A stretch of 64,000 nt of DNA from Cliona cf. orientalis (Eukaryota; Porifera; Demospongiae; Clionaida; Clionaidae), in contig OZ005697.1 in the NCBI GenBank assembly GCA_963930775.1, positions 1,984,001 through 2,048,000 on the forward strand. The letters run 5' to 3'. The notes under the pieces were generated by a model that ran no database searches, was not told the origin of the DNA, and saw nothing but the letters and a program-made list of their open reading frames with translations. Below are positions 1 through 64,000 of the stretch, in pieces. Numbering within the stretch: the first letter of the stretch is position 1; every line of letters begins with the position of its first letter. A program made the translations under genes and the position numbers.

Positions 1-1690
1 AAACCCGTCCTACGGTATGCATTTTATCGGCTGTTTTTTGCCTTTAGTCATCGCTGTTTGTGCACAGTATCCTCCAGCTACAGCCATTTCAGAACGCTTA
101 TGCTGATTGTGACTGCAGAGCAAATAGCAAGCATGCACAACTGCAAAGCACAGTGTGGTCAGATGCGTGTCACATAAAATGATGTGGTGTACATTCCTAA
201 GGAACAAATGGAAGTATGTTCTTTCACCAGACGCCCTCTCTCTCTCAGAAAATTTTCACTACCTGCTCTTTGGCGAGCGTACAATCCCATTAAATGTTTG
301 GACTATCTTAATGATTATTATAACAATATACTATAGATAGGGAAATTCATAGCATTGTGGGGCGAGCCTGAGCGACAGCGAGCATGCAACAGTGATTTAT
401 GTTGCACCACACCCAACTATAAACTATGGGCTGCAGGATGCACGCTCTTAACCTGGCCTCTATTCTATAGTCTTCTACTGACTGTGTGGCTAGTAAATTC
501 TGTCTCTTACTGTTGGCCACTGGTGAGCTGAGGCTCCGATTGACAACCAACTCTGTCTTGCTCTTGCCTCCTACCCCCTGAAGCCTCAGTTCTGAGCTTT
601 TCGCTAGTATATGCTTTGTTCAGCGTTCATATTATGCATAGCACACATGAATGTAACTTTGTAAGTCGTTGAATTAGAGCAACATATATTATTATACGGA
701 ATGATGGACGTTGGGCGGGGCGTAACTAAGGACTGACGTACCATATATATCTCATTCACACAGTTCATACCCGTTTATAAATGTAGGGGTCGGTCAGGCT
801 TGCCTCAATTATGATGAATAATATTATTACTGCATTGTGAATATTACAAACATATTACTAGCCATCCAGTGGTCATGCTTCTCTAATCACAGGTAATTTG
901 CACTTAGAGCATCGCACAATACCTAATATCAACAAAGACTATAATTTTATTTGAAGGGGTCAATTAGGGCAGATGGTCAGGTGCTTAGCAGTGATTGATG
1001 TCTCAATCCATTGTCAGCTAGGCATACATAAAACCTTGGGTAGGGCGAGAAACTTCAATTTGCGTATGATGTAGGGACAAAATTAGTGGACTCAACATGC
1101 AAACTGGGAATCAAAATTGGATAGTCATTTCTCCTTCAGTACGATTTTGTGACCAATATTCAGGGTACAAATAAATATCAGACCCAGTTTGGCACTAGTT
1201 ACATATCATAACATTCACTACTCTGCAGACAAAAAATAATACTGCCCCCCCCCCATTAGGTGTGATATAATAGTTAGATACTGTTTAGGAGGTTTTTACA
1301 TGATTTAGAAGACGAAAGGGCTCAGTATAGAACCCCATTAGGTGTGATATAATAGTTAGATACTGTTTAGGAGGTTTTTACATGATTTAGAAGACAGAAG
1401 GGTTCAGTGTAGAATCCCGAGGGTTCTACTGAGCCCTGAGGTCTTCTAAATCACGTAGAACCGACTAAATAAGTGTCTAACTACTTTAGATCCTACCAAC
1501 ATTGCAAAAATTTTGTATATAAACAATTGCCTATAGGAAAAAACTAGCCATAGGCAAACAAAATATAGCTACCAGGTTTTTTATGGAGCTTACAAGTTTT
1601 TCATGGGGCTTACAAGGTTTTTAATGATCGAAGGATAGATGCTGCAGTTCAACCAATCAAATTACTGTGTTTGTAACAAGTAGGATCTAA
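1..1690. other. Non-coding stretch, no gene recognised
   Basis: I see only short random ORFs here, with no domain and no splice-consistent exon chain. The sequence is AT-rich, with a short C tract near 1,245. The only structure is the repeat cluster at 1,251-1,497, described separately. Confidence 0.6.
1251..1497. repeat. Two direct copies plus one inverted copy of an ~80-bp repeat
   Basis: A block containing TAGTTAGATACTGTTTAGG and ACATGATTTAGAAGAC occurs at about 1,251-1,332 and again at 1,333-1,417. At 1,418-1,497 the same block appears inverted and more diverged (GTCTTCTAAATCACGTAG). The arrangement could fold into a hairpin and looks like the remnant of a small inverted-repeat element that was tandemly copied. 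No coding content is evident. Confidence 0.7.
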
Positions 1691-1723
1691 TTATTTATAC
1701 GTAGACACTTGCAAAGCACATAC

Positions 1724-1902
1724 CTCTTTCCTCAGTGTCTTTCTCACTATTAGACTCGTTTGTACTCCTTTCTGAAGAATCATCCATTTGCATAGGATCA
1801 GGATCTTCCTCGTGCATAAGGTCATGTTCAGAGTGGCTTCCACCCAGTTCAGCTTGCGAGATAGGTCCTTCAGGGATATCATCCTTTGTAGTACCTTCCT
1901 TA
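1724..1902 (-). pseudogene. 3' part of a minus-strand coding exon split by the 6.4-kb transposon
   Basis: Reading on the minus strand from the transposon edge, the frame is open for about 60 residues (begins KEGTTKDD, then acidic and Ser-rich with EEDPDPMQMDDSS) and stops at a consensus splice donor, GAG|GTATGTGC, at 1,724/1,723. The other half of the exon lies on the far side of the element, ending at 8,281. If the element and one TTA copy are removed, the codons join without a shift (MKWMN then KEG). I do not recognise the protein. The low-complexity acidic content suggests a nuclear or linker region, but that is only an impression. Confidence 0.55.
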
Positions 1903-2102
1903 TGCACCTATCAATGTTACGCCCCACTACCCCCCGTGCGGGCTCTATAGGGGGATTTGTAGGGGAATTTTATACTTTTGTACCTGGAACCGCCCCGAGG
2001 GCGCAGGGGATTTGCAGTCAGCGCATTCCGAGATTGTGCTTACGTGTGCGCATGCGTATACGCCACGTGCTCTTTCATCGAAAGAGTGTCAGATCAGAAA
2101 AG

Positions 2103-3558
2103 ATGGACGTCGAGGTAGAGAAGACGGTGTTGGTGCGTCTGCAAACTTCTTCTGGCAGTCGCAATAGGCCCGTTACGTTCCGTGGCGGAAAAAAGGAACT
2201 TGCTTGCGCGACGAAGGAGAAGTTTAGCGACGTGCTTCTCAAGGATAGCGAGTTGTACTTTCAAATGAGGGATACTAGCTGGGGAATCGATGAATTTCTC
2301 GATATCCAAGATCAAGAAATACCTCAAAGAGCAGTTTTGAATGCGATAGAAACAAAAAAGGTGAGTATTCAAATAAAAGAGCTACCCGGATATTTATATA
2401 GCTCACTGTATGATACTGTGCTACCGTTGTACTGTATGTTTTATATTAAATATACAGCCAGAATCTGACTGTACCCAGCTGCAAAATGAAGTTGTTGTTC
2501 AGTCATCATCACCCCAGTCCGATGCTGGTCAGTCATCTCAGCAAGCTACCCCAACAGCCGCTCTGAACCAACCAAGAGTACCAGTTCAAACACGTCTTGA
2601 ATTTTCACCAACAGGCCTTACCTTGAATCGAGAACTACTTGGAGTGGAGGTGAGCAGTGAATGCATGTGTACATTGCCTATGTGTGGAAGGAATGGTGAA
2701 GCCTTGTGGTTATGTAAACTACCAATACTTGTCTGGCTTTAGGTGCATCTGTGTATGGTTTTGTCTGGCTTCGTGGGTGTGCTCATTGTTTTCAAATTGC
2801 ATTTTGATTTGTAGGAGCATGCCATCCCTACACTTGATGCTGATAGGGTACTAGATGAGGCCGAAATTCGAGAGCTTGCTATAATATACAAGAAAGAGTC
2901 ACTAAGAAAACTGACCGACTATCAAAAACAAATAAATGAGGTTGCACAGGGTATATGTATAAAAAATCCTACCATGCTTCGTAGTCGTCATAAACTACTG
3001 TTGGCAGCTCAAGAAGAAGTTAACAAAACCTACCAGTTTAAGAAGGGTAAAAGCCGTTCAAAACGTCACTCAGAACAAAGTGATCCTGGTGGCTCAAAAC
3101 AAAAGCGGAAAAAGCTAAATAAAGAGTTTAGAATTGAAAGAATGAAAACGGTTGAAGATGAGATCAAGCATTTGAAGGATCGTATGTCGTACAAAGAGAA
3201 AAGACGACAGATGGCTGAGGATCAGAGAAACTACAAGTTGTGCGATGACATAACAGAAGAAATTTCAGCTTTGTCGAAGGAGTGTCGTACATTGGAACTA
3301 GAATTAAAGGAGCTCACCAAAAAAGACACTAGATCGAAGGGTTACTATTCCAAGAAGAAATCACTGTCTTCTACTTCCTCCGACAACTCAGCATTTAGTC
3401 CTCAGCCACGGTCAGAGTCTGGAACAGAAAGTGCTAATGAGAGTCACGATACGGTGTTACTATCCGGTGATGATGATGACCTGATTGCAGAGGGTGACGA
3501 GTCTTTTCACAAGGGCCTCCCTGTTGTGGACAATCAGGGAGGCCAACCAGCGAATTGA
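2103..3558 (+). CDS. Transposon ORF 1: basic/coiled-coil protein, three exons
   Basis: The exon model is 2,103-2,360, 2,458-2,649 and 2,815-3,558, all phase 0, with GTGAGT and GTGAGC donors and CAG/TAG acceptors. It gives about 397 residues. The start ATG at 2,103 follows a purine-rich context. Exon 1 is a compact N-terminal region. Exon 2 is Gln/Ser-rich. Exon 3 has a Lys/Arg-rich patch and a predicted coiled coil of about 60 residues (EDEIKHLKDRMSYKEKRRQ...), then a Ser-rich and acidic end. I do not recognise a named domain. It may be an accessory DNA-binding protein or the N-terminal part of the transposase: the next ORF overlaps in another frame with no ATG at its start, so a frame change or an unrecognised intron near 3,498-3,558 may join the two. 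Confidence 0.6.
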
Positions 3559-6500
3559 TTGATATTTATAAACTGTACAGTACTGTGGACCTTAGTAACT
3601 ACGAACAACAATCAGATAGTGTATCAGTAAGTAAATTAACTCAATTATCTCTAAAAGAGTATTGCCAGGCCCGTAAAGCTTACTGTTCTTTGTACCATAA
3701 AAAGACTTTTTGTCCGGAATGCACAAATATGATCAAAGCTGCTGAAGTAATACAAGAAGTTGGCATATGTACTTTGTCCTCTGTATTTAAAACTGTCTTC
3801 CCAGAAGTCACGTACCATACTCCCTATGCTAAGAGACGGTTACTACAGATGCCTGTTGTTGCAATTCGTATCCAGGAACCATCAAGTGGCAGAGCTGAAA
3901 TTCATATTATGGAATTGATTAGTGGTGTTGATTACTTGAAACTTAGTCATTTTCTTAATGCATGTGCAAACAAAAAGAGCACACCGACGCCGTCAATGTC
4001 GAAAGCAGAGCTGAAGGAACTACTTCACCTGGCTCAAAGTGACAAGGAACGGGAGCTTGTACGATACACTGCATTTAGAGCTTCAGGATTGACTAAAACA
4101 GGTGCTCAAAAGCACTTTGGATTTCAAAACCTTCCAGAGCGTATTGCCAGGGTAGAAGAGAGTTTAAAAGAAGTAGCTCGCATACGGGACTGTATTGACA
4201 GTCTAAGTAAAGTGCAAGAAGATGCATTACTTCAGTCTATGGGAATTAATCCTGGTGGTGATAGCTCAGAGGAATGTACTGATAGTGACGAAGACCAAAA
4301 TAGTGAAAGTGACAATCCATCTGCAGATTTACTTACTTTGCCTACTGATGAAGAGCTACTGCAGTTTCTGAAGCAGTCAAGATGTAATTGGTTTGAATTA
4401 GTAGATCATGTAGTGAAGAGAAGTGATAACTGTGAAGAAGCTACTATTACTCAATTAGAAAAGGTATTTCCTCATGTGATGGCTCTGGATTTGAGTAACA
4501 GTGAGAAATGTTTGATTGAGCAATCCCACCAAGCATTTAATTTGGACTACAGCAATTCTCATTCAGTTGAACGTGAAGCAAATGCTCTAAATGGATTAAT
4601 CGTGACTGACTCAGAGAGTGATGACCCTGATACTTATCTGGAGGTTCATGACTTATGCAGTGCCAAAGCTCAAGCCCTTATCACAAAGAAGAGAAAATCT
4701 ATTAGGCGGCGAGCAAGGTATCTAAAGTCAAAGCACATTGCTGAGAGGAATTTTTTAGCTCGAAAAGTATCCCATCAGGTGAGAGGTATATTGAAGGAGT
4801 ATCCTAATATAGGTCAAGAGATAGAAAGTTTTGTTCAGGAGGCCAATATTGGCGCTGATGCCTGGCGGAGGACAGGTGTTCTCACGTTCGATGGAAACAC
4901 TCGTGTCAAGGCCAAGGTCACCTATGAGAGAATCAGGCAACACTTGATGAAGGTATACCAGCGTAAATTTTCGTTTGGTACTGTAGTCCAACTGTGCATT
5001 GCACGAAACAAACGCCGCCTGTCAGCATCCAGATACAAAGGTGTAGCTAAAGTTACTTCAAGACGTGCCCGCAAGGGCTTCATGCTCAAATTTAATCCTG
5101 ATGCTCACTGGAGCTCTGCTTTGTACCGTAGCTTGAATCATCTTCAGTATCAGGATGGCCGACACATCTTGAATGTCAATAGAGACGATGCTGCTGGCTT
5201 TCGCCTCGATACAATGACTACTCATCGCCTCCATCGTACCCCCATGGTGCAAGACTCGCTTGCCAAGACAACCTATACGGACTATGTTAACAAGTACAAA
5301 GCAGTCCTGCAAACTACTTCTTATAACTTCACAGGAACGAACACTACTGCAGAGGTCTGTGCTGGGATTGTTAAACCGACTGGTGTTTTCCCTAAGAATC
5401 CTGCTCAGCATTCTGCGGATTTTGAGCTATTGGAGAAAACCACTGAGGTTGGGCCAGCATTCATCAACCCTATTACAGGTATGTATTTCATACATCACTC
5501 TACCCACTTTCACATACCCTAAGGAATTGATACACATGGTCATAACACATGTATTTCATACATCCCCATCCCACTTCACATACCCTAAGGAATTGATACA
5601 CATGGTCATAACACATGTATTTCATACATCCCCATCCCGCTTCACATACCCTAAAGAATTGATACACATGGTCATAACACATGTATTTCATACATCCCCA
5701 TCCCGCTTCACATACCCTAAGGAATTGAGTATACATGGTCATAATACATGTATTTTGTACATCCCCATACCACTCCTTGTACCCTAAGGAATTGATCATA
5801 ACACATGTATTTCGTGCATCCCCACCTCATTCCACATACCCTGAGTATACATGGTCATAACATTGTGGTCTTTCTTCTAATACATGTAGGTGAATACAAA
5901 TCCATTGAATGCATCAGGGTAGATGGCGCCTCTGATGAAGGACCCGGACATGAAGAGATTCAATTCATGTGGGCAGCGAGGCACCTATCCAAGGGCACCA
6001 TAGCAACCCTTGTTACTGCTCGCAACAGTGGTTCCAGCTACCTGAATCGAGTAGAACTTCAAAATGGATGTCTTGCAGTTGCACATGCTAATGTGTTTAT
6101 CCCTTCAACCCTCGGAGGATCGTGCATGGATGGAAATACACTAAATAAAGAGAAGTATGAAAGGAATATGAATTTAGCAACTGATGTATACATTAATCGA
6201 GTCAATGAATGCTCATGTGGGGATACAGTCATCCATCTCTATCGAGGAGCTGATTCTAGTGAGCAACAAACCACCCGTGCATACCTTTTGCAGTATCTAA
6301 AGGGTTCTAAACAACAGGTTGAAAAGCTTAAGAAGGAGAAACCAAATCTCTATGCTTATTTTGAGCAGGTGTGGAAGATCAGACAAAGTCACAGTGTGCC
6401 AAATCTCCCAGGGCAATATGCTTTCGTTCTGATTTGCTGCCTAAACACTCAATGCAGCCATCCAATATGTAAAAAAGGAGACCTATCTGAACTACCAAAA

Positions 6501-7046
6501 TGGTATGACGGTGGACCATCAATTTCTACCTTTCCCCTCCCCATTCCAGACCCACAGCGTTGCTGGGGAAGCAGCAATTGCACCGATTGCAGTGGACCGT
6601 GTACTGGCCATTTTTTGAAACCTATGGATGCTTTAAGTTCATCACTGAGTCCTATGGTACCACCATCTGTTATCCTCAAGGAAGCCTTTGATGCACTGGA
6701 AAAGTATCCTCCTGAGGAATCATTGTACTTGCAACTTGCTCAGAGAACACTCCTTAAAGTTGAAGAAGTTAAAATTTGGTTAGAACACTTGAATACCATC
6801 AAGCAGAATAGAAAAAGAGGAGCTGCAAAGGCTGCTGAAACTAGGAAGAGGAAAGCCCGGGAGAAACAGAAAGCAACAAAGCAAGGAAGTGAGTACTACT
6901 GTGGGGCTTGCCATGAGCCCTACCTTGAGTTCACTGAGGCCGAGGAACAGTGGATTGGCTGTGAATCGTGTGACACATGGTACCATTTTGTTTGTCTGGG
7001 CATTACAGTTGCCCCCGAAGAATTTTTGTGTGAAAAATGCAGATAA
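3498..7046 (+). CDS. Putative DDE-type transposase with C-terminal PHD finger, two exons
   Basis: The frame opens at 3,498 with no early ATG and runs to a donor at 5,478 (ACAG|GTATGT). It resumes at 5,890 after TGTAG and ends with TAA at 7,046. Splicing restores frame (split Gly codon), giving about 1,030 residues. Possible catalytic acidic residues lie in NRDDAAGFRLD, IRVDGASDEGP and YLNRVELQNG, an order compatible with a DDE RNase-H-like fold; this is inference. The last 50 residues are a clear PHD finger: CGAC, then CESCDTWYH, then CEKC, matching C4HC3 spacing. A basic stretch (RKRGAAKAAETRKRKAREK) precedes it. The gene lies between TIRs, so transposition is the likely role. Most of the ORF is undamaged, suggesting recent activity. 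I cannot name the superfamily. Confidence 0.7.
5484..5868 (+). repeat. ~65-bp minisatellite inside the transposase intron
   Basis: About five to six tandem copies of a unit containing CACATACCCTAAGGAATTG and GGTCATAACACATGTATTTC fill the intron between the donor at 5,479 and the acceptor before 5,890. The first copy begins at the donor itself (GTATGTATTTCATACATC), so the array grew out of the intron start. The last copies are degenerate. Confidence 0.9.
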
Positions 7047-7229
7047 TTATAGCTTCTGTAGTCCTTGTTAATTGTAGTATTAACAATTACTATTATTGAG
7101 AAGAACATAACACTTCAAATCTTGATATTATACCTGTATATAGAAATGTGTGCATTTGTGTGTGAAATATGACAAATCCCCTATCAACCCCCTACCAACC
7201 CCCGGGGTGGCTATAGTATGGAAGCCGAG

Positions 7230-8125
7230 AAGTGCAATTTCCCGCACGACGCCCATTTCCGCATGCGGAGGGCCAGCTCCGCATGCGGACGTACGTTCTC
7301 CACGTGCGGAGAGCCAGCTCCGCATGCGGAGACCCTGCTCCGCATGCGGGGGTGTCTTCTCCGTGTGCGGAGACCCTGCTCCGCATGCGGAGCAGGGTCT
7401 GCGCACGCCGAGAAGTGCATCTCCGCATGCGGAGCAGGGTCTCCGCACGCCGAGAAGTGCACCTCCGCATGCGGAGGTACGTCTCCGCACGCCGAGAAGT
7501 GCATCTCCGCATGCGGAGCAGGGTCTCCGCACGCCGAGAAGTGCATCTCCGCATGCGGAAGTACGTCTCCGCACGCCGAGAAGTGCATCTCCGCATGCGG
7601 AGGTACGTCTCCGCACGCCGAAAAGTGCATCTCCGCATGCGGAGCAGGGTCTCCGCACGCCGAGAAGTGCATCTCCGCATGCGGAGCAGGGTCTCCGCAC
7701 GCCGAGAAGTGCATCTCCGCATGCGGAAGTACGTCTCCGCACGCCGAGAAGGGCATCTCCGCATGCGGAGGTACGTCTCCGCACGCCGAAAAGTGCATCT
7801 CCGCATGCGGAGCAGGGTCTCCGCACGCCGAGAAGTGCATCTCCGCATGCGGAGGCACGTCTCCGCACGCCGAGAAGTGCATTTCCGCACGAGGAAAACG
7901 TTTGCCCGCGTGCGGGGGTGCGTTTCCGCACGCGGAGAACGTTTGCCCGCGTGCGGAGCTGGCTCTCCGCATGCGGAGAACGTTTGCCCGCATGCGGAGC
8001 TGGCTCTCCGCACGCGGAGAACGTTTGCCCGCGTGCGGAGCTGGCTCTCCGCACGCGGAGAACGTACGTCCGCATGCGGAGCTGGCCCTCCGCATGCGGA
8101 AATGGGCGTCGTGCGGGAAATTGCA
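7230..8125. repeat. GC-rich palindromic minisatellite at the right end of the transposon
   Basis: Roughly twenty repeats of a ~43-bp unit are built around the perfect palindrome CTCCGCATGCGGAG. They alternate with GGTCTCCGCACGCCGAGAAG blocks. From about 7,880 on, a variant family with GAACGTTTGCCCGC takes over. The array is far richer in G+C and CpG than the surroundings. It has almost no stop codons on either strand, which creates several 300-codon artefactual ORFs. Its position beside the TIR suggests subterminal repeats that bind the transposase, possibly through hairpins. Confidence 0.9.
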
Positions 8126-8280
8126 CTTCTCGGCTTCCACACTATAGGAGGTTTATAGGGGATTGTTTTTCTTGAACACTCCCAGTGGGCGGGGATTTGA
8201 AATAAAGGCAGTGCAAATCCCCACCTAATCCCCTATATGCCCCGCACGGGGGGTATAGGGGCTTGACATTGATAGGTGCA

Positions 8281-8416
8281 TTATTCATCCATTTCATGAG
8301 CATGTTAAACTTTTCGAAATCACCTGCAGAAGCAATATTTCCGCTGCCTGAGGAGTCACTGTGCTGTTTCGAAAATAATTTTCAAGAAACTGGTTGAACA
8401 TAGCTTTGGTGTCCAT
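8281..8416 (-). pseudogene. 5' part of the minus-strand exon split by the 6.4-kb transposon
   Basis: On the minus strand an ATG at 8,416-8,414 starts MDTKAMFNQFLENYF. A second frame then carries SKQHSDSSGSGNIASAGDF and runs open to MKWMN at the transposon edge (8,283). The two parts are one nucleotide out of frame at a T-run (TTTTCG), so there is either a 1-nt deletion, a sequence error, or a real start elsewhere. The frame at the edge joins the frame of the segment at 1,724-1,902. The start faces the plus-strand ORF at 8,753 across a 340-bp gap. Function is not recognised. Confidence 0.5.
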
Positions 8417-8752
8417 TGCTGGAGCGACCTGCAACAACCACTGCTGCAACAAAAAAATGGAGGACAAGCAGTTTAATATCTATCACTCGGGACCACGTTG
8501 CACGTAAGGGTCTGGCTCCGCGAGACTAGGACCACGTGTGGCTATATAAACGTATAATATAATTTTGACAAATCGATTACCTAGTATTGTCAGCCATTCA
8601 GATGCACACAGTGATTAATTTGCACGGCGATCAGACACCATTTACACTTCTTTCTTCTGCAAGACATTTCAAAACATATCATCACATGATGAGCGCATGA
8701 TTCTCACGTGTTACGTATGGCTTGTGCGCATGCGCTTATACGTTAACCTGCC
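8417..8752. promoter_or_regulatory. Head-to-head spacer, possible bidirectional promoter
   Basis: The interval separates a minus-strand start (8,416) from a plus-strand start (8,753). It contains CACGTG-type E-box words (ACCACGTGTGG near 8,531; CTCACGTGTT near 8,702), a TATATAAACG stretch near 8,543 and a CpG-containing GCGCATGCGC palindrome shortly before the plus-strand ATG. A shared promoter is an inference from the geometry. Confidence 0.35.
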
Positions 8753-9016
8753 ATGGTGCGGTATAGGAAACACATGAGTGAAACGGTCCAAGAGTGGCGA
8801 CTTGAAATCATTTCTGCTGTTCCATTGAGCCCAGATCCCGAATACTTTACCATGTATGAAGACCTGCATATCCCTGATCCTTTCAAAGATACCATTCCAG
8901 AATGTATTGAAAGTGCAGTAACCATCAAAGATCCCTTCCAGTCATATCTTGACCAAGGTCTATCAATCAGTGAACCAAAGAGGAAGAGGCTACGACCCAC
9001 ATCAATGATAATTTAA
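8753..9016 (+). CDS. Small ORF (87 aa), possibly the first exon of the TNP2-element gene
   Basis: The ATG at 8,753 (CCATGG context) opens an 87-codon frame with non-random composition: SETVQEWRLEIISAVPLSPD, then DPFKDTIPE and a basic end KRKRLRP that resembles a nuclear localisation signal. It ends at TAA 9,014-9,016. It lies 520 bp upstream of the first TNP2 exon on the same strand. It may be a separate small gene or an N-terminal exon, but I found no convincing donor that joins it to the acceptor at 9,536. I do not recognise a domain. Confidence 0.4.
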   Translation: MVRYRKHMSETVQEWRLEIISAVPLSPDPEYFTMYEDLHIPDPFKDTIPECIESAVTIKDPFQSYLDQGLSISEPKRKRLRPTSMII

Positions 9017-9536
9017 TACTTGTTGCTTGGAATGTATTAAACCAATATAAAAATTCTGTAGCTAATTGCTCCACAAGTTACATAGCGATAATAGCATAAT
9101 AATTGTAATTAGGTACTATGATAAGTCAGGACTTCTTGGGGGGGGGGGGGGGGGGGGAGGACAAGGGAGTGCTCATCCCCCCTTGCCCCCCTTGTAAAGG
9201 TAGTATTATCACACGCAAAAAGCCAAGAAATCGCCTTAATATGAATGATAAGAGCTTCATAATTTAGTGCCTGGGCCCGGAGTGCACTAGAAGCGATCGC
9301 AGGGAGTTCAAAAAATTCCTGGGGGAGCATGCCCCCAGATCTCCCTAGAGATCGTGTGCTTACATACATGGAAAATATTCTTTCCCCCCCCCTTGATCTC
9401 ATACTAGCTTGCTGTGCACCCAACCCACACAACCCCCCCTCCCCCCCCCCCCCCCCCCCCCCCCCGGGAAACTTCTAAATGAGCTGAGGCCTGTTCGGGC
9501 GTGGCTCATTACAGCTTTTTTTACCATTTCATTCAG
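9017..9536. other. Non-coding spacer with long G and C homopolymers
   Basis: A G-tract at about 9,138-9,158 and a C-tract at about 9,426-9,465 bracket a segment that contains the palindrome TGGGGGAGCATGCCCCCA near 9,319. The bracketed segment resembles a short inverted-repeat insertion, but clean ends cannot be drawn. The segment ends in a pyrimidine-rich acceptor (TTTTTTTACCATTTCATTCAG) for the next exon. Confidence 0.5.
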
Positions 9537-11628
9537 GAAGAGCCACAAACCTCAACCGCCAATCCGAAAGTTAAGCCAACAATGAAGCCCAGTGTGATCC
9601 CACAACTAAACGAAGAGGATGATGGGATGATTAGTGACATTGAGATACCTTCGATATCTTTTGATGAGATGCGTTTTGGTGACTATGACTTATCGTCTAG
9701 TACTAGTTATCATATCGTGGATGATTCGAGTGGTCCGCTTTATCCTGGTGCAACCATCACTACGTTTCAGGCTACTTCTATTCTCACTTCGTGGTTTAGC
9801 TTGTATCCTGGCATTACCAAATCGGCATTTGACCGTCTGCTTAATATTTTGCACAAGCATATTCTTCCCGTTGATAATCATCTTCCAGAAAGTTACAGCA
9901 TTGCACACAAAAGTGTAAATAACTTTTTGACGCCTGTAGAAGAATACCACTGTTGCGTTAATGACTGTGTAGTCTACCGCAACAGCGCTTCTGGAAGGTA
10001 TGCTGATTTAGATATGTGCCCAAAGTGTAATGAGCCACGATATAAGGATATCAATGGAAAGATTCCCCGTAAGCGGTTCAATCATCTTCCTCTTGAGTTG
10101 AGACTCAGGAGGTTGTTTGGGCACAAAACAACATCCCAACTCCTTCAACAACACTCAGAGTGTCAAGACAATACTCCTACATCCTTGTCGAGCATCCACG
10201 AGTCTACAGCATGGAATGAATGGTTTGGTCCCAAAGGAACTTTCCAAGGGCAGCAACAGGGAGTGGTGTTTGGAATATGTCTTGATGGTGTCAACCCCTA
10301 TTCGAAAGAGCATACGAGCTATAGCATGTGGCCCATAGTTTTGTTTCCCCTCAATCTTCCCGAGAATATGAGGAGATCATCCAATTCGATGATGTTAGCC
10401 GGTATAATTCCAGGTCCTGGTGAACCTCGTGATTTTGATCCTTACTTGGATATCGTAGTTGATGACATCATGTCATTGAATAAACTGAAAATTTATGACG
10501 CCCACAACAATACGACATTCAAAGTTAACACAAACATCTGTCTACACGTGTTCGATTATCCTGGGCATAACAAGATTTTTCATTGCCAAGGTAATTGCCA
10601 CCATGCACTTATCAGTTTTCATTCATGCACTATAGCAATTATTATATATTCTATATAGCATTATTTAGACAGGGAAATTTACATGTCATGATGATTTTTA
10701 GTATGATCCATGGTTAGTCAAGTTAACAACCGTAGTGGGGTGACTTTGTCATGGTGAGCAATGAAATTAAATTTTGGATATGTTACAATTCCATTTCTTG
10801 TAGGGTAAGGCTTATTGTTTCTAACTCAAAACCAAACCGTTAAGCAGCTAACTCGTGTGCCTATGATATATGTGGCCAAATTTGTAAATGGGAGGTGTTT
10901 TGCTGGGGTATATTGTGCTCAACACTTGCTCATTAGAATTGTAATGTAACCCACTGTGTCACTATCATGTATAATATTCTTTGTAGGAGCTGGTGCATAT
11001 TCCGGATGTGCCTATTGTACACAAAAGGGTGAATATTCTAAAGCTCTGTCCAAAATGGTTTATCTGGAGCACAGATCATTTCTGCCTCAAGGTGACCCGC
11101 TTCGTTTGGATGCGCACAATTTTCCAACAAAAGGCATATGTACCTCTCCACCACCTAGAAGCAAGACGCAGGAATTTGTTGATCATGCGAATGGGCAATA
11201 TCTGTCTATTACGAACAAAGAGACACGCACGGCACTAACGCAACGAACGGGATGTAAAGGATCGTACGCTCTCCGTAGGCTCCCGCACCATGACCGCCAT
11301 ATCAATACACCAGTAGAACCAATGCACTTGGTTAAGAACATCAGTGAGCACATTGTCAGGATGATATCGGGTTCTGCAGATTCTATCAAAGTCCGAAACG
11401 AAGAGCAATTGCGTGATCGATTTTCATCGTCATGGCCGATTCAAGGGCAAGGAAGTAAAGGTAATCTTCCTCCCGCACCTTTTCGACTATCTAAGTCTGA
11501 CTGCAAGATTGCTAACCAGCGAGTATTGAGTGTACGCACCCCTCATGGCTTTGATTGGACATCTCAACAAATATTCAGTGAAAAAATTCACATGAAATCT
11601 GTACAGTGGAAGCACGTATTGGTGTCAG
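9537..11628 (+). pseudogene. Truncated TNP2-type (CACTA/EnSpm) transposase, two exons
   Basis: The exons are 9,537-10,590 (donor CCAAG|GTAATT) and about 10,988-11,628 (acceptor TTTGTAG; donor GTCAG|GTATCT). The translation has hallmarks of the TNP2 family: a Cys pair motif (YHCCVNDCVVY, then MCPKC), SYSMWPIVLFPLNLPE, a GPGEPRDFDPYLD block, and CLHVFDYPGHNK followed across the intron by AYSGCAYC. Later PVEPMHLVKNISEHIVRM also fits TNP2 architecture. CACTA transposases are normally longer; here the chain stops and receptor copy A begins 75 bp further on, so the C-terminal part and the element's right end are missing. The coding frame itself is undamaged. No CACTA terminal sequence is visible nearby. 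Confidence 0.8.
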
Positions 11629-11702
11629 GTATCTTGAAATTCATTATTGTATAGATGCTACCTTACAATGTCAATAATATTATGCATAATGATAACGTGC
11701 AG

Positions 11703-13825
11703 GGACGCTGCAAATATTCAATGGCACATTAACGGAAATTACATGTTCAGCTACTGTGTATGTACCAGTATTTCGTCTGATGGATCAGGAAAGGGAGTAT
11801 GATTCTAGGGACTACAATCAGCTACCAGACTTGTTTGATATTGAGGCAATTCTCTCTCCAAATAGAGACAATGTTACTCTTGTCATTAATGGAACTGAAC
11901 GTTCCAATAATCTGACTATCATGTGTAGTAATGAAGATGTACTTACAGGCCGATTTCAGATTCTTTTTGTGTTGATACTGGAATTTGTTGGTAAGTTTAT
12001 TGCTCAAACTTGACCATTCATTACTTTATGGCTTCATTTTAGGCAATCTACCAGCTCCAAATAATATTCAATATAGTGAAGATCCTGCTGGATACCTGCA
12101 AATATTTTGGGAGCCACCAACTTTAGTTTCTGATAAACTTGGTTCTCAGAATGTTAGAATTGATTCCAGGATAACACACTTCTTAATTTATACTATGATC
12201 AGCAATGAGTCAACAACAACAGTCTACAATGCTTCAGGGACATCTTTTGCCATTGGAAATGACGAAATATATTGCGATTTCTGGTTTCAAGTGGCAGCAG
12301 TGAACCCAACTGGGGTGGGAGAACGCAGTACCCGTCAATATTTAGCTTTTGACTGTGAGGTTGCATGATCATTGTATAATATGATGATAATGATGAAATT
12401 AGGGAGATTTATTATTCTCCACTGTCTATAATAGCACATGCAGAATGTATAGATTCCACTAATCCGACTACAGACATGATCATGGAGCCTATTTCAGCAT
12501 CCAGTGGATTATCAGGTGAACTGAGTTGTCAATTATCACTACAAATAATGATGAGATTGTATTTGTATACAGTTGGTGGAGTGATAGCAATAATAGTTGG
12601 TGTAGTTCTAATAATCGTGGGATTGTCCATCATATTAGCTATAGTTTTTACACTAAAGCTCAAGAATGATAAGCACTGTCGTATCAAACAGGGTTTGAAA
12701 TCACAGATAAGGTGAGCAATGCAACAGCTACAATAATTATAATAATCATGAAATAGCGGGTTTATATATCCATTGATTTATGTAAAGCTCATGATTATAG
12801 CAATTATTACAACTCATAGAAGTGATCCACTGTCGGACACTAAGAAATCAGTTGCTGAGATTGAGAAATGTGTGGAATCAGATCACTGTGGCAGTGGAAA
12901 TGATCCTGACATTGTGGATGATAATAACCAACCGTCAGATTCTACGCCAACTAGGGTATGTTGATAAAATTTAATGTAACTATGTGTTGGCCATTAAATT
13001 GCAGTGTTATAATATTATTATTACAGAAATAACAATTCATGACCATGCCATGACGACTATAGCTGCTTGCATGTGTCTAGCATTGTACAGTGAGTACCAT
13101 GTAGGCATTGCAGCTGTAGTTGCATGTGTGTGCACGCATGTGTGTGATATGTAGGTGCGTGTGTGAGTGTGTTAATTTAAGAGAGAGCATACTTTGGGAG
13201 CAATTGACTTGTTTGCCGTGCCTGCACTTGAGAATTAAAATTATCCTCCTAAGACTCCATTTTAACTCTTCCAGATATTATGTAGCTAAGTTGTATGTAT
13301 GCACCCATGTGTGCCTGACAGTGTGTCCTGTGTATGATACCATTTCGCATTCTGATGCTACAACAGCTTCAGTGACTATCTCATCCTATTCCAATTATGG
13401 TCATGTATTATTCCTTTGACGATAAATGCTATAATAATTATTTCATAGTCCCACATTCACAAAGTTTACAAACCTTAGAACCTGACAACCACATACTCTT
13501 ATGGTGAATTTATATTTTGGAAGGCTTTTCCTTTCATGATGCTATGACATTATGCATAGACCTACTCTCATGATGGTCCACCAGTATGCTCATATTTGTA
13601 TGCTGAAATCGATGTTGTTGCTAAGAGGAAAAACAAAGTTCCAGAGCCTAGTTCCTCTGAAGATATAGACCATCATGTATATGCTGTACTGGAACAACCA
13701 TCAAATCAGGTTAACATTATTATGCACTGGCTTAATTATAATGAAAGCAACAATATCAATGTTGTGCCCATGCACTGTAGGTCACTGACCCTGATCAAGA
13801 TGATCATCCTGATTCACAAAAGTAA
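11703..13825 (+). CDS. Receptor copy A: Ig-FN3-TM-tail, signal-peptide exon missing
   Basis: Exons are 11,703-11,990 (Ig-like), 12,043-12,354 (FN3), 12,435-12,515 (stalk), 12,573-12,711 (TM), 12,820-12,955, 13,560-13,709 (YAEI and YAVL motifs) and 13,781-13,825 (C-terminus PDSQK-stop). All are open, with correct phases 1-1-1-1-2-0-0 and consensus GT/AG ends, giving 384 codons. The first exon of other copies is absent; upstream lies the truncated TNP2 gene, whose last donor is also phase 1. The copy may be 5'-truncated and silent, or expressed as a transposase-receptor fusion. The Ig and FN3 halves belong to the DYNQLPDLFDIEA / SEDPAGYLQIF class shared with D, L and M. Confidence 0.75.
13115..13190 (+). 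repeat. GT-rich microsatellite in intron 6 of copy A
   Basis: A degenerate TGTGTGTGCACGCATGTGTG tract lies in the long intron 6. Homologous tracts lie in the same intron of other copies (about 17,185-17,260, 54,580-54,630, 59,208-59,290 and 63,255-63,310), so the tract was present before the duplications. Confidence 0.75.
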
Positions 13826-14745
13826 CCCCTCCCCCTCCCCCAAACAGTATCAGGTACACCATAAACATGTTTGTACAGGTTAGCTTACTAATTTTTATGA
13901 TACTTCACATGCTTATATCTTACACTTCTGGGTAGAGTACACATTCAGGTCGACTTTATTGAAAATTATTATTTTTTCATGATAGAGGTAATAATAATAA
14001 TTATAGCTAGTTGGCTGAGTGAGACACTAATTTAATTAGTAAGGTGCAGTTGGGTGGATATTCTAAAACATTTGCTATAGAGGGTGCAGTAGAGTGGTTT
14101 GATGTGCACGTACTTCCATTTTCATTGACAAGAATAGAGTGTGATTGAACTGTCTTGCGAGGCAGAGGTGAATGATTGTGAGAAGAAGAGGCTACCATAG
14201 GCTACTGAATGGCCATGTGAAGTTGATGACAGAGGATTAAAGTCATCGTGGACAACACCACTGTCTGGAGAAGCGCAAATTAAATCAATTACAGGGGACT
14301 GACCCAATCTTGAGTTTGAGGGTAGTAAAGATGCTGTGTCAGCACCTCCATTACTGTTACCATTGCTGGACTGGGGACTTGGATCTTGGTATGGGAATCG
14401 AATGATGGGAAACCGAATGAAGAATACGGTTGTTCCAGCTTGCCCTCACCTGTGATGAGAAAAGGACGAAGGGAAGAGAGAGCGAGAGAGTGCAGTAAAA
14501 TTAGTGTGAGGTATGAAAATCTGGTTGATATTTTTATCTTCTTAGAGAGAAAGTAAACAGTTATGGCCTAAAGTCAGTGAGCCATTTGAGGCCACTATGT
14601 CGGCAGTGAAGACCATGCAGCATATAGGGAGACATGTAGACCACGTCCTTGGGCTCGGCATTCCACACTAGTACTGTGCATGCCGTATATATGCCATCAC
14701 GGAGGGAGACCAACTGGTGCATGTGTATACTTAGTCATTCTTGAG
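13826..14745 (-). pseudogene. Decayed convergent gene tail behind copy A
   Basis: On the minus strand an acceptor CATCACAG near 14,455 leads into an open stretch containing GADTASLLPSNSRLGQSPVID and ending SSITLYSCQ-stop near 14,130. Upstream (about 14,560-14,720) is a damaged version of the CNH-like exon best seen at 48,740-48,910; it keeps EPKDVVYMSPY but is frameshifted and stopped. The same minus-strand block follows copies B, I, K and L, so it was duplicated together with the receptor. It appears to be the 3' part of a gene that once converged on the receptor. Confidence 0.5.
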
Positions 14746-15693
14746 GAGGAGAGATATGTAAATTTGGATAGCAAACCTATAACTGAATGGACTGTATAAG
14801 TTCAAGCTTGCCTTGAAATTCAAATCTTAGCATTGTTATTCCTCAAGCACAATGGAACATCCAATAAGGGGGAATAACGACACAACAAGCGGTTATGGAT
14901 ACAAGAGTTCTGTATGGTTCCACGTGTCAAGTACATGCCAATCTCAAGTTAAGTACTTCAATGTTGTGTGTATTAGCTGCTCGATCATAATAAAGTCATT
15001 GTCTTGCTGCAGGAAAAAATAACCACACTCTTTGGTGTACTGGTGTACATGTGGCACTGCATGAGAATTGATGAAATGAACTACATAATATTATAGTCAT
15101 TGGATGCAACTGTGAGTTATCTTCCAGTTTGTGATGTTTGTTCGTGTACCAGGGCATATGCACATGTTTATCACCATGTTATGCCAATGGTAAAAATGAA
15201 AGTGAATGTGTGTATAAAATTTAATACTGGATAATATCACTGTCACTAGTGTCAGTTAGTCACTCTCCATGCATGACATTGTATAATTGTGCATGCATAC
15301 TTGGCATATTAACTTCGGAAGTTTTTTATAATAATAGAAATTTCAACGGATTTTATCAGACAAACTACCACACTACTAAAATTGCCAACTGCATGGTGAA
15401 TTCATTGCCATGCATTCACTTTACTATAATAATAATGGAGAGGATATTAACTATATAGGATAACATTGGCATTGTACCACGCCTGCATAGCTATAATATT
15501 ATTATTCTTGCTAGTTAATGGTACATAAACTTATACTACTATTCTCCCAAAGCCCCAGTTGAACCCCTCCCCTTTACATATTGAACTAGCAAACTTAATT
15601 AACGGAAGGTATGGAATAGCTACCTTGTGAACTTTTCATGTAGAGCGCTATAAATTAAAAGTCTAGCTGATACTTTCATTTCTTCTCTTCAGT
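14746..15693. other. Spacer between copies A and B
   Basis: No gene is evident. It contains the short exon-like block at 15,013-15,111 (bounded by CTGCAG and GTGAGT) that recurs behind other copies, and the conserved GC-rich box at 15,556 upstream of copy B. The rest is AT-rich and shared with the spacers behind B, I, K and L. Confidence 0.5.
15556..15576 (+). promoter_or_regulatory. Conserved CAGTTGAACCCCTCCCC box upstream of copy B
   Basis: This GC-rich word lies 138 bp before the copy B ATG. Versions of it lie 119-149 bp before the start of six other copies (C, I, J, K, L, M) in otherwise AT-rich sequence, which makes it the best promoter-element candidate of the family. The CCCCTCCC core resembles a KLF/Sp-type site (inference). 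Confidence 0.45.
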
Positions 15694-17939
15694 ATGAGGT
15701 TATATATCCACTGAGCATCATCATCGTTTGTGGCTTGCTTGATCCTGCAAGTAAGTGAGAGCTACATGTATATTTAGCCAGTTAGCTACTGAGTTTGAGT
15801 TTATTTATTAGTAGAAGATACTTGTACAATGATACAGGAACACTGCAAATATTCAATGGCACATTAATGGAGATTACATGCTCAGCTGCGTCCCAACTTA
15901 TCGTCTGGTGGACCAGGAAATGGTGTATGATTCTTACGCTAAACTACCAGATTTGTTTGATATTGAGGCAAGAACCTCTCCAACTGGAAACAATGTCATC
16001 CTCTACATCAATGGAACCAACCGCTCAAACAATGTGACTGTCATAATTATGCAGAAATACTGATGTGAATTCAGGCATAATTTCAATTCTTTTTACATTT
16101 ATCCTTGAGTTTATTGGTAGGTTCAGCAACTTGACCATTTTATTTTCATTACACTATAGCTACATGACCTTGTTTTAGGTATTCTACCAGCTCCAAATGA
16201 TGTGCACTATATTGAAGATCCTCCTGGATACCTACAAATACTTTGGGAACCACCAAATTTAGATTCTGATGAGCTTGACTCACAGAATATTAGTTCTAAA
16301 AGAGATGCCAGAATAATACATTACAAAATTTACATCACCACTGAAGAGTCAACAACAGTACAAATCTATAATGCTTCAGGGACATCTTTTGCCATTGGAA
16401 TTGGCAAGATTCCTTGCAGTTTCTGGTTTCAGGTGGCAGCAGTGAACCCAGCTAGGGTGGGAGAACGCAGTCCCCCTCAAAGTTTAAGTTTTAACTGTGA
16501 GTTGGCATGATATACTTCATTGCCTATAATAGCACATACAAGGTGTATAGGTTCCTTAAGTGTACCCACAGTCATGATAATTGAGCCTATTCCAGCATCC
16601 AGTGGATTATCAGGTGAGCATAGTTGTGAATATTATTATGCAAATACATCATTGTAGCTAGTAAATTAATGATGAGATTGTGTTTATACATAGCTGGTGA
16701 AATCGCAGCTACAGTAATAACTGGCATAGTTGTAATAATCACAGGATTAGCAGTCATATTAGCTATTGTTATTACACTGAAGCTCAGGAATAATAGGCAC
16801 CAAGGTGTCAAACAGGGTTTAAAATCAGAATTAAGGTGAGGAATGCAACAGCTGCAATACTATAATAATTATGAAACAGGGGATTTGCCCTTTTATGTGA
16901 TTACATAGCTATTATTATAACTCGCAGAAGTGATCAACTGTCAGATACCAAGGATTCAGTTGCTGAGATTGAGAAATATGTGGAATCAGATCACTGTGGC
17001 AGTGGGAATGATCCTGACACTGTCGATGATAATAACCAGCCGTCAGATTCTACACAAACTAGGGTATATTGACAAACCATTAAATTGCAGTGTAATTATA
17101 GACCTAGCAATTCATGACCATAAGTATGCCATGATGACCAGCTGCTTGTGTCTAGCATTGTACCATGTATACAGGTGTTGCAGCTGCATGTGTGTGTACT
17201 GTGTGCGTGTGCATGCATGTGTGTGATGTGTGGGTGCGTGTGTGAGTGTGTATGTGTTGATTTTAAGATAAAAGAGAGAATAGAGTTTGGGAGCAACTTG
17301 TCTGCCGTGCCTGGCCTAGAACCAGGATAATAATGGGTTAAAGAATTAATTTTTGGGCTCACATTCAAGCTGATGTACTCCTCCTAAAACTCCATTTTTT
17401 TAACTCTTCAGACATGTTGTAAGTTGTATGTATGCACCCATGTGTGTATGTATGTTGTGTATACAACACCGTTTTGCATTCTGATCACTTCAGTGACTAA
17501 CTTATCCTATTCCTATAGTGGACATAAACAGTCCCACATTCACAAAGCTTACAAATACTAGAATCTTATATAACATGTTCGTACTGTTACGGTGAATTTG
17601 GGAGATGTTATAGCTATACCTTTCATGACGCCATCTGCATATCTATAGACCTACTCCCACGATGGTCCACCAGTATGCTCATATTTATAATATGCTGAAA
17701 TTGATGTTGTTGCTAAGAGGAAAAACAAAGTTCCAGAGCCTAGTTCCACTGACGATATAGACCATCATGTATATGCTGTACTGGAACAACCATCAAATGA
17801 GATCCAGGTGCCTAATTACATACGTACACAGTCATCCGTGCACTCATTAAAGCAATGATCATGCCAATATCCACTGTAGATCACCAACACTGATATCGAT
17901 ATTGATCAAAATGATGATCATCCTGATTCACAAGATTAA
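15694..17939 (+). pseudogene. Receptor copy B: full-length layout but frameshifted and stopped
   Basis: All eight exons can be located: 15,694-15,750, 15,838-16,116, 16,179-16,496, 16,533-16,613, 16,694-16,835, 16,928-17,063, 17,649-17,807 and 17,880-17,939. Exon 1 carries a 2-bp insertion that brings TGA into frame after six codons. Exon 2 has a 1-bp loss where other copies read SAAEPAYRLVDQE, and its second Ig cysteine region is altered. Exon 7 has a 3-bp TAA insertion just before the YAEI motif. Exons 3 to 6 remain open. Three independent lesions make this a pseudogene rather than a sequencing artefact. Confidence 0.8.
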
Positions 17940-18900
17940 CCCCACTGCCTGCAATATATATCAGGTACAGGACGAACATAATATTGGTGCATTAACTTAT
18001 TAATTTTTAGCATAATATGTTTAATTTTAATTATTACATACACCTTTTTGGGTAGAGTAGATATTTGGTGTGATCGAGTGATAGCAGGTCGACTTCATTA
18101 ATAAAAAATGTGAATAATTATTGTTATCATGATATAGAGGTAATAATAATTATTGTAAGTAAAGACAATAATAGGCTGAGTGAAACATTAGTAAAGTGCA
18201 GTTTGGTATCCATTGAGTCTAAAACATTTGCCACAGAGGGTGTAGTAGAATGATTTGATGTGCACATACTTTGATTTTCATCGACAAGAATAGAGTGTGA
18301 TTGAACTGTCTTGCGAGACAGAGGTGAATGATTGTGAAAAGACCATGGTACAGTCCATTTGAGTTCAGGAAGGTCCTTTGAGTTGGTTTGTTTTGTCCGA
18401 GCTATCTTCACCCCTCAATCTAGCTAACAGATTCACTTCTTTATTCCGGCCAGCCATCTTTTTCATGATGATTCGGTAGATATAGATGAGACCAGAGACC
18501 TCATTGAGACAAATAGATGAAGAGAAGACCTTTTGTAGATATTATTTGGGAATTTAGCTGGAACCATTGGACCAGTCTGGTAGGAGTGGTTATTCAGAGG
18601 TCATCCTGTGATGAGAAAAGAGGAAGGGAGGAGAGATAGAGGGAGAGTGGTAGAGAGGAGAGAGACAGAGAGAAAGAAAGTGTAGCGAGATAAACATGTC
18701 ATTGAGCTATGAAAATCTGGTTGATATTTTTAATAGAGAAGGTGAACAGTTATGGTCTGAAATCATGCAGTGAGCTACTTGAAGCCATTCAGTTGGCAAT
18801 GAAGGCCAGTACATAAGCCGGGCTGCCCAACATTGGGCCCGACATTCCACACTATAACATAATATTATGCATTATATATCCGTACCATTATGGAGGGAGA
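17940..18900 (-). pseudogene. Decayed convergent gene tail behind copy B
   Basis: On the minus strand, about 18,535-18,360, an open stretch reads LQKVFSSSICLNEVSGLIY, then KKMAGRNKEVNLLARLRG, following a possible acceptor. This exon is lost or damaged in the sister blocks. The downstream TVQSHSILVDEN segment (18,127-18,350) matches the block behind copy A. The CNH-like exon near 18,780-18,890 is degenerate. It is one of five co-duplicated remnants, and each keeps different exons. Confidence 0.45.
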
Positions 18901-19983
18901 CCAACTGATATAATATCACTATGCATGTGTATACTTGTAATCATTCTTCGAGAAATAAAATAGTAAACTTATGATTGACTACACAAGCTCAAGCTTACCT
19001 TGAAATTGAAAACCAAGCATAGATTCTAATTTCTCATGCACGATGGAATCTCCAGTAAAGGATAAGTTTTAGAATTATAAGGTTCAAGCTGTTGTGGACA
19101 CGGGAGTTCATACCACGAGGGTTCCATGTGTCAAGTACGCTCTAATCAAGTTAAGTAAATCAAGGTTGTGTGTGTGGTAGCTGCTCGTAATAAGTCACTT
19201 CACATGATTCTTTCCTCCATCTTTATTGCAGGGCAGGTGTTATATAGCCACACTCTGGTGTACATGAAAACAGACAAAGCGAACTACTCTCATTGGATAC
19301 AACTGTGAGTAATCTTTCCTATTTGTGATCTTTCAGAGCACATCTGTGTTGCTTTGAAAAGCAATGTCATTGTATATCCTTAACATGTTCATGCAATGTC
19401 ATGTATATCCTATTGGAGGTTGTGGTTGCTTTAGGTAGCTTACAATGACTTACAATAACAAATACACAAGTATTATAATATTATGGATTATGCATACACG
19501 ATGTCTTGCAGTGATATGTCAGTTGGTCACTCTCCGTGCATTGCACATATAGCTACGTGAATAAGAAATTATTCAGCAATTGCATCAGAATAGCCAACTG
19601 CGTGGTGAGTTGGTGAATTCATTACCATGCATTTGCTATATTATAATATAGTCAGCTAGAGCTCAAATTACATTTTTTCATAACATAAACATGAAATTTA
19701 CCAAAGCAACCTGCCTTGAAGCTGTCGACCTTTGACCCTGGCTATGGAAAAGGTGGCTCGTAGCTGCATTCTATTTCTATTCTTGCATCAGATACGTAAA
19801 CTTCACTGTTATTCCCCCAAAGCAGTTGATGTCCCAGTTGAACCCCTCCCCCTTATGTGCAAATACGTACACCTAGTAACCTAATGAAGGAAGTGGAATA
19901 CATACAAATTTCTCACGTAGATAGGTAGCTATAAAGTAAGATTCTAGCTGGTACTTACATTAAATTTTCCCCTCTTCAATAAT
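18901..19983. other. Spacer between copies B and C
   Basis: No gene is evident. It holds the exon-like block at 19,232-19,304 and the CAGTTGAACCCCTCCCC box at 19,835, which is 149 bp before the copy C ATG. A stretch around 19,720 (GACCCTGGCTATGGAAAAGG) is also found upstream of other copies (near 45,360, 56,610 and 61,145). Confidence 0.5.
19835..19854 (+). promoter_or_regulatory. Conserved GC-rich upstream box, copy C
   Basis: CAGTTGAACCCCTCCCCC lies 149 bp before the copy C start and matches the boxes of B, I, J, K, L and M. Confidence 0.45.
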
Positions 19984-21180
19984 ATGAGGTTTTATCCACT
20001 GAGTATCATCATCATTTGTGATTTACTTAACCCTGCAAGTAAGCGAAAGTTATGTACTGCTAGTTATTAAGCTAGCTATAGAGCTTATCGTGAGTGCACT
20101 AATTAGTGCTATTTGCTCTATCAATAAAGGACAACTGCACATTGATACAGGAACACTACAAATATTCAATGGCACATTAACGGAGATTACATGCTCAGCT
20201 GCTGAACCAGCTTATCGTCTGGTGGACCAGGAAAGAGTGTATGATTCTTATGCTCAGCTACCAGAGTTGTTTGATATTCAGGCAAGACTCTCTCCAACTA
20301 GAAACAATGTCACTCTCTACATCAATGGAACCAACCGCTCAAATAATGTGACTGTCATGTGCGGAAATGTAGATATCTCTTTGGGCACTTCACTTAGTAA
20401 CGTTCTTTTTACACTGATCCTTGAGTTTGTTGGTAAGTTCAGCAACAAAACTTAACCATTCTTGCTACTCTGTGTATGCATGACCTTATTTTAGGTGTTC
20501 TGCCAGCTCCAAATCATGTGCACTATATTGAAGATCCTACTGGAAACCTACAAATACTTTGGGAACCACCAACTTTAGATTCTGATGAGCTTAACTTGCA
20601 AAATATCAGCATTAGAAGAGATGCCAGGATAATTGTTTACACAATCTACATCGCCACTGAAGAGTCAACAATTATAGTACAAGTCTATTATAATGCTTCG
20701 GGGACATCTTTTGCCATTGGAATTGACAAAATTCCTTGCAGTTTCTGGTTTAAGGTGGCAGCAGTGAACCCAGCTGGGGTGGGAGAACACAGTCCCCCTC
20801 AAAATTTAACTTTTGATTGTCAGTTTGCATGATAACGAATATTGCAGAATTCACTAATAATGATTACTCCAATGCCTATAATAGCACATACAGGGTGTAT
20901 GGGTTCCACAAGTTCAACTACAGTCACGACCATTGATCAAAAGCCTATTACAGCATCCAGTGGATTATCAGGTAAACTGAGTTGTGAATATTATGTTCCT
21001 ATATTATACAATCAATAGTGATGAGATTGTGTTTTATAATAACATTATACAGTTGGTGAAGTCACAGGAATAATAATTGGTGTAGTTTTAATAATCGTGG
21101 GATTGTCGGTCATATTAGCTATTGTTTTTGCACTGAAGCTCAAGAACCATAACCATGCTCTCTGGTGTATAATAGTATAG
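19984..21180 (+). CDS. Receptor copy C: Ig-FN3-TM with truncated tail (291 aa)
   Basis: Exons are 19,984-20,038 (signal peptide MRFYPLSIIIICDLL), 20,151-20,432 (Ig-like, two Cys, several N-glycosylation sites), 20,495-20,818 (FN3, keeps FWFKVAAVNPAGVGE), 20,885-20,971 (stalk) and 21,053 onward (TM). After the membrane segment the frame reads KLKN and then leaves the family sequence, stopping at TAG 21,180 after about ten novel residues. The joined sequence matches the exon-like block found behind other copies, so a deletion removed cytoplasmic exons 6 to 8. The exon 3 donor is GTCAGT rather than GTGAGT. The open frame suggests a functional tail-less receptor, perhaps a decoy; expression is unknown. 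Confidence 0.7.
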
Positions 21181-21654
21181 CTACAATGGACAAAATGAAC
21201 TACTCATTGACTATAACTGTGATTATATAGCCTTTGCTGTTTGCAATGTACCTATCAGAGCATCATGGTCTATGTTGTTTCTTAAGCCGTGGTATAGCTA
21301 TCAGCAGCAAAAATGAAAGTAGCTATGTTATAATCATGACATACACAAAGGCTTCTCAGCTAGCTATTATGTTCCGTATGAAAATCTATCCTGATACTGT
21401 CCTCACTCTACTGAAGGGTATCGACCTTTTGACCCCGGCTATACTGGCTCATCACTGCATTCTCAATGCTTACTGATTAATCGATGTACATTTACAGCCC
21501 TCTCCCCCCCCCCCCCCCCCCCCCCAATAGTAACTCAAAACAATCCAGTCAAGCCCATGTGATCACTTAGCTAGGTGTAAATATACGTACACCCAATCAA
21601 CTAGTAACTATAAGTTAAGTTTCTAGACGGCACATTTTTATTAGAACCTTCAGC
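21181..21654. other. Spacer between copies C and D
   Basis: No gene is evident. It contains a C homopolymer (about 21,506-21,525) and, just before the copy D start, the sequence TTTCTAGACGGCACATTTTT, shared with the immediate upstream regions of J, L and M. The GC-rich box is degraded here. Confidence 0.45.
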
Positions 21655-23651
21655 ATGATGTTCTATACACTGAGCGTCATCATTATTTGTGGTTTAATTG
21701 ACCCTTCGAGTAAGCTCTGTACTACTCTTTGAGTTTGAATGATTCAGAAGTGGGTCTATTTGTAATAAAATTGTATTAATACAGGAACACTGCAGGTGTA
21801 TATTATATTCAATGGCACATTAACGGAGATTACATGTTCAGCTGCTGTGCCAGTATTTCGTCTTGCAGATCAGGAAAGGGAGTATGATTCTGAGGACTAC
21901 AATCAGCTACCAGACTTGTTTGATATTGAGGCAATTCCCTCTCCAAATAGAGACAATGTTACTCTTATCATTAATGGAACTGATCGTTCCAATAATCTGA
22001 CTATCATGTGTTGGAATGAAGATGTAGTTACAGGCCAATTTCAGATTCTTTTTACATTGATTCTGGAGTTTGTTGGTAAGTTCATCAATCAAATTAAACT
22101 TGTTATTCGATGGCCTCAATCATTTTAGGCATTCTGCCAGCTCCAAAAAATGTTCAATACAGTGAAGATCCTGCTGAATGCCTACACATATTTTGGGAGC
22201 CACCAACTTTAGTTTCTGACAAACTTGGCTCTCAGAATGTTAGTCTAAGAATTGATTCCAGGATAACACACTTTGAAATTTACTTCACCACTAAAGAGTC
22301 AACAATAGTACAAGTCTATAATGCTTCAGGGACATCTTTTGCCATTGGAATTGACAAGATTCCTAGTAGTATCTGGTTTCAGGTGGCAGTAGTGAACCCA
22401 GCTGGGGTGGGAGAACGCAGTCCCCCTCAAAATTTAGTTTTTGACCGTGAGTTTATAAGGATAAAGATATAATACGCTACTGTTTATAATAGTACATACA
22501 GGGTGTATGGGTTCCATGAGCTCAACTACAGACATGATCATTGAGCCTATTCCAGCATCCGGTGGATTATCAGGTGAACCTAGTTATGAATAATGTATGA
22601 ACCTAAAATCATCACTGTAGCTACTAATAGTAATATTTATTTTTTATATACAGCTGGCGAAATCACAGCAGCGGCAACTGGCGTAGTTTTAGTAATCATG
22701 GGATTATTGATCTTATTGGCTGTTATTATTACGCTGAAGCTCAAGAATGATGCGCACCAATGTGTCATACAGAGTTTGAAATCAGAAATTAGGTGAGAAA
22801 TGCAACGGCTGCAATTATAATAGTCATTAAACTGGGGATTTGCCCCTTTTAAATTAGTGATCAGCTGTCAGACATAAAGAACTCCGTTGCTGAGATTAAG
22901 AAATGTGTGGAATCAGATCACTGTAGTAATGGGAATGATCCTGACACTGTGGATAATAGCCAACCATCAGATTCTACACAAACTAGGGTATGTCAATGTG
23001 CTGTATATGACACTGTTTCACGTTCTGATACATACAGTACATGTAGTGAATAATTCATCCTATAGCTAACCATATTATTATGATCATGACTCCAATTTTT
23101 GTACAATGTAACCATATACTTTCTCTATAATACTCTTTTGCTCCAAAGGGAATTTCTGCTGCCCCGCCTCCTCCCCCAGTTCTGCCGAATGTTCCTGCTC
23201 CACCTCCTCCCCCTCCCCTTCCCGGGCCCCCGATGCCCCCAGGAGCACCCATGGCTCCTGCTCCACCACCACCTGCTCCTGTGGTGGAGCCTATCTCAGA
23301 TGGTCGAAGTCATCTACTGAGGGCTATAATTGAAATGGGTATAACAGTGCTATGTTAATGTATTCCTTGTACATATACATCCATAACCTACACACCGGTA
23401 TTATGCACAATTATGGTGCATGCCTACCTGTATTCCCCAATAAAAATCAACATCCCTCCAGCGGTACTCAGTTTTTTTTGTAATTATATAAATTAGGAAC
23501 AAAACTACGAAAGGTAGAACGTATGAAGAAACAATATGGACCAGGTAATGATGTGGCATCTATCCTAAAGAGGAGGATCTTTCTGGAGATTTGCGATTCC
23601 AGTGGAGGGGAGTCAGATTCTGACTCATCAGATTCCAAGTGGAATGACTAA
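21655..23651 (+). CDS. Receptor copy D: Ig-FN3-TM receptor with WAVE-like VCA tail (452 aa)
   Basis: Eight open exons: 21,655-21,709, 21,785-22,075, 22,129-22,446, 22,493-22,573, 22,654-22,792, 22,858-22,987, 23,149-23,338 and 23,497-23,651. Phases match throughout. Residues 1-18 are a signal peptide, 19-115 Ig-like, 116-221 FN3, 222-248 stalk, about 252-277 transmembrane, and 295-338 the family's normal exon 6. Residues 339-385 are proline-rich (PPPP runs). Residues 392-408 are a WH2 motif (SHLLRAIIEMGTKLRKV), 419-436 a central helix (DVASILKRRIFLE) and 437-452 an acidic end with Trp near the terminus (SDSSDSKWND). This order is the actin- and Arp2/3-binding VCA module of WAVE/SCAR proteins. 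The usual YAEI/YAVL exons are absent; the join falls inside intron 6. The predicted role is receptor-triggered actin nucleation at the plasma membrane. The alternative is a chance juxtaposition with a WAVE gene fragment that is not co-transcribed. Confidence 0.8.
23149..23651 (+). other. Proline-rich and VCA exons in copy D
   Basis: This pair of exons (23,149-23,338 and 23,497-23,651) is unlike the rest of the array: it is GC-richer and proline-rich. The acceptor CCAAAG at 23,148 is phase 0, exactly the phase of the preceding receptor exon 6. WH2 (LL..I..G..L+KV) binds G-actin, and the central-acidic segment with a penultimate-region Trp binds Arp2/3. The central helix VASILKRRI is much closer to WAVE (typically VA.IL.RRI) than to WASP. 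The frame is uninterrupted from exon 7 start to the TAA. Confidence 0.85.
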
Positions 23652-23818
23652 TTGGACCCCGCCGGGTTCTTCTATGCTTGCTGAACATTAATTTTAATAG
23701 GATCGGAGTAGGAATATAAGAGAGTACACAAGATCCAAGATAGGGTGATGTACATCACAAAATGTTTTTTTAAATAGAAACATTGTTCCATAAATATACG
23801 GTCTATAATAATAATTTA
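23652..23818. other. 3' flank of copy D up to the large transposon
   Basis: This is a short AT-rich flank downstream of the VCA stop codon. The last eight bases (23,811-23,818, ATAATTTA) are the left target-site duplicate of the 10.9-kb element. No gene is evident. Confidence 0.6.
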
Positions 23819-23934
23819 GGGTGATACTTCATGTAAGAGTCACAATTAATGAATATCATTAACTTTTTCTTATATATTGTAATACTCATCTCCTACTACT
23901 GCATAATTATGTTAATAATATTGCAGTTATTTTA

Positions 23935-26900
23935 CATCAATAACTACAGTCCCATCAGTAACTACAGTCTCCATAGTCACTACTGTCAACTACAGTCCCA
24001 CCAGTCTCCACTGTCATATCAGTAACTACAGTCTCAATAGTCACTACTGTCAACTACGGTCCCACCAGTCTCCACTGTCACATCAGTAACTACAGTCCCA
24101 TTGGTCACTACTATCACATCAGTAACTACAGTCTCAATAGTCACTACTGTCAACTACGGTCCCACCAGTCTCCACTGTCACATCAGTAACTACAGTCCCA
24201 TTGGTCACTACTGTCACATCAGTAATTAGAGTCTCAATAGTCACTACTGTCAACTACACCAGTCTCCACTGTCACATCAGTAACTACAGTCTCAATAGTC
24301 ACTACTGTCAACTACGGTCCCACCAGTCTCCACTGTCACATCAGTAACTAGAGTCTCAATAGTCACTACTGTCAACTACGGTCCCACCAGTCTCCACTGT
24401 CACATCAGTAACTACAGTCCCATTGGTCACTACTGTCACATCAGTAACTACAGTCTCAATAGTCACTACTGTCAACTACGGTCCCACCAGTCTCCACTGT
24501 CACATCAGTAACTACAGTCCCATTGGTCACTACTGTCACATCAGTATTTAGAGTCTCAATAGTCACTACTGTCAACTACGGTCCCACCAGTCTCCACTGT
24601 CACATCAGTAACTACAGTCTCAATAGTCACTACTGTCAACTACGGTCCCACCAGTCTCCACTGTCACATCAGTAACTACAGTCCCATTGGTCACTACTGT
24701 CACATCAGTAACTACAGTCTCAATAGTCACTACTGTCAACTACGGTCCCACCAGTCTCCACTGTCACATCAGTAACTACAGTCTCAATAGTCACTACTGT
24801 CAACTACGGTCCCACCAGTCTCCACTGTCACATCAGTAACTACAGTCCCATTGGTCACTACTGTCACATCAGTAACTACAGTCTCAATAGTCACTACTGT
24901 CAACTACGGTCCCACCAGTCTCCACTGTCATATCAGTAACTACAGTCCCATTGGTCACTACTGTCACATCAGTATTTAGAGTCTCAATAGTCACTACTGT
25001 CAACTACGGTCCCACCAGTCTCCACTGTCACATCAGTAACTACAGTCTCAATAGTCACTACTGTCAACTACGGTCCCACCAGTCTCCACTATCACATCAG
25101 TAACTACAGTCTCAATAGTCACTACTGTCAACTACGGTCCCACCAGTCTCCACTGTCACATCAGTAACTACAGTCCCATCGGTCACTACTGTCACATCAG
25201 TAACTACAGTCTCAATAGTCACTACTGTCAACTACATTCCCACCAGTCTCCACTGTCACATCAGTAACTACAGTCCCATTGGTCACTACTGTCACATTAG
25301 TAACTAGAGTCTCAATAGTCACTACTGTCAACTACGGTCCCACCAGTCTCCACTGTCACATCAGTAACTACAGTCCCATTGGTCACTACTTTCACATTAG
25401 TAACTACAGTCTCAATAGTCACAACTGTCAACTATGGTCCCACCAGTCTCCACTGCCACATCAGTAACTACAGTCCCATTGGTCACTACTTTCACATTAG
25501 TAACTAGAGTCTCAATAGTCACTACTGTCAATTTCGGTCCCACCAGTTTCCACTGTTACATCAGTAACTACAGTCCCATTGATCACTATTGTCACATCAG
25601 TAACTAGAGTCTCAATAGTCACTACTGTCAACTACAGTCCCACCAGTCTCCACTGTCACATCAGTAACTACAGTCCCATTGGTCACTACTGTCACATTAG
25701 TACCTACAGTCTCAATAGTCACAACTGTCAACTATGGTCCCACCAGTCTCCACTGTCACATCAGTAACTACAGTCTCAATAGTCACTACTGTCAACTACG
25801 TTCCCACAAGTCTTCACTGTCACATCAGTAACTACAGTCTCAATAGTCACTACTGTCAACTACAGTCCCACTAGTCTCCACTGTCACATCAGTAACTACA
25901 GTCTCAATAGTCACTACTGTCAACTACGGTCCCACAGGTCTTCACTGTCACATCAGTAACTACAGTCCCATTGATCACTACTGTCACATTAGTAACTACA
26001 GTCTCAATAGTCATTACTGTCAACTACGGTCCCACAAGTCTTCTCTGTCACATCAGTAACTACAGTCCCATTGGTCACTACTTTCACATTAGTAACTACA
26101 GTCTCAATAGTCACAACTGTCAACTATGGTCCCACCAGTCTCCACTGTCACATCAGTAACTACAGTCTCAATAGTCACTACTGTCAACTACGGTCCCACA
26201 AGTCTTCACTGTCACATCAGTAACTACTGTCTCAATAGTCACTACTGTCAACTACAATCCCACCAGTCTCCACTGTCACATCAGTAACTACAGTCTCAAT
26301 AGTCACTACTGTCAACTACGGTCCCACAAGTCCACCGTCACATCAGTAACTACAGTCCCATTGGTCACTACTGTCACATTAGTAACTATAGTCTCAATAG
26401 TCACTACTGTCAACTACGGTCCCACAAGTCTTCACTGTCACATCAGTAACTACAGTCCCATTGGTCACTACTTTCACATTAGTAACTACAGTCTCAATGG
26501 TCACAACTGTCAACTATGGTCCCACCAGTCTCCACTGCCACATCAGTAACTACAGTCCCATTGGTCACTACTTTCACATTAGTAACTAGAGTCTCAATAG
26601 TCACTACTGTCAACTACGGTCCCACCAGTCTCCACTGTTACATCAGTGACTACAGTCCCATTGATCACTATTGTCACATCAGTAACTAGAGTCTCAATAG
26701 TCACTACTGTCAACTACAGTCCCACCAGTCTCCACTGTCACATCAGTAACTACAGTCCCATTGGTCACTACTGTCACATTAGTAACTACAGTCTCAATAG
26801 TCACAACTGTCAACTATGGTCCCACCAGTCTCCACTGTCACATCAGTAACTACAGTCTCAATAGTCACAACTGTCAACTATGGTCCCACCAGTCTCCACT

Positions 26901-28300
26901 GTCACATCAGTAACTACAGTCTCAATAGTCACTACTGTCAACTACGTTCCCACAAGTCTTCACTGTCACATCAGTAACTACAGTCTCAATAGTCACTACT
27001 GTCAACTACAGTCCCACTAGTCTCCACTGTCACATCAGTAACTACAGTCTCAATAGTCACTACTGTCAACTACGGTCCCACAGGTCTTCACTGTCACATC
27101 AGTAACTACAGTCCCATTGGTCACTACTGTCACATTAGTAACTACAGTCTCAATAGTCACTACTGTCAACTACGGTCCCACAAGTCTTCTCTGTCACATC
27201 AGTAACTACAGTCCCATTGGTCACTACTTTCACATTAATAACTACAGTCTCAATAGTCACAACTGTCAACTATGGTCCCACCAGTCTCCACTGTCACATC
27301 AATAATTATAGTCTCAATAGTCACTACTGTCAACTTTGATCCCACCAGTCTCCACTGTCACATTAGTAACTACAGTCCCATTGGTCATTACTGTCACATC
27401 TGTAACTACAGTCTCAATAGTCACTACTGTCAACTACAGTCCCACCAGTCTCCACTGTCACATTAGTAACTGCAGTCCAATTGGTCACTACTGTCACATT
27501 AGTAACTACAATCTCAATAGTCACTACTGTCAACTACAGTCCCACAAGTCTCCACTGTCACATCAGTAACTACAGTCCCGTTGGTCACTACTGTCACATT
27601 AGTAACTACAGTCCCATCAGTCACCATTATCACATCAGTAACTACAGTCCCACCAGTCACTACTGTCACATCAGTAACCACAATTTCAATGGTCACTACT
27701 GTCACATCAGTAACTACAGTCTCAATAGTCACTATTGTCACATTAGTAACTACAGTCCTATCAGTCGCTATTGTCACATCAGTAACTACAGTCCCATCAG
27801 TCACTATTATCACATCAGCAACTGTAGTCCCATTGGTCACTACTATAGCATCAGTAACTATAGTCCCAGCAGTCACTCTTGTTACTTCAGTAACTACAGT
27901 CCCATCAGTCACTACTGTCACATCAGTAACTACAGTTCCATCAGTCACTACTATCACATCAGTAACTATAGTCCCAAAAGTCACTATTGTACCATCAGTA
28001 ACTACAGTACCATGAGTCACTATTGTCATGTCAGTAACTACAGTCCCACTAGTCTCCACTAGCTGTCACATCAGTAACTACAGTCCCATCAGTCACTACT
28101 GTCACATTAGTAACTGCACTGCAGTCCCACCAGTCACTACTGTGACATTAGTAGTAACTAGAGTCTTAATAATCACTACTGTCACATCAGTACCTACAGT
28201 CCCATCAGTCACTATTGTCACATCAGTAACTACAGTCACTACATATCTACAGTCCCACTAGTCTCCACCGTCACATTAACTGTAGTCCCATCAGTCACTA
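23935..28300 (+). repeat. Left minisatellite array (TCACTACTGTCA family), ~4.4 kb
   Basis: The tandem repeats are built from ~36-bp blocks (CAGTAACTACAGTCCCATTGG) and ~64-bp blocks (GTCTCAATAGTCACTACTG plus a CACCAGTCTCCACTGTCACA part), forming a higher-order unit of about 100 bp. Towards 27,600-28,200 only the short blocks remain and sequence variation increases. Many short ORFs rich in His/Ser/Tyr or Thr/Val are by-products of the repeat and are not genes. Confidence 0.95.
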
Positions 28301-29606
28301 CTGAGGTGTAAGATACATTGGATTATATACTATTTGCAACCCAGGAGGCACTTCCCTTCCTCCCCTACCCCCCCCCCCCCCAATGATTCAATAGAGGACC
28401 TGGCCCCCCAATGTACTAAGCTAGGCCTGCATGTATTTTCGTTGACATTGTGCAGCCTACCGACATAAAGATTCATTCAATGGTACATGACTTTGCCATG
28501 CCATGTGGATGTGGCGTAAACTAGACACACAATTCTATTATCATTTTAATCGTACCCAGAGGAGGTCAGTCACAGACTTTAATTGAAACGCGTTTGCCAT
28601 AGACTGCAATCACTACTGGAAAGTAGGTATAAGAAAACGATGTGAAGAATATTGGAAAGCATGTGTGCGTATGATCCATTTCATATCATCAAAGAAGTAC
28701 TGGTAATGTATCTGAGAATTTGACCCCGTTTTGTGGGAAATTGCTCAAAAGTGTTTAGGAAAAGTATTGGAATTTCCCACACTATTCCAATCTTATAGGT
28801 GGGAAAGTGTCAGCATAAATAGTGTTGGAATAGTATTGAATGTACGTTTAGTATGGTAAAACTATTCAATTGTGAATATCATAATAATATTAGAAAAGTT
28901 GATTAATAAAACCAATCAACATGATAATAAGAGTGAAACTAATGATAAAAAATGATAAAAATTAATGACAATAGAACACAATCAAACTTAGATGATGAGT
29001 AGTAATTATTATGAATACAAAATTTCGACAATACATTAATTTTAGTACTTGAGACTTATACCAATTAGTACATAAGTCACAATATCATCTTTTAGAGCCG
29101 TGGGTCATCAGAACCTGTACACCAAAAAATAATGCATATTATTGTTATATCATGCTTTAGCGTAGCCTTGAGCTTGTACCAGGGACATCTCATGTTATTC
29201 AATATTGCATGTTGAAAAACACGCCAGGATGGGCAGAGTACGACACTATTGTAGTTACGAAATGTAAGACAGGGAGGGGATATACTGAATCATAATAATA
29301 ATCTATAGTCGGGATAAGAGTGCTTATCATAGAAGGTAAGGGCATCAGTGGGTTGATGACATGTTCAGACAGCCCAAGGGGTTTATGTAGTGGCCGGCTA
29401 TCTGGGCTGGGTGTATGGCACACAGCCAGATACAGTATTCACTTGACCCTCTCGTATATAATTATACTTCAAATTTTCGTGGCACAATATTTTCGTGAAT
29501 TTCGTGATTTATCACGAAAATTTAGTATCATTGTGAGTGTGGCTACATTCTGTGTGCACATGCGCATCGCAAGCGCGATTGTGCGTACGTGTACGTATGC
29601 GATACC
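28301..29606. other. Non-coding interior of the 10.9-kb element, left side
   Basis: No gene is evident. It includes a C tract (about 28,370-28,382), a CAGAGGAGGT-CAGTCAC segment near 28,558 and a TCACTACTGGAA word near 28,610. Both have weak inverted counterparts at 32,920-33,030, so the element's inverted symmetry extends inward beyond the minisatellites. Confidence 0.5.
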
Positions 29607-30045
29607 ACATCTCCGGAAGTATTGAACGAAAATTAATAGCTGCTGCTCTTGAATAGAGTAAGCGATCGAATATCGGCCACAACATATATTCGGACGATCA
29701 TACCTCAAAAACAAGAAGAGCTATGATCATCACTCTTGCGCCAGAATGTAGCCCAGGCCAAATGCTAGTTGCGTACCAATCACGAACTAACCACGCCCAA
29801 AACTGTTGGAGCTACAGCAGGAAATGTATCCGCATCCGATTATAGCAAAACACGGACGAGAGTGTCGAATTTCGGACGATCGCTCCACAAGTATATACAA
29901 AAGCGCAGCAAGCCGCCACAACTGGGGTGCAGTACCACCTAACCTCCCTCTATCAGACTGGCAAATCTTGGACACGAGCGGTATTGTGGGGTCACGTGAC
30001 CATACACGGTTGCATATGCACTCCGTGATCAATAATCGGACAGGT
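29607..30045. repeat. Left arm of a nested ~440-bp inverted repeat
   Basis: This arm (from about TCCGGAAGTATTGAACGAAAA to AATAATCGGACAGG) is matched in inverted orientation by 31,117-31,584. It includes GATCGCTCC, AGCTACAGCAGGAAATGTATCC and ACAACTGGGGTGCAGTACC, conserved nearly base for base. Each arm keeps the same ~70-codon open frame (MELQQEMYP...). The arms bracket the Ulp1/PHD remnant, so they may be the TIRs of a nested, internally deleted transposon. Confidence 0.75.
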
Positions 30046-30406
30046 CATTCCATTCTGCATGCTCATAAAATATCGGATTGAATGCTATCCACGGCTCCAA
30101 TCATTAGATTATTTAAAGTTTTTTTTTCTACTTAGCTAGTGTGAAATTTGTTGCTTTTAGCAGGCCAGTCCTGATTTTTTGTTCAAAATTTTCCTTACTC
30201 CTCGCCTTATTAGTGCACTATTTTGCCTCTAAACTTGTCAGCAATGACAATTTCAGCTATCACAGTGTGTAAGATGTTCCACTTTTATATACCAAAAGTC
30301 CCACTTTTTCAAGGAGTTTGGCCTGCTTTAGCTTTAGACGGGTTAGTAGTTATATGTCTATAAACCATCAGAAGTATTACTTGCACCTAATTATCTCTTC
30401 CGACAG
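30046..30406. other. Non-coding segment before the Ulp1 remnant
   Basis: AT-rich and without gene signal. It may be intron of the decayed gene, since the next coding stretch starts at an acceptor (TTCCGACAG). Confidence 0.5.
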
Positions 30407-30925
30407 GTCACATACATGTATTTGATTCAGTACATGACGACATAAGTGGGGACACCATAAATCAAATATGCAGCATTGTACGTTCTAAACGAAGTGGAGT
30501 AAAAATTGACATTGCGGACGTTTGTAAGCAAGGTGGAGTCAAAGATGATTGCAATTGTGGACTGTTTGCACTAGCAATGGCTACTACATTATGTGATGGG
30601 GAGCTTCCTCAATCCAAGCAATATATACAAAAAGAAATGCGGCCTCACCTTATTCAATGCTTGAAATAGTCACATCCATCTGTGTTTCCTTCAGAGAATC
30701 AGGACTGGGACCATGATTACATTAAGAAGACAAAGCTAGTAGTCACAGTACACTGCTCCTGTCGTCTCCCAGAGGATCCTAACAGGAGAATGATTCAGTG
30801 CACAAATTATGAGGTTTGGTTTCATGAGGAGTGTGAGCAGTGAAGTGGTTGTTGCAAGAGCATGGAGTGATCCAGATTATCCATGGAAATGCAGAAGATG
30901 CATTAACAGGCGTCGAGCTACCTAG
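30407..30925 (+). pseudogene. Ulp1-like cysteine protease C-terminus followed by a broken PHD finger
   Basis: From the acceptor at 30,406 the frame reads HVFDSVHDDISG and then QGGVKDDCNCGLFALAMAT, followed by an MRPHLIQCLK-stop end at 30,669. This pattern (Q..., DCG, then MR.HL..C) is the C-terminal half of transposon-borne Ulp1/SENP-type proteases, with the catalytic Gln and Cys present; the His/Asp part is missing or upstream. After a second acceptor (TTCAG, 30,694) a PHD-like stretch follows: CSCRLPEDPNRRMIQC, VWFHEEC, then after a frameshift WKCRRC to TAG 30,925. One zinc Cys is Tyr and the frame breaks after EECEQ, so it is inactive. Ulp1 domains are common in several eukaryotic DNA-transposon families. 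Confidence 0.65.
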
Positions 30926-31116
30926 CTAGCGTGTGTTGCATAATGTTGTACAAAATGTTGTGATTTTTTTTTTCTCTTTTCCCTTTCAATAAACCATTGA
31001 TACAAACAGTGTTGAGGGGGAACAAGGCAGCTCTTGCTGACTTTTGATGGTAAGAGTGGCTAATATTCTCCGGAGTAGCATAGAGCGGATGTTTTAGTCC
31101 CCCGCCTGAATTTTGA

Positions 31117-31584
31117 TCTGTCCGATTACTGATCATAGAGTGTATACACAACCGTGTATGGTCGCGTGACCCCACAATACCGCTCGTGTCCAAGATTTGC
31201 CAGTCTGATAGAGGGAGGTTAGGTGGTACTGCACCCCAGTTGTGGCGGCTTGCCGCGCTTTTGTACATGCTTGTGGAGCGATCGTCCGAAATTCGACACT
31301 CTCGTCCGTGTTTTGCTATAATCGGACGCGGATACATTTCCTGCTGTAGCTCCAACAGTTTTGGGCGTGGTTAGTTCGCGATTGGTGCACAACTAGCACT
31401 TGGCCTGGGCTACATTCTGGCACAAGAGCGATGATCACACCTCTTCTTGTTTTTGAGGTATGATCGTTCGAATATACGTTGTGGCCGATATTTGATCGCT
31501 TACTCTAGTAGCCGTACCACACCACCTACTACTACTATTAATTTTGACAAGTATTAAAATTTTCGTTCAATAGTTCCGAAGATG
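31117..31584. repeat. Right arm of the nested inverted repeat
   Basis: This is the inverted counterpart of 29,607-30,045, slightly longer because of an insertion near 31,510-31,550. See the left arm for the shared words. Confidence 0.75.
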
Positions 31585-33133
31585 CGGCGACTAATCGAGA
31601 GAGGCATCTGTTCGAGTGAATTTGGTAGTTAGAGAACCAACAAGTGCTACCAAACCTTAAATTAATATAGCCACTATCAAAAACTCCAGCATATTAATTT
31701 TAGTGTCATGGTCATGGTTCATGGTTGGCAAGCAGCTATAATATATTTAATAGCTATATCAAGGGCTTAAAAGGTATCTAATGTGTTTTGTCAGTAATAC
31801 CTCAATGATGCCCTCGTGTCCTTGATATGCATGTAGGGGATCAGAATAGCTATAGGCGTGTGGCTATATATATACCAGGCGCTGATCCAGAAAATTTGCA
31901 TGGAAGGTGGCTGACGGGGTGGCTACCCATAGTAAACTAGCTATACTGGTGCAAGGGGGATGGCTGGTTAATAATGGTGAACATCTCCTATACTACATTA
32001 CATAAAAGAACTAGAGAAGCGGGGTGGCTAGCCACCCTATCCACCCCCCTGGATCAGCCCCTGTATACTCTATTAAATATTCTTTGGCTTGTACGTAACT
32101 AGCTATCTTAAATTGCTTACCAGAATTCAGGCTGGTGCAATCCTTTGATTAACCAGTGACCTGAGTCAGAATTAAGAGATGGAGTAAACATCAGAATGGC
32201 TGTGCCAGCTGTAGAGACACAAAATTTAGATCAGCAACTTGAAAAGCATGCAGGCATGCCAAATTTACTTCTAAAAGTCATTATTAGGTTGTCATGAGCA
32301 CCATCCTTTTGGTCCTTTCCTTTGAGATCAGCTATACAAACTTGCATGCTTGAATTTGGTTTTATCACATGTAAGTCATGTGACCATAGTAATATCAGAT
32401 ATTCAAGTTTCTGATAGTCTGGATTTAATACATAATTATAATTCCAACATAAGCTTAAAATCTGACATTATTCATATACATCTGAAAATCATGAATTTAT
32501 TCAGATACTTTACATAGCTTTGGAATTTTGTACAAAAAATTAACACACCTTTCAAACCTGGCACCATCTGTAGATTACAATACTATTTGTAGACGTTGGA
32601 AAACTATTGCACATTTATTTCGATGTTTTACAAATACTTTAGAATTGTGTATGAAAAATTTCCAATATAATAATAACACATCAAAAATTACTATACTTTT
32701 ATAGACCACTTAGAAAAAGTTTCCAATATTTATCACATATACTCCAAGTGATAATATAATATTATTCCAACACTATGAAATAATTTCCCACAGTTACACA
32801 CCAAGAAATTGGGCTCTAGCCCCCAATTTCCAAGACTATTCCAGCTCTAAGAGCTCAGCACATATGATTTTCTCATACTTTCATTACACTTTTCATAGAA
32901 TTGGCTTCCAGTAGTGAATGTACGCCCACTCAACCCAGGTCAATCCGCTAAGTCAGCAAAATAATACATTATATATGATGCGCGATAATGAAATGAACAT
33001 TCCGTGAAAATCGTGACCAACCTCCTCTGAATCGTACCCATGGCACTTCCTACTCAGGTTAGTATCCCCATTCCACCCCCAGATGCACAGTTAGTTCCTA
33101 TACCATTGTGATATGTATCCTTAGCTATAAGTG
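31585..33133. other. Non-coding interior of the 10.9-kb element, right side
   Basis: No gene is evident. Around 31,905-32,060 a short segment has GGTGGCTGACGGGGTGGCTACCC and an inverted counterpart, resembling a small hairpin insertion. Segments near 32,920-33,030 mirror 28,550-28,620 weakly. Confidence 0.45.
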
Positions 33134-33437
33134 CATTACCAGGAGTGTGCAACACACATAGTAGTGGTACAATCATCTCTTTCCAGATTTGACATCACAG
33201 AATATTATCATTAACACACAACCACTAAAACCATGAAGCCATGATTATTGTGTCTGCACTGTCCTATCAGTAACTAGCTGCAGCTGCAGCTATACAGAAT
33301 GTAATTCAGTGGTTGCAACTTAAGTACCTTTTAATGATATTCAGGCCCACGTACAAGGATGGCTGTGATGTCAAATCTGGAAAGGGATATTTGTACTACT
33401 ACTGGTTGTGTTGCACACTCTTTGTAATGTACTCCTG
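33134..33437. mobile_element. MITE-like inverted-repeat element, damaged copy
   Basis: The ends read CCAGGAGTGTGCAACACAC and, on the right, GTGTTGCACACTCTTTGTAATG. The interior includes TTTCCAGATTTGACATCACA and, near the other end, its inverse. The same element, with a complete left end and clear target duplication, sits at 57,247-57,657. This copy has lost about 12 bp of the left tip. Confidence 0.7.
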
Positions 33438-33499
33438 GAAATATCGCAAGGGAATGATAAAACTATAGCTAAAGACTGATGCTATACAATTGTAACAGA

Positions 33500-34590
33500 T
33501 GTGACAGTAGGGACTAATGGGACTGTATATCCTGATGTGACAATAGCGACTGATGGGACTGTAGTTACTGATGTGACAGTAGTAACTGATGAGATTATGT
33601 TATTTACTGACATGACAGTTGAGAATGGTGGGTCTATAGATCTAGTTACTGATGTGACAATTGTGACAGGTGGGACTGTAGTTATTGATGTGACAATAGC
33701 GACTGATGGGACTGTAGTTAGTAATGTGACAGTAGTGACCAATGGGACGGTAGTTACTGATGTGACAGTGGAGACTGGTGGGACTGTAGTTGACAGTAGT
33801 GACTATTGAGACTGTAGTTACTGATGTGACAGTAGTGACCAATGGAACTGTAGTTACCGATGTGACATTGGAGACTGGTGGGACTGTAGTTGACAGTAGT
33901 GACTATTGAGACTATAGTTACTGATGTGACAATATAGTGATCAATGGGACTGTAGTTACTGATGTGACAGTGGAGACTGGTGGGACTGTAGTTGACAGTA
34001 GTGACTATTGAGACTGTAGTTACTAATGTGACTGTAGTGACCAATGGAACTGCAGTTACCGATGTGATATTGGAGACTGGTGGGACTGTAGTTGACAGTA
34101 GTGACTATTGAGACTGGTGGGACTGTAGTTGATAGTAGTGACTATTGAGACTATGGTTACTAATGTGACTGTAGTGACCAATGGGACTGTAGTTACTGAT
34201 GTGACAGTGGAGACTGGTGGGACTGTAGTTGACAGTAGTGACTATTGAGACTGTAGTTACTAATGTGACAGTAGTGACCAATGGGACTATAGTTACTGAT
34301 GTGACAGTGGAGACTGGTGGGACTGTAGTTGACAGTAGTGACTATTGGGACTGTAGTTACTGATGTGACAATAGCGACTGATCGGACTAATGTGACAGTA
34401 GTGACCATTGGGACTGTAGTTACTGATGTGATAGTGGAGACTGGTGGGATTGTAGTTGACAGTAGTGACTATTGAGACTGTAGTTACTAATGTGACAGTA
34501 GTGACCAATGGGACTATAGTCACTGATGTGACAGTAGTGACTATTGAGACTGTAGTTACTAATGGGACTGTAGTTATTGATGTAACATAA
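33500..34590 (-). repeat. Right minisatellite array, inverse of the left array
   Basis: These are the same repeat words as at 23,935-28,300, on the opposite strand (TGTAGTTACTGATGTGACAG, GACAGTAGTGACTATTGAG). It is about 1.1 kb long, so the two arrays have expanded or contracted independently after the inverted arrangement formed. Confidence 0.95.
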
Positions 34591-34707
34591 TTGCAATAAT
34601 ATTAACATAATTATGCAGTAGTAGAAGATGAATATTACAATAATATAAGAAATATTTAATGATATTCATTAATTGTGACTCTTACATGAAGTATTAGCCA
34701 TAATTTA

Positions 34708-36185
34708 ACTGTAACAGCCACAATCATTGAGTCTATTCCAACATCCAGTGGAGGAGCAGGTGAGTAAAATTTAATTTATCCGATATTGTGCTTCCAGAAT
34801 CTAGTTCATTTACTACTGTAACAATGTCATAATTGATGCAGCTGATAATTTTAATTGTAGCTAGCCACCTTTTTGATACTTCAGAATCTGTTGATTGGCT
34901 GAAAAATACAAAATTTAAAGACAGAGAAATAATAATCTATTGTATAATTTAGAACACATGCAATGGTTAGGATAGATATTATTAATATTATGATAGATAG
35001 ATATTATTAATATGATAGCATGCTACCAGCTCCAAATAATGTTCGGTATAATCAAGATCCTGCTGGATACCTACAAATACTTTGGGAGCCACCAACTTTA
35101 GTTCCTGACATACTTGGCTCTCAGAATGTTGGAATTGATTCCTGGACCAGGATAACACACTTTTTAATTTACATCACCAATGGGTTGACAACAACAGTCT
35201 ACAATGCTTCAGTGACATCTTTTACCATTGGAATTGACGAGATTTCTTGCAGTTTCTGGTTTCAGGTGGCAGCAGTGAACCCAGCTGGGGTTGGAAAATG
35301 CAGTCCCCCTCAAAATTTAACTTTTGACTGTGAGCTTGCATGATAATGATATTACATGTGCAGAAGTTTCAAAAATAGTTCACTGCAATAATATACAGGG
35401 TGCATGAGTTCCACAAGTTCAACTACTGTCACAATCATTGAGTCTATTCCAGCATCCAGTGGAGCAGGTGAGTAAAATTCAATTGTGCTTCCAGAATCTA
35501 GTTCATTTACTACAATGTTATAATTATTATAGACTAAGTTGCCAACTATCAATGATGCAGCTGATAATTTTAATTGCATAAAGCCACCTTATAAAGTGAT
35601 TATTTCAGAATCCGTTGATTGGCTGAAAAACACATGCATAATTTAAAGTCAGAGAAATAATATTCTATATTGTACATGTATAATGTGTTCATGGAATCCA
35701 TGCAATCTGTATTGTGACATTGGGCTATAATAAATAATAGGCAGTAATACTTGTTATAATAGAGATATTAATTACCCAGTCAGAGTAACAGTATAACATA
35801 TAGATAAATTACTAATAAAATGTAAACTCAAAGTAGGAATGGCTCGGATGTTACACAATAAAAGTGTGTACTCACTTAGCTTTTATATTATTAATTGTAT
35901 GTTTGCATGCATATATTACTAATTTTCCAGCTTGGGCCATTTCAGTCACTACCATTGCAGCACTCTTGGCTGTATTGTGTATAATACTTGCTGCTTGTTT
36001 ATTCACACTATTAAAGATGTACCACAATGAAATGATTCAGAATAGACATTCAAGTAAATGCATAATATTAATATAATTAAAAATTTTAACGTAACGTATT
36101 ATTTTAAAATTACTCAGAGATTGCAGAGAAAGAAATAGAAATGAAACAAAATGAAGTTTATGGAGTTTACACAAGACCACTCTAA
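34708..36185 (+). pseudogene. Receptor copy E: 5'-truncated, short-tail type
   Basis: Immediately right of the large transposon is a stalk-exon fragment (34,708-34,759, IIESIPTSSGG). Then come an FN3 exon (35,020-35,329), stalk (35,399-35,467), TM (35,931-36,053, ISVTTIAALLAVLCIILAACL) and a short-tail exon (36,118-36,185, KQNEVYGVYTRPL-stop). The FN3 exon lacks a G at its acceptor, which puts normal splicing out of frame. No Ig or signal-peptide exon is present. An ATG at 35,020 could start the FN3 frame, but the product would have no signal peptide. The order stalk-FN3-stalk shows a rearrangement at the insertion site. Confidence 0.7.
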
Positions 36186-36559
36186 CAAATACAGAGAATC
36201 AGAATGGAATTAATTCGGGTTATTCTTATCATGATGTTATGATAATGATAAATATACTGAGTTAGACATGTCCATATGGTTAGAAATAATTTAACTGCAT
36301 GGGGAAGATATATAAGTCTAGCAGTAGTCTGAGTGTGATATGTATGTAAACAACATTCAGAATCAGTCCTTTTTCGTCATACAGCTACAATGATATTATG
36401 TAAGTACACAGCTAGAATTTCTGGCAAATTATGACATCTGCCCATGGAACGCTTCACCAAAAAACTTAAATTTTAAGTAAGACTGAAGTGCTTGATCTCA
36501 GGAGGTGCTATCATAATTTTAAAAAAAAATGTGACTCATACTTCATACAATGATTTCCC
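36186..36559. other. Spacer between copies E and F
   Basis: It contains a segment (about 36,345-36,520: AACAACATTCAGAATCAGTCC ... AGTGCTTGATCTCAGGAGG) repeated at 40,755-40,945 and, in part, at 40,270-40,330. The segment belongs to the duplicated unit of the short-tail subfamily. No gene is evident. Confidence 0.5.
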
Positions 36560-37201
36560 AGGCCTGTTTGATATTGAGGCAACACTCTGAGACTCTCTAA
36601 TTGAAAACAGTGTCACTCTCTACATCAATGGAACCAACCGCTCTAACAATGTGACTGTTGTGTGTGGAAATTTAGATGTATCTTCAGGAGCTTCAAACCC
36701 ACAATTTCATATTCTTTTTACATTGATCCTTGAGTTTGTTGATAAGTTCATCTATCAAGCTAGCTTTATCTCATGCATGATCCTGTTTTAGGTATTCTGC
36801 CAGCTCCAAATGATGTGCACTATATTGAAGATCCTCCTGGATACCTACAAATACTTTGGGAACCACCAACTTTAGATTCAGATGAGCTTAATTTGCAAAA
36901 TATTAGCATTAGAAGAGATGCCAGGATAATGCATTACACAATTTATATCACCACTGAAGAGTCCGAGAATAGTACAAGTCTACAATGCTTCAGGGACATC
37001 TTTTTCTATTGGAATTGACAAGATTCCCTGCTGTTTCTGGTTTCAGGTGGCAGCAGTGAACCCAGCTGGGGTGGGAGAACGCAGTCCCCCTCAAACTTTT
37101 GACTGTGAGTTTGCATGATAATGTTATACCGTGCATGTGCAGGGTGCATGCATGTATTCCACAAGTACAACTGTGGGCACAATCATTGAGCTTATTCCAG
37201 T
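36560..37201 (+). pseudogene. Receptor copy F: fragment with Ig, FN3 and stalk remnants
   Basis: The Ig exon remnant (about 36,560-36,740) has an in-frame TGA after DIEATL, and its donor is mutated from GTAAG to ATAAG. The FN3 exon (36,792-37,104) has a 1-bp insertion at the EESTIVQ position. The stalk exon near 37,140 has lost its donor. No TM or tail exon follows. It is clearly dead. Confidence 0.8.
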
Positions 37202-37835
37202 ATCCAATGGATTAACAGATTATGAACTGTTGAATTAGCTACTGTAACAGTTAGTAAAATTTAATTATATCGCTACACTTCAGAATACGTACTGATAAAC
37301 TTGTGGGTTTACTTAAGATGATTTTTTGTGGGTATTAATGTTATAATTATGTATTAAAGCAAATCAGAAGTATTTGATCTCAGGAGATGCAATCATAATT
37401 AAATTTTTGCGACTGAATTTTAATTAAAAGTTGTTTTCCGAGTCATAAGCAAGATTGAATAAGGAGGGAGCACACGAAAAACTTACAGCTATGGCCCAAA
37501 TCGTTGACTTGCTTCTCAGTAGGTACTTTATAAACAATGCTCTAGAGGTACATCCTTGTACTTGGTTGCATAGCAATTACATATATACATGTCATGTTGT
37601 GGTCAATACACACTCAGTCTGGTACTGGTACGGATGTAATGAAGATTATGATTACTTGATATGGCTAGTTGGGAATTTCAAGTAATCAAAACATGTTGTG
37701 TCACTTGTCTAAAACAGCTCACAGTTAGCTATAGCTACCCTCTCTGTCAACAATACACATTTAATTTAGCTAGCTATCCATAATAAAATATAAGTGCCTA
37801 GTTACTATATAGATTTGTCTTCACTAGATTTGAGC
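37202..37835. other. Upstream region of copy G, shared with copy H
   Basis: About 37,440-37,830 is a diverged duplicate of 40,975-41,425 (AAGATTGAATAAGGAGGGAGC, CATCCTTGTACTTGGTTGCATA, CATGTTGTGGTCAAT). Both lie directly upstream of short-tail genes, so they probably hold the promoter of that subfamily. The CAGTTGAGCCCC box of the long-tail genes is absent here. Confidence 0.5.
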
Positions 37836-39207
37836 ATGCATATGGTTGTAATCAGATTCTCGTGTATACTTTTAATTGCCTCCCGAATTGATTCTACAAG
37901 TAAGTGCATGGTAGATGGAGAATTTCGTTATATCTATGGTGTAGGTACTGGTACATGGTAGGTGCTACCTTATGATGTCATTGTGACTTAGTATAATAAT
38001 TATGTGCAGGTACGCTACAAATATTCAATGGCACATTAACAGAGATTATACATGTACAAGCTCAGCTGCTGTGCCAGTATATCGTCTGGTGGAACAGGGA
38101 GAAGAGTATGAATCTTATTCTCAGCTTCCGGATTTGTTTAGTATTGAGGCAACTGGAAACAATGCCACTCTCTACATTAGTGGAATTACCAACCGCTCCA
38201 ACAATGTGACTGTCACGTGCGGAAATATCGATCTATCTTTAGGTAGTTCATTTCGTAATATTCTTTTTACAGTGATCCTTGAGTTTGCTTGTAAGTTTAG
38301 TAACCACCATTAATTTTGCTATACTCTATACATGCATGACCTTGTTTCAGGTAATCTTCCAGCTCCAAATGATGTGTACTATAATAATATTGAAGATTCT
38401 CCTGGATACCTACATATACTTTGGGAACCACCAACTTTAGATTCTGATCAGCTTCTCTCACAAAGTATTACTATTACTATTAGTAGAGATGCCAGGATAC
38501 TTCATTACAACATTTACATCACTACTGAAGAGTCAACAATAGTGCAAGTCTATAATGCTTCAGGGACATCTTTTGCCATTGGAATTGACAAGATTCCTTG
38601 CAGTTTCTGGTTTCAGGTGGCAGCAGTGAACCCAGCTGGAGTGGGAGAACGCAGTCCCCCTCAAAATTTAACTTTTGACTGTGAGTGATATAATATTACT
38701 AATATTATTACAGAATTAAATTTTCTGCACCTTATAATAATAGAGGGAATTTATAAATAATATTATAACAGTAACTCTCTATAATATTATTATAGCACAT
38801 TCAGGATGCATAGATTCCACACGTTCTACCACAGACATGATCATTGAGCCTATTCCAGCATCCAGTGGATTATCAGGTGAACTGAGTGTTTATCATGCAT
38901 CATTATTACTGTAACAGTACTAATAATGATGAAATTTTATGCACAGCTGGTGAAATCACAGCAGTTATAGTTGGTGTAGTTTGCAGTTTGGCTGGAGTAT
39001 GTATAATTCTTGTTATTTGTTTATTAATACTGTTGAAGATGTACCACAATGGAATGAACCGACATTCAAGTAAAATTTAATGCATTATGCCTAATAATAT
39101 TATTCATTGACTCATAATTATGTATACTTTACTCAGAGACTGCTGCAGAGAAAGAAATAGAAATGAAACAAAACGAAGTTTATGGAATCCACACGAGAAC
39201 ACTCTGA
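37836..39207 (+). pseudogene. Receptor copy G: short-tail type with a frameshifted Ig exon
   Basis: Exons are 37,836-37,899 (signal peptide), 38,010-38,290 (Ig), 38,351-38,680 (FN3), 38,796-38,876 (stalk), 38,947-39,069 (TM, VVCSLAGVCIILVICLLILL) and 39,137-39,207 (tail, KQNEVYGIHTRTL-stop). Exon 2 has an 8-bp insertion near its first Ig cysteine, so splicing from exon 1 leads to a stop; downstream of it the rest is open. All other exons and splice sites are intact, including a compensated donor (GCTT|GTAAG). Loss is therefore recent, or the insertion is an assembly error; an undamaged allele is possible. Confidence 0.65.
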
Positions 39208-41427
39208 GCTAGGAGTAGGTAGCTACACAGCAAAATTTCAAAAGTTGGACAGTGTGTATATATGATCGTGATATTTAATATTATTATGATTAATCTTATA
39301 ATACTGACATGCCCGTAGCACAAAATTAATGTGTATACTTGTGTGTATCTTCCAAAAAAATTAATGGTCACTTCGGATCCTGCCGTGGTTAATCCAGTTG
39401 CAGTGTTGTTTTGGCTTTGCCATGTGCGCATATCATATATGCCATGGTATGGTAATGCATTCAGAAATGTAACTTCAATCACCATAATAGTTATAGCTGG
39501 GAAGGTGTATAATATTTATATTATTATAGCTGCTGATATTAAGTGGTAGCGAGCATGCAGAGATGGTCCGGATTTGGGAAGCAGAAAAATAATATTATGA
39601 CTGATATCAGTTTCTATGGGTTAACTGCATAGTAGTTAGATACTTATAATCCTCAAGTAACTGGTCTAACCATGCATGCATGGCAGCTGTAGTCTAAGGA
39701 TGCTAAGAATTAGCCATCTAGACATTAATCAAATTTTGAATGCGGCCAGCTAGCTAGATGCAGTCTCAGTGAAAATGTCAGCAGTATACTCCCGGTATAC
39801 CTAGTCTATGCATGCAGTAATAAAAGGAATTATTATTAATTTTAGTACACATACCCCGGGTAATACTATAAAACCATAGCATACTTGATGTCGATGAACA
39901 TTGCAGGTACATGTCAAACACACATTATGTTGGCATAGAGCAAGTAATTGGGAAAAGTATAGCTAATCAAAACTGTTACAGTACGTGTGTAAACAACATT
40001 CAGAATGATTCCTGTTCCGTCAACCATAATAACTGTACATTAATTATGTTCATGTCATGTTGTTTATCAATGCATATCCAATTTGGTACATATACTATTA
40101 TTATGTAGATTATGATTTATTTTAATATTCGACGTGGCTAAAACTTGCATGGGGAAAGCAAAAGTAATCAAAACATGTGCCATCACTTCTCTCATGTCCT
40201 TTAATTTTATTGTTTATACTTGCTATAGATTAAGTTGACATAAAATAAATTGGGGAAAGCAGTAGCTAGCATAAACAACATGCATTCAGAATCATTCCCT
40301 TTCCATCAACAAGTACATATCATGACATTTTTTAAACACAGCTAGCTATGGATATTATAATATTATATTCCTGGTAAATTATGATGTTTGAAACACTTCA
40401 CCATGAAACTGATAGCAGCTAGGAAGGAAAATTCCAGACCTTGCAGTTAAAGGACTGAGCTGGGATAAGGCAGGCTGGGATTTAAAGTAAAGCATTCTGA
40501 ATGATTTGACCTCAGGAACTGCTATCATTTCTGCATGACTACATGTTCAGCAAGTTCCTTATATACTAGTAGCCCAAGTCATGAGGCACCAGGGTATTTG
40601 AGTAAGGAGGGGTATGCATGGATGCAAACTTGTGATCACAATCCTAAAAAGTTAAGTTGATAATGTCTTTCAAGTTTTAGAATTATTATACAATAAAGAA
40701 ATTATTGGGGAAGACATAATAATTATTAAGTAGCAGTACCTAGTATGATAATTATGACAACAACGTTCAGAATCAGTCCCTTTCCATCAATGCCATAGCT
40801 GTCATGACATTGTGCAAGCATACAGCTAGAAATTCCTGGCAAATTATGACATCTGGAATGCTTCACCAAGAAACTGATCAATTTTGTGATTGGAAATATT
40901 AAAGTAAAACAGAAGTGCTTGATCTCAGGAAGTGCTATCATACTTTTGTGACTGCACATCCAAGTTGCTTTCCGAGTCATAATTTAAGAGGCTGATCCAA
41001 GATTGAATAAGGAGGGAGCTAGCACATGAAATACTTGCGGCTATAATATTATTATATTGGCTGACTTGCATCTTAATAGGTACTGCATGGAGGTTCATCC
41101 TTGTACTTGGTTGCATATAGCAATTATATGTCATGTTGTGGTCAATTGCAATATGCACACTAGTCTGGTACTGGTATAATAATTATATTATACTGGTACA
41201 CATGTATGACATTGAAGATTACGATTTTTGGGAAAGAATATTTAATAAGTAATCAAAACATGTGGTGTCACTTGTATAAACAGCTCACAGTTAGCTAGCT
41301 ACTATCTCTGTCAACAATGCACATTACTAATTTAGCTATAATATTATTATATCCATAAGTGCCTTAGCCTAGTTACTGCATGCGTGCTACCGCACGTACA
41401 TGGATTTGTCTTTCATTAGATTTGAGC
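39208..41427. other. Spacer between copies G and H
   Basis: This is 2.2 kb without a gene. It holds two or three diverged copies of the AACAACATTCAGAATCA segment also seen near 36,345 (about 39,990, 40,270 and 40,755) and the copy H upstream region (40,975-41,425), which duplicates 37,440-37,830. Confidence 0.5.
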
Positions 41428-43201
41428 ATGATCATAATCTTGTGTATACTTTTATTTAGTACCTCCATAATTGATTGTACAAGTAAGTGGCAGCTAGGGA
41501 GATCGAGTATATAACTATGTGGTAAAATTAATGCCAAGTGTACAATTTTATGTACAGGGATGCTACAAATATTCAATGGCACATTAACGGAGATTACATG
41601 TTCAGCTGCTGTGCCGATATTTCGTTTGATGGATCAGGAAAGGGAGTATGATCATAGGGACTACAATCAGCTACCAGACTTGTTTGATATTGAGGCAATT
41701 CCCTCTCCAAATAGAGACAACATTACTCTTATCATTAATGGAACTAATCGCTCCAATAATTTGACTATCACGTGTACAGATGAAGATGCATTTACAGGCC
41801 AATTTCAAACTCTTTTTACGTTGACACTGGAGTTTGTTAGTAAGTTTGTCAATCAAACTTGACCATTAAATTTATTACTTTGTGGCCTCATTTTAGGCAT
41901 TCTACCAGCTCCAAATAATGTTCGGTATAGTCAAGATCCTGCTGGATACCTACAAATACTTTGGGAGCCACCAACTTTAGTGTCTGACAAACTTGGCTCT
42001 CAGAATGTTAGAATTGATTCCAGGCTAACACACTTTTTAATTTACATCAGCAATGGGTCGACAACAACAGTCTACAATGCTTCAGTGACATCTTTTGCCA
42101 TTGGAATTGACGGAATTTCTTGTGGTTTCTGGTTTCAGGTGGCAGCAGTGAACCCAGCTAGGGTGGGAGAACGCAGTCCCCCTCAAAATCTAACTTTTGA
42201 TGGTGAGTTTGCGTAGGATATTGCTTAACTTTCAAAGATAGCTACTCAGTATTACGTATTATTCTACTAAAATATTTATAGTACATACAGGGTGCTTGGG
42301 TTCCACTAGTTCAACTACAGTCATGATCATGGAGCCTATTCCAGCATCCAGTGGAATACCGGTATCAGGTCAACTGAATTGTGAGTGATTAATATTATAA
42401 TAGTGTTCTAGTTCATTTACTACTGTAACAGTATTTCTGCTATGTATGTAGCTGCATGGTGAACTATGATTGTAGCAATAATTATTGCCCGGCAATAATA
42501 ATTATATTATTATTATTATAATAATCATAGCTGCAGTTCTGTCACAGTACATTAGCTATTTGCTCAGTAAGTTTGTCATTCAAATGGATTGAATACGCTC
42601 AATATGGCCATTGTCCACAAAATCATTAATTTTGTACTCCAATTGTAACAGCTAGCTGAGCCTTATGAGGTATAATGCCGCTGTTTGCATTAGATAGCTA
42701 TAATATTGTAGATATGCATGCTGCATGCTGATCACAGTGACATGAAGACACATTGTGCCATACATAGCAATCAACAATGCATGCAATACTCAAATCTCCT
42801 TAAGTTTGCTGTTAAAATCAGGAAAGTAACAAATCATTATCATGACAGTCTGCATGAGCTAGCTCACTTAATAGCGTATGCTTGCATACATCTTGCATGC
42901 ATGCATGCAACAACTATAATATATAGTAGCTATTAATATTAATATTTTGCAGATTGGGGCATTTCAGCCACTACTATTGCAGCACTCTTGGCTGTAGTGT
43001 GTGTAGCTCTTGCTGCTTGTTTATTCATACTATTGAAGATGTATCACAATGGAATGAACAGACATTCAAGTAAAATTAATTCATATAATCAATGACATGC
43101 AGGTATAGTTTCAATAATATTATTATTATTCAGAGGCTGCAGAGAAAGAAATAGAAATGAAACAAAATGAAGTTTATGGAATCCACACAAGATCACTCTG
43201 A
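41428..43201 (+). CDS. Receptor copy H: intact short-tail Ig-FN3 receptor (304 aa)
   Basis: Six open exons: 41,428-41,482 (signal peptide MIIILCILLFSTSII), 41,558-41,839 (Ig-like), 41,897-42,202 (FN3), 42,282-42,368 (stalk), 42,953-43,069 (TM, WGISATTIAALLAVVCVALAA) and 43,134-43,201 (tail). The cytoplasmic part is only about 37 residues: KMYHNGMNRHS and then EKEIEMKQNEVYGIHTRSL. It has one tyrosine (VYGI) and none of the YAEI/YAVL exons. The TM and tail exons are unrelated in sequence to those of the long-tail copies, while the ectodomain exons are close relatives of A and D. It therefore represents an alternative output for the same ectodomain type. Intron 4 is unusually long (584 bp). No disabling change is seen. 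Confidence 0.8.
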
Positions 43202-43436
43202 CGAGTGCAGTGAATAAGATTTCATGCATTAAAGTCATGCTCTATAGCTAGCTATATATTATACTATTATAACTCAGATAGCTAGAGCTTATTGTGATGT
43301 TATTATACTCATAATAATATATACTGTGGCAGTAAGTATGCACTTAAATCAAAGTTATGCATTGGATATTGTGTATGTACATGTCATAGTTCATTATTAT
43401 AGCAATTGTAATATGTATAAGCTGTAGCACTTGTCC

Positions 43437-43525
43437 CAGAACTTGAGTGGGGATTAAACCCACAGACTCACATCTCAGGTGTAATAATATATGCTCTACC
43501 CGTTGAGCTATATCAAGCCCCTAAC
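43437..43525 (-). repeat. tRNA-like SINE remnant
   Basis: On the minus strand the sequence reads GATATAGCTCAACGGGTAGAGC, an A-box-like promoter, and about 40 bp later GGGTTTAATCCCCAC, a B-box-like promoter. The region between does not fold as a clear tRNA, so it is a tRNA-derived SINE head rather than a tRNA gene. Confidence 0.5.
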
Positions 43526-43600
43526 TGGGAGCAAAATGGTGGGGATCGAGGAAGGATGATACAAGTCAGTGCTAATTCTTGGTGCTCATTACATTAGATA

Positions 43601-44001
43601 TCAAAGCTTCTCTTATGGAACACTTCTGCCAGTGGGTGACAATGCTGTCACCTGCAGCACTCGACTAGAGCATTACACCAAAGATGTGAGTGTGTGCATG
43701 GGTTCGATCCCCACTAAAGTCCTGAGCCTGATTTTCCATGAACAAGTCTTGGGACTTGCACACATTGTGTCAAGTGATACAGTTTATGATTATTACTTTT
43801 TCATCGGATGGGCAGGGGCCGAGCTAATAAGCCTCTGCATGGGAGCAAGACAGCAGCCCGGAGAGGAATGGTATACAAGCCCTAATTATTAATGCCCATT
43901 GCTCCTCTTATGGAACACTCCTGGATGACGATGCTGTGATATGACAGATTTGATATGGATATAGCATCGTCACCCAGGGGTGTTCCATAAGAGAAGCTTT
44001 T
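43601..44001. mobile_element. Inverted-repeat element carrying tRNA-like sequence
   Basis: CAAAGCTTCTCTTATGGAAC at 43,601 is mirrored by GTTCCATAAGAGAAGCTTTTG at about 43,981-44,001, with further pairing of TGACAATGCTGTCAC-type words. Inside, GCAGCACTCGACTAGAGCAT and GGGTTCGATCCCCAC resemble the A and B boxes of a tRNA-derived SINE on the plus strand. A third TCTTATGGAACACTCCTGG lies at 43,905. It may be a SINE inserted into a MITE, or SINE copies in inverted orientation. The 107-codon ORF across it is not credible. Confidence 0.45.
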
Positions 44002-45440
44002 GTTAATTTATTGATATTCATGAACATTAATAGCCTAGCTTGTCTATATTATAATTATTATATACCTTCACCTGTAAGTTTAATTGTTTAATAATTAACA
44101 TGCTGTTATATAATAATATTTAATTTATGCTTCTAATCAACATCTTAATGGTAACAGGTTTAGGTTTGGGTTTGGATTTGGGTTTGCCCATAATGGCATC
44201 ATTAAATTTTTGTGATATGCATGCTATAGGACACCATGCATCCATATAACAGCAGCTTTATTGTATATGGTAAAGGGTCACTGTGCATGTACTACTTAAG
44301 TTATGCAATGTTATGTAATCATCAAACGCTAACCCTTGAAAAACTGTTATCCATAATATTCACCTGTGTCTGTAACAAATTTCATGATTCGATACACTAA
44401 CTGGGCAAATATTAAATATTGCTTGTTTCAGGAGAGTAAATTGCTACTATAGGCTAAGGGTTATTATCATTACCATAGCAACCAGGCTGCCTTGAGGGTG
44501 CTGACCCCATTGATTTGGGCTATGGAAAAGCACGTAGCTGTATTCTATTTCTATGCATATTATTAGTTATAGTTATTCACTGGGGGCCAAGGAATTATGG
44601 CAGTAAACGAACCGATCCCGAGGGCGCAGCCCAAGGGTGAGGTTTGTTTACGTTACAACCAGTGAATCACTAAATTAAATATATTTACTACTGATCGTCT
44701 AGGTTATGCATTTAGTACCTAGAAACAAAACTAACCAAAATTTGAAAGTAGAAATGAAGTAGCTAGCCAAACTTGTAGTCCGTCACTGGACCGTGACTAT
44801 ATCAAGCTCAGTGTATGATAACCTAGACAGCTATAATGTGTAAACTCACACTATTATACTATTCCCCCGGCCCCTCCCAAAGCAATTTAAATTGCCCCAG
44901 GCCCTGTAATATTGTAATTTTTTAGGCACAGGTCGAAGACGATAACTCCTCACTCACACAGATGCACACAAATAATATATGTGCGCATGGCACCAATGAG
45001 ATTCCACCTCAATTATACACACCATAATTAAATTTTTTATAAAGTATGCAAGACTTAATTATTGTGACATTCAAACTTAGCCCTGACCCTAAGCAAAACG
45101 TTCACTAGTAGTATCTATCCTCATAGAAAAGTTAGTTGTCTGCATCAGTGCGGCTAAAATGAAAGTATGTGATACTTTAACATATCAATGTCATGTATGT
45201 ACCTATAGCACCTGCTTCATGAATTTCAACAGAATTTGCCAGTAGTGTATATTATACAAAGCAGACTCCCAAACCATGTAAGTTCATTTATTACCATCCA
45301 TAGCACAAATTTGGGTAATTTTATTGTAATAATCGGCCTTGAAGATGTCCACCTTTTGATCCTGGCTTTGCAAAAGGTCTATACATGCATGCATACCACA
45401 CAAACTTGCACTGCTATTCCTCCCAATTAATAAAATCCCC
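44002..45440. other. Spacer before copy I
   Basis: No gene is evident. A short G/T tract with TTTAGG and TTTGGG words lies at about 44,157-44,190. A ~95-bp sequence at 44,575-44,669 has inverted ends (ATTCACTGG / CCAGTGAAT) around CCCGAGGGCGCAG and is probably a tiny inverted-repeat insertion. Confidence 0.4.
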
Positions 45441-45458
45441 CAGTTAAGCCCCACCCTC
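45441..45458 (+). promoter_or_regulatory. Conserved GC-rich upstream box, copy I
   Basis: CAGTTAAGCCCCACCCTC lies 134 bp before the copy I ATG. It is a diverged member of the box shared by the long-tail copies. Confidence 0.4.
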
Positions 45459-45574
45459 TGAGACTACTTAAGCCTAGTAAATCATTAGCTATAATGGAGG
45501 ATGTGGAATATATAATTACTATGAATTTTCATGAAGATAGCTATTCTAGCTTACAATCATTATCCCTTTTCAAT

Positions 45575-47901
45575 ATGAAGTTCTATCCACTGAATATCAT
45601 CATTATTAATTTTTGTGGTTTAGTTGGCTCTACAAGTAAGTGAAGGCCAGCTTAGGCCCAGCTAGCTACTGAGTTTTAGTTCACTGAATTAACCTACATA
45701 ATGATACAGGGATATTGCAAATATTCAATGGCACATTAACAGAAATTACATGCTTAGCTTCTACGCCAGCTTATCGTCTGATGGACCAAGTAAGAGTGTA
45801 TGAATCTTACGCTGAGCTACCAGATTTGTTTGATATTGAGGCAAGACCCTCTGAAAATAATGTCACTCTCTACATCAATGGAACCAACCGCTCAAATAAT
45901 GTCACTGTCGTGTGTGGAAATTTAGATGTGTCCTTAGGCATTTCAAACCCACAATTTCATAATCTTTTTACATTGGTCCTTGAGTTTGTTGGTAAGTTCA
46001 TCAGTCAAGCTTAGCTAAATTAATTGTCACTCCATGCATACCTTGTTGTAGGTATTCTGCCAGCTCCAAATGATGTGCACTATATTGAAGAGCCTCCTGG
46101 AGACCTACAAATACTTTGGAAACCACCAATTTTAGATTCTGATGAGCTAGACTTTAGTATTAGAAGAGATGCCAGGATAATATGTTACGTAATTTACATT
46201 ACCACTGAAGAGTCAACAGTAGCACAAGTCTATAATGCTTCAGGGACATCTTTTGCCATTGGAATTGACAAGATTCCTTGCAGTTTCTGGTTTCAGGTGG
46301 CAGCAGTGAACCCAGCTGGGGTGGGAGAACGCAGTCCCCATCAAAATTTAACTTTTGACAGTGAGTTTGAATCTGTACCACATTATACTATAAAATATGC
46401 AAATAATAGGGTCCGGAGAATTTTCTAATTTATCTACTGTCTATAATATTATTAGCACGTAGTGGGTGCATGGATTCTACAAGTTTTACCACAAACATGA
46501 TCATTGAGCCTATTCCAGCATCCAGTGGATTATCAGGTGAACTGAGTTGTGAAAATTATGCTAAAAAATTATGCTCCTACAATCATGAATCATGATTGTA
46601 ACAATAATGATGAGATTATATTTTACACACAGCTGATGAAATCACAGCAGTAATAGTTGGTGTAGTTTTAATAATCACAGGATTAGCAGTCATATTAGCT
46701 ATTTTTGTTGCACTGAAGCTCAAGAATGGTAAGCGCCAAAGTGTCATGCGGAGTTTGAAATCGGAATTAAGGTGAGAAATGCAACAGCAATAATTATTAT
46801 TGTGCCCTTTCAAGTTAACACTAGTGAATCAGATTAGAATATAATATACTAATTATATTATTATTATAGAAGTAATCAGTTATCAGACCTTAAGGACTCA
46901 CTAGCTGAGATCAAGAAATGTGTGGAATCAGATCACTGTGGCAGTGGAAATGATCATGATATTATTATTGTGGATAAAAAGCAGCAATCAGATTCTACAC
47001 CAACTAGGGTACTATGTTGACGTATAATTACTTGTATCAATCATTATTGTTGTTACATGGTGGATAATATAATAATAATAATAATAATAATATTTTAATT
47101 TAGATACATGCATGTAGTGTTATTTGGCTAAGCATGCTGAGCCAGTTTTGTGTGTGCATGAGAGATATATACACAGTATCTACATTGAAATTTCTCGCTG
47201 AAGTTCCCTGTTTTTCTATATTATCAGTGCGGAAATATAAAAATTGATTTCATAAGTCTCTGTGAGAGAGCCTGAGTCCATTGTTATAGTATACTAGCTT
47301 CCTGTAAATATTGTCATTATGTTTTGATCTATACAAAGCTATTTGTAGCCTTATACATACAGTGCAGTTGTGCAACATGAGAGAACAAAAGAGACCCCGT
47401 ACCAGTGGATAACACATCCATTATGATTATGATATGCATGTATTCCTTTGATGAAAATAAAAGTGATGATAACTAGCTACTAGTCCCTCAACAATTCTAT
47501 AATTATCATTCGCACAGCTTACAAAACACTGGACTAAGTTGCTTGTAACATATTCATAACACTTAGAGGAAAATTTTCATATTCACGAATATATATAGTA
47601 TACGTTTATATTATACAGACCTATTCTCAAGATGGCCCACCAGTATTATATTATGCTGAAATCAATGTTCTTACTAAGAAGCAAAACAAAGTTTCAGAGC
47701 CTAATTCCACTGAAGAGACAAGCCATCATGTATATGCCATATTGGAACAACCATCACCTCAGGTAGCATTGACTAATGTATGCACTGGCTTAATTAAAGC
47801 AATGACAAACCTGTCAATGTTCTATTCACTGTTTATAGATCACTGACACTGATCAAGAAAAATTTAATGATGATGATGATAATCCCGATTTACAAGATTA
47901 A
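45575..47901 (+). CDS. Receptor copy I: intact long-tail Ig-FN3 receptor (405 aa)
   Basis: Exons are 45,575-45,635, 45,710-45,991, 46,052-46,360, 46,456-46,536, 46,633-46,771, 46,870-47,008, 47,619-47,762 and 47,839-47,901, all open and phase-consistent. Residues 1-20 are a signal peptide, 21-114 Ig-like (two Cys, NGT and NVT glycosylation sites), 115-217 FN3 (W in the B strand, FWFQVAAVNPAGVGE near the end), 218-244 stalk, then one transmembrane helix (VIVGVVLIITGLAVILAIFVAL). The tail holds LYYAEI (Y349) and VYAIL (Y376). The first fits the ITIM pattern [SIVL]-x-Y-x-x-[IVL] fully; the second has His at -2. The C-terminus is acidic (NDDDDNPDLQD). Exon 7 is more diverged than in the other copies. 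It is likely a plasma-membrane recognition receptor signalling through SH2 proteins (inference). Confidence 0.85.
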
Positions 47902-48079
47902 TTCCCCCCATAATATCAAGTACAGCATTTGGATAAACATGTTTGCTCAGGTTAACTCGTTATTTTTTTATTTTTGACACTTTCCATGTTTATAATTGAA
48001 TAACTTACACTTTGGGTAGAGTACATACTTTGTGCAATCAAGTAATAGCAGGTTGACTTTTTTTAATTTATCATGATAG

Positions 48080-48931
48080 AGGTGAGTATATACATTTACC
48101 AGAGAGGGTGGAATAAATGGTTCGATGTGCATATACTTTGATTTTCATCGATAAAAATAGAGCATGATTGAACTATCTTGCGAGGTGGAGGTGAATGATT
48201 GTACTGAACGGCCATTTATAGTTGATAATAGAGGTCATCGTGCATGAATAACATGACTGTCTGGAGAAGCGGGACTAACCCAATCTGGAGTCTGATGAAA
48301 GTTGAAAAATGCTATCCCAGCACCTCGCTGCCATTGCTGGACTGCGGACTGTGGATTTTGGTATGGGAATCGGAAGATGGAAATGGAGAATAATACTAGT
48401 CTAAGAATACACCTATAATTCTATACTACTCTCACCCTTCTTCTAGTTGCTATAAATGATATGATATGCGAGAAGGTCCTTTGAATTCCATCTGAATTTG
48501 TTTTTCAGAACTATTTTCTCCCTTAGTCTAGCCAACAGATGATTCGGTAAATAGCTAGGTGAGGACCAGAGACCTAATTGGAATCAATATTTTTGGAACA
48601 ATTGGACCATTCTCAGATTGGTGGGATCAGGTGAAAATAGAGATATCACCCTGTGATGAGAAGGAGAGGAAGGGAGGAGAGAGAGAGAGTGAGTGCAGTA
48701 AGATAAACATGAGCTATGAAAATTTTGATATCTTACCTTCTTAGAGAGAAGGTGTAGATCAGGTACAGCTATGGTCTGAATCAGTGAATCATTGAGGCCA
48801 TTCTGATCTCCGGCAGTGAAGACCAGCACATAGGGAGACATGTAGACCACGTCCTTGGGCTCGGTATTCCACACTATCTCCGTTGAGTTGTACGCCATAC
48901 CATCATGGAGGGTGACCAATTGACATGTCAC
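48080..48931 (-). pseudogene. Convergent gene tail behind copy I, with a CNH-like exon
   Basis: The best preserved exon of the minus-strand remnant runs about 48,910-48,739. It reads LVTLHDGMAYNSTEIVWNTE, then PKDVVYMSPYVLVFTAGDQN, then IQTIAVPDLHLLSKK, and ends at a consensus donor (AAG|GTAAGA). The pattern W..EP..VVY..PY.L.FT, then .IQT...PDL.LL, resembles a citron-homology (CNH) domain strand pair, as in GARNL3- or citron-type proteins. The next exon, after the acceptor at about 48,653, runs into a stop (VISIFT-stop), unlike the copy behind K. The gene is therefore a remnant here too. Confidence 0.5.
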
Positions 48932-50464
48932 TGCATATCAGTGTATATAGTAACGATTATTATTATAGTCATATATCTCTCGAGAGGGAAGATGTGTTCA
49001 TATGATAATATATTGTTGATTTAGACAGTGAAAGTAAATTTATGATTCGCCAGGTTCTAACTTGCCTTGCAATTCAAAACTAAGCATAGATGCTGATTGT
49101 TGTTCCGTATGTTCCTCAAGCACCTCCGATGAAGGATATGGTCTTAGAATTCAATTCAAGCCATTGTGGACACGAAAGTTCTGCATGCCACTATAGGGTT
49201 CCGCATGCCAACTCAAGTTAAGTATTATTATACTTAATGTTGTATATGTGTGTGTGTGTGCGTGGTAACCGTACATAATTACTGTAGTCAATTCACACAT
49301 ATCTTTTATCCTTGTTACAGGGAAAACTATAACCACACTCTCTGGGGTACAAGAAATCAGATGAAATGAACAACTCATTGGATACAACTGTGAGCAGCTA
49401 GGCTAGTCTTTCCAGTTTAAGATGTCTGTTAACCTGCATGGGGACAAAAGCTGCAATGGAAAATTTAAAGCAGCAATGCTATGCTAACAGTAAAATGAAA
49501 ATGATTGTAATCATTATCACTGGGTGATATGTTCATGATATCGGTATGTACCCCATTGGGTTGTGGCTGCTTTAAGCAACTAGTCTCACAATAGTTTGTG
49601 ACGATAAATTCAATGCACTCACTCACACAATGACTTATTAAAAATTGATCATGCACTCTCCAACTCTGCAACATCACTAGATCATGTACAAATTAAATTT
49701 TGCTTGGCACTCGTATTGGCAAACCAGCATGATAAATTCATTACCATGCATTCAATATATTATAGCTAATATTATATGCAGCCTGAGATGATACAATGCT
49801 AATAATATTATAAGCAAAAATTAATGTCCTAGTTGAGTCCCTCTCCCTTTAATTATACTTGACAATGTACATTGATACAACTAGGGACACTATGACAGAA
49901 AACGTAACAATATCATACAACCATATATACATGACCATAAGTATTTATGCCATGTCAAGCTGCGTGTGAATAGCATTATGAATACCATGTAGTTGTGTGC
50001 TGTTCGTGTATGTGCATGTGAGTGGATAGTGTATGTTTTGATTTTAAGATAAGAGAGAGAGCATAGAATCTGGGAGCAACGTGTTTGCCATGCTTGGCCT
50101 TTATTAAGAACCAGGATATGAGTTGGAATTATTTTTTAGGTGTCACCACACCTTCAAGCTAATTTACTCCCCACTTTTAACTCTGTAGCTAGAACATGAA
50201 GCTACAGAAGCTCAAAGCTTGTATTATCTAATTGACTCCCATGATGACAGGTATTTCTGTATGCACCCATGACCCATGTGTGCATGTGTATGACAATGTT
50301 TCATGTTCTGATACTTATAGTACGTGTAGCTAATATTATTTGACAATAAATGCTACAATATAGTCCCCCACATTCACAAAGCTTTGGCTCGTATAGCTAT
50401 ATTATAGCTAAATTTTGAGTCAATGCTTGCAAATTAATGGCAATACTTATCCTCCCAAAAACTC
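48932..50464. other. Spacer between copies I and J with an orphan intron-6 segment
   Basis: The exon-like block recurs at 49,321-49,389. From about 49,900 to 50,400 the sequence matches the long intron 6 of the receptors (ATGACCATAAGTAT..., then the GT-rich tract, then CCCACATTCACAAAGCTT), without flanking exons. This is the ghost of a deleted receptor copy. Confidence 0.5.
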
Positions 50465-50485
50465 CAGTTGAGCCCCTCCCCTTTA
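50465..50485 (+). promoter_or_regulatory. Conserved GC-rich upstream box, copy J
   Basis: CAGTTGAGCCCCTCCCC lies 141 bp before the copy J ATG. Confidence 0.45.
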
Positions 50486-50605
50486 GCCATGCACATGTAC
50501 CAATGTGTAGATGTTACAGATATGTACACCGGCCCAAACCACTAGTATAAAATTGTGATTCCAAGTTAAGTTTCTAGACGGCACATTTTTATTAGAACCT
50601 TCAGC

Positions 50606-52751
50606 ATGAGGCTCTATCTACTAAGTATCATCATTGCTTGTGGTTTACTTGACCCTGCAAGTAAGCACTGCATGTGACAGCAATTTTAGTTCGAGTGAAG
50701 TTGTAAAAAAAAATTGTATAGGTGCTACCTTACAGTGCACGTCAATATGCATAATAATAATTGAAGGGCTCAGAAGTAAAGTGGTCTAACCCAAAATTGA
50801 AAACGCGGAATTGTCCAAATAGCACAAAAATTGGATAAAAATTGCATACTTTACTCTACCAAATTATCCAAAATTCCAAAATTATGAAACTTTAGCTTCT
50901 TCTGAAACACGTTATAATGGTATTTTCAAGATTAGGGGGTCTAACTCAAGATTTGTGGGTTAGACCACTTTACTTCTCAGCCCTTCAATTATGTACAGGG
51001 ACGCTGCAAATATTCAATGGAACATTAACAGAGATTACATGTTCAGCTGCTAGGCCAGCTTATCGTCTGGTGGACCAGAAAAATGTACATTATAATTCTT
51101 ATGCTGAACTACCAGATTTGTTTAATATTGAGGTAAGACCCTCTCCAACTGGAGATAATGTCACAGTCTACATCAGTGGAACCAATCGCTCCAACAATGT
51201 CGCTGTCATGTGTATTAACGTCGCTTTGTCTTCAGGAGTTTCATTTAATGTTCTGTTTACATTGATCCTAGAGTTTGCTGGTTCGTTCATCAATCTTATC
51301 ATTAAACGTTTTGTTACTTGATACATGACCTTATTCTATAGGTGTTCTGCCAGCTCCAAATGATGTGAACTACATTGAAGATCCTCCTGGATACCTACAA
51401 ATTCTATGGGAACCACCAACTTTAGATTCTGATGAGCTTGACTTGCAAAATATTAGCATTAAAAGAGATGCCAGGATAAACAGTTACACAATTTACATCA
51501 CCACTGAAGAGTCAAGAATAGTACAAGTCTATAATGCTTCAGGGACATCTTTTTCCATTGGAATTGATAAGATTCCTTGCAGTTTCTGGTTTCAGGTGGC
51601 AGCAGTGAACCCAGCTGGAGTTGGAGAACGCAGTTCCCCTCAAAATTTAACTTTTAATTGTGAGTTTGCATTGCATGTAAGGACATAGCAGAATTTTCAA
51701 AGCCACTGCCTATAACAATACATACAGGGTGCAAAGGCTCCACCAGTTCCACCACAGATATGATTATGGAACCTGTTCCAGTATCCAGTGGACTACCAGG
51801 TGAACTTACTTGTGAACCGTCATCTACAGGTACTGATAATGATGAGATTGTGTTTTACTATACACAGCTGGTGAAATCGCAGCAGTAATAGTTGGTGTAG
51901 TTTTAATAATCACGGGATTGTCGGCCATATTAACTATTATTTTTGCAAAGCTCAAGAATGATAGGCACCAACGTGTCACAAGGAATTTGTCATCAGAATT
52001 AAGGTGAGGAATGCAACAGGAATAAAATAATAATAGGGGTGTCCCATTTTACGTTAACACTCATGATTACATACCTACTATTATCTAATAGAAGTGATCA
52101 GCTGTCGGATACTAAGGACTCAGTTGCTGAGATTGAGGAATGTGTGGAATCAGATCACTGTGGCAGTGGAAATGATCCTGACACTGTGGTTGATAGTAAC
52201 CTGCAACCGTCAGATTATACACTAACTCGAGTATAATATTGATGAACTTATGTGTGTCAATCATTGCAGTATAATATTATGATAGATACATAGACATGAC
52301 AATTCATCACTATTATAGTACAATGTAGTCCACTATGAAACTACGAGTATAAGTTAGCTAAATTACTCTCAGAACAATTCTAAAGCTTCATATTAGAAGA
52401 TATGCTCACACTGTTACAGTGAATTAGGGAGGCTATTCCTTTCATGATGCCATTATATCATATTATTATAGACCTACTCCCATGATGGTCCGCCTGTATC
52501 ATGTTCATATTTATATGCTGAAGTTGATGTTGTTGCTAAGAGGAAGAACAAAGTTCCAGAGCCTAGTTCCATTGAAGATACAGACCATCATGTATATGCT
52601 GTACTGGATCAGATTCAGGTGCTTAATATACATACAATATGCATTCATACTTGCACTCATTAAAGCAGAGATATAATCATGCCTATATCCATTGTAGAGC
52701 ACCAATACCGATATGGATCAAGATGATGATCATCCCGATTCACAAGATTAA
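50606..52751 (+). CDS. Receptor copy J: long-tail Ig-FN3 receptor (400 aa), two altered splice sites
   Basis: Exons are 50,606-50,660, 50,999-51,280, 51,342-51,659, 51,728-51,799, 51,868-52,003, 52,092-52,230, 52,472-52,618 and 52,698-52,751. All are open. The order is signal peptide (MRLYLLSIIIACGLL), Ig, FN3, stalk, TM (VGVVLIITGLSAILTIIFA), then the tail with YAEV and YAVL. Two splice sites differ from the family: the Ig-exon donor is GTTCGT instead of GTAAGT, and the usual stalk acceptor ATAATAG is mutated, with an in-frame ACATACAG acceptor 9 bp downstream available. A small TA-flanked MITE occupies intron 1 right up to the acceptor. The coding sequence is intact, but splicing efficiency is uncertain. 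Confidence 0.75.
50760..50989. mobile_element. 230-bp MITE in intron 1 of copy J
   Basis: The ends are ATTGAAGGGCTCAGAAGTAA and its inverse (TTACTTCTCAGCCCTTCAAT), continuing inward through AGTGGTCTAACCC. TA flanks both sides (50,758-50,759 and 50,990-50,991). The homologous intron of copy M has the uninterrupted ATAATAATATGTGCAG, giving the empty site. A TA duplication suggests the Tc1/mariner group. Confidence 0.85.
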
Positions 52752-53099
52752 CATTACCCCCCCCCCCCCCCCCCACGGCAAATACATCATCAGGTACAGG
52801 ATAAACAATATCATGTAAATGCTGATCAATTTTTATGACACTTTGCATGCTTATAATTATATTATATCGCTTACGTTTTTTTCCATACATTTTGAGTGAT
52901 AACAGGTTGACTTCATTAATTAATATGTTATTGTTGTCATAAAAATATTATCATACCAACATAAACAGTTGAGCCCCTCCCCATTTATATGTGACTACTT
53001 GTGAAATGGAGGATGTGGAATAAACCTTTCGTGCAGATAGCTATAAATTATGATTCTAGCTACCACTTACAACAGTTACTACTATTCAAGTCCTTCAAT
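52752..53099. other. Short spacer between copies J and K
   Basis: Only about 350 bp separate the J stop codon from the K start, with no convergent-gene block, unlike after A, B, I, K and L. It contains a C homopolymer (about 52,758-52,774) and, at 52,966-52,986, the CAGTTGAGCCCCTCCCC box, which is 134 bp before the K ATG. Confidence 0.6.
52966..52986 (+). promoter_or_regulatory. Conserved GC-rich upstream box, copy K
   Basis: CAGTTGAGCCCCTCCCC lies 134 bp before the copy K ATG, in a spacer so short that the promoter must lie close to it. Confidence 0.5.
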
Positions 53100-55316
53100 A
53101 TGAAGTTCCATCCATTAAACACTGTCATCATTATTTGTGGCCTACTTTACACTGCAAGTAAGTAAGAGAAATTATTTAGCTATTGAGTTTGAGTATACTA
53201 ACCTATAAGCAAAGACATTTATGTATTGATGCAGAAACACTACAAATATTCAATGGCACATTAACAGAGATTAAATGTACAGCTACTGTGGCAGCTGTTT
53301 ATCGTTTAATGCAACGGGAAAGTGTGTATGAGTCTTATGATAAGCTACCAGAGTTATTTAACATTGAGGTAAGACGCTCAAGCTCTCCGATGGTAATCAA
53401 CCTCCATATCAATGGAACCAACCGCTCAAATAATGTGACTGTCATGTGCGGAAATGTAAATGTGTCTTCAGGCCCACAGTTTCATACTCTTTTCACATTG
53501 ATCCTTGAGTTTATTGGTAAGTGCATCAATCAAGCTTGACTATTAATTTTGATAATCAATCAAGCTTATTATTAATATTGATACGCTATGCTCTAGGTAT
53601 GCTGCCAGCTCCAAATGATGTGTACTATAATATTGATTCAGAAAATCCTCCTGGATACCTACTAATACTTTGGGAACCACCAATTTTAGATTCTGATGAG
53701 CTTGACTCGCAGAATATCAGCATTAGAAGAGATGCCAGAATAATAAATTACACAATTTTCATCACCACTGAAGAGTCAACAATAGTCCAAGTCCATAATG
53801 CTTCAGGGACATCTTTTGCCATTGGAATTGACAAGATTCCTTGCAGTTTCTGGTTTCAGGTGGCAGCAGTGAACCCAGCTGGGGTGGGAGAACCCAGTCC
53901 CCCTCAAAGTCTAACTTTTGACCGTGAGTTCGCATGACAATGATATTACAGAATTCACTAATAATTATTACTCCACTGCCTATAATAGCACGCACAGGGT
54001 GCATGGATTCGACAAGTTTCACTACAGTACTAGTCACGATCACTGAGCCTAATCCAGCAACCAGCGCATTATCAGGTAACATAGTTGTGAATAATGCTAC
54101 AATCACCAGTGTAACTACTAATAGTCATAAGATTGCATTAAAATTATATGCAGTTGGTGAAATTACAGGAATAATAATTGGTGTAGTTCTAATAATTGTG
54201 GGATTGTCGGTCATATTAGCTATTGTTTTTACACTGAAGCTCAAGAATGATAGGCACCAACATGTAAAACAGAGTTTGAAATCACAGATAAGGTGAGGAA
54301 TTCAACAATAATTATAATAATCATGAATAGGGGATTTATCATTATTACAACTCATAGAAGTGATCAGCTGTTGGACACTAAGGACTCAGTTGCTGAGATT
54401 GAGAAATGTGTGGAATCAGATCACTGTGGCAGTGGAAATGATCATGACACTGTGGATGATAATAACCAACCATCAGATTCTACGCCAACTAGGGTATGTT
54501 GATAAATGTAGACATGTGTTGGCCATTAAATTGCAGTGTTTCATTATTATTAGTATAGACATAACAATTCATGTTGTAGCCATAGTTACATGTGTGTATA
54601 CTGGATGTGTGTGCATATGTGTGTGTTGTGAATAACTTGTCCACCGTGCCTGCATATATATATGGCCTTTAGAATCAGGATTTGCATGGGTCTTTAGGTG
54701 TCACCTTAATTTAATTTTTTACCTTCAAGCTGACTTGCTCCTCCTAAGATCCTATTCTTAAACTCTTCAGACATGAAGCTAAGTTGCATATTACATTGTG
54801 TGCACCCATGTGTGCTTGTGTGCTGTGTATGACACCTTTTTGCATTCTGATAACTTTAGTGACTAACTCATCCTATTCCTATTATGGTCATAATTATACA
54901 TAATTATTATTCCTTTGATGATAAATGCTATAATATAACACATTCACAAAGTGTACAAACACAAGAATCTTATAAAAACATGCTCATACTGTTAGTACAA
55001 GGCTTTTCCTTTCATGATGCAATTACATTAGACCTATTCTCATGATGGTCCACCTGAATGCTCATATTTGTATGCTGAAATTGACGTTGTTGCTAAGAGG
55101 AAAAACAAAGTTCCAGAGCCTAGTTCCACTGAAGATATAGACCATCATGTATATGCTGTACTGGAACAACCATCAAATCAGGTGCATGGCTAATTACATA
55201 GTTATACTTGCACTCATGCATTCGAGCAATGATAGTCATGCCAATATCCACTGTAGAGCACCAGCACTGATGATATGAATGAAGATGATAATCATCCTGC
55301 TGATGCACAAGATTAA
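53100..55316 (+). CDS. Receptor copy K: intact long-tail Ig-FN3 receptor (412 aa)
   Basis: Exons are 53,100-53,157, 53,235-53,516, 53,597-53,923, 53,989-54,075, 54,154-54,292, 54,358-54,493, 55,032-55,181 and 55,257-55,316, with matching phases and GT/AG borders. The signal peptide is MKFHPLNTVIIICGLL. The Ig exon is the most diverged of the array (KCTATVAAVYRLMQRESVYE, RSSSPMVINLHING), while the second half of FN3 is nearly identical to other copies. TM is IIIGVVLIIVGLSVILAIVF. The tail carries LYAEI and VYAVL plus a basic KRKNK segment between them, and the acidic C-terminus is DDMNEDDNHPADAQD. No defect is seen. Confidence 0.85.
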
Positions 55317-56100
55317 CCAAAATATCAGGTACAGGACAGCCATGTTGGTACACTGACTTAATAATTTTATGATACTTGCTTTATTAGATTAGACATTCTG
55401 TGTGATCGAGTGATAGCAGGTCAATTTCATTGTGTATTAATTAATTATTGTTATCAATAATAAAGATCATAATTATAATAGGTTGAGTAAAACAATGTTA
55501 ACTATAGTAAGGGGCAGTTGTGTATCCATTGAGTCTAAAACATTCACCAAACATTTGCTACAGAGAGTGCAGTAGAAAGGTTTGATTTGCATATGCTTTG
55601 ATTTTTATCGACAAGAATAGAGTGTGATTGAACTGTCTTGTGAAGCGGAGGTGAATGATCGTGAGAAGGGGAGGCTACATGGCTGTGTGAAGTTGACGAC
55701 AGAGGATTCACGTCATCATGGACAACACCACTGTCTGGATTGGCACAAATTAAATCGAATCAAATATGGGGGGCTGACCCAATCTCAAGTCTGAGGACAG
55801 TAAAGATGCTGTGTCAGCACCTCCAGTAGCTGGATCTTGGTATGGGAATTGTAAGATGGGAATGGAGAATATTCTGGAATACAGGTGTAACAGTTCCAGT
55901 TTCTTCCTGATACTACCCTCACTCTTCTCCTTGGCATAGCACAGGACTAGGTTGAGTGGGAGTGGGATCTTAGCAGGTGAAGTAGAGATCACCCTGCAAT
56001 GAGAAAGAGAGATAGGGAGGAGAGTGATGAGAAAGGGAACTGGAGAGGAAGGGAGGGGAGAGAGGGGGGAGTGGCAATTTAAAATAATTAGCTAAGCATT
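55317..56100 (-). pseudogene. Convergent gene tail behind copy K
   Basis: On the minus strand an acceptor (TCATTGCAG, 55,995) opens a stretch of 81 residues: VISTSPAKIPLPLNLVLCYA, then KEKSEGSIRKKLELLHLYSR, then GGADTASLLSSDLRLGQPP, ending with a stop at 55,750. This is the most complete version of this exon in the window. The upstream CNH-like exon is deleted here (sequence jumps near 56,070-56,100), so the gene cannot be whole. The exon itself looks like real protein. Confidence 0.5.
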
Positions 56101-57016
56101 GATTGTTATTCCTCATGCACAGTGGGACATCCAATAAGGTTTGCCAGTACATTCTAATTTCAAGTTAAGTATAAATGTTGTGTTTGTGTGGTAGCTGCTC
56201 ATTGTGATTAGTCACTTCATCTTCCATCCTTGTTGCAGGGAATACTAACCACACTCCCTGGAGATGAAAATGGACAAAGTCATGGATACAACTGTGAGTA
56301 GCCTTTCATATTTATGATCATTGTTCATGTACAAGGATATCACGCTTGTAAAAGCTAGCCAGCGGAAAAAGTGAAAGTAGCTAGCTATATATGTGACTTG
56401 TTTACATGTACTGGGGGGGGGGCCGGGGGGTATGTACCCTGACAACTCTGTTGGAGGTCGTGGCTGCCAATGTAGCTAAGTTCTCTTGTCCCTGCTATCT
56501 TTGTGATAGCATAATAATAATAATAACAATACCTAGTGCTCAAAATTAATGTACTGCTCTTACTTGGATTTTTTTGTTAAGTACCTGCCTTGAGAGTGTC
56601 GACCTTTTGACCCTGGCTATGGAAAGGTGACTATAATATATTATTATAGCTAGTAACTGCATTTGTAAGCTATTCCCATGCCATAAAGCACCTAAAAATG
56701 CCCCAGTTGAGTCCCTCCTCCTTTAAAATGTTACATGCAACTACTAGCTGGTACTTTTGTAGCTAATAGCTGCATAGCAATCCTATAGTAGCTGTAGCTA
56801 TAATGACAAATTTCTCATGCAGAATGCTCATATTCTAGCAAACACTTCCATTTCCTCTATTTAGTATGAAATTCTATCCAGCTTCTTCCTTACCACTTTC
56901 TCCTAGGGATCAAACAGTCTAGAGTATATCAATCATTTGGCCCCAGCTATATTGGCTCATACAATATATTATTTGCTTCGGCTAATTGGCAACACTGTTA
57001 TCCTTCCCAAATACTC
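56101..57016. other. Spacer between copies K and L
   Basis: No gene is evident. It contains the exon-like block at 56,239-56,293, a G tract near 56,413-56,430, and the GACCCTGGCTATGGAAAGG word upstream of many copies. Confidence 0.5.
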
Positions 57017-57036
57017 TAGTTGAGCCCCTCCCCCGC
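57017..57036 (+). promoter_or_regulatory. Conserved GC-rich upstream box, copy L
   Basis: TAGTTGAGCCCCTCCCCC lies 145 bp before the copy L ATG. Confidence 0.45.
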
Positions 57037-57161
57037 CCCCCTTAGCCATGCGCATGTACCAATGTGTATATATTGCAGATACGTACACCCAAACTGCTAG
57101 TATAAAATTATGATTCCAAATTGAGTTTCTAGACGGCAACATTTTTATTAGAACCTTCAGC

Positions 57162-59970
57162 ATGAGGCTCTATCCACTAAGTATCATCATTGCTTGTAGT
57201 TTATTTAACCCTGCGAGTAAGCACTGTGACAGCTATTTAGTTTGAGCAGGAGTACATTACAAGGAGTGTGTAACACAACCAGTAGTAGTACAAACATCTG
57301 TTTCCAGATTTGACATCACAACCACCCTTGTACATGGGCCCGAATATCATTAAAAGGTAACTTGAGTAGCAACCACTGAGTTACATTCTGTATAGCTGCA
57401 GATGCAGCTAGTTACTGATAGGACAGTGCGGCCGTGATACAACATTCATGGCTTCATGGTATTAGTGGTTGTGTGTTGATCTGGAAAGAGATGATTATAC
57501 TACTACTATTAAATTTTGTTAATCGCTGATGAAGGTCCTCGGACCGAAATGTCCGATTCTATCAAATTATTGATCCATGCTACAACAAGCTAACTAGCTA
57601 ACTTGCAATCTTACTACTTAGATATGTGTGTTGCACACTCCTTGTAATGTACTCCTGGTTTGAGTAAAGTTGTAAAAAGAAATTGTACAGGTGCTATAGC
57701 TTACAATGTCAATGTGCATAATAATAATAATAATAATGTACAGGGACACTACAAATATTCAATGGCACATTAACAGAGATTACATGTTCAGCTGCTGTGC
57801 CAATATTTCGTCTGATGGATCAGGAAAGGGAGTATGATCATAGGGACTACAATCAGCTACCCAACTTGTTTGATATTGAGGCAATTCCCTCTCCAAACAG
57901 AGACAATATTACTCTTGTCATTAATGGAACTGAACGATCTAATAATTTGACTATTATGTGTTGGAATGAAGATGTACTTACAGGCCAAGTTCAGATTCTT
58001 TTTACATTGATACTGGAGTTTGTTGGTAAGTTCATCAATCAAGCTTGGCCATTCGTTATTTGATGGCCTCGATCGTTTTAGGCAATCTACCAGCTCCAAA
58101 AAATATTCAATTCAGTGAAGATCCTGCTGGACACCTACAAATGTTTTGGGAGCCACCAACTTTAATTTCTGATGAACATGGCTCTCAGAATGTTAAAATT
58201 GATTTCAAGATAACATACTTTGAAATTTACATCATCATTGAACAGTCAACAACAGTACAAGTCTATAATGCTTCAGAGACATCTTTCTCCTTTGAAAATG
58301 GAAACATTTCATGCAGTTTCTGGTTTCAGGTGGCAGCAGTGAACCCAGCTGGGGTGGGAGAACGCAGTCCTCTTCAATGTGAGTTTGCATGATTATTACA
58401 TAAAGAAAGAAAGAATTTCTGCATACTAGGGAGATAATAATATTATTATTCTCCACTCTCTATATTAGCACATACAGAATGTATAGGTTCCACAAATCCA
58501 ACTACAGACATGATCATGGAGCCTATTCCAGCATCCAGTGAATTACCAGGTGAACTGAGTTGTCAATTGTCGCTACTAATAATGATGAGATCGTGTTTTA
58601 TATACAGTTGGTGGAGTGATAGCAATAATAATTGGTGTAATTTTAATAATCACGGGATTGTCCATCATATTAGCAGCTATTGTTTTTACACTGAAGTTCA
58701 AGAATGATAAGCACCATCATGTCAAACAGAGTTTGAAATCACAGATAAGGTGAGGAATGCAACAGCTACAATAATTATAATGGGGGTTTATCCTAAAACT
58801 CTCAATTACATAATTATTATAGTAATTATTGCAACCCATAGAAGTGATCCGCTGTCAGACACTAAGCACTCAGTTGCTGAAATTGAGAAATGTGTGGAAT
58901 CAGATCACTGTGGCAGTGGAAATGATCATGATACTGTGGATGATAATAACCAACCATCAGATTCTACACCAACTAGGGTATGTTGATAACCTTACGTATG
59001 TTGGCCATTACAAATTATGACCATTAGTATACGTGTATATGCCATGATGACTAGCTGCGTGTTGTATATTATACAGTGAGTACCATGTAGGAATTGGTCC
59101 ACCTGCTTACCATAAGTCAGTTTCACTGCAGAAAGTGGCTCAGTATGATCTCTATGAGGACCCTCAGCGAGAACATTCATTGAGTGCTCACTGAAAGGGA
59201 TAGCCGTAGTTGCGTGTGTGTGTGTACGCATGTGTGTGATATGTAGGTGTATGTGTGTGAGTGTGCATGTGTGTGTTTGTATGTATTGATTAAATTTGAT
59301 AGAGCATAAAGTTTGGGAGCAACTTGTCCGCCGTATCTGCCCTTGAGATCCAGGAAAGAATTACTCTTTAGGCTCACATTCAAGCTGACTTGATTCTCCT
59401 AAGACTCCTTTATTTAACTCTTCAGGGATGTACCTAAGTTGTACATATGCACCCATGTGTGCCTGTGTGCTGTGTACGACACCATTTTGCATTCTGATAG
59501 TGTATAACTTCAATGAATAACTCATTCTATTCCTATTATGGTCATAGCTATCATTCATACATGTTGATGATAAATACTATAATATTATTATTATAGTCTC
59601 GCATTTATAAAACTTACAAACATTAGCTTATAAACACACCCTCATAACTGTTATGGTGAATTTGGGAGGCTTTTCCTTTCATGATGCCATTACATTATGC
59701 ATAGACCTACTCCCATGATGGTCCACCAGTATGTTCATATTTATATGCTGAAATTGATGTTGTTGCTAAGAGGAAAAACAAAGTTCCAGAGCCTAAAGAT
59801 ATAGACCATCATGTATATGCTGTACTGGAACAACCATCAAATCAGGTGGCTAATTACAGTTATACTTGCACTCATTCAAGCAATGATAATCATGCCAATG
59901 TCCATTGTAGAGCACCAGCACCGACGATATGGATGAAGATGTTAATCATCCTGCTGATGCACAAGATTAA
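57162..59970 (+). CDS. Receptor copy L: intact long-tail Ig-FN3 receptor (397 aa)
   Basis: Exons are 57,162-57,216, 57,744-58,025, 58,082-58,378, 58,469-58,549, 58,608-58,749, 58,842-58,977, 59,705-59,845 and 59,911-59,970. All are open. Signal peptide MRLYPLSIIIACSLF. The Ig exon is of the DYNQLPNLFDIEA class. The FN3 exon is 15 bp short at its 3' end (the usual NLTFD is missing, ending RSPLQ) yet keeps phase. TM is IIIGVILIITGLSIILAAIVF. The tail has LYAEI and VYAVL, with a 9-bp in-frame deletion between them (KVPEPKDIDHH). Intron 1 contains a 411-bp MITE. No disabling lesion is seen. Confidence 0.85.
57247..57657. mobile_element. 411-bp MITE in intron 1 of copy L
   Basis: The inverted ends are CAGGAGTACATTACAAGGAG and its complement. 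It is flanked by GTTTGAG on both sides (57,240-57,246 and 57,658-57,664), a 7-bp match that may be the visible part of an 8-bp duplication. The intact empty site is seen in other copies (TTTAGTTTGA at 61,747 in M). The interior shares the TTTCCAGATTTGACATCACA segment with the damaged copy at 33,134-33,437. End sequence and duplication length fit hAT-type MITEs. Confidence 0.85.
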
Positions 59971-60670
59971 CCTACAATATCAGGTATAGGACCAACATGT
60001 TGGAACACGGACATTAATTTTTATGACACTTTACATGTAAGATATTCTGTATGATTGAGTGATAGCAGGCCAATTTCATTTAAATGTGTAATTATCATGA
60101 TAGAGGTAATAATAAAGATCATAATTATAGCTAATAGGCTGAGTAAAACAATGTAACTATAGTAAGGTGCAGGCAGTTGGGTATCTATTGAATCTAAAAC
60201 ATTTGCCAAACATTTGCCACAAAGGGTGCAGTAGAATGGTTTGATTTGCATATACTTTGATTCTTATCAATAAGAATAGAGTGTGATTGAACTGTCTTGC
60301 GAGGCGGAGATTAATGATTATGAGAAGCGGAGGCTACATGGCCATGTGAAGTTGACGACAGAGGATTCAAGTCATCATGGACAACACCACTGTCTGGAGA
60401 AGCACAAATTAAGTCAAGTCAATTACAGGGGGCTGACCCAATCTCAAGTTTGAGGACAGTAAAGATGCTGTGTCAGCACCTCCATCAGCTCGATTGGGAC
60501 TGTGGATCTTGGCATGGGAATTGGAAGATGGGAATGGATAATATTTTGTAATACAGTTGTTCCGGTTTCTTCCTGATACTGCCCTCACCCTTCTCCTAGG
60601 CATGGCACAGGACTAGGTTAAATGGGAGTGGGATCTTAGCAGGTGAATTAGAGATCGCCCTGTGATGAGA
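59971..60670 (-). pseudogene. Convergent gene tail behind copy L
   Basis: On the minus strand the exon after the acceptor at 60,662 reads ISNSPAKIPLPFNLVLCHA and then meets TAG, where the block behind copy K has a Lys codon. GGADTASLLSSNLRLGQPP follows in another frame. The region is therefore stopped and frameshifted compared with 55,750-55,993. Confidence 0.55.
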
Positions 60671-61664
60671 AAGGGTGATAGGGAGGAGAGTGTTGAGAAA
60701 GGGAACAAGAGAGGAAGGGAGAGGAAAGAGAGAGAGCGAGAGAGTGGCAACTTAAAGTAATTAAACATATATTGTTGTTCCTCATGCACAGTGGGACGTC
60801 CAGTATGGATAAAGCTATTGTGGTCACAAGGGTTCTGACATGCCAGTACATTCTAATCTCAAGTTAAGTACATAAATGTTGTGTGTGCGTGGTAGCTACT
60901 CATTGTGACTAATTAATTTTAGTCACTTCATCTTCTATCCTTGTTGCAGGGAGAACTAACCACACTCTCTGGAGATGAAAATGGATGAAGTCATGGATAC
61001 AATTGTGAGTAGTCTTTCCTATTTATGATCAGTGTTCATGTACGTACCAGGATATCACGCTTGCAAAAGCCAGCAGAAAAAGTGAAAGCATAGCTATGTG
61101 ACATGTTTACATGTACTGGGGAGAGTGCATATCGACCTTTAGACCCTGGCTATGGAAAAGTTGTTATATAGCTAGTAGCTGCATTTGCAATCTATTCCCG
61201 TGCCACAAAGCAGTTGAAAATACCCCAGTTGTCCTTTACAATGTTATAACTACTAGCTGGAACTTTCATAGCTAATAGCTGAATAGCAATCCTATTAGTT
61301 ATAGCTATAATGGAGGATATGGACAAACTTCTCATACAGAATGCTAATATTCTAGCTGACACTTCCGTTTCCACTGTTTAGTATGAAATTCTATCCAGCT
61401 TCTCCTTACCCTCTTCTCCTAGGGATCAAACAGTCTAGAGTGTATCGACCTTTTTAACCGGCTATAATGGCTCATATAGCTAATTATAGCATACATTTTG
61501 AGTCAATGCTTGCTAATTAATGGCAACACTCCTCCCAAAATACTCTAGTTGAGCCCCACCCCTTTAGCCATGCACATGTACCAATGTGTAGACCCAACCG
61601 CTAGTATAAATTATGATTCCAAATTAAGTTTTCTAGACGGCACATTTTTATTAGAACCTTCAGC
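60671..61664. other. Spacer between copies L and M
   Basis: No gene is evident. The exon-like block recurs at 60,950-61,004, and the TAGTTGAGCCCCACCCC box at 61,546-61,566 lies 119 bp before the M ATG. The 60 bp before the ATG (TTCTAGACGGCACATTTTTA) match those of D, J and L. Confidence 0.5.
61546..61566 (+). promoter_or_regulatory. Conserved GC-rich upstream box, copy M
   Basis: TAGTTGAGCCCCACCCC lies 119 bp before the copy M ATG, the shortest spacing of the set. Confidence 0.45.
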
Positions 61665-64000
61665 ATGAGGCTTTATCTACTAAGTATCATCATTTCTTGT
61701 GATTTACTTGACCCTGCGAGTAAGCTCTAGTCTGTCACAGCTATTTAGTTTGAATTAAGTTGTAAAAAGAAATTATATAGGTGCTAGCTACCTTACAATG
61801 CATGTCAATATGCATAATAATAATATGTGCAGGGACGCTGCAAATATTCAATGGCACATTAACAGAGATTACATGTTCAGCTGCTGTGCCAATATTTCGT
61901 CTAATGGATCAGGAAAGGGAGTATGATCATAGGGACTACAATCAGCTACCAGACTTGTTTGATATTGAGGCAATTCCCTCTCCAAATAGAGACAATATTA
62001 CTCTTGTCATTAATGGAACTGATCGTTCCAATAATCTGACTGTCATATGTTGGAATGAAGATGTAGTTACAGGCAAATTTCAGATTCTTTTTACATTGAT
62101 ACTGGAGTTTGTTGGTAAGTTCATCAATCAAACTTGACCATTCGTTATTCCATGGCCTCAATTATTTTAGGCATATTACCGGCTCCAAATAATACTCAAT
62201 ACAGTGAAGATCCCACTGGGTACCTACAAATATTCTGGGAGCCACCAACTTTAGCTTATGACAAACTTGGCTCTCAGAATGTTAGAATTGATTCCAAGAT
62301 ATCACACTTTGAAATTTACATCACCAATGAAGAGTCAACGATAGTACAAGTCTACAATGTTTCAGAGACATCTTTTTCTATTGGAATTGACAATATTTCT
62401 TGCAGCTTCTGGTTTCAGGTGGCAGCAGTGAACCCAGCTGGAGTGGGAGAACGCAGTCCCCCTCAAAATTTAAACTTTGACGGTGAGCTTGCATGTTCAT
62501 TATAATAATGATGATAATGATGGATTTTCTGCTTATTAGGGAGATAATAATATTATTATTCTCCACTGTCTATAATAGCATATACAGGATGTATAGGTTC
62601 CACAAATCCAACTACAGACATGATCATGGAGCCTATTCCAGCACCCAGTGAAATACCAGGTGAACTGAGTTGTCAATTGTCGATACTAATAGTGATGAGA
62701 TTTTGTTTTGTATACAGTTGGTGGAGTCATAGCGATAGTAGTTGGTGTAGTTTTAATAATCGTGGGATTGTCGGTCATATTAGCTATTGTTTTTACACTG
62801 AAGCTCAAGAATGATAGGCACCAACAAGTCAAACAGAGTTTGAAATCACAGATAAGGTGAGGAATGCAACAATTACAATAATTATAATAATCCTGAAATA
62901 AGGGCTTATCCTTTGAATTATGTTAAAAGTTAAAAGCTCATGATTACATAGCAATATTACAACTCATAGAAGTGATCAGCTATCTGACACTAAGGACTCA
63001 GTTGCTGAGATTGAGAAATGTGTGGAATCAGATCACTGTGGCAGTGGAAATGATCATGACAATGTGGATGATAATAACCAACCGTCAGATTCTACGCCAA
63101 CTAGGGTATGTTGATAAACGTAACTATGTGTTGGCCATTAAATTGCAGTGTTATAATATTATTATTACAGAAATAACAATTCATGACCATGCCATGATGA
63201 CTATAGCTGCTTGCATGTGTCTAGCATTGTCAGTACCATGTAGGCATTGCAGCTGTAGTTGCATGTGTGTGCACACATGTTTGTGATGCGTAGGTGCGTG
63301 TGTAAGTGTTAAGATAAGAGAGAGCATAGTGTTTGGGAGCAACTTGTTTGCCATGTTTGCTCTTGAGAACCAGGATATGGATTATAATTATTTTTATATG
63401 TCACCACACCCTAAAGCTGACTTGCATTGCTCCTCCTAAGACTCCATTTTTAACTCTTTCAGATATGTAGCTAAGTTGTATGTATGCACCCATATGTGCC
63501 TGTGTGCTTTGTACGATACCGTTTCGCATTCTGACAGTGTACAACAGTTTCAGTGACTAACTCATCCTATTCCTATTATGGTCATAATAATATTATGATA
63601 TTATTATTCCTTTGACGATAAATGCTATAATATTATTTACTGATTAGTTCCACATTCACAAAGCTTATAAACACTAGAGCCTGACAAACCCATCCTGATA
63701 CTCTTATGGTGAATTTATGTTTGGGAGGCTTTTCCTTTCATGATGCCATTACATTATGCATAGACCTACTCTCATGATGGTCCACCAGTATGCTCATATT
63801 TATATGCTGAAATTGATGTTGTTGCTAAGAGGAAAAACAAAGTTCCAGAGCCTAGTTCCAACGAAGATATTAGCTGCCACGTATATGCTGTACTGGAACA
63901 GCCATCGAATCAGGTTAACATATGCACTGGCTTAATTAAAATAAAAGCAACAATATCAATATTGTATCCATTGTAGGTAACTGACCCTGATCAAAACGAT
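61665..64000 (+). CDS. Receptor copy M: long-tail Ig-FN3 receptor, cut by the window end
   Basis: Exons are 61,665-61,719, 61,833-62,114, 62,171-62,482, 62,579-62,659, 62,718-62,856, 62,970-63,105, 63,764-63,913 and 63,977 to the window end. 393 codons are present, without a stop; by analogy about 7 to 12 more are needed. Signal peptide MRLYLLSIIISCDLL. The Ig and FN3 exons are close to D and A (DHRDYNQLPDLFDIEA; SEDPTGYLQIFWEPP). TM is IVVGVVLIIVGLSVILAIVF. The tail has LYAEI and VYAVL (NEDISCHVYAVLEQ). Cytoplasmic exons 5 to 7 are near-identical to those of A and K, so M looks recently duplicated or converted. Confidence 0.85.

Follow-up and report, generated by a model that had tools for sequence, protein, structure and literature searches.

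A candidate receptor-VCA fusion gene within a tandem receptor array of the sponge Cliona cf. orientalis

Can a cell-surface receptor carry its own Arp2/3-activating module? The question is raised by one gene, copy D, in a window of 64,000 nucleotides (contig C9, positions 1,984,001-2,048,000) of the Cliona cf. orientalis genome, which spans 216.8 Mb in 149 contigs. The original prediction described copy D as an Ig-FN3 transmembrane receptor whose tyrosine-motif exons had been exchanged for a proline-rich exon and an exon with the WH2, central and acidic segments (VCA) of a WAVE protein. By a small measure, we favor reading copy D as a receptor-VCA fusion gene of recent origin, set in an array of about 53 receptor copies, whose product would be anchored in the membrane and activate Arp2/3 upon clustering; the junction between its two parts is one that we infer from sequence.

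Copy D occupies window positions 21,655 to 23,651 on the forward strand. Its eight exons were taken over from the original prediction, with borders placed by inspection, and splicing them in silico yields 1,350 bases and 449 residues with zero stops. The predicted chain is indeed open, although its length is 449 rather than 452 residues. Every intron begins with GT and ends with AG; the proposed phase 0 fit of exons 6 and 7 (22,987/23,149) is borne out in the spliced frame, and the border of exons 7 and 8 (23,338/23,497) is in phase 1. Exon 1 (21,655-21,709) supplies the start codon and a hydrophobic, signal-peptide-like start (MMFYTLSVIIICGLIDPS), judged by eye. It is followed by an Ig-like exon 2 (21,785-22,075), a fibronectin type III (FN3) exon 3 (22,129-22,446), a stalk containing Ser and Thr in exon 4 (22,502-22,573), a transmembrane helix with a basic juxtamembrane stretch in exon 5 (22,654-22,792), and the first cytoplasmic, juxtamembrane exon 6 (22,858-22,987), in which a short heptad-like stretch was noted by inspection. 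Exon 7 (23,149-23,338) is proline-rich (26 Pro in 49 residues) and holds the first half of the WH2 segment, while exon 8 (23,497-23,651) holds its second half, the central segment (DVASILKRRIFLE), an acidic segment ending in KWND, and the stop. Exons 1-6 and their splice borders are common to other copies of the array, as had been claimed for the receptor part, and the observation made on copy D is confirmed.

Identification of the FN3 domain in exon 3 is supported by profile search and by fold. A profile built from 12 copies of the window matched titin chains with an E-value of 6.3e-8, with fibronectin and neogenin chains ranking lower. PF00041 was matched at E<=1 by 10 of these 12, most strongly at 2.5e-4, whereas copy D itself, at E 0.15, lies under the curated cut-off. 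An AlphaFold2 model of exon 3 (pLDDT 71.6) compared with the PDB by Foldseek gave 96 matches at E<=0.001, of which the top rows were FN3 domains of neogenin, DCC and sidekick-2. For exon 2, it is the modeled fold alone that supports an Ig-like domain of V type. Sequence profiles gave no Ig match, and Pfam matched one of ten copies, to DUF7585 (E 0.055). The AlphaFold2 model of exon 2 (pLDDT 79.8, pTM 0.69) finds the Ig domain of Nav beta-4 as its best Foldseek match (E 5e-4, the sole match under 0.001), and the 50 matches listed, whose TM-scores lie at roughly 0.4-0.63, are by title mostly V-type chains from antibodies, T-cell receptors and the like. In a hydropathy scan (19-residue windows, threshold 1.6), the transmembrane helix is the single strong segment, reaching 3.15 over residues 255-273; another peak, of 1.75, lies within the Ig-like exon, and the N-terminal leader, hydrophobic by eye, stays below 1.6.

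Searching the genome with the FN3 exon (E<=1e-5) returned at least 59 matches. At least 55 are on the plus strand of contig C9 between 1.892 and 2.146 Mb, corresponding to at least 53 places after two split pairs are joined; of the remainder, two lie on the minus strand of the same contig, at around 2.55-2.57 Mb, and two are distant, on contig C1. The tandem array of about 53 Ig-FN3-TM copies on one strand extends over C9:1,892,000-2,147,700, with window positions 11,705-63,105 forming its middle, and its layout is reminiscent of recognition or allorecognition gene clusters. The tyrosine exon with its YAEI motif has 35 matches in the genome, all on this contig. At window positions 13,590-13,720 and 17,685-17,810, the tail exon carries YAEI and HVYAVL, motifs that appear SH2- or ITIM-like. 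In copy B (15,697-17,810), the frame of the Ig exon is interrupted by stops and a further stop lies beside YAEI; this copy is probably a pseudogene. Copy C (19,985-21,180), directly upstream of copy D, has Ig, FN3, stalk and TM stretches, and probes for a tail exon found none. Right behind copy D lies a minisatellite of about 4.3 kb (23,942-28,237) with periods of 64, 100 and 164 bases and a strong GC skew, in which open frames of 213 and 183 residues occur on the two strands near 27.4-28.1 kb. Two transposon-like coding stretches were recognized by eye, one at 9,520-11,640 running straight into copy A, which has no clear exon 1, and one at 29,650-31,560 between inverted repeats. Elsewhere in the assembly, contig C149 carries a COX1 gene reading TGA as Trp eight times together with an atp9-like gene; demosponge mitochondrial DNA has both TGA read as Trp in COX1 and an atp9 gene. 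Contig C111 also has COX1 and atp9-like genes, the latter with two matches, and looks like partly repeated mitochondrial sequence.

The tail of copy D has a different ancestry. Residues 378-449 match human WAVE1 chains of the PDB by phmmer with an E-value of 2.5e-6 (the WAVE2 WH2 peptide reached only 0.52 in the same search), and the VCA is 90% identical over 64 residues to the WAVE gene of the sponge's own genome. Such a resemblance goes well past what chance would give, and it bears out the predicted arrival of proline-rich and WH2-central-acidic exons in place of the tyrosine exons. The original prediction had also pointed to HMM searches as a check on the tail; phmmer finds WAVE1, whereas Pfam returned no family at E<=1 for the whole copy D chain, WH2 included. 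The WAVE gene lies on another contig (C19) and is an ordinary one, its SCAR homology domain (SHD) exon being present and matching PDB WAVE1 with an E-value of 3.2e-17. Copy D aligns to it from 23,137 to about 23,687, starting in the middle of the proline-rich exon and running past the stop into the 3′ UTR, with the exception of most of the intron, which is largely unalignable to WAVE. By this alignment, exons 7 and 8 of copy D are derived from the WAVE gene. A retroposed WAVE copy is ruled out by the intron at the WAVE position and the shared start of the 3′ UTR. The SHD itself is absent from copy D, which begins with the hydrophobic leader and the Ig-like domain and has no Pfam match. The WASP superfamily is defined by WH2, central and acidic segments at the C-terminus. 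Its WH2 motif is present in copy D by phmmer with one inserted Ile (DLLRAIEMGMKLRKV in WAVE, HLLRAIIEMGTKLRKV in copy D) and a D-to-H change, and its core LL..I..G..LRKVE is otherwise kept. The central segment is intact, and the acidic segment keeps its conserved Trp in a C-terminus that reads DSKWND against DSEWSD in WAVE, including an E-to-K change before the Trp. Given the extra Ile and the D-to-H change, full VCA potency should not be assumed. A genome search with the VCA module gave nine matches, six of which fall in three loci: copy D, a second chimera (D2), and the WAVE gene. The other three have E-values of at least 0.78, and we therefore rejected them as further VCA receptor loci; in the genome and array searches, only D and D2 among the receptor copies showed a VCA.

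How the two parts were joined is recorded in the bases behind exon 6. The family's next exon, carrying the tyrosine motifs, was sought in six copies and located in five, being open in phase 0 in three of them (for example LYVCTHVCLCAVYDTVSHSD...SYSYYG) and shifted or stopped in two. Copy D aligns within this exon from 22,988/22,997 to 23,063 in four of the five copies, with similar places in other copies among the matches listed. The bases of copy D that had been read as the start of the family's intron 6 are thus the remains of the exon that begins LYVCTHVCLCAVYDTVSHSD in other copies. The tyrosine exon has lost its ends and the rest (22,988-23,063) now belongs to the inferred intron, while the exon 6 donor is retained; in-frame read-through would meet a TAA at 23,051-23,053. 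Of the family's exon plan, copy D shares exons 1-6 in the same phases, and of the tyrosine tail it has only a remnant. Because the bases before 23,137 begin with this wreck, the tails were not swapped neatly inside the old intron. The proposed chimera of receptor and WAVE VCA is supported, its frame being conserved and both its donor and a sister chimera being present in one genome, whereas the clean intron swap gives way to partial deletion of the tyrosine exon and its absorption into a new intron. Since WAVE-derived DNA begins in the middle of a WAVE exon at 23,137, the exon 7 acceptor (CCAAAG/GG) was formerly WAVE coding sequence (FAPKGIS).

The sister chimera D2 lies 51 kb upstream of copy D (C9:1,954,874-1,956,708) and shares its breakpoint and its plan of eight exons, with a chain of 425 residues and zero stops. 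In D2, the last part of exon 6 has been deleted along with the old donor, and a downstream donor (ACA/GTACGT) is also in phase 0. Identity between D and D2 is 92-98.5% over exons 2-6 and introns 2-6, 80-90% over exon 7, intron 7 and exon 8, 95% in the 3′ UTR, and 80% in exon 1, with intron 1 hardly alignable. This patchiness suggests an older pair that was partly homogenized. Because D2 shares the breakpoint and is open, copy D is not an assembly join; an artefact is rejected by the distance of 51 kb, the different flanks, and a divergence of 10-20% across intron 7 and the VCA exons. The WH2-central-acidic module can also be compared between the two. D2 has no Ile insertion in its WH2, but VQ is inserted just behind LRKV, and its central segment reads KRNIFLK instead of KRRIFME (RR to RN and E to K). 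Judged from these residues, a working central-acidic part is more to be expected in copy D, and a working WH2 in D2. Behind D2, at C9:1,957,595, lies a single fragment of exon 6, the relic of another copy.

The VCA reading frame is conserved between D and D2. Gaps are multiples of three in 10 of 10 coding cases versus 3 of 14 non-coding ones (Fisher p 1.5e-4), and in 6 of 6 cases for the VCA exons alone (p 0.0022). The length of the exon 6 gap hinges on the assumed donor and the test is alignment-dependent; omitting that gap gives p 2.7e-4. One deletion over the end of exon 6 is counted both as coding (24) and as non-coding (49), and some gaps of the proline-rich part are of a repeat type in which threes are favored, which together weaken the gap test somewhat. 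In a codon model of exons 7-8 with three sequences (WAVE, D and D2), omega was 0.25 on the D branch (2dLL 3.98 against omega = 1, p about 0.05) and 0.25 on the WAVE branch, which includes the chimera stem. The D2 branch has an omega of 1.37, not different from 1, and looks relaxed; a shared value for D and D2 is 0.62, with omega = 1 not rejected (2dLL 1.13). Between WAVE and D there are 19 synonymous and 14 non-synonymous changes, and 14 or fewer amino-acid changes occurred in 0.8% of neutral simulations with 33 substitutions. About half of these simulations were also free of stops, so the lack of stops alone means little. Additionally, exons 7 and 8 are less diverged (32/288) than intron 7, which separates them (30/151; p 0.014; p 0.12 without the last 62 bases of exon 8). 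The receptor part of the pair has an omega of 0.66, near the family median for exon 3 of 0.54 (1,121 pairs among 48 copies with dS above 0.05).

The splice that joins exon 6 to exon 7 (22,987 to 23,149) is the step on which the fusion protein would depend, and its two sites differ in quality. The exon 6 donor (AGG/GTATGT; AGGGTATGT) is the commonest form of the family, shared by 18 of the 34 exon 6 donors compared. By contrast, the acceptor of exon 7 (AAAG) scores 1.05, beating fewer than 1% of the 137 family acceptors on which the matrix was trained, and 24% of AGs in the array score as high. One hypothesis is that the receptor ends before the VCA, either by read-through to the stop at 23,053 (tail ...TQTRVCQCAVYDTVSRSDTYSTCSE) or by splicing to an AG at 23,066 (LTILL-stop, a frame read by inspection), leaving the WAVE exons as an untranslated relic. 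In its favor, the read-through frame is open and keeps a VYDTVS motif, and the AG at 23,066 scores 7.85 in the family-trained matrix as against 1.05 at 23,149. That matrix, however, knows only four site classes of one family, and the WAVE gene on C19 itself appears, by inspection, to use a CAAAG acceptor. The donor of exon 6 is intact and is the usual one, and an untranslated relic would sit poorly with six of six in-frame gaps and an omega of 0.25 in D. We regard a VCA-less ending as unlikely, if well worth keeping in mind. Another in-frame fusion, by arithmetic, would join a donor at 23,036 to an acceptor at 23,180; the former is weak (1.59) and the latter is outside the 12 best-scoring AGs. 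The exon 7 donor (GTATAA) is weak as well, beating only about 1% of 189 family donors.

Weak splice sites also bear on a second possibility, that the fusion exists as a gene yet serves no selected function and, as a recent chimera, is drifting towards a pseudogene. The D2 omega of about 1.4, the altered central segment of D2 and the damaged copies elsewhere in the array all fit such a history, whereas the in-frame gaps, the absence of stops in both D and D2, and the low omega on D speak against it, and we consider it quite unlikely. The tail might instead serve as a tether or decoy, binding Arp2/3 through its central and acidic segments and delivering actin poorly, so that it would anchor or sequester rather than fire. 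An extra Ile and a D-to-H change in the WH2 of copy D, next to a retained DVASILKRRIFLE and acidic Trp, speak for this; but the WH2 core LL..I..G..LRKVE is otherwise kept, omega is low over exons 7-8 as a whole, and D2 shows a different pattern (no Ile insertion, altered central segment), making this reading very unlikely. An internal promoter might also drive the VCA exons by themselves, giving a short soluble protein with proline-rich and VCA parts, similar in this to mouse WHIMP. This would agree with in-frame ATGs in exon 7 of both D and D2 and with the fact that frame conservation is no proof of a receptor junction, but it is highly improbable given, if indirectly, the intact family donor directly upstream.

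We return to the fusion gene as the preferred reading and consider how it could have arisen and worked. The 3′ end of a WAVE gene, from the middle of its proline-rich exon through the intron and the VCA exon to the start of the 3′ UTR, would have been inserted behind exon 6 of one array receptor, which lost its tyrosine-motif exons, and the chimera would then have been duplicated into D and D2. Its product would be a type I membrane protein with Ig-like and FN3 domains, stalk, TM, heptad-like stretch, proline-rich region and WH2-central-acidic tail. If displayed at the cell surface, it could be clustered by a ligand or a neighboring cell, so that at least two VCA modules would meet beneath the membrane. 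There, the proline-rich part may recruit profilin-actin or SH3 proteins, and the tail may hand actin to Arp2/3, building branched actin on the spot and bypassing SHD, Abi, Rac and the WAVE complex. No autoinhibitory domain was recognized in the copy D chain, so control would be by clustering and receptor density. Dimerized VCA activates Arp2/3 (PMC3762362), and the same text reports that release of VCA, membrane-tethered in cells, triggers branch growth and that tethered WASP must let go first. Together with the heptad-like hydrophobic residues seen by inspection in exon 6 and an ectodomain of adhesive type, the activity of dimerized VCA favors a module that is always exposed and governed by clustering or density. 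The boldest form of this proposal is a functioning receptor that doubles as a nucleation-promoting factor: clustering by ligand or contact would switch on Arp2/3 through a covalent WAVE VCA, and tail replacement in a fast-evolving recognition-receptor array would have re-wired specificities from tyrosine signaling to actin assembly. We hold this tentatively, with somewhat less than even confidence. There is a fair chance that copy D represents a functional innovation, and a real one that it is an accident of evolution.

If the proposal is true, no link between the cell surface and branched actin could be shorter than a receptor that brings its own VCA, and such a receptor would let nature itself test whether a VCA in cells can be controlled by clustering alone. 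The donor gene, the recipient family and a sister copy are present in one genome, illustrating how a new signaling architecture may come about when the end of one gene is inserted into a tandem array of receptors; in the case of copy D, this included a splice acceptor made from former coding sequence.

Receptors of the Robo type engage the multi-subunit WAVE complex to reach Arp2/3, as set out below; others use adaptors and Rac. Among titles and abstract openings of the open-access literature, we found no receptor with its own VCA, and a term search of the text of a survey of WASP-family architectures (PMC3298513) gave neither ‘transmembrane’ nor ‘sponge’. The closest relative of the tail is WAVE/SCAR (WASF) itself, from which it is directly derived and with which copy D shares the proline-rich region, the WH2, central and acidic segments, and the position of the last intron. 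In place of the SHD, however, copy D has a signal-peptide-like start, Ig-like and FN3 domains and a TM helix, and would not be expected to enter the five-subunit WAVE complex. Mouse WHIMP is likewise a WAVE-related WASP-family protein that keeps the WCA end (PMC7112243); GFP-WHIMP is described as predominantly cytosolic and at the periphery of protruding cells, ‘transmembrane’ occurs once in the text of that paper, and its passages considered here describe no receptor ectodomain. Receptors with WIRS motifs, such as Robo1, are also tied to Arp2/3-driven actin; as described in PMC8096436, Robo1 recruits the WAVE complex non-covalently by its motif, and the VCA is sequestered until the complex is activated. 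In copy D, by contrast, the VCA would belong to the receptor polypeptide. Plant class I formins are described as transmembrane proteins that combine an extracellular part with a cytoplasmic actin regulator much like copy D, although they belong to plants and carry a formin module (FH1-FH2) unrelated to VCA. The other copies of the array share exons 1-6 and their splice borders with copy D, and many of them run into tyrosine-motif exons instead of a VCA. Each of the modules is thus known from elsewhere, and it is their combination into one receptor chain that is new to us.
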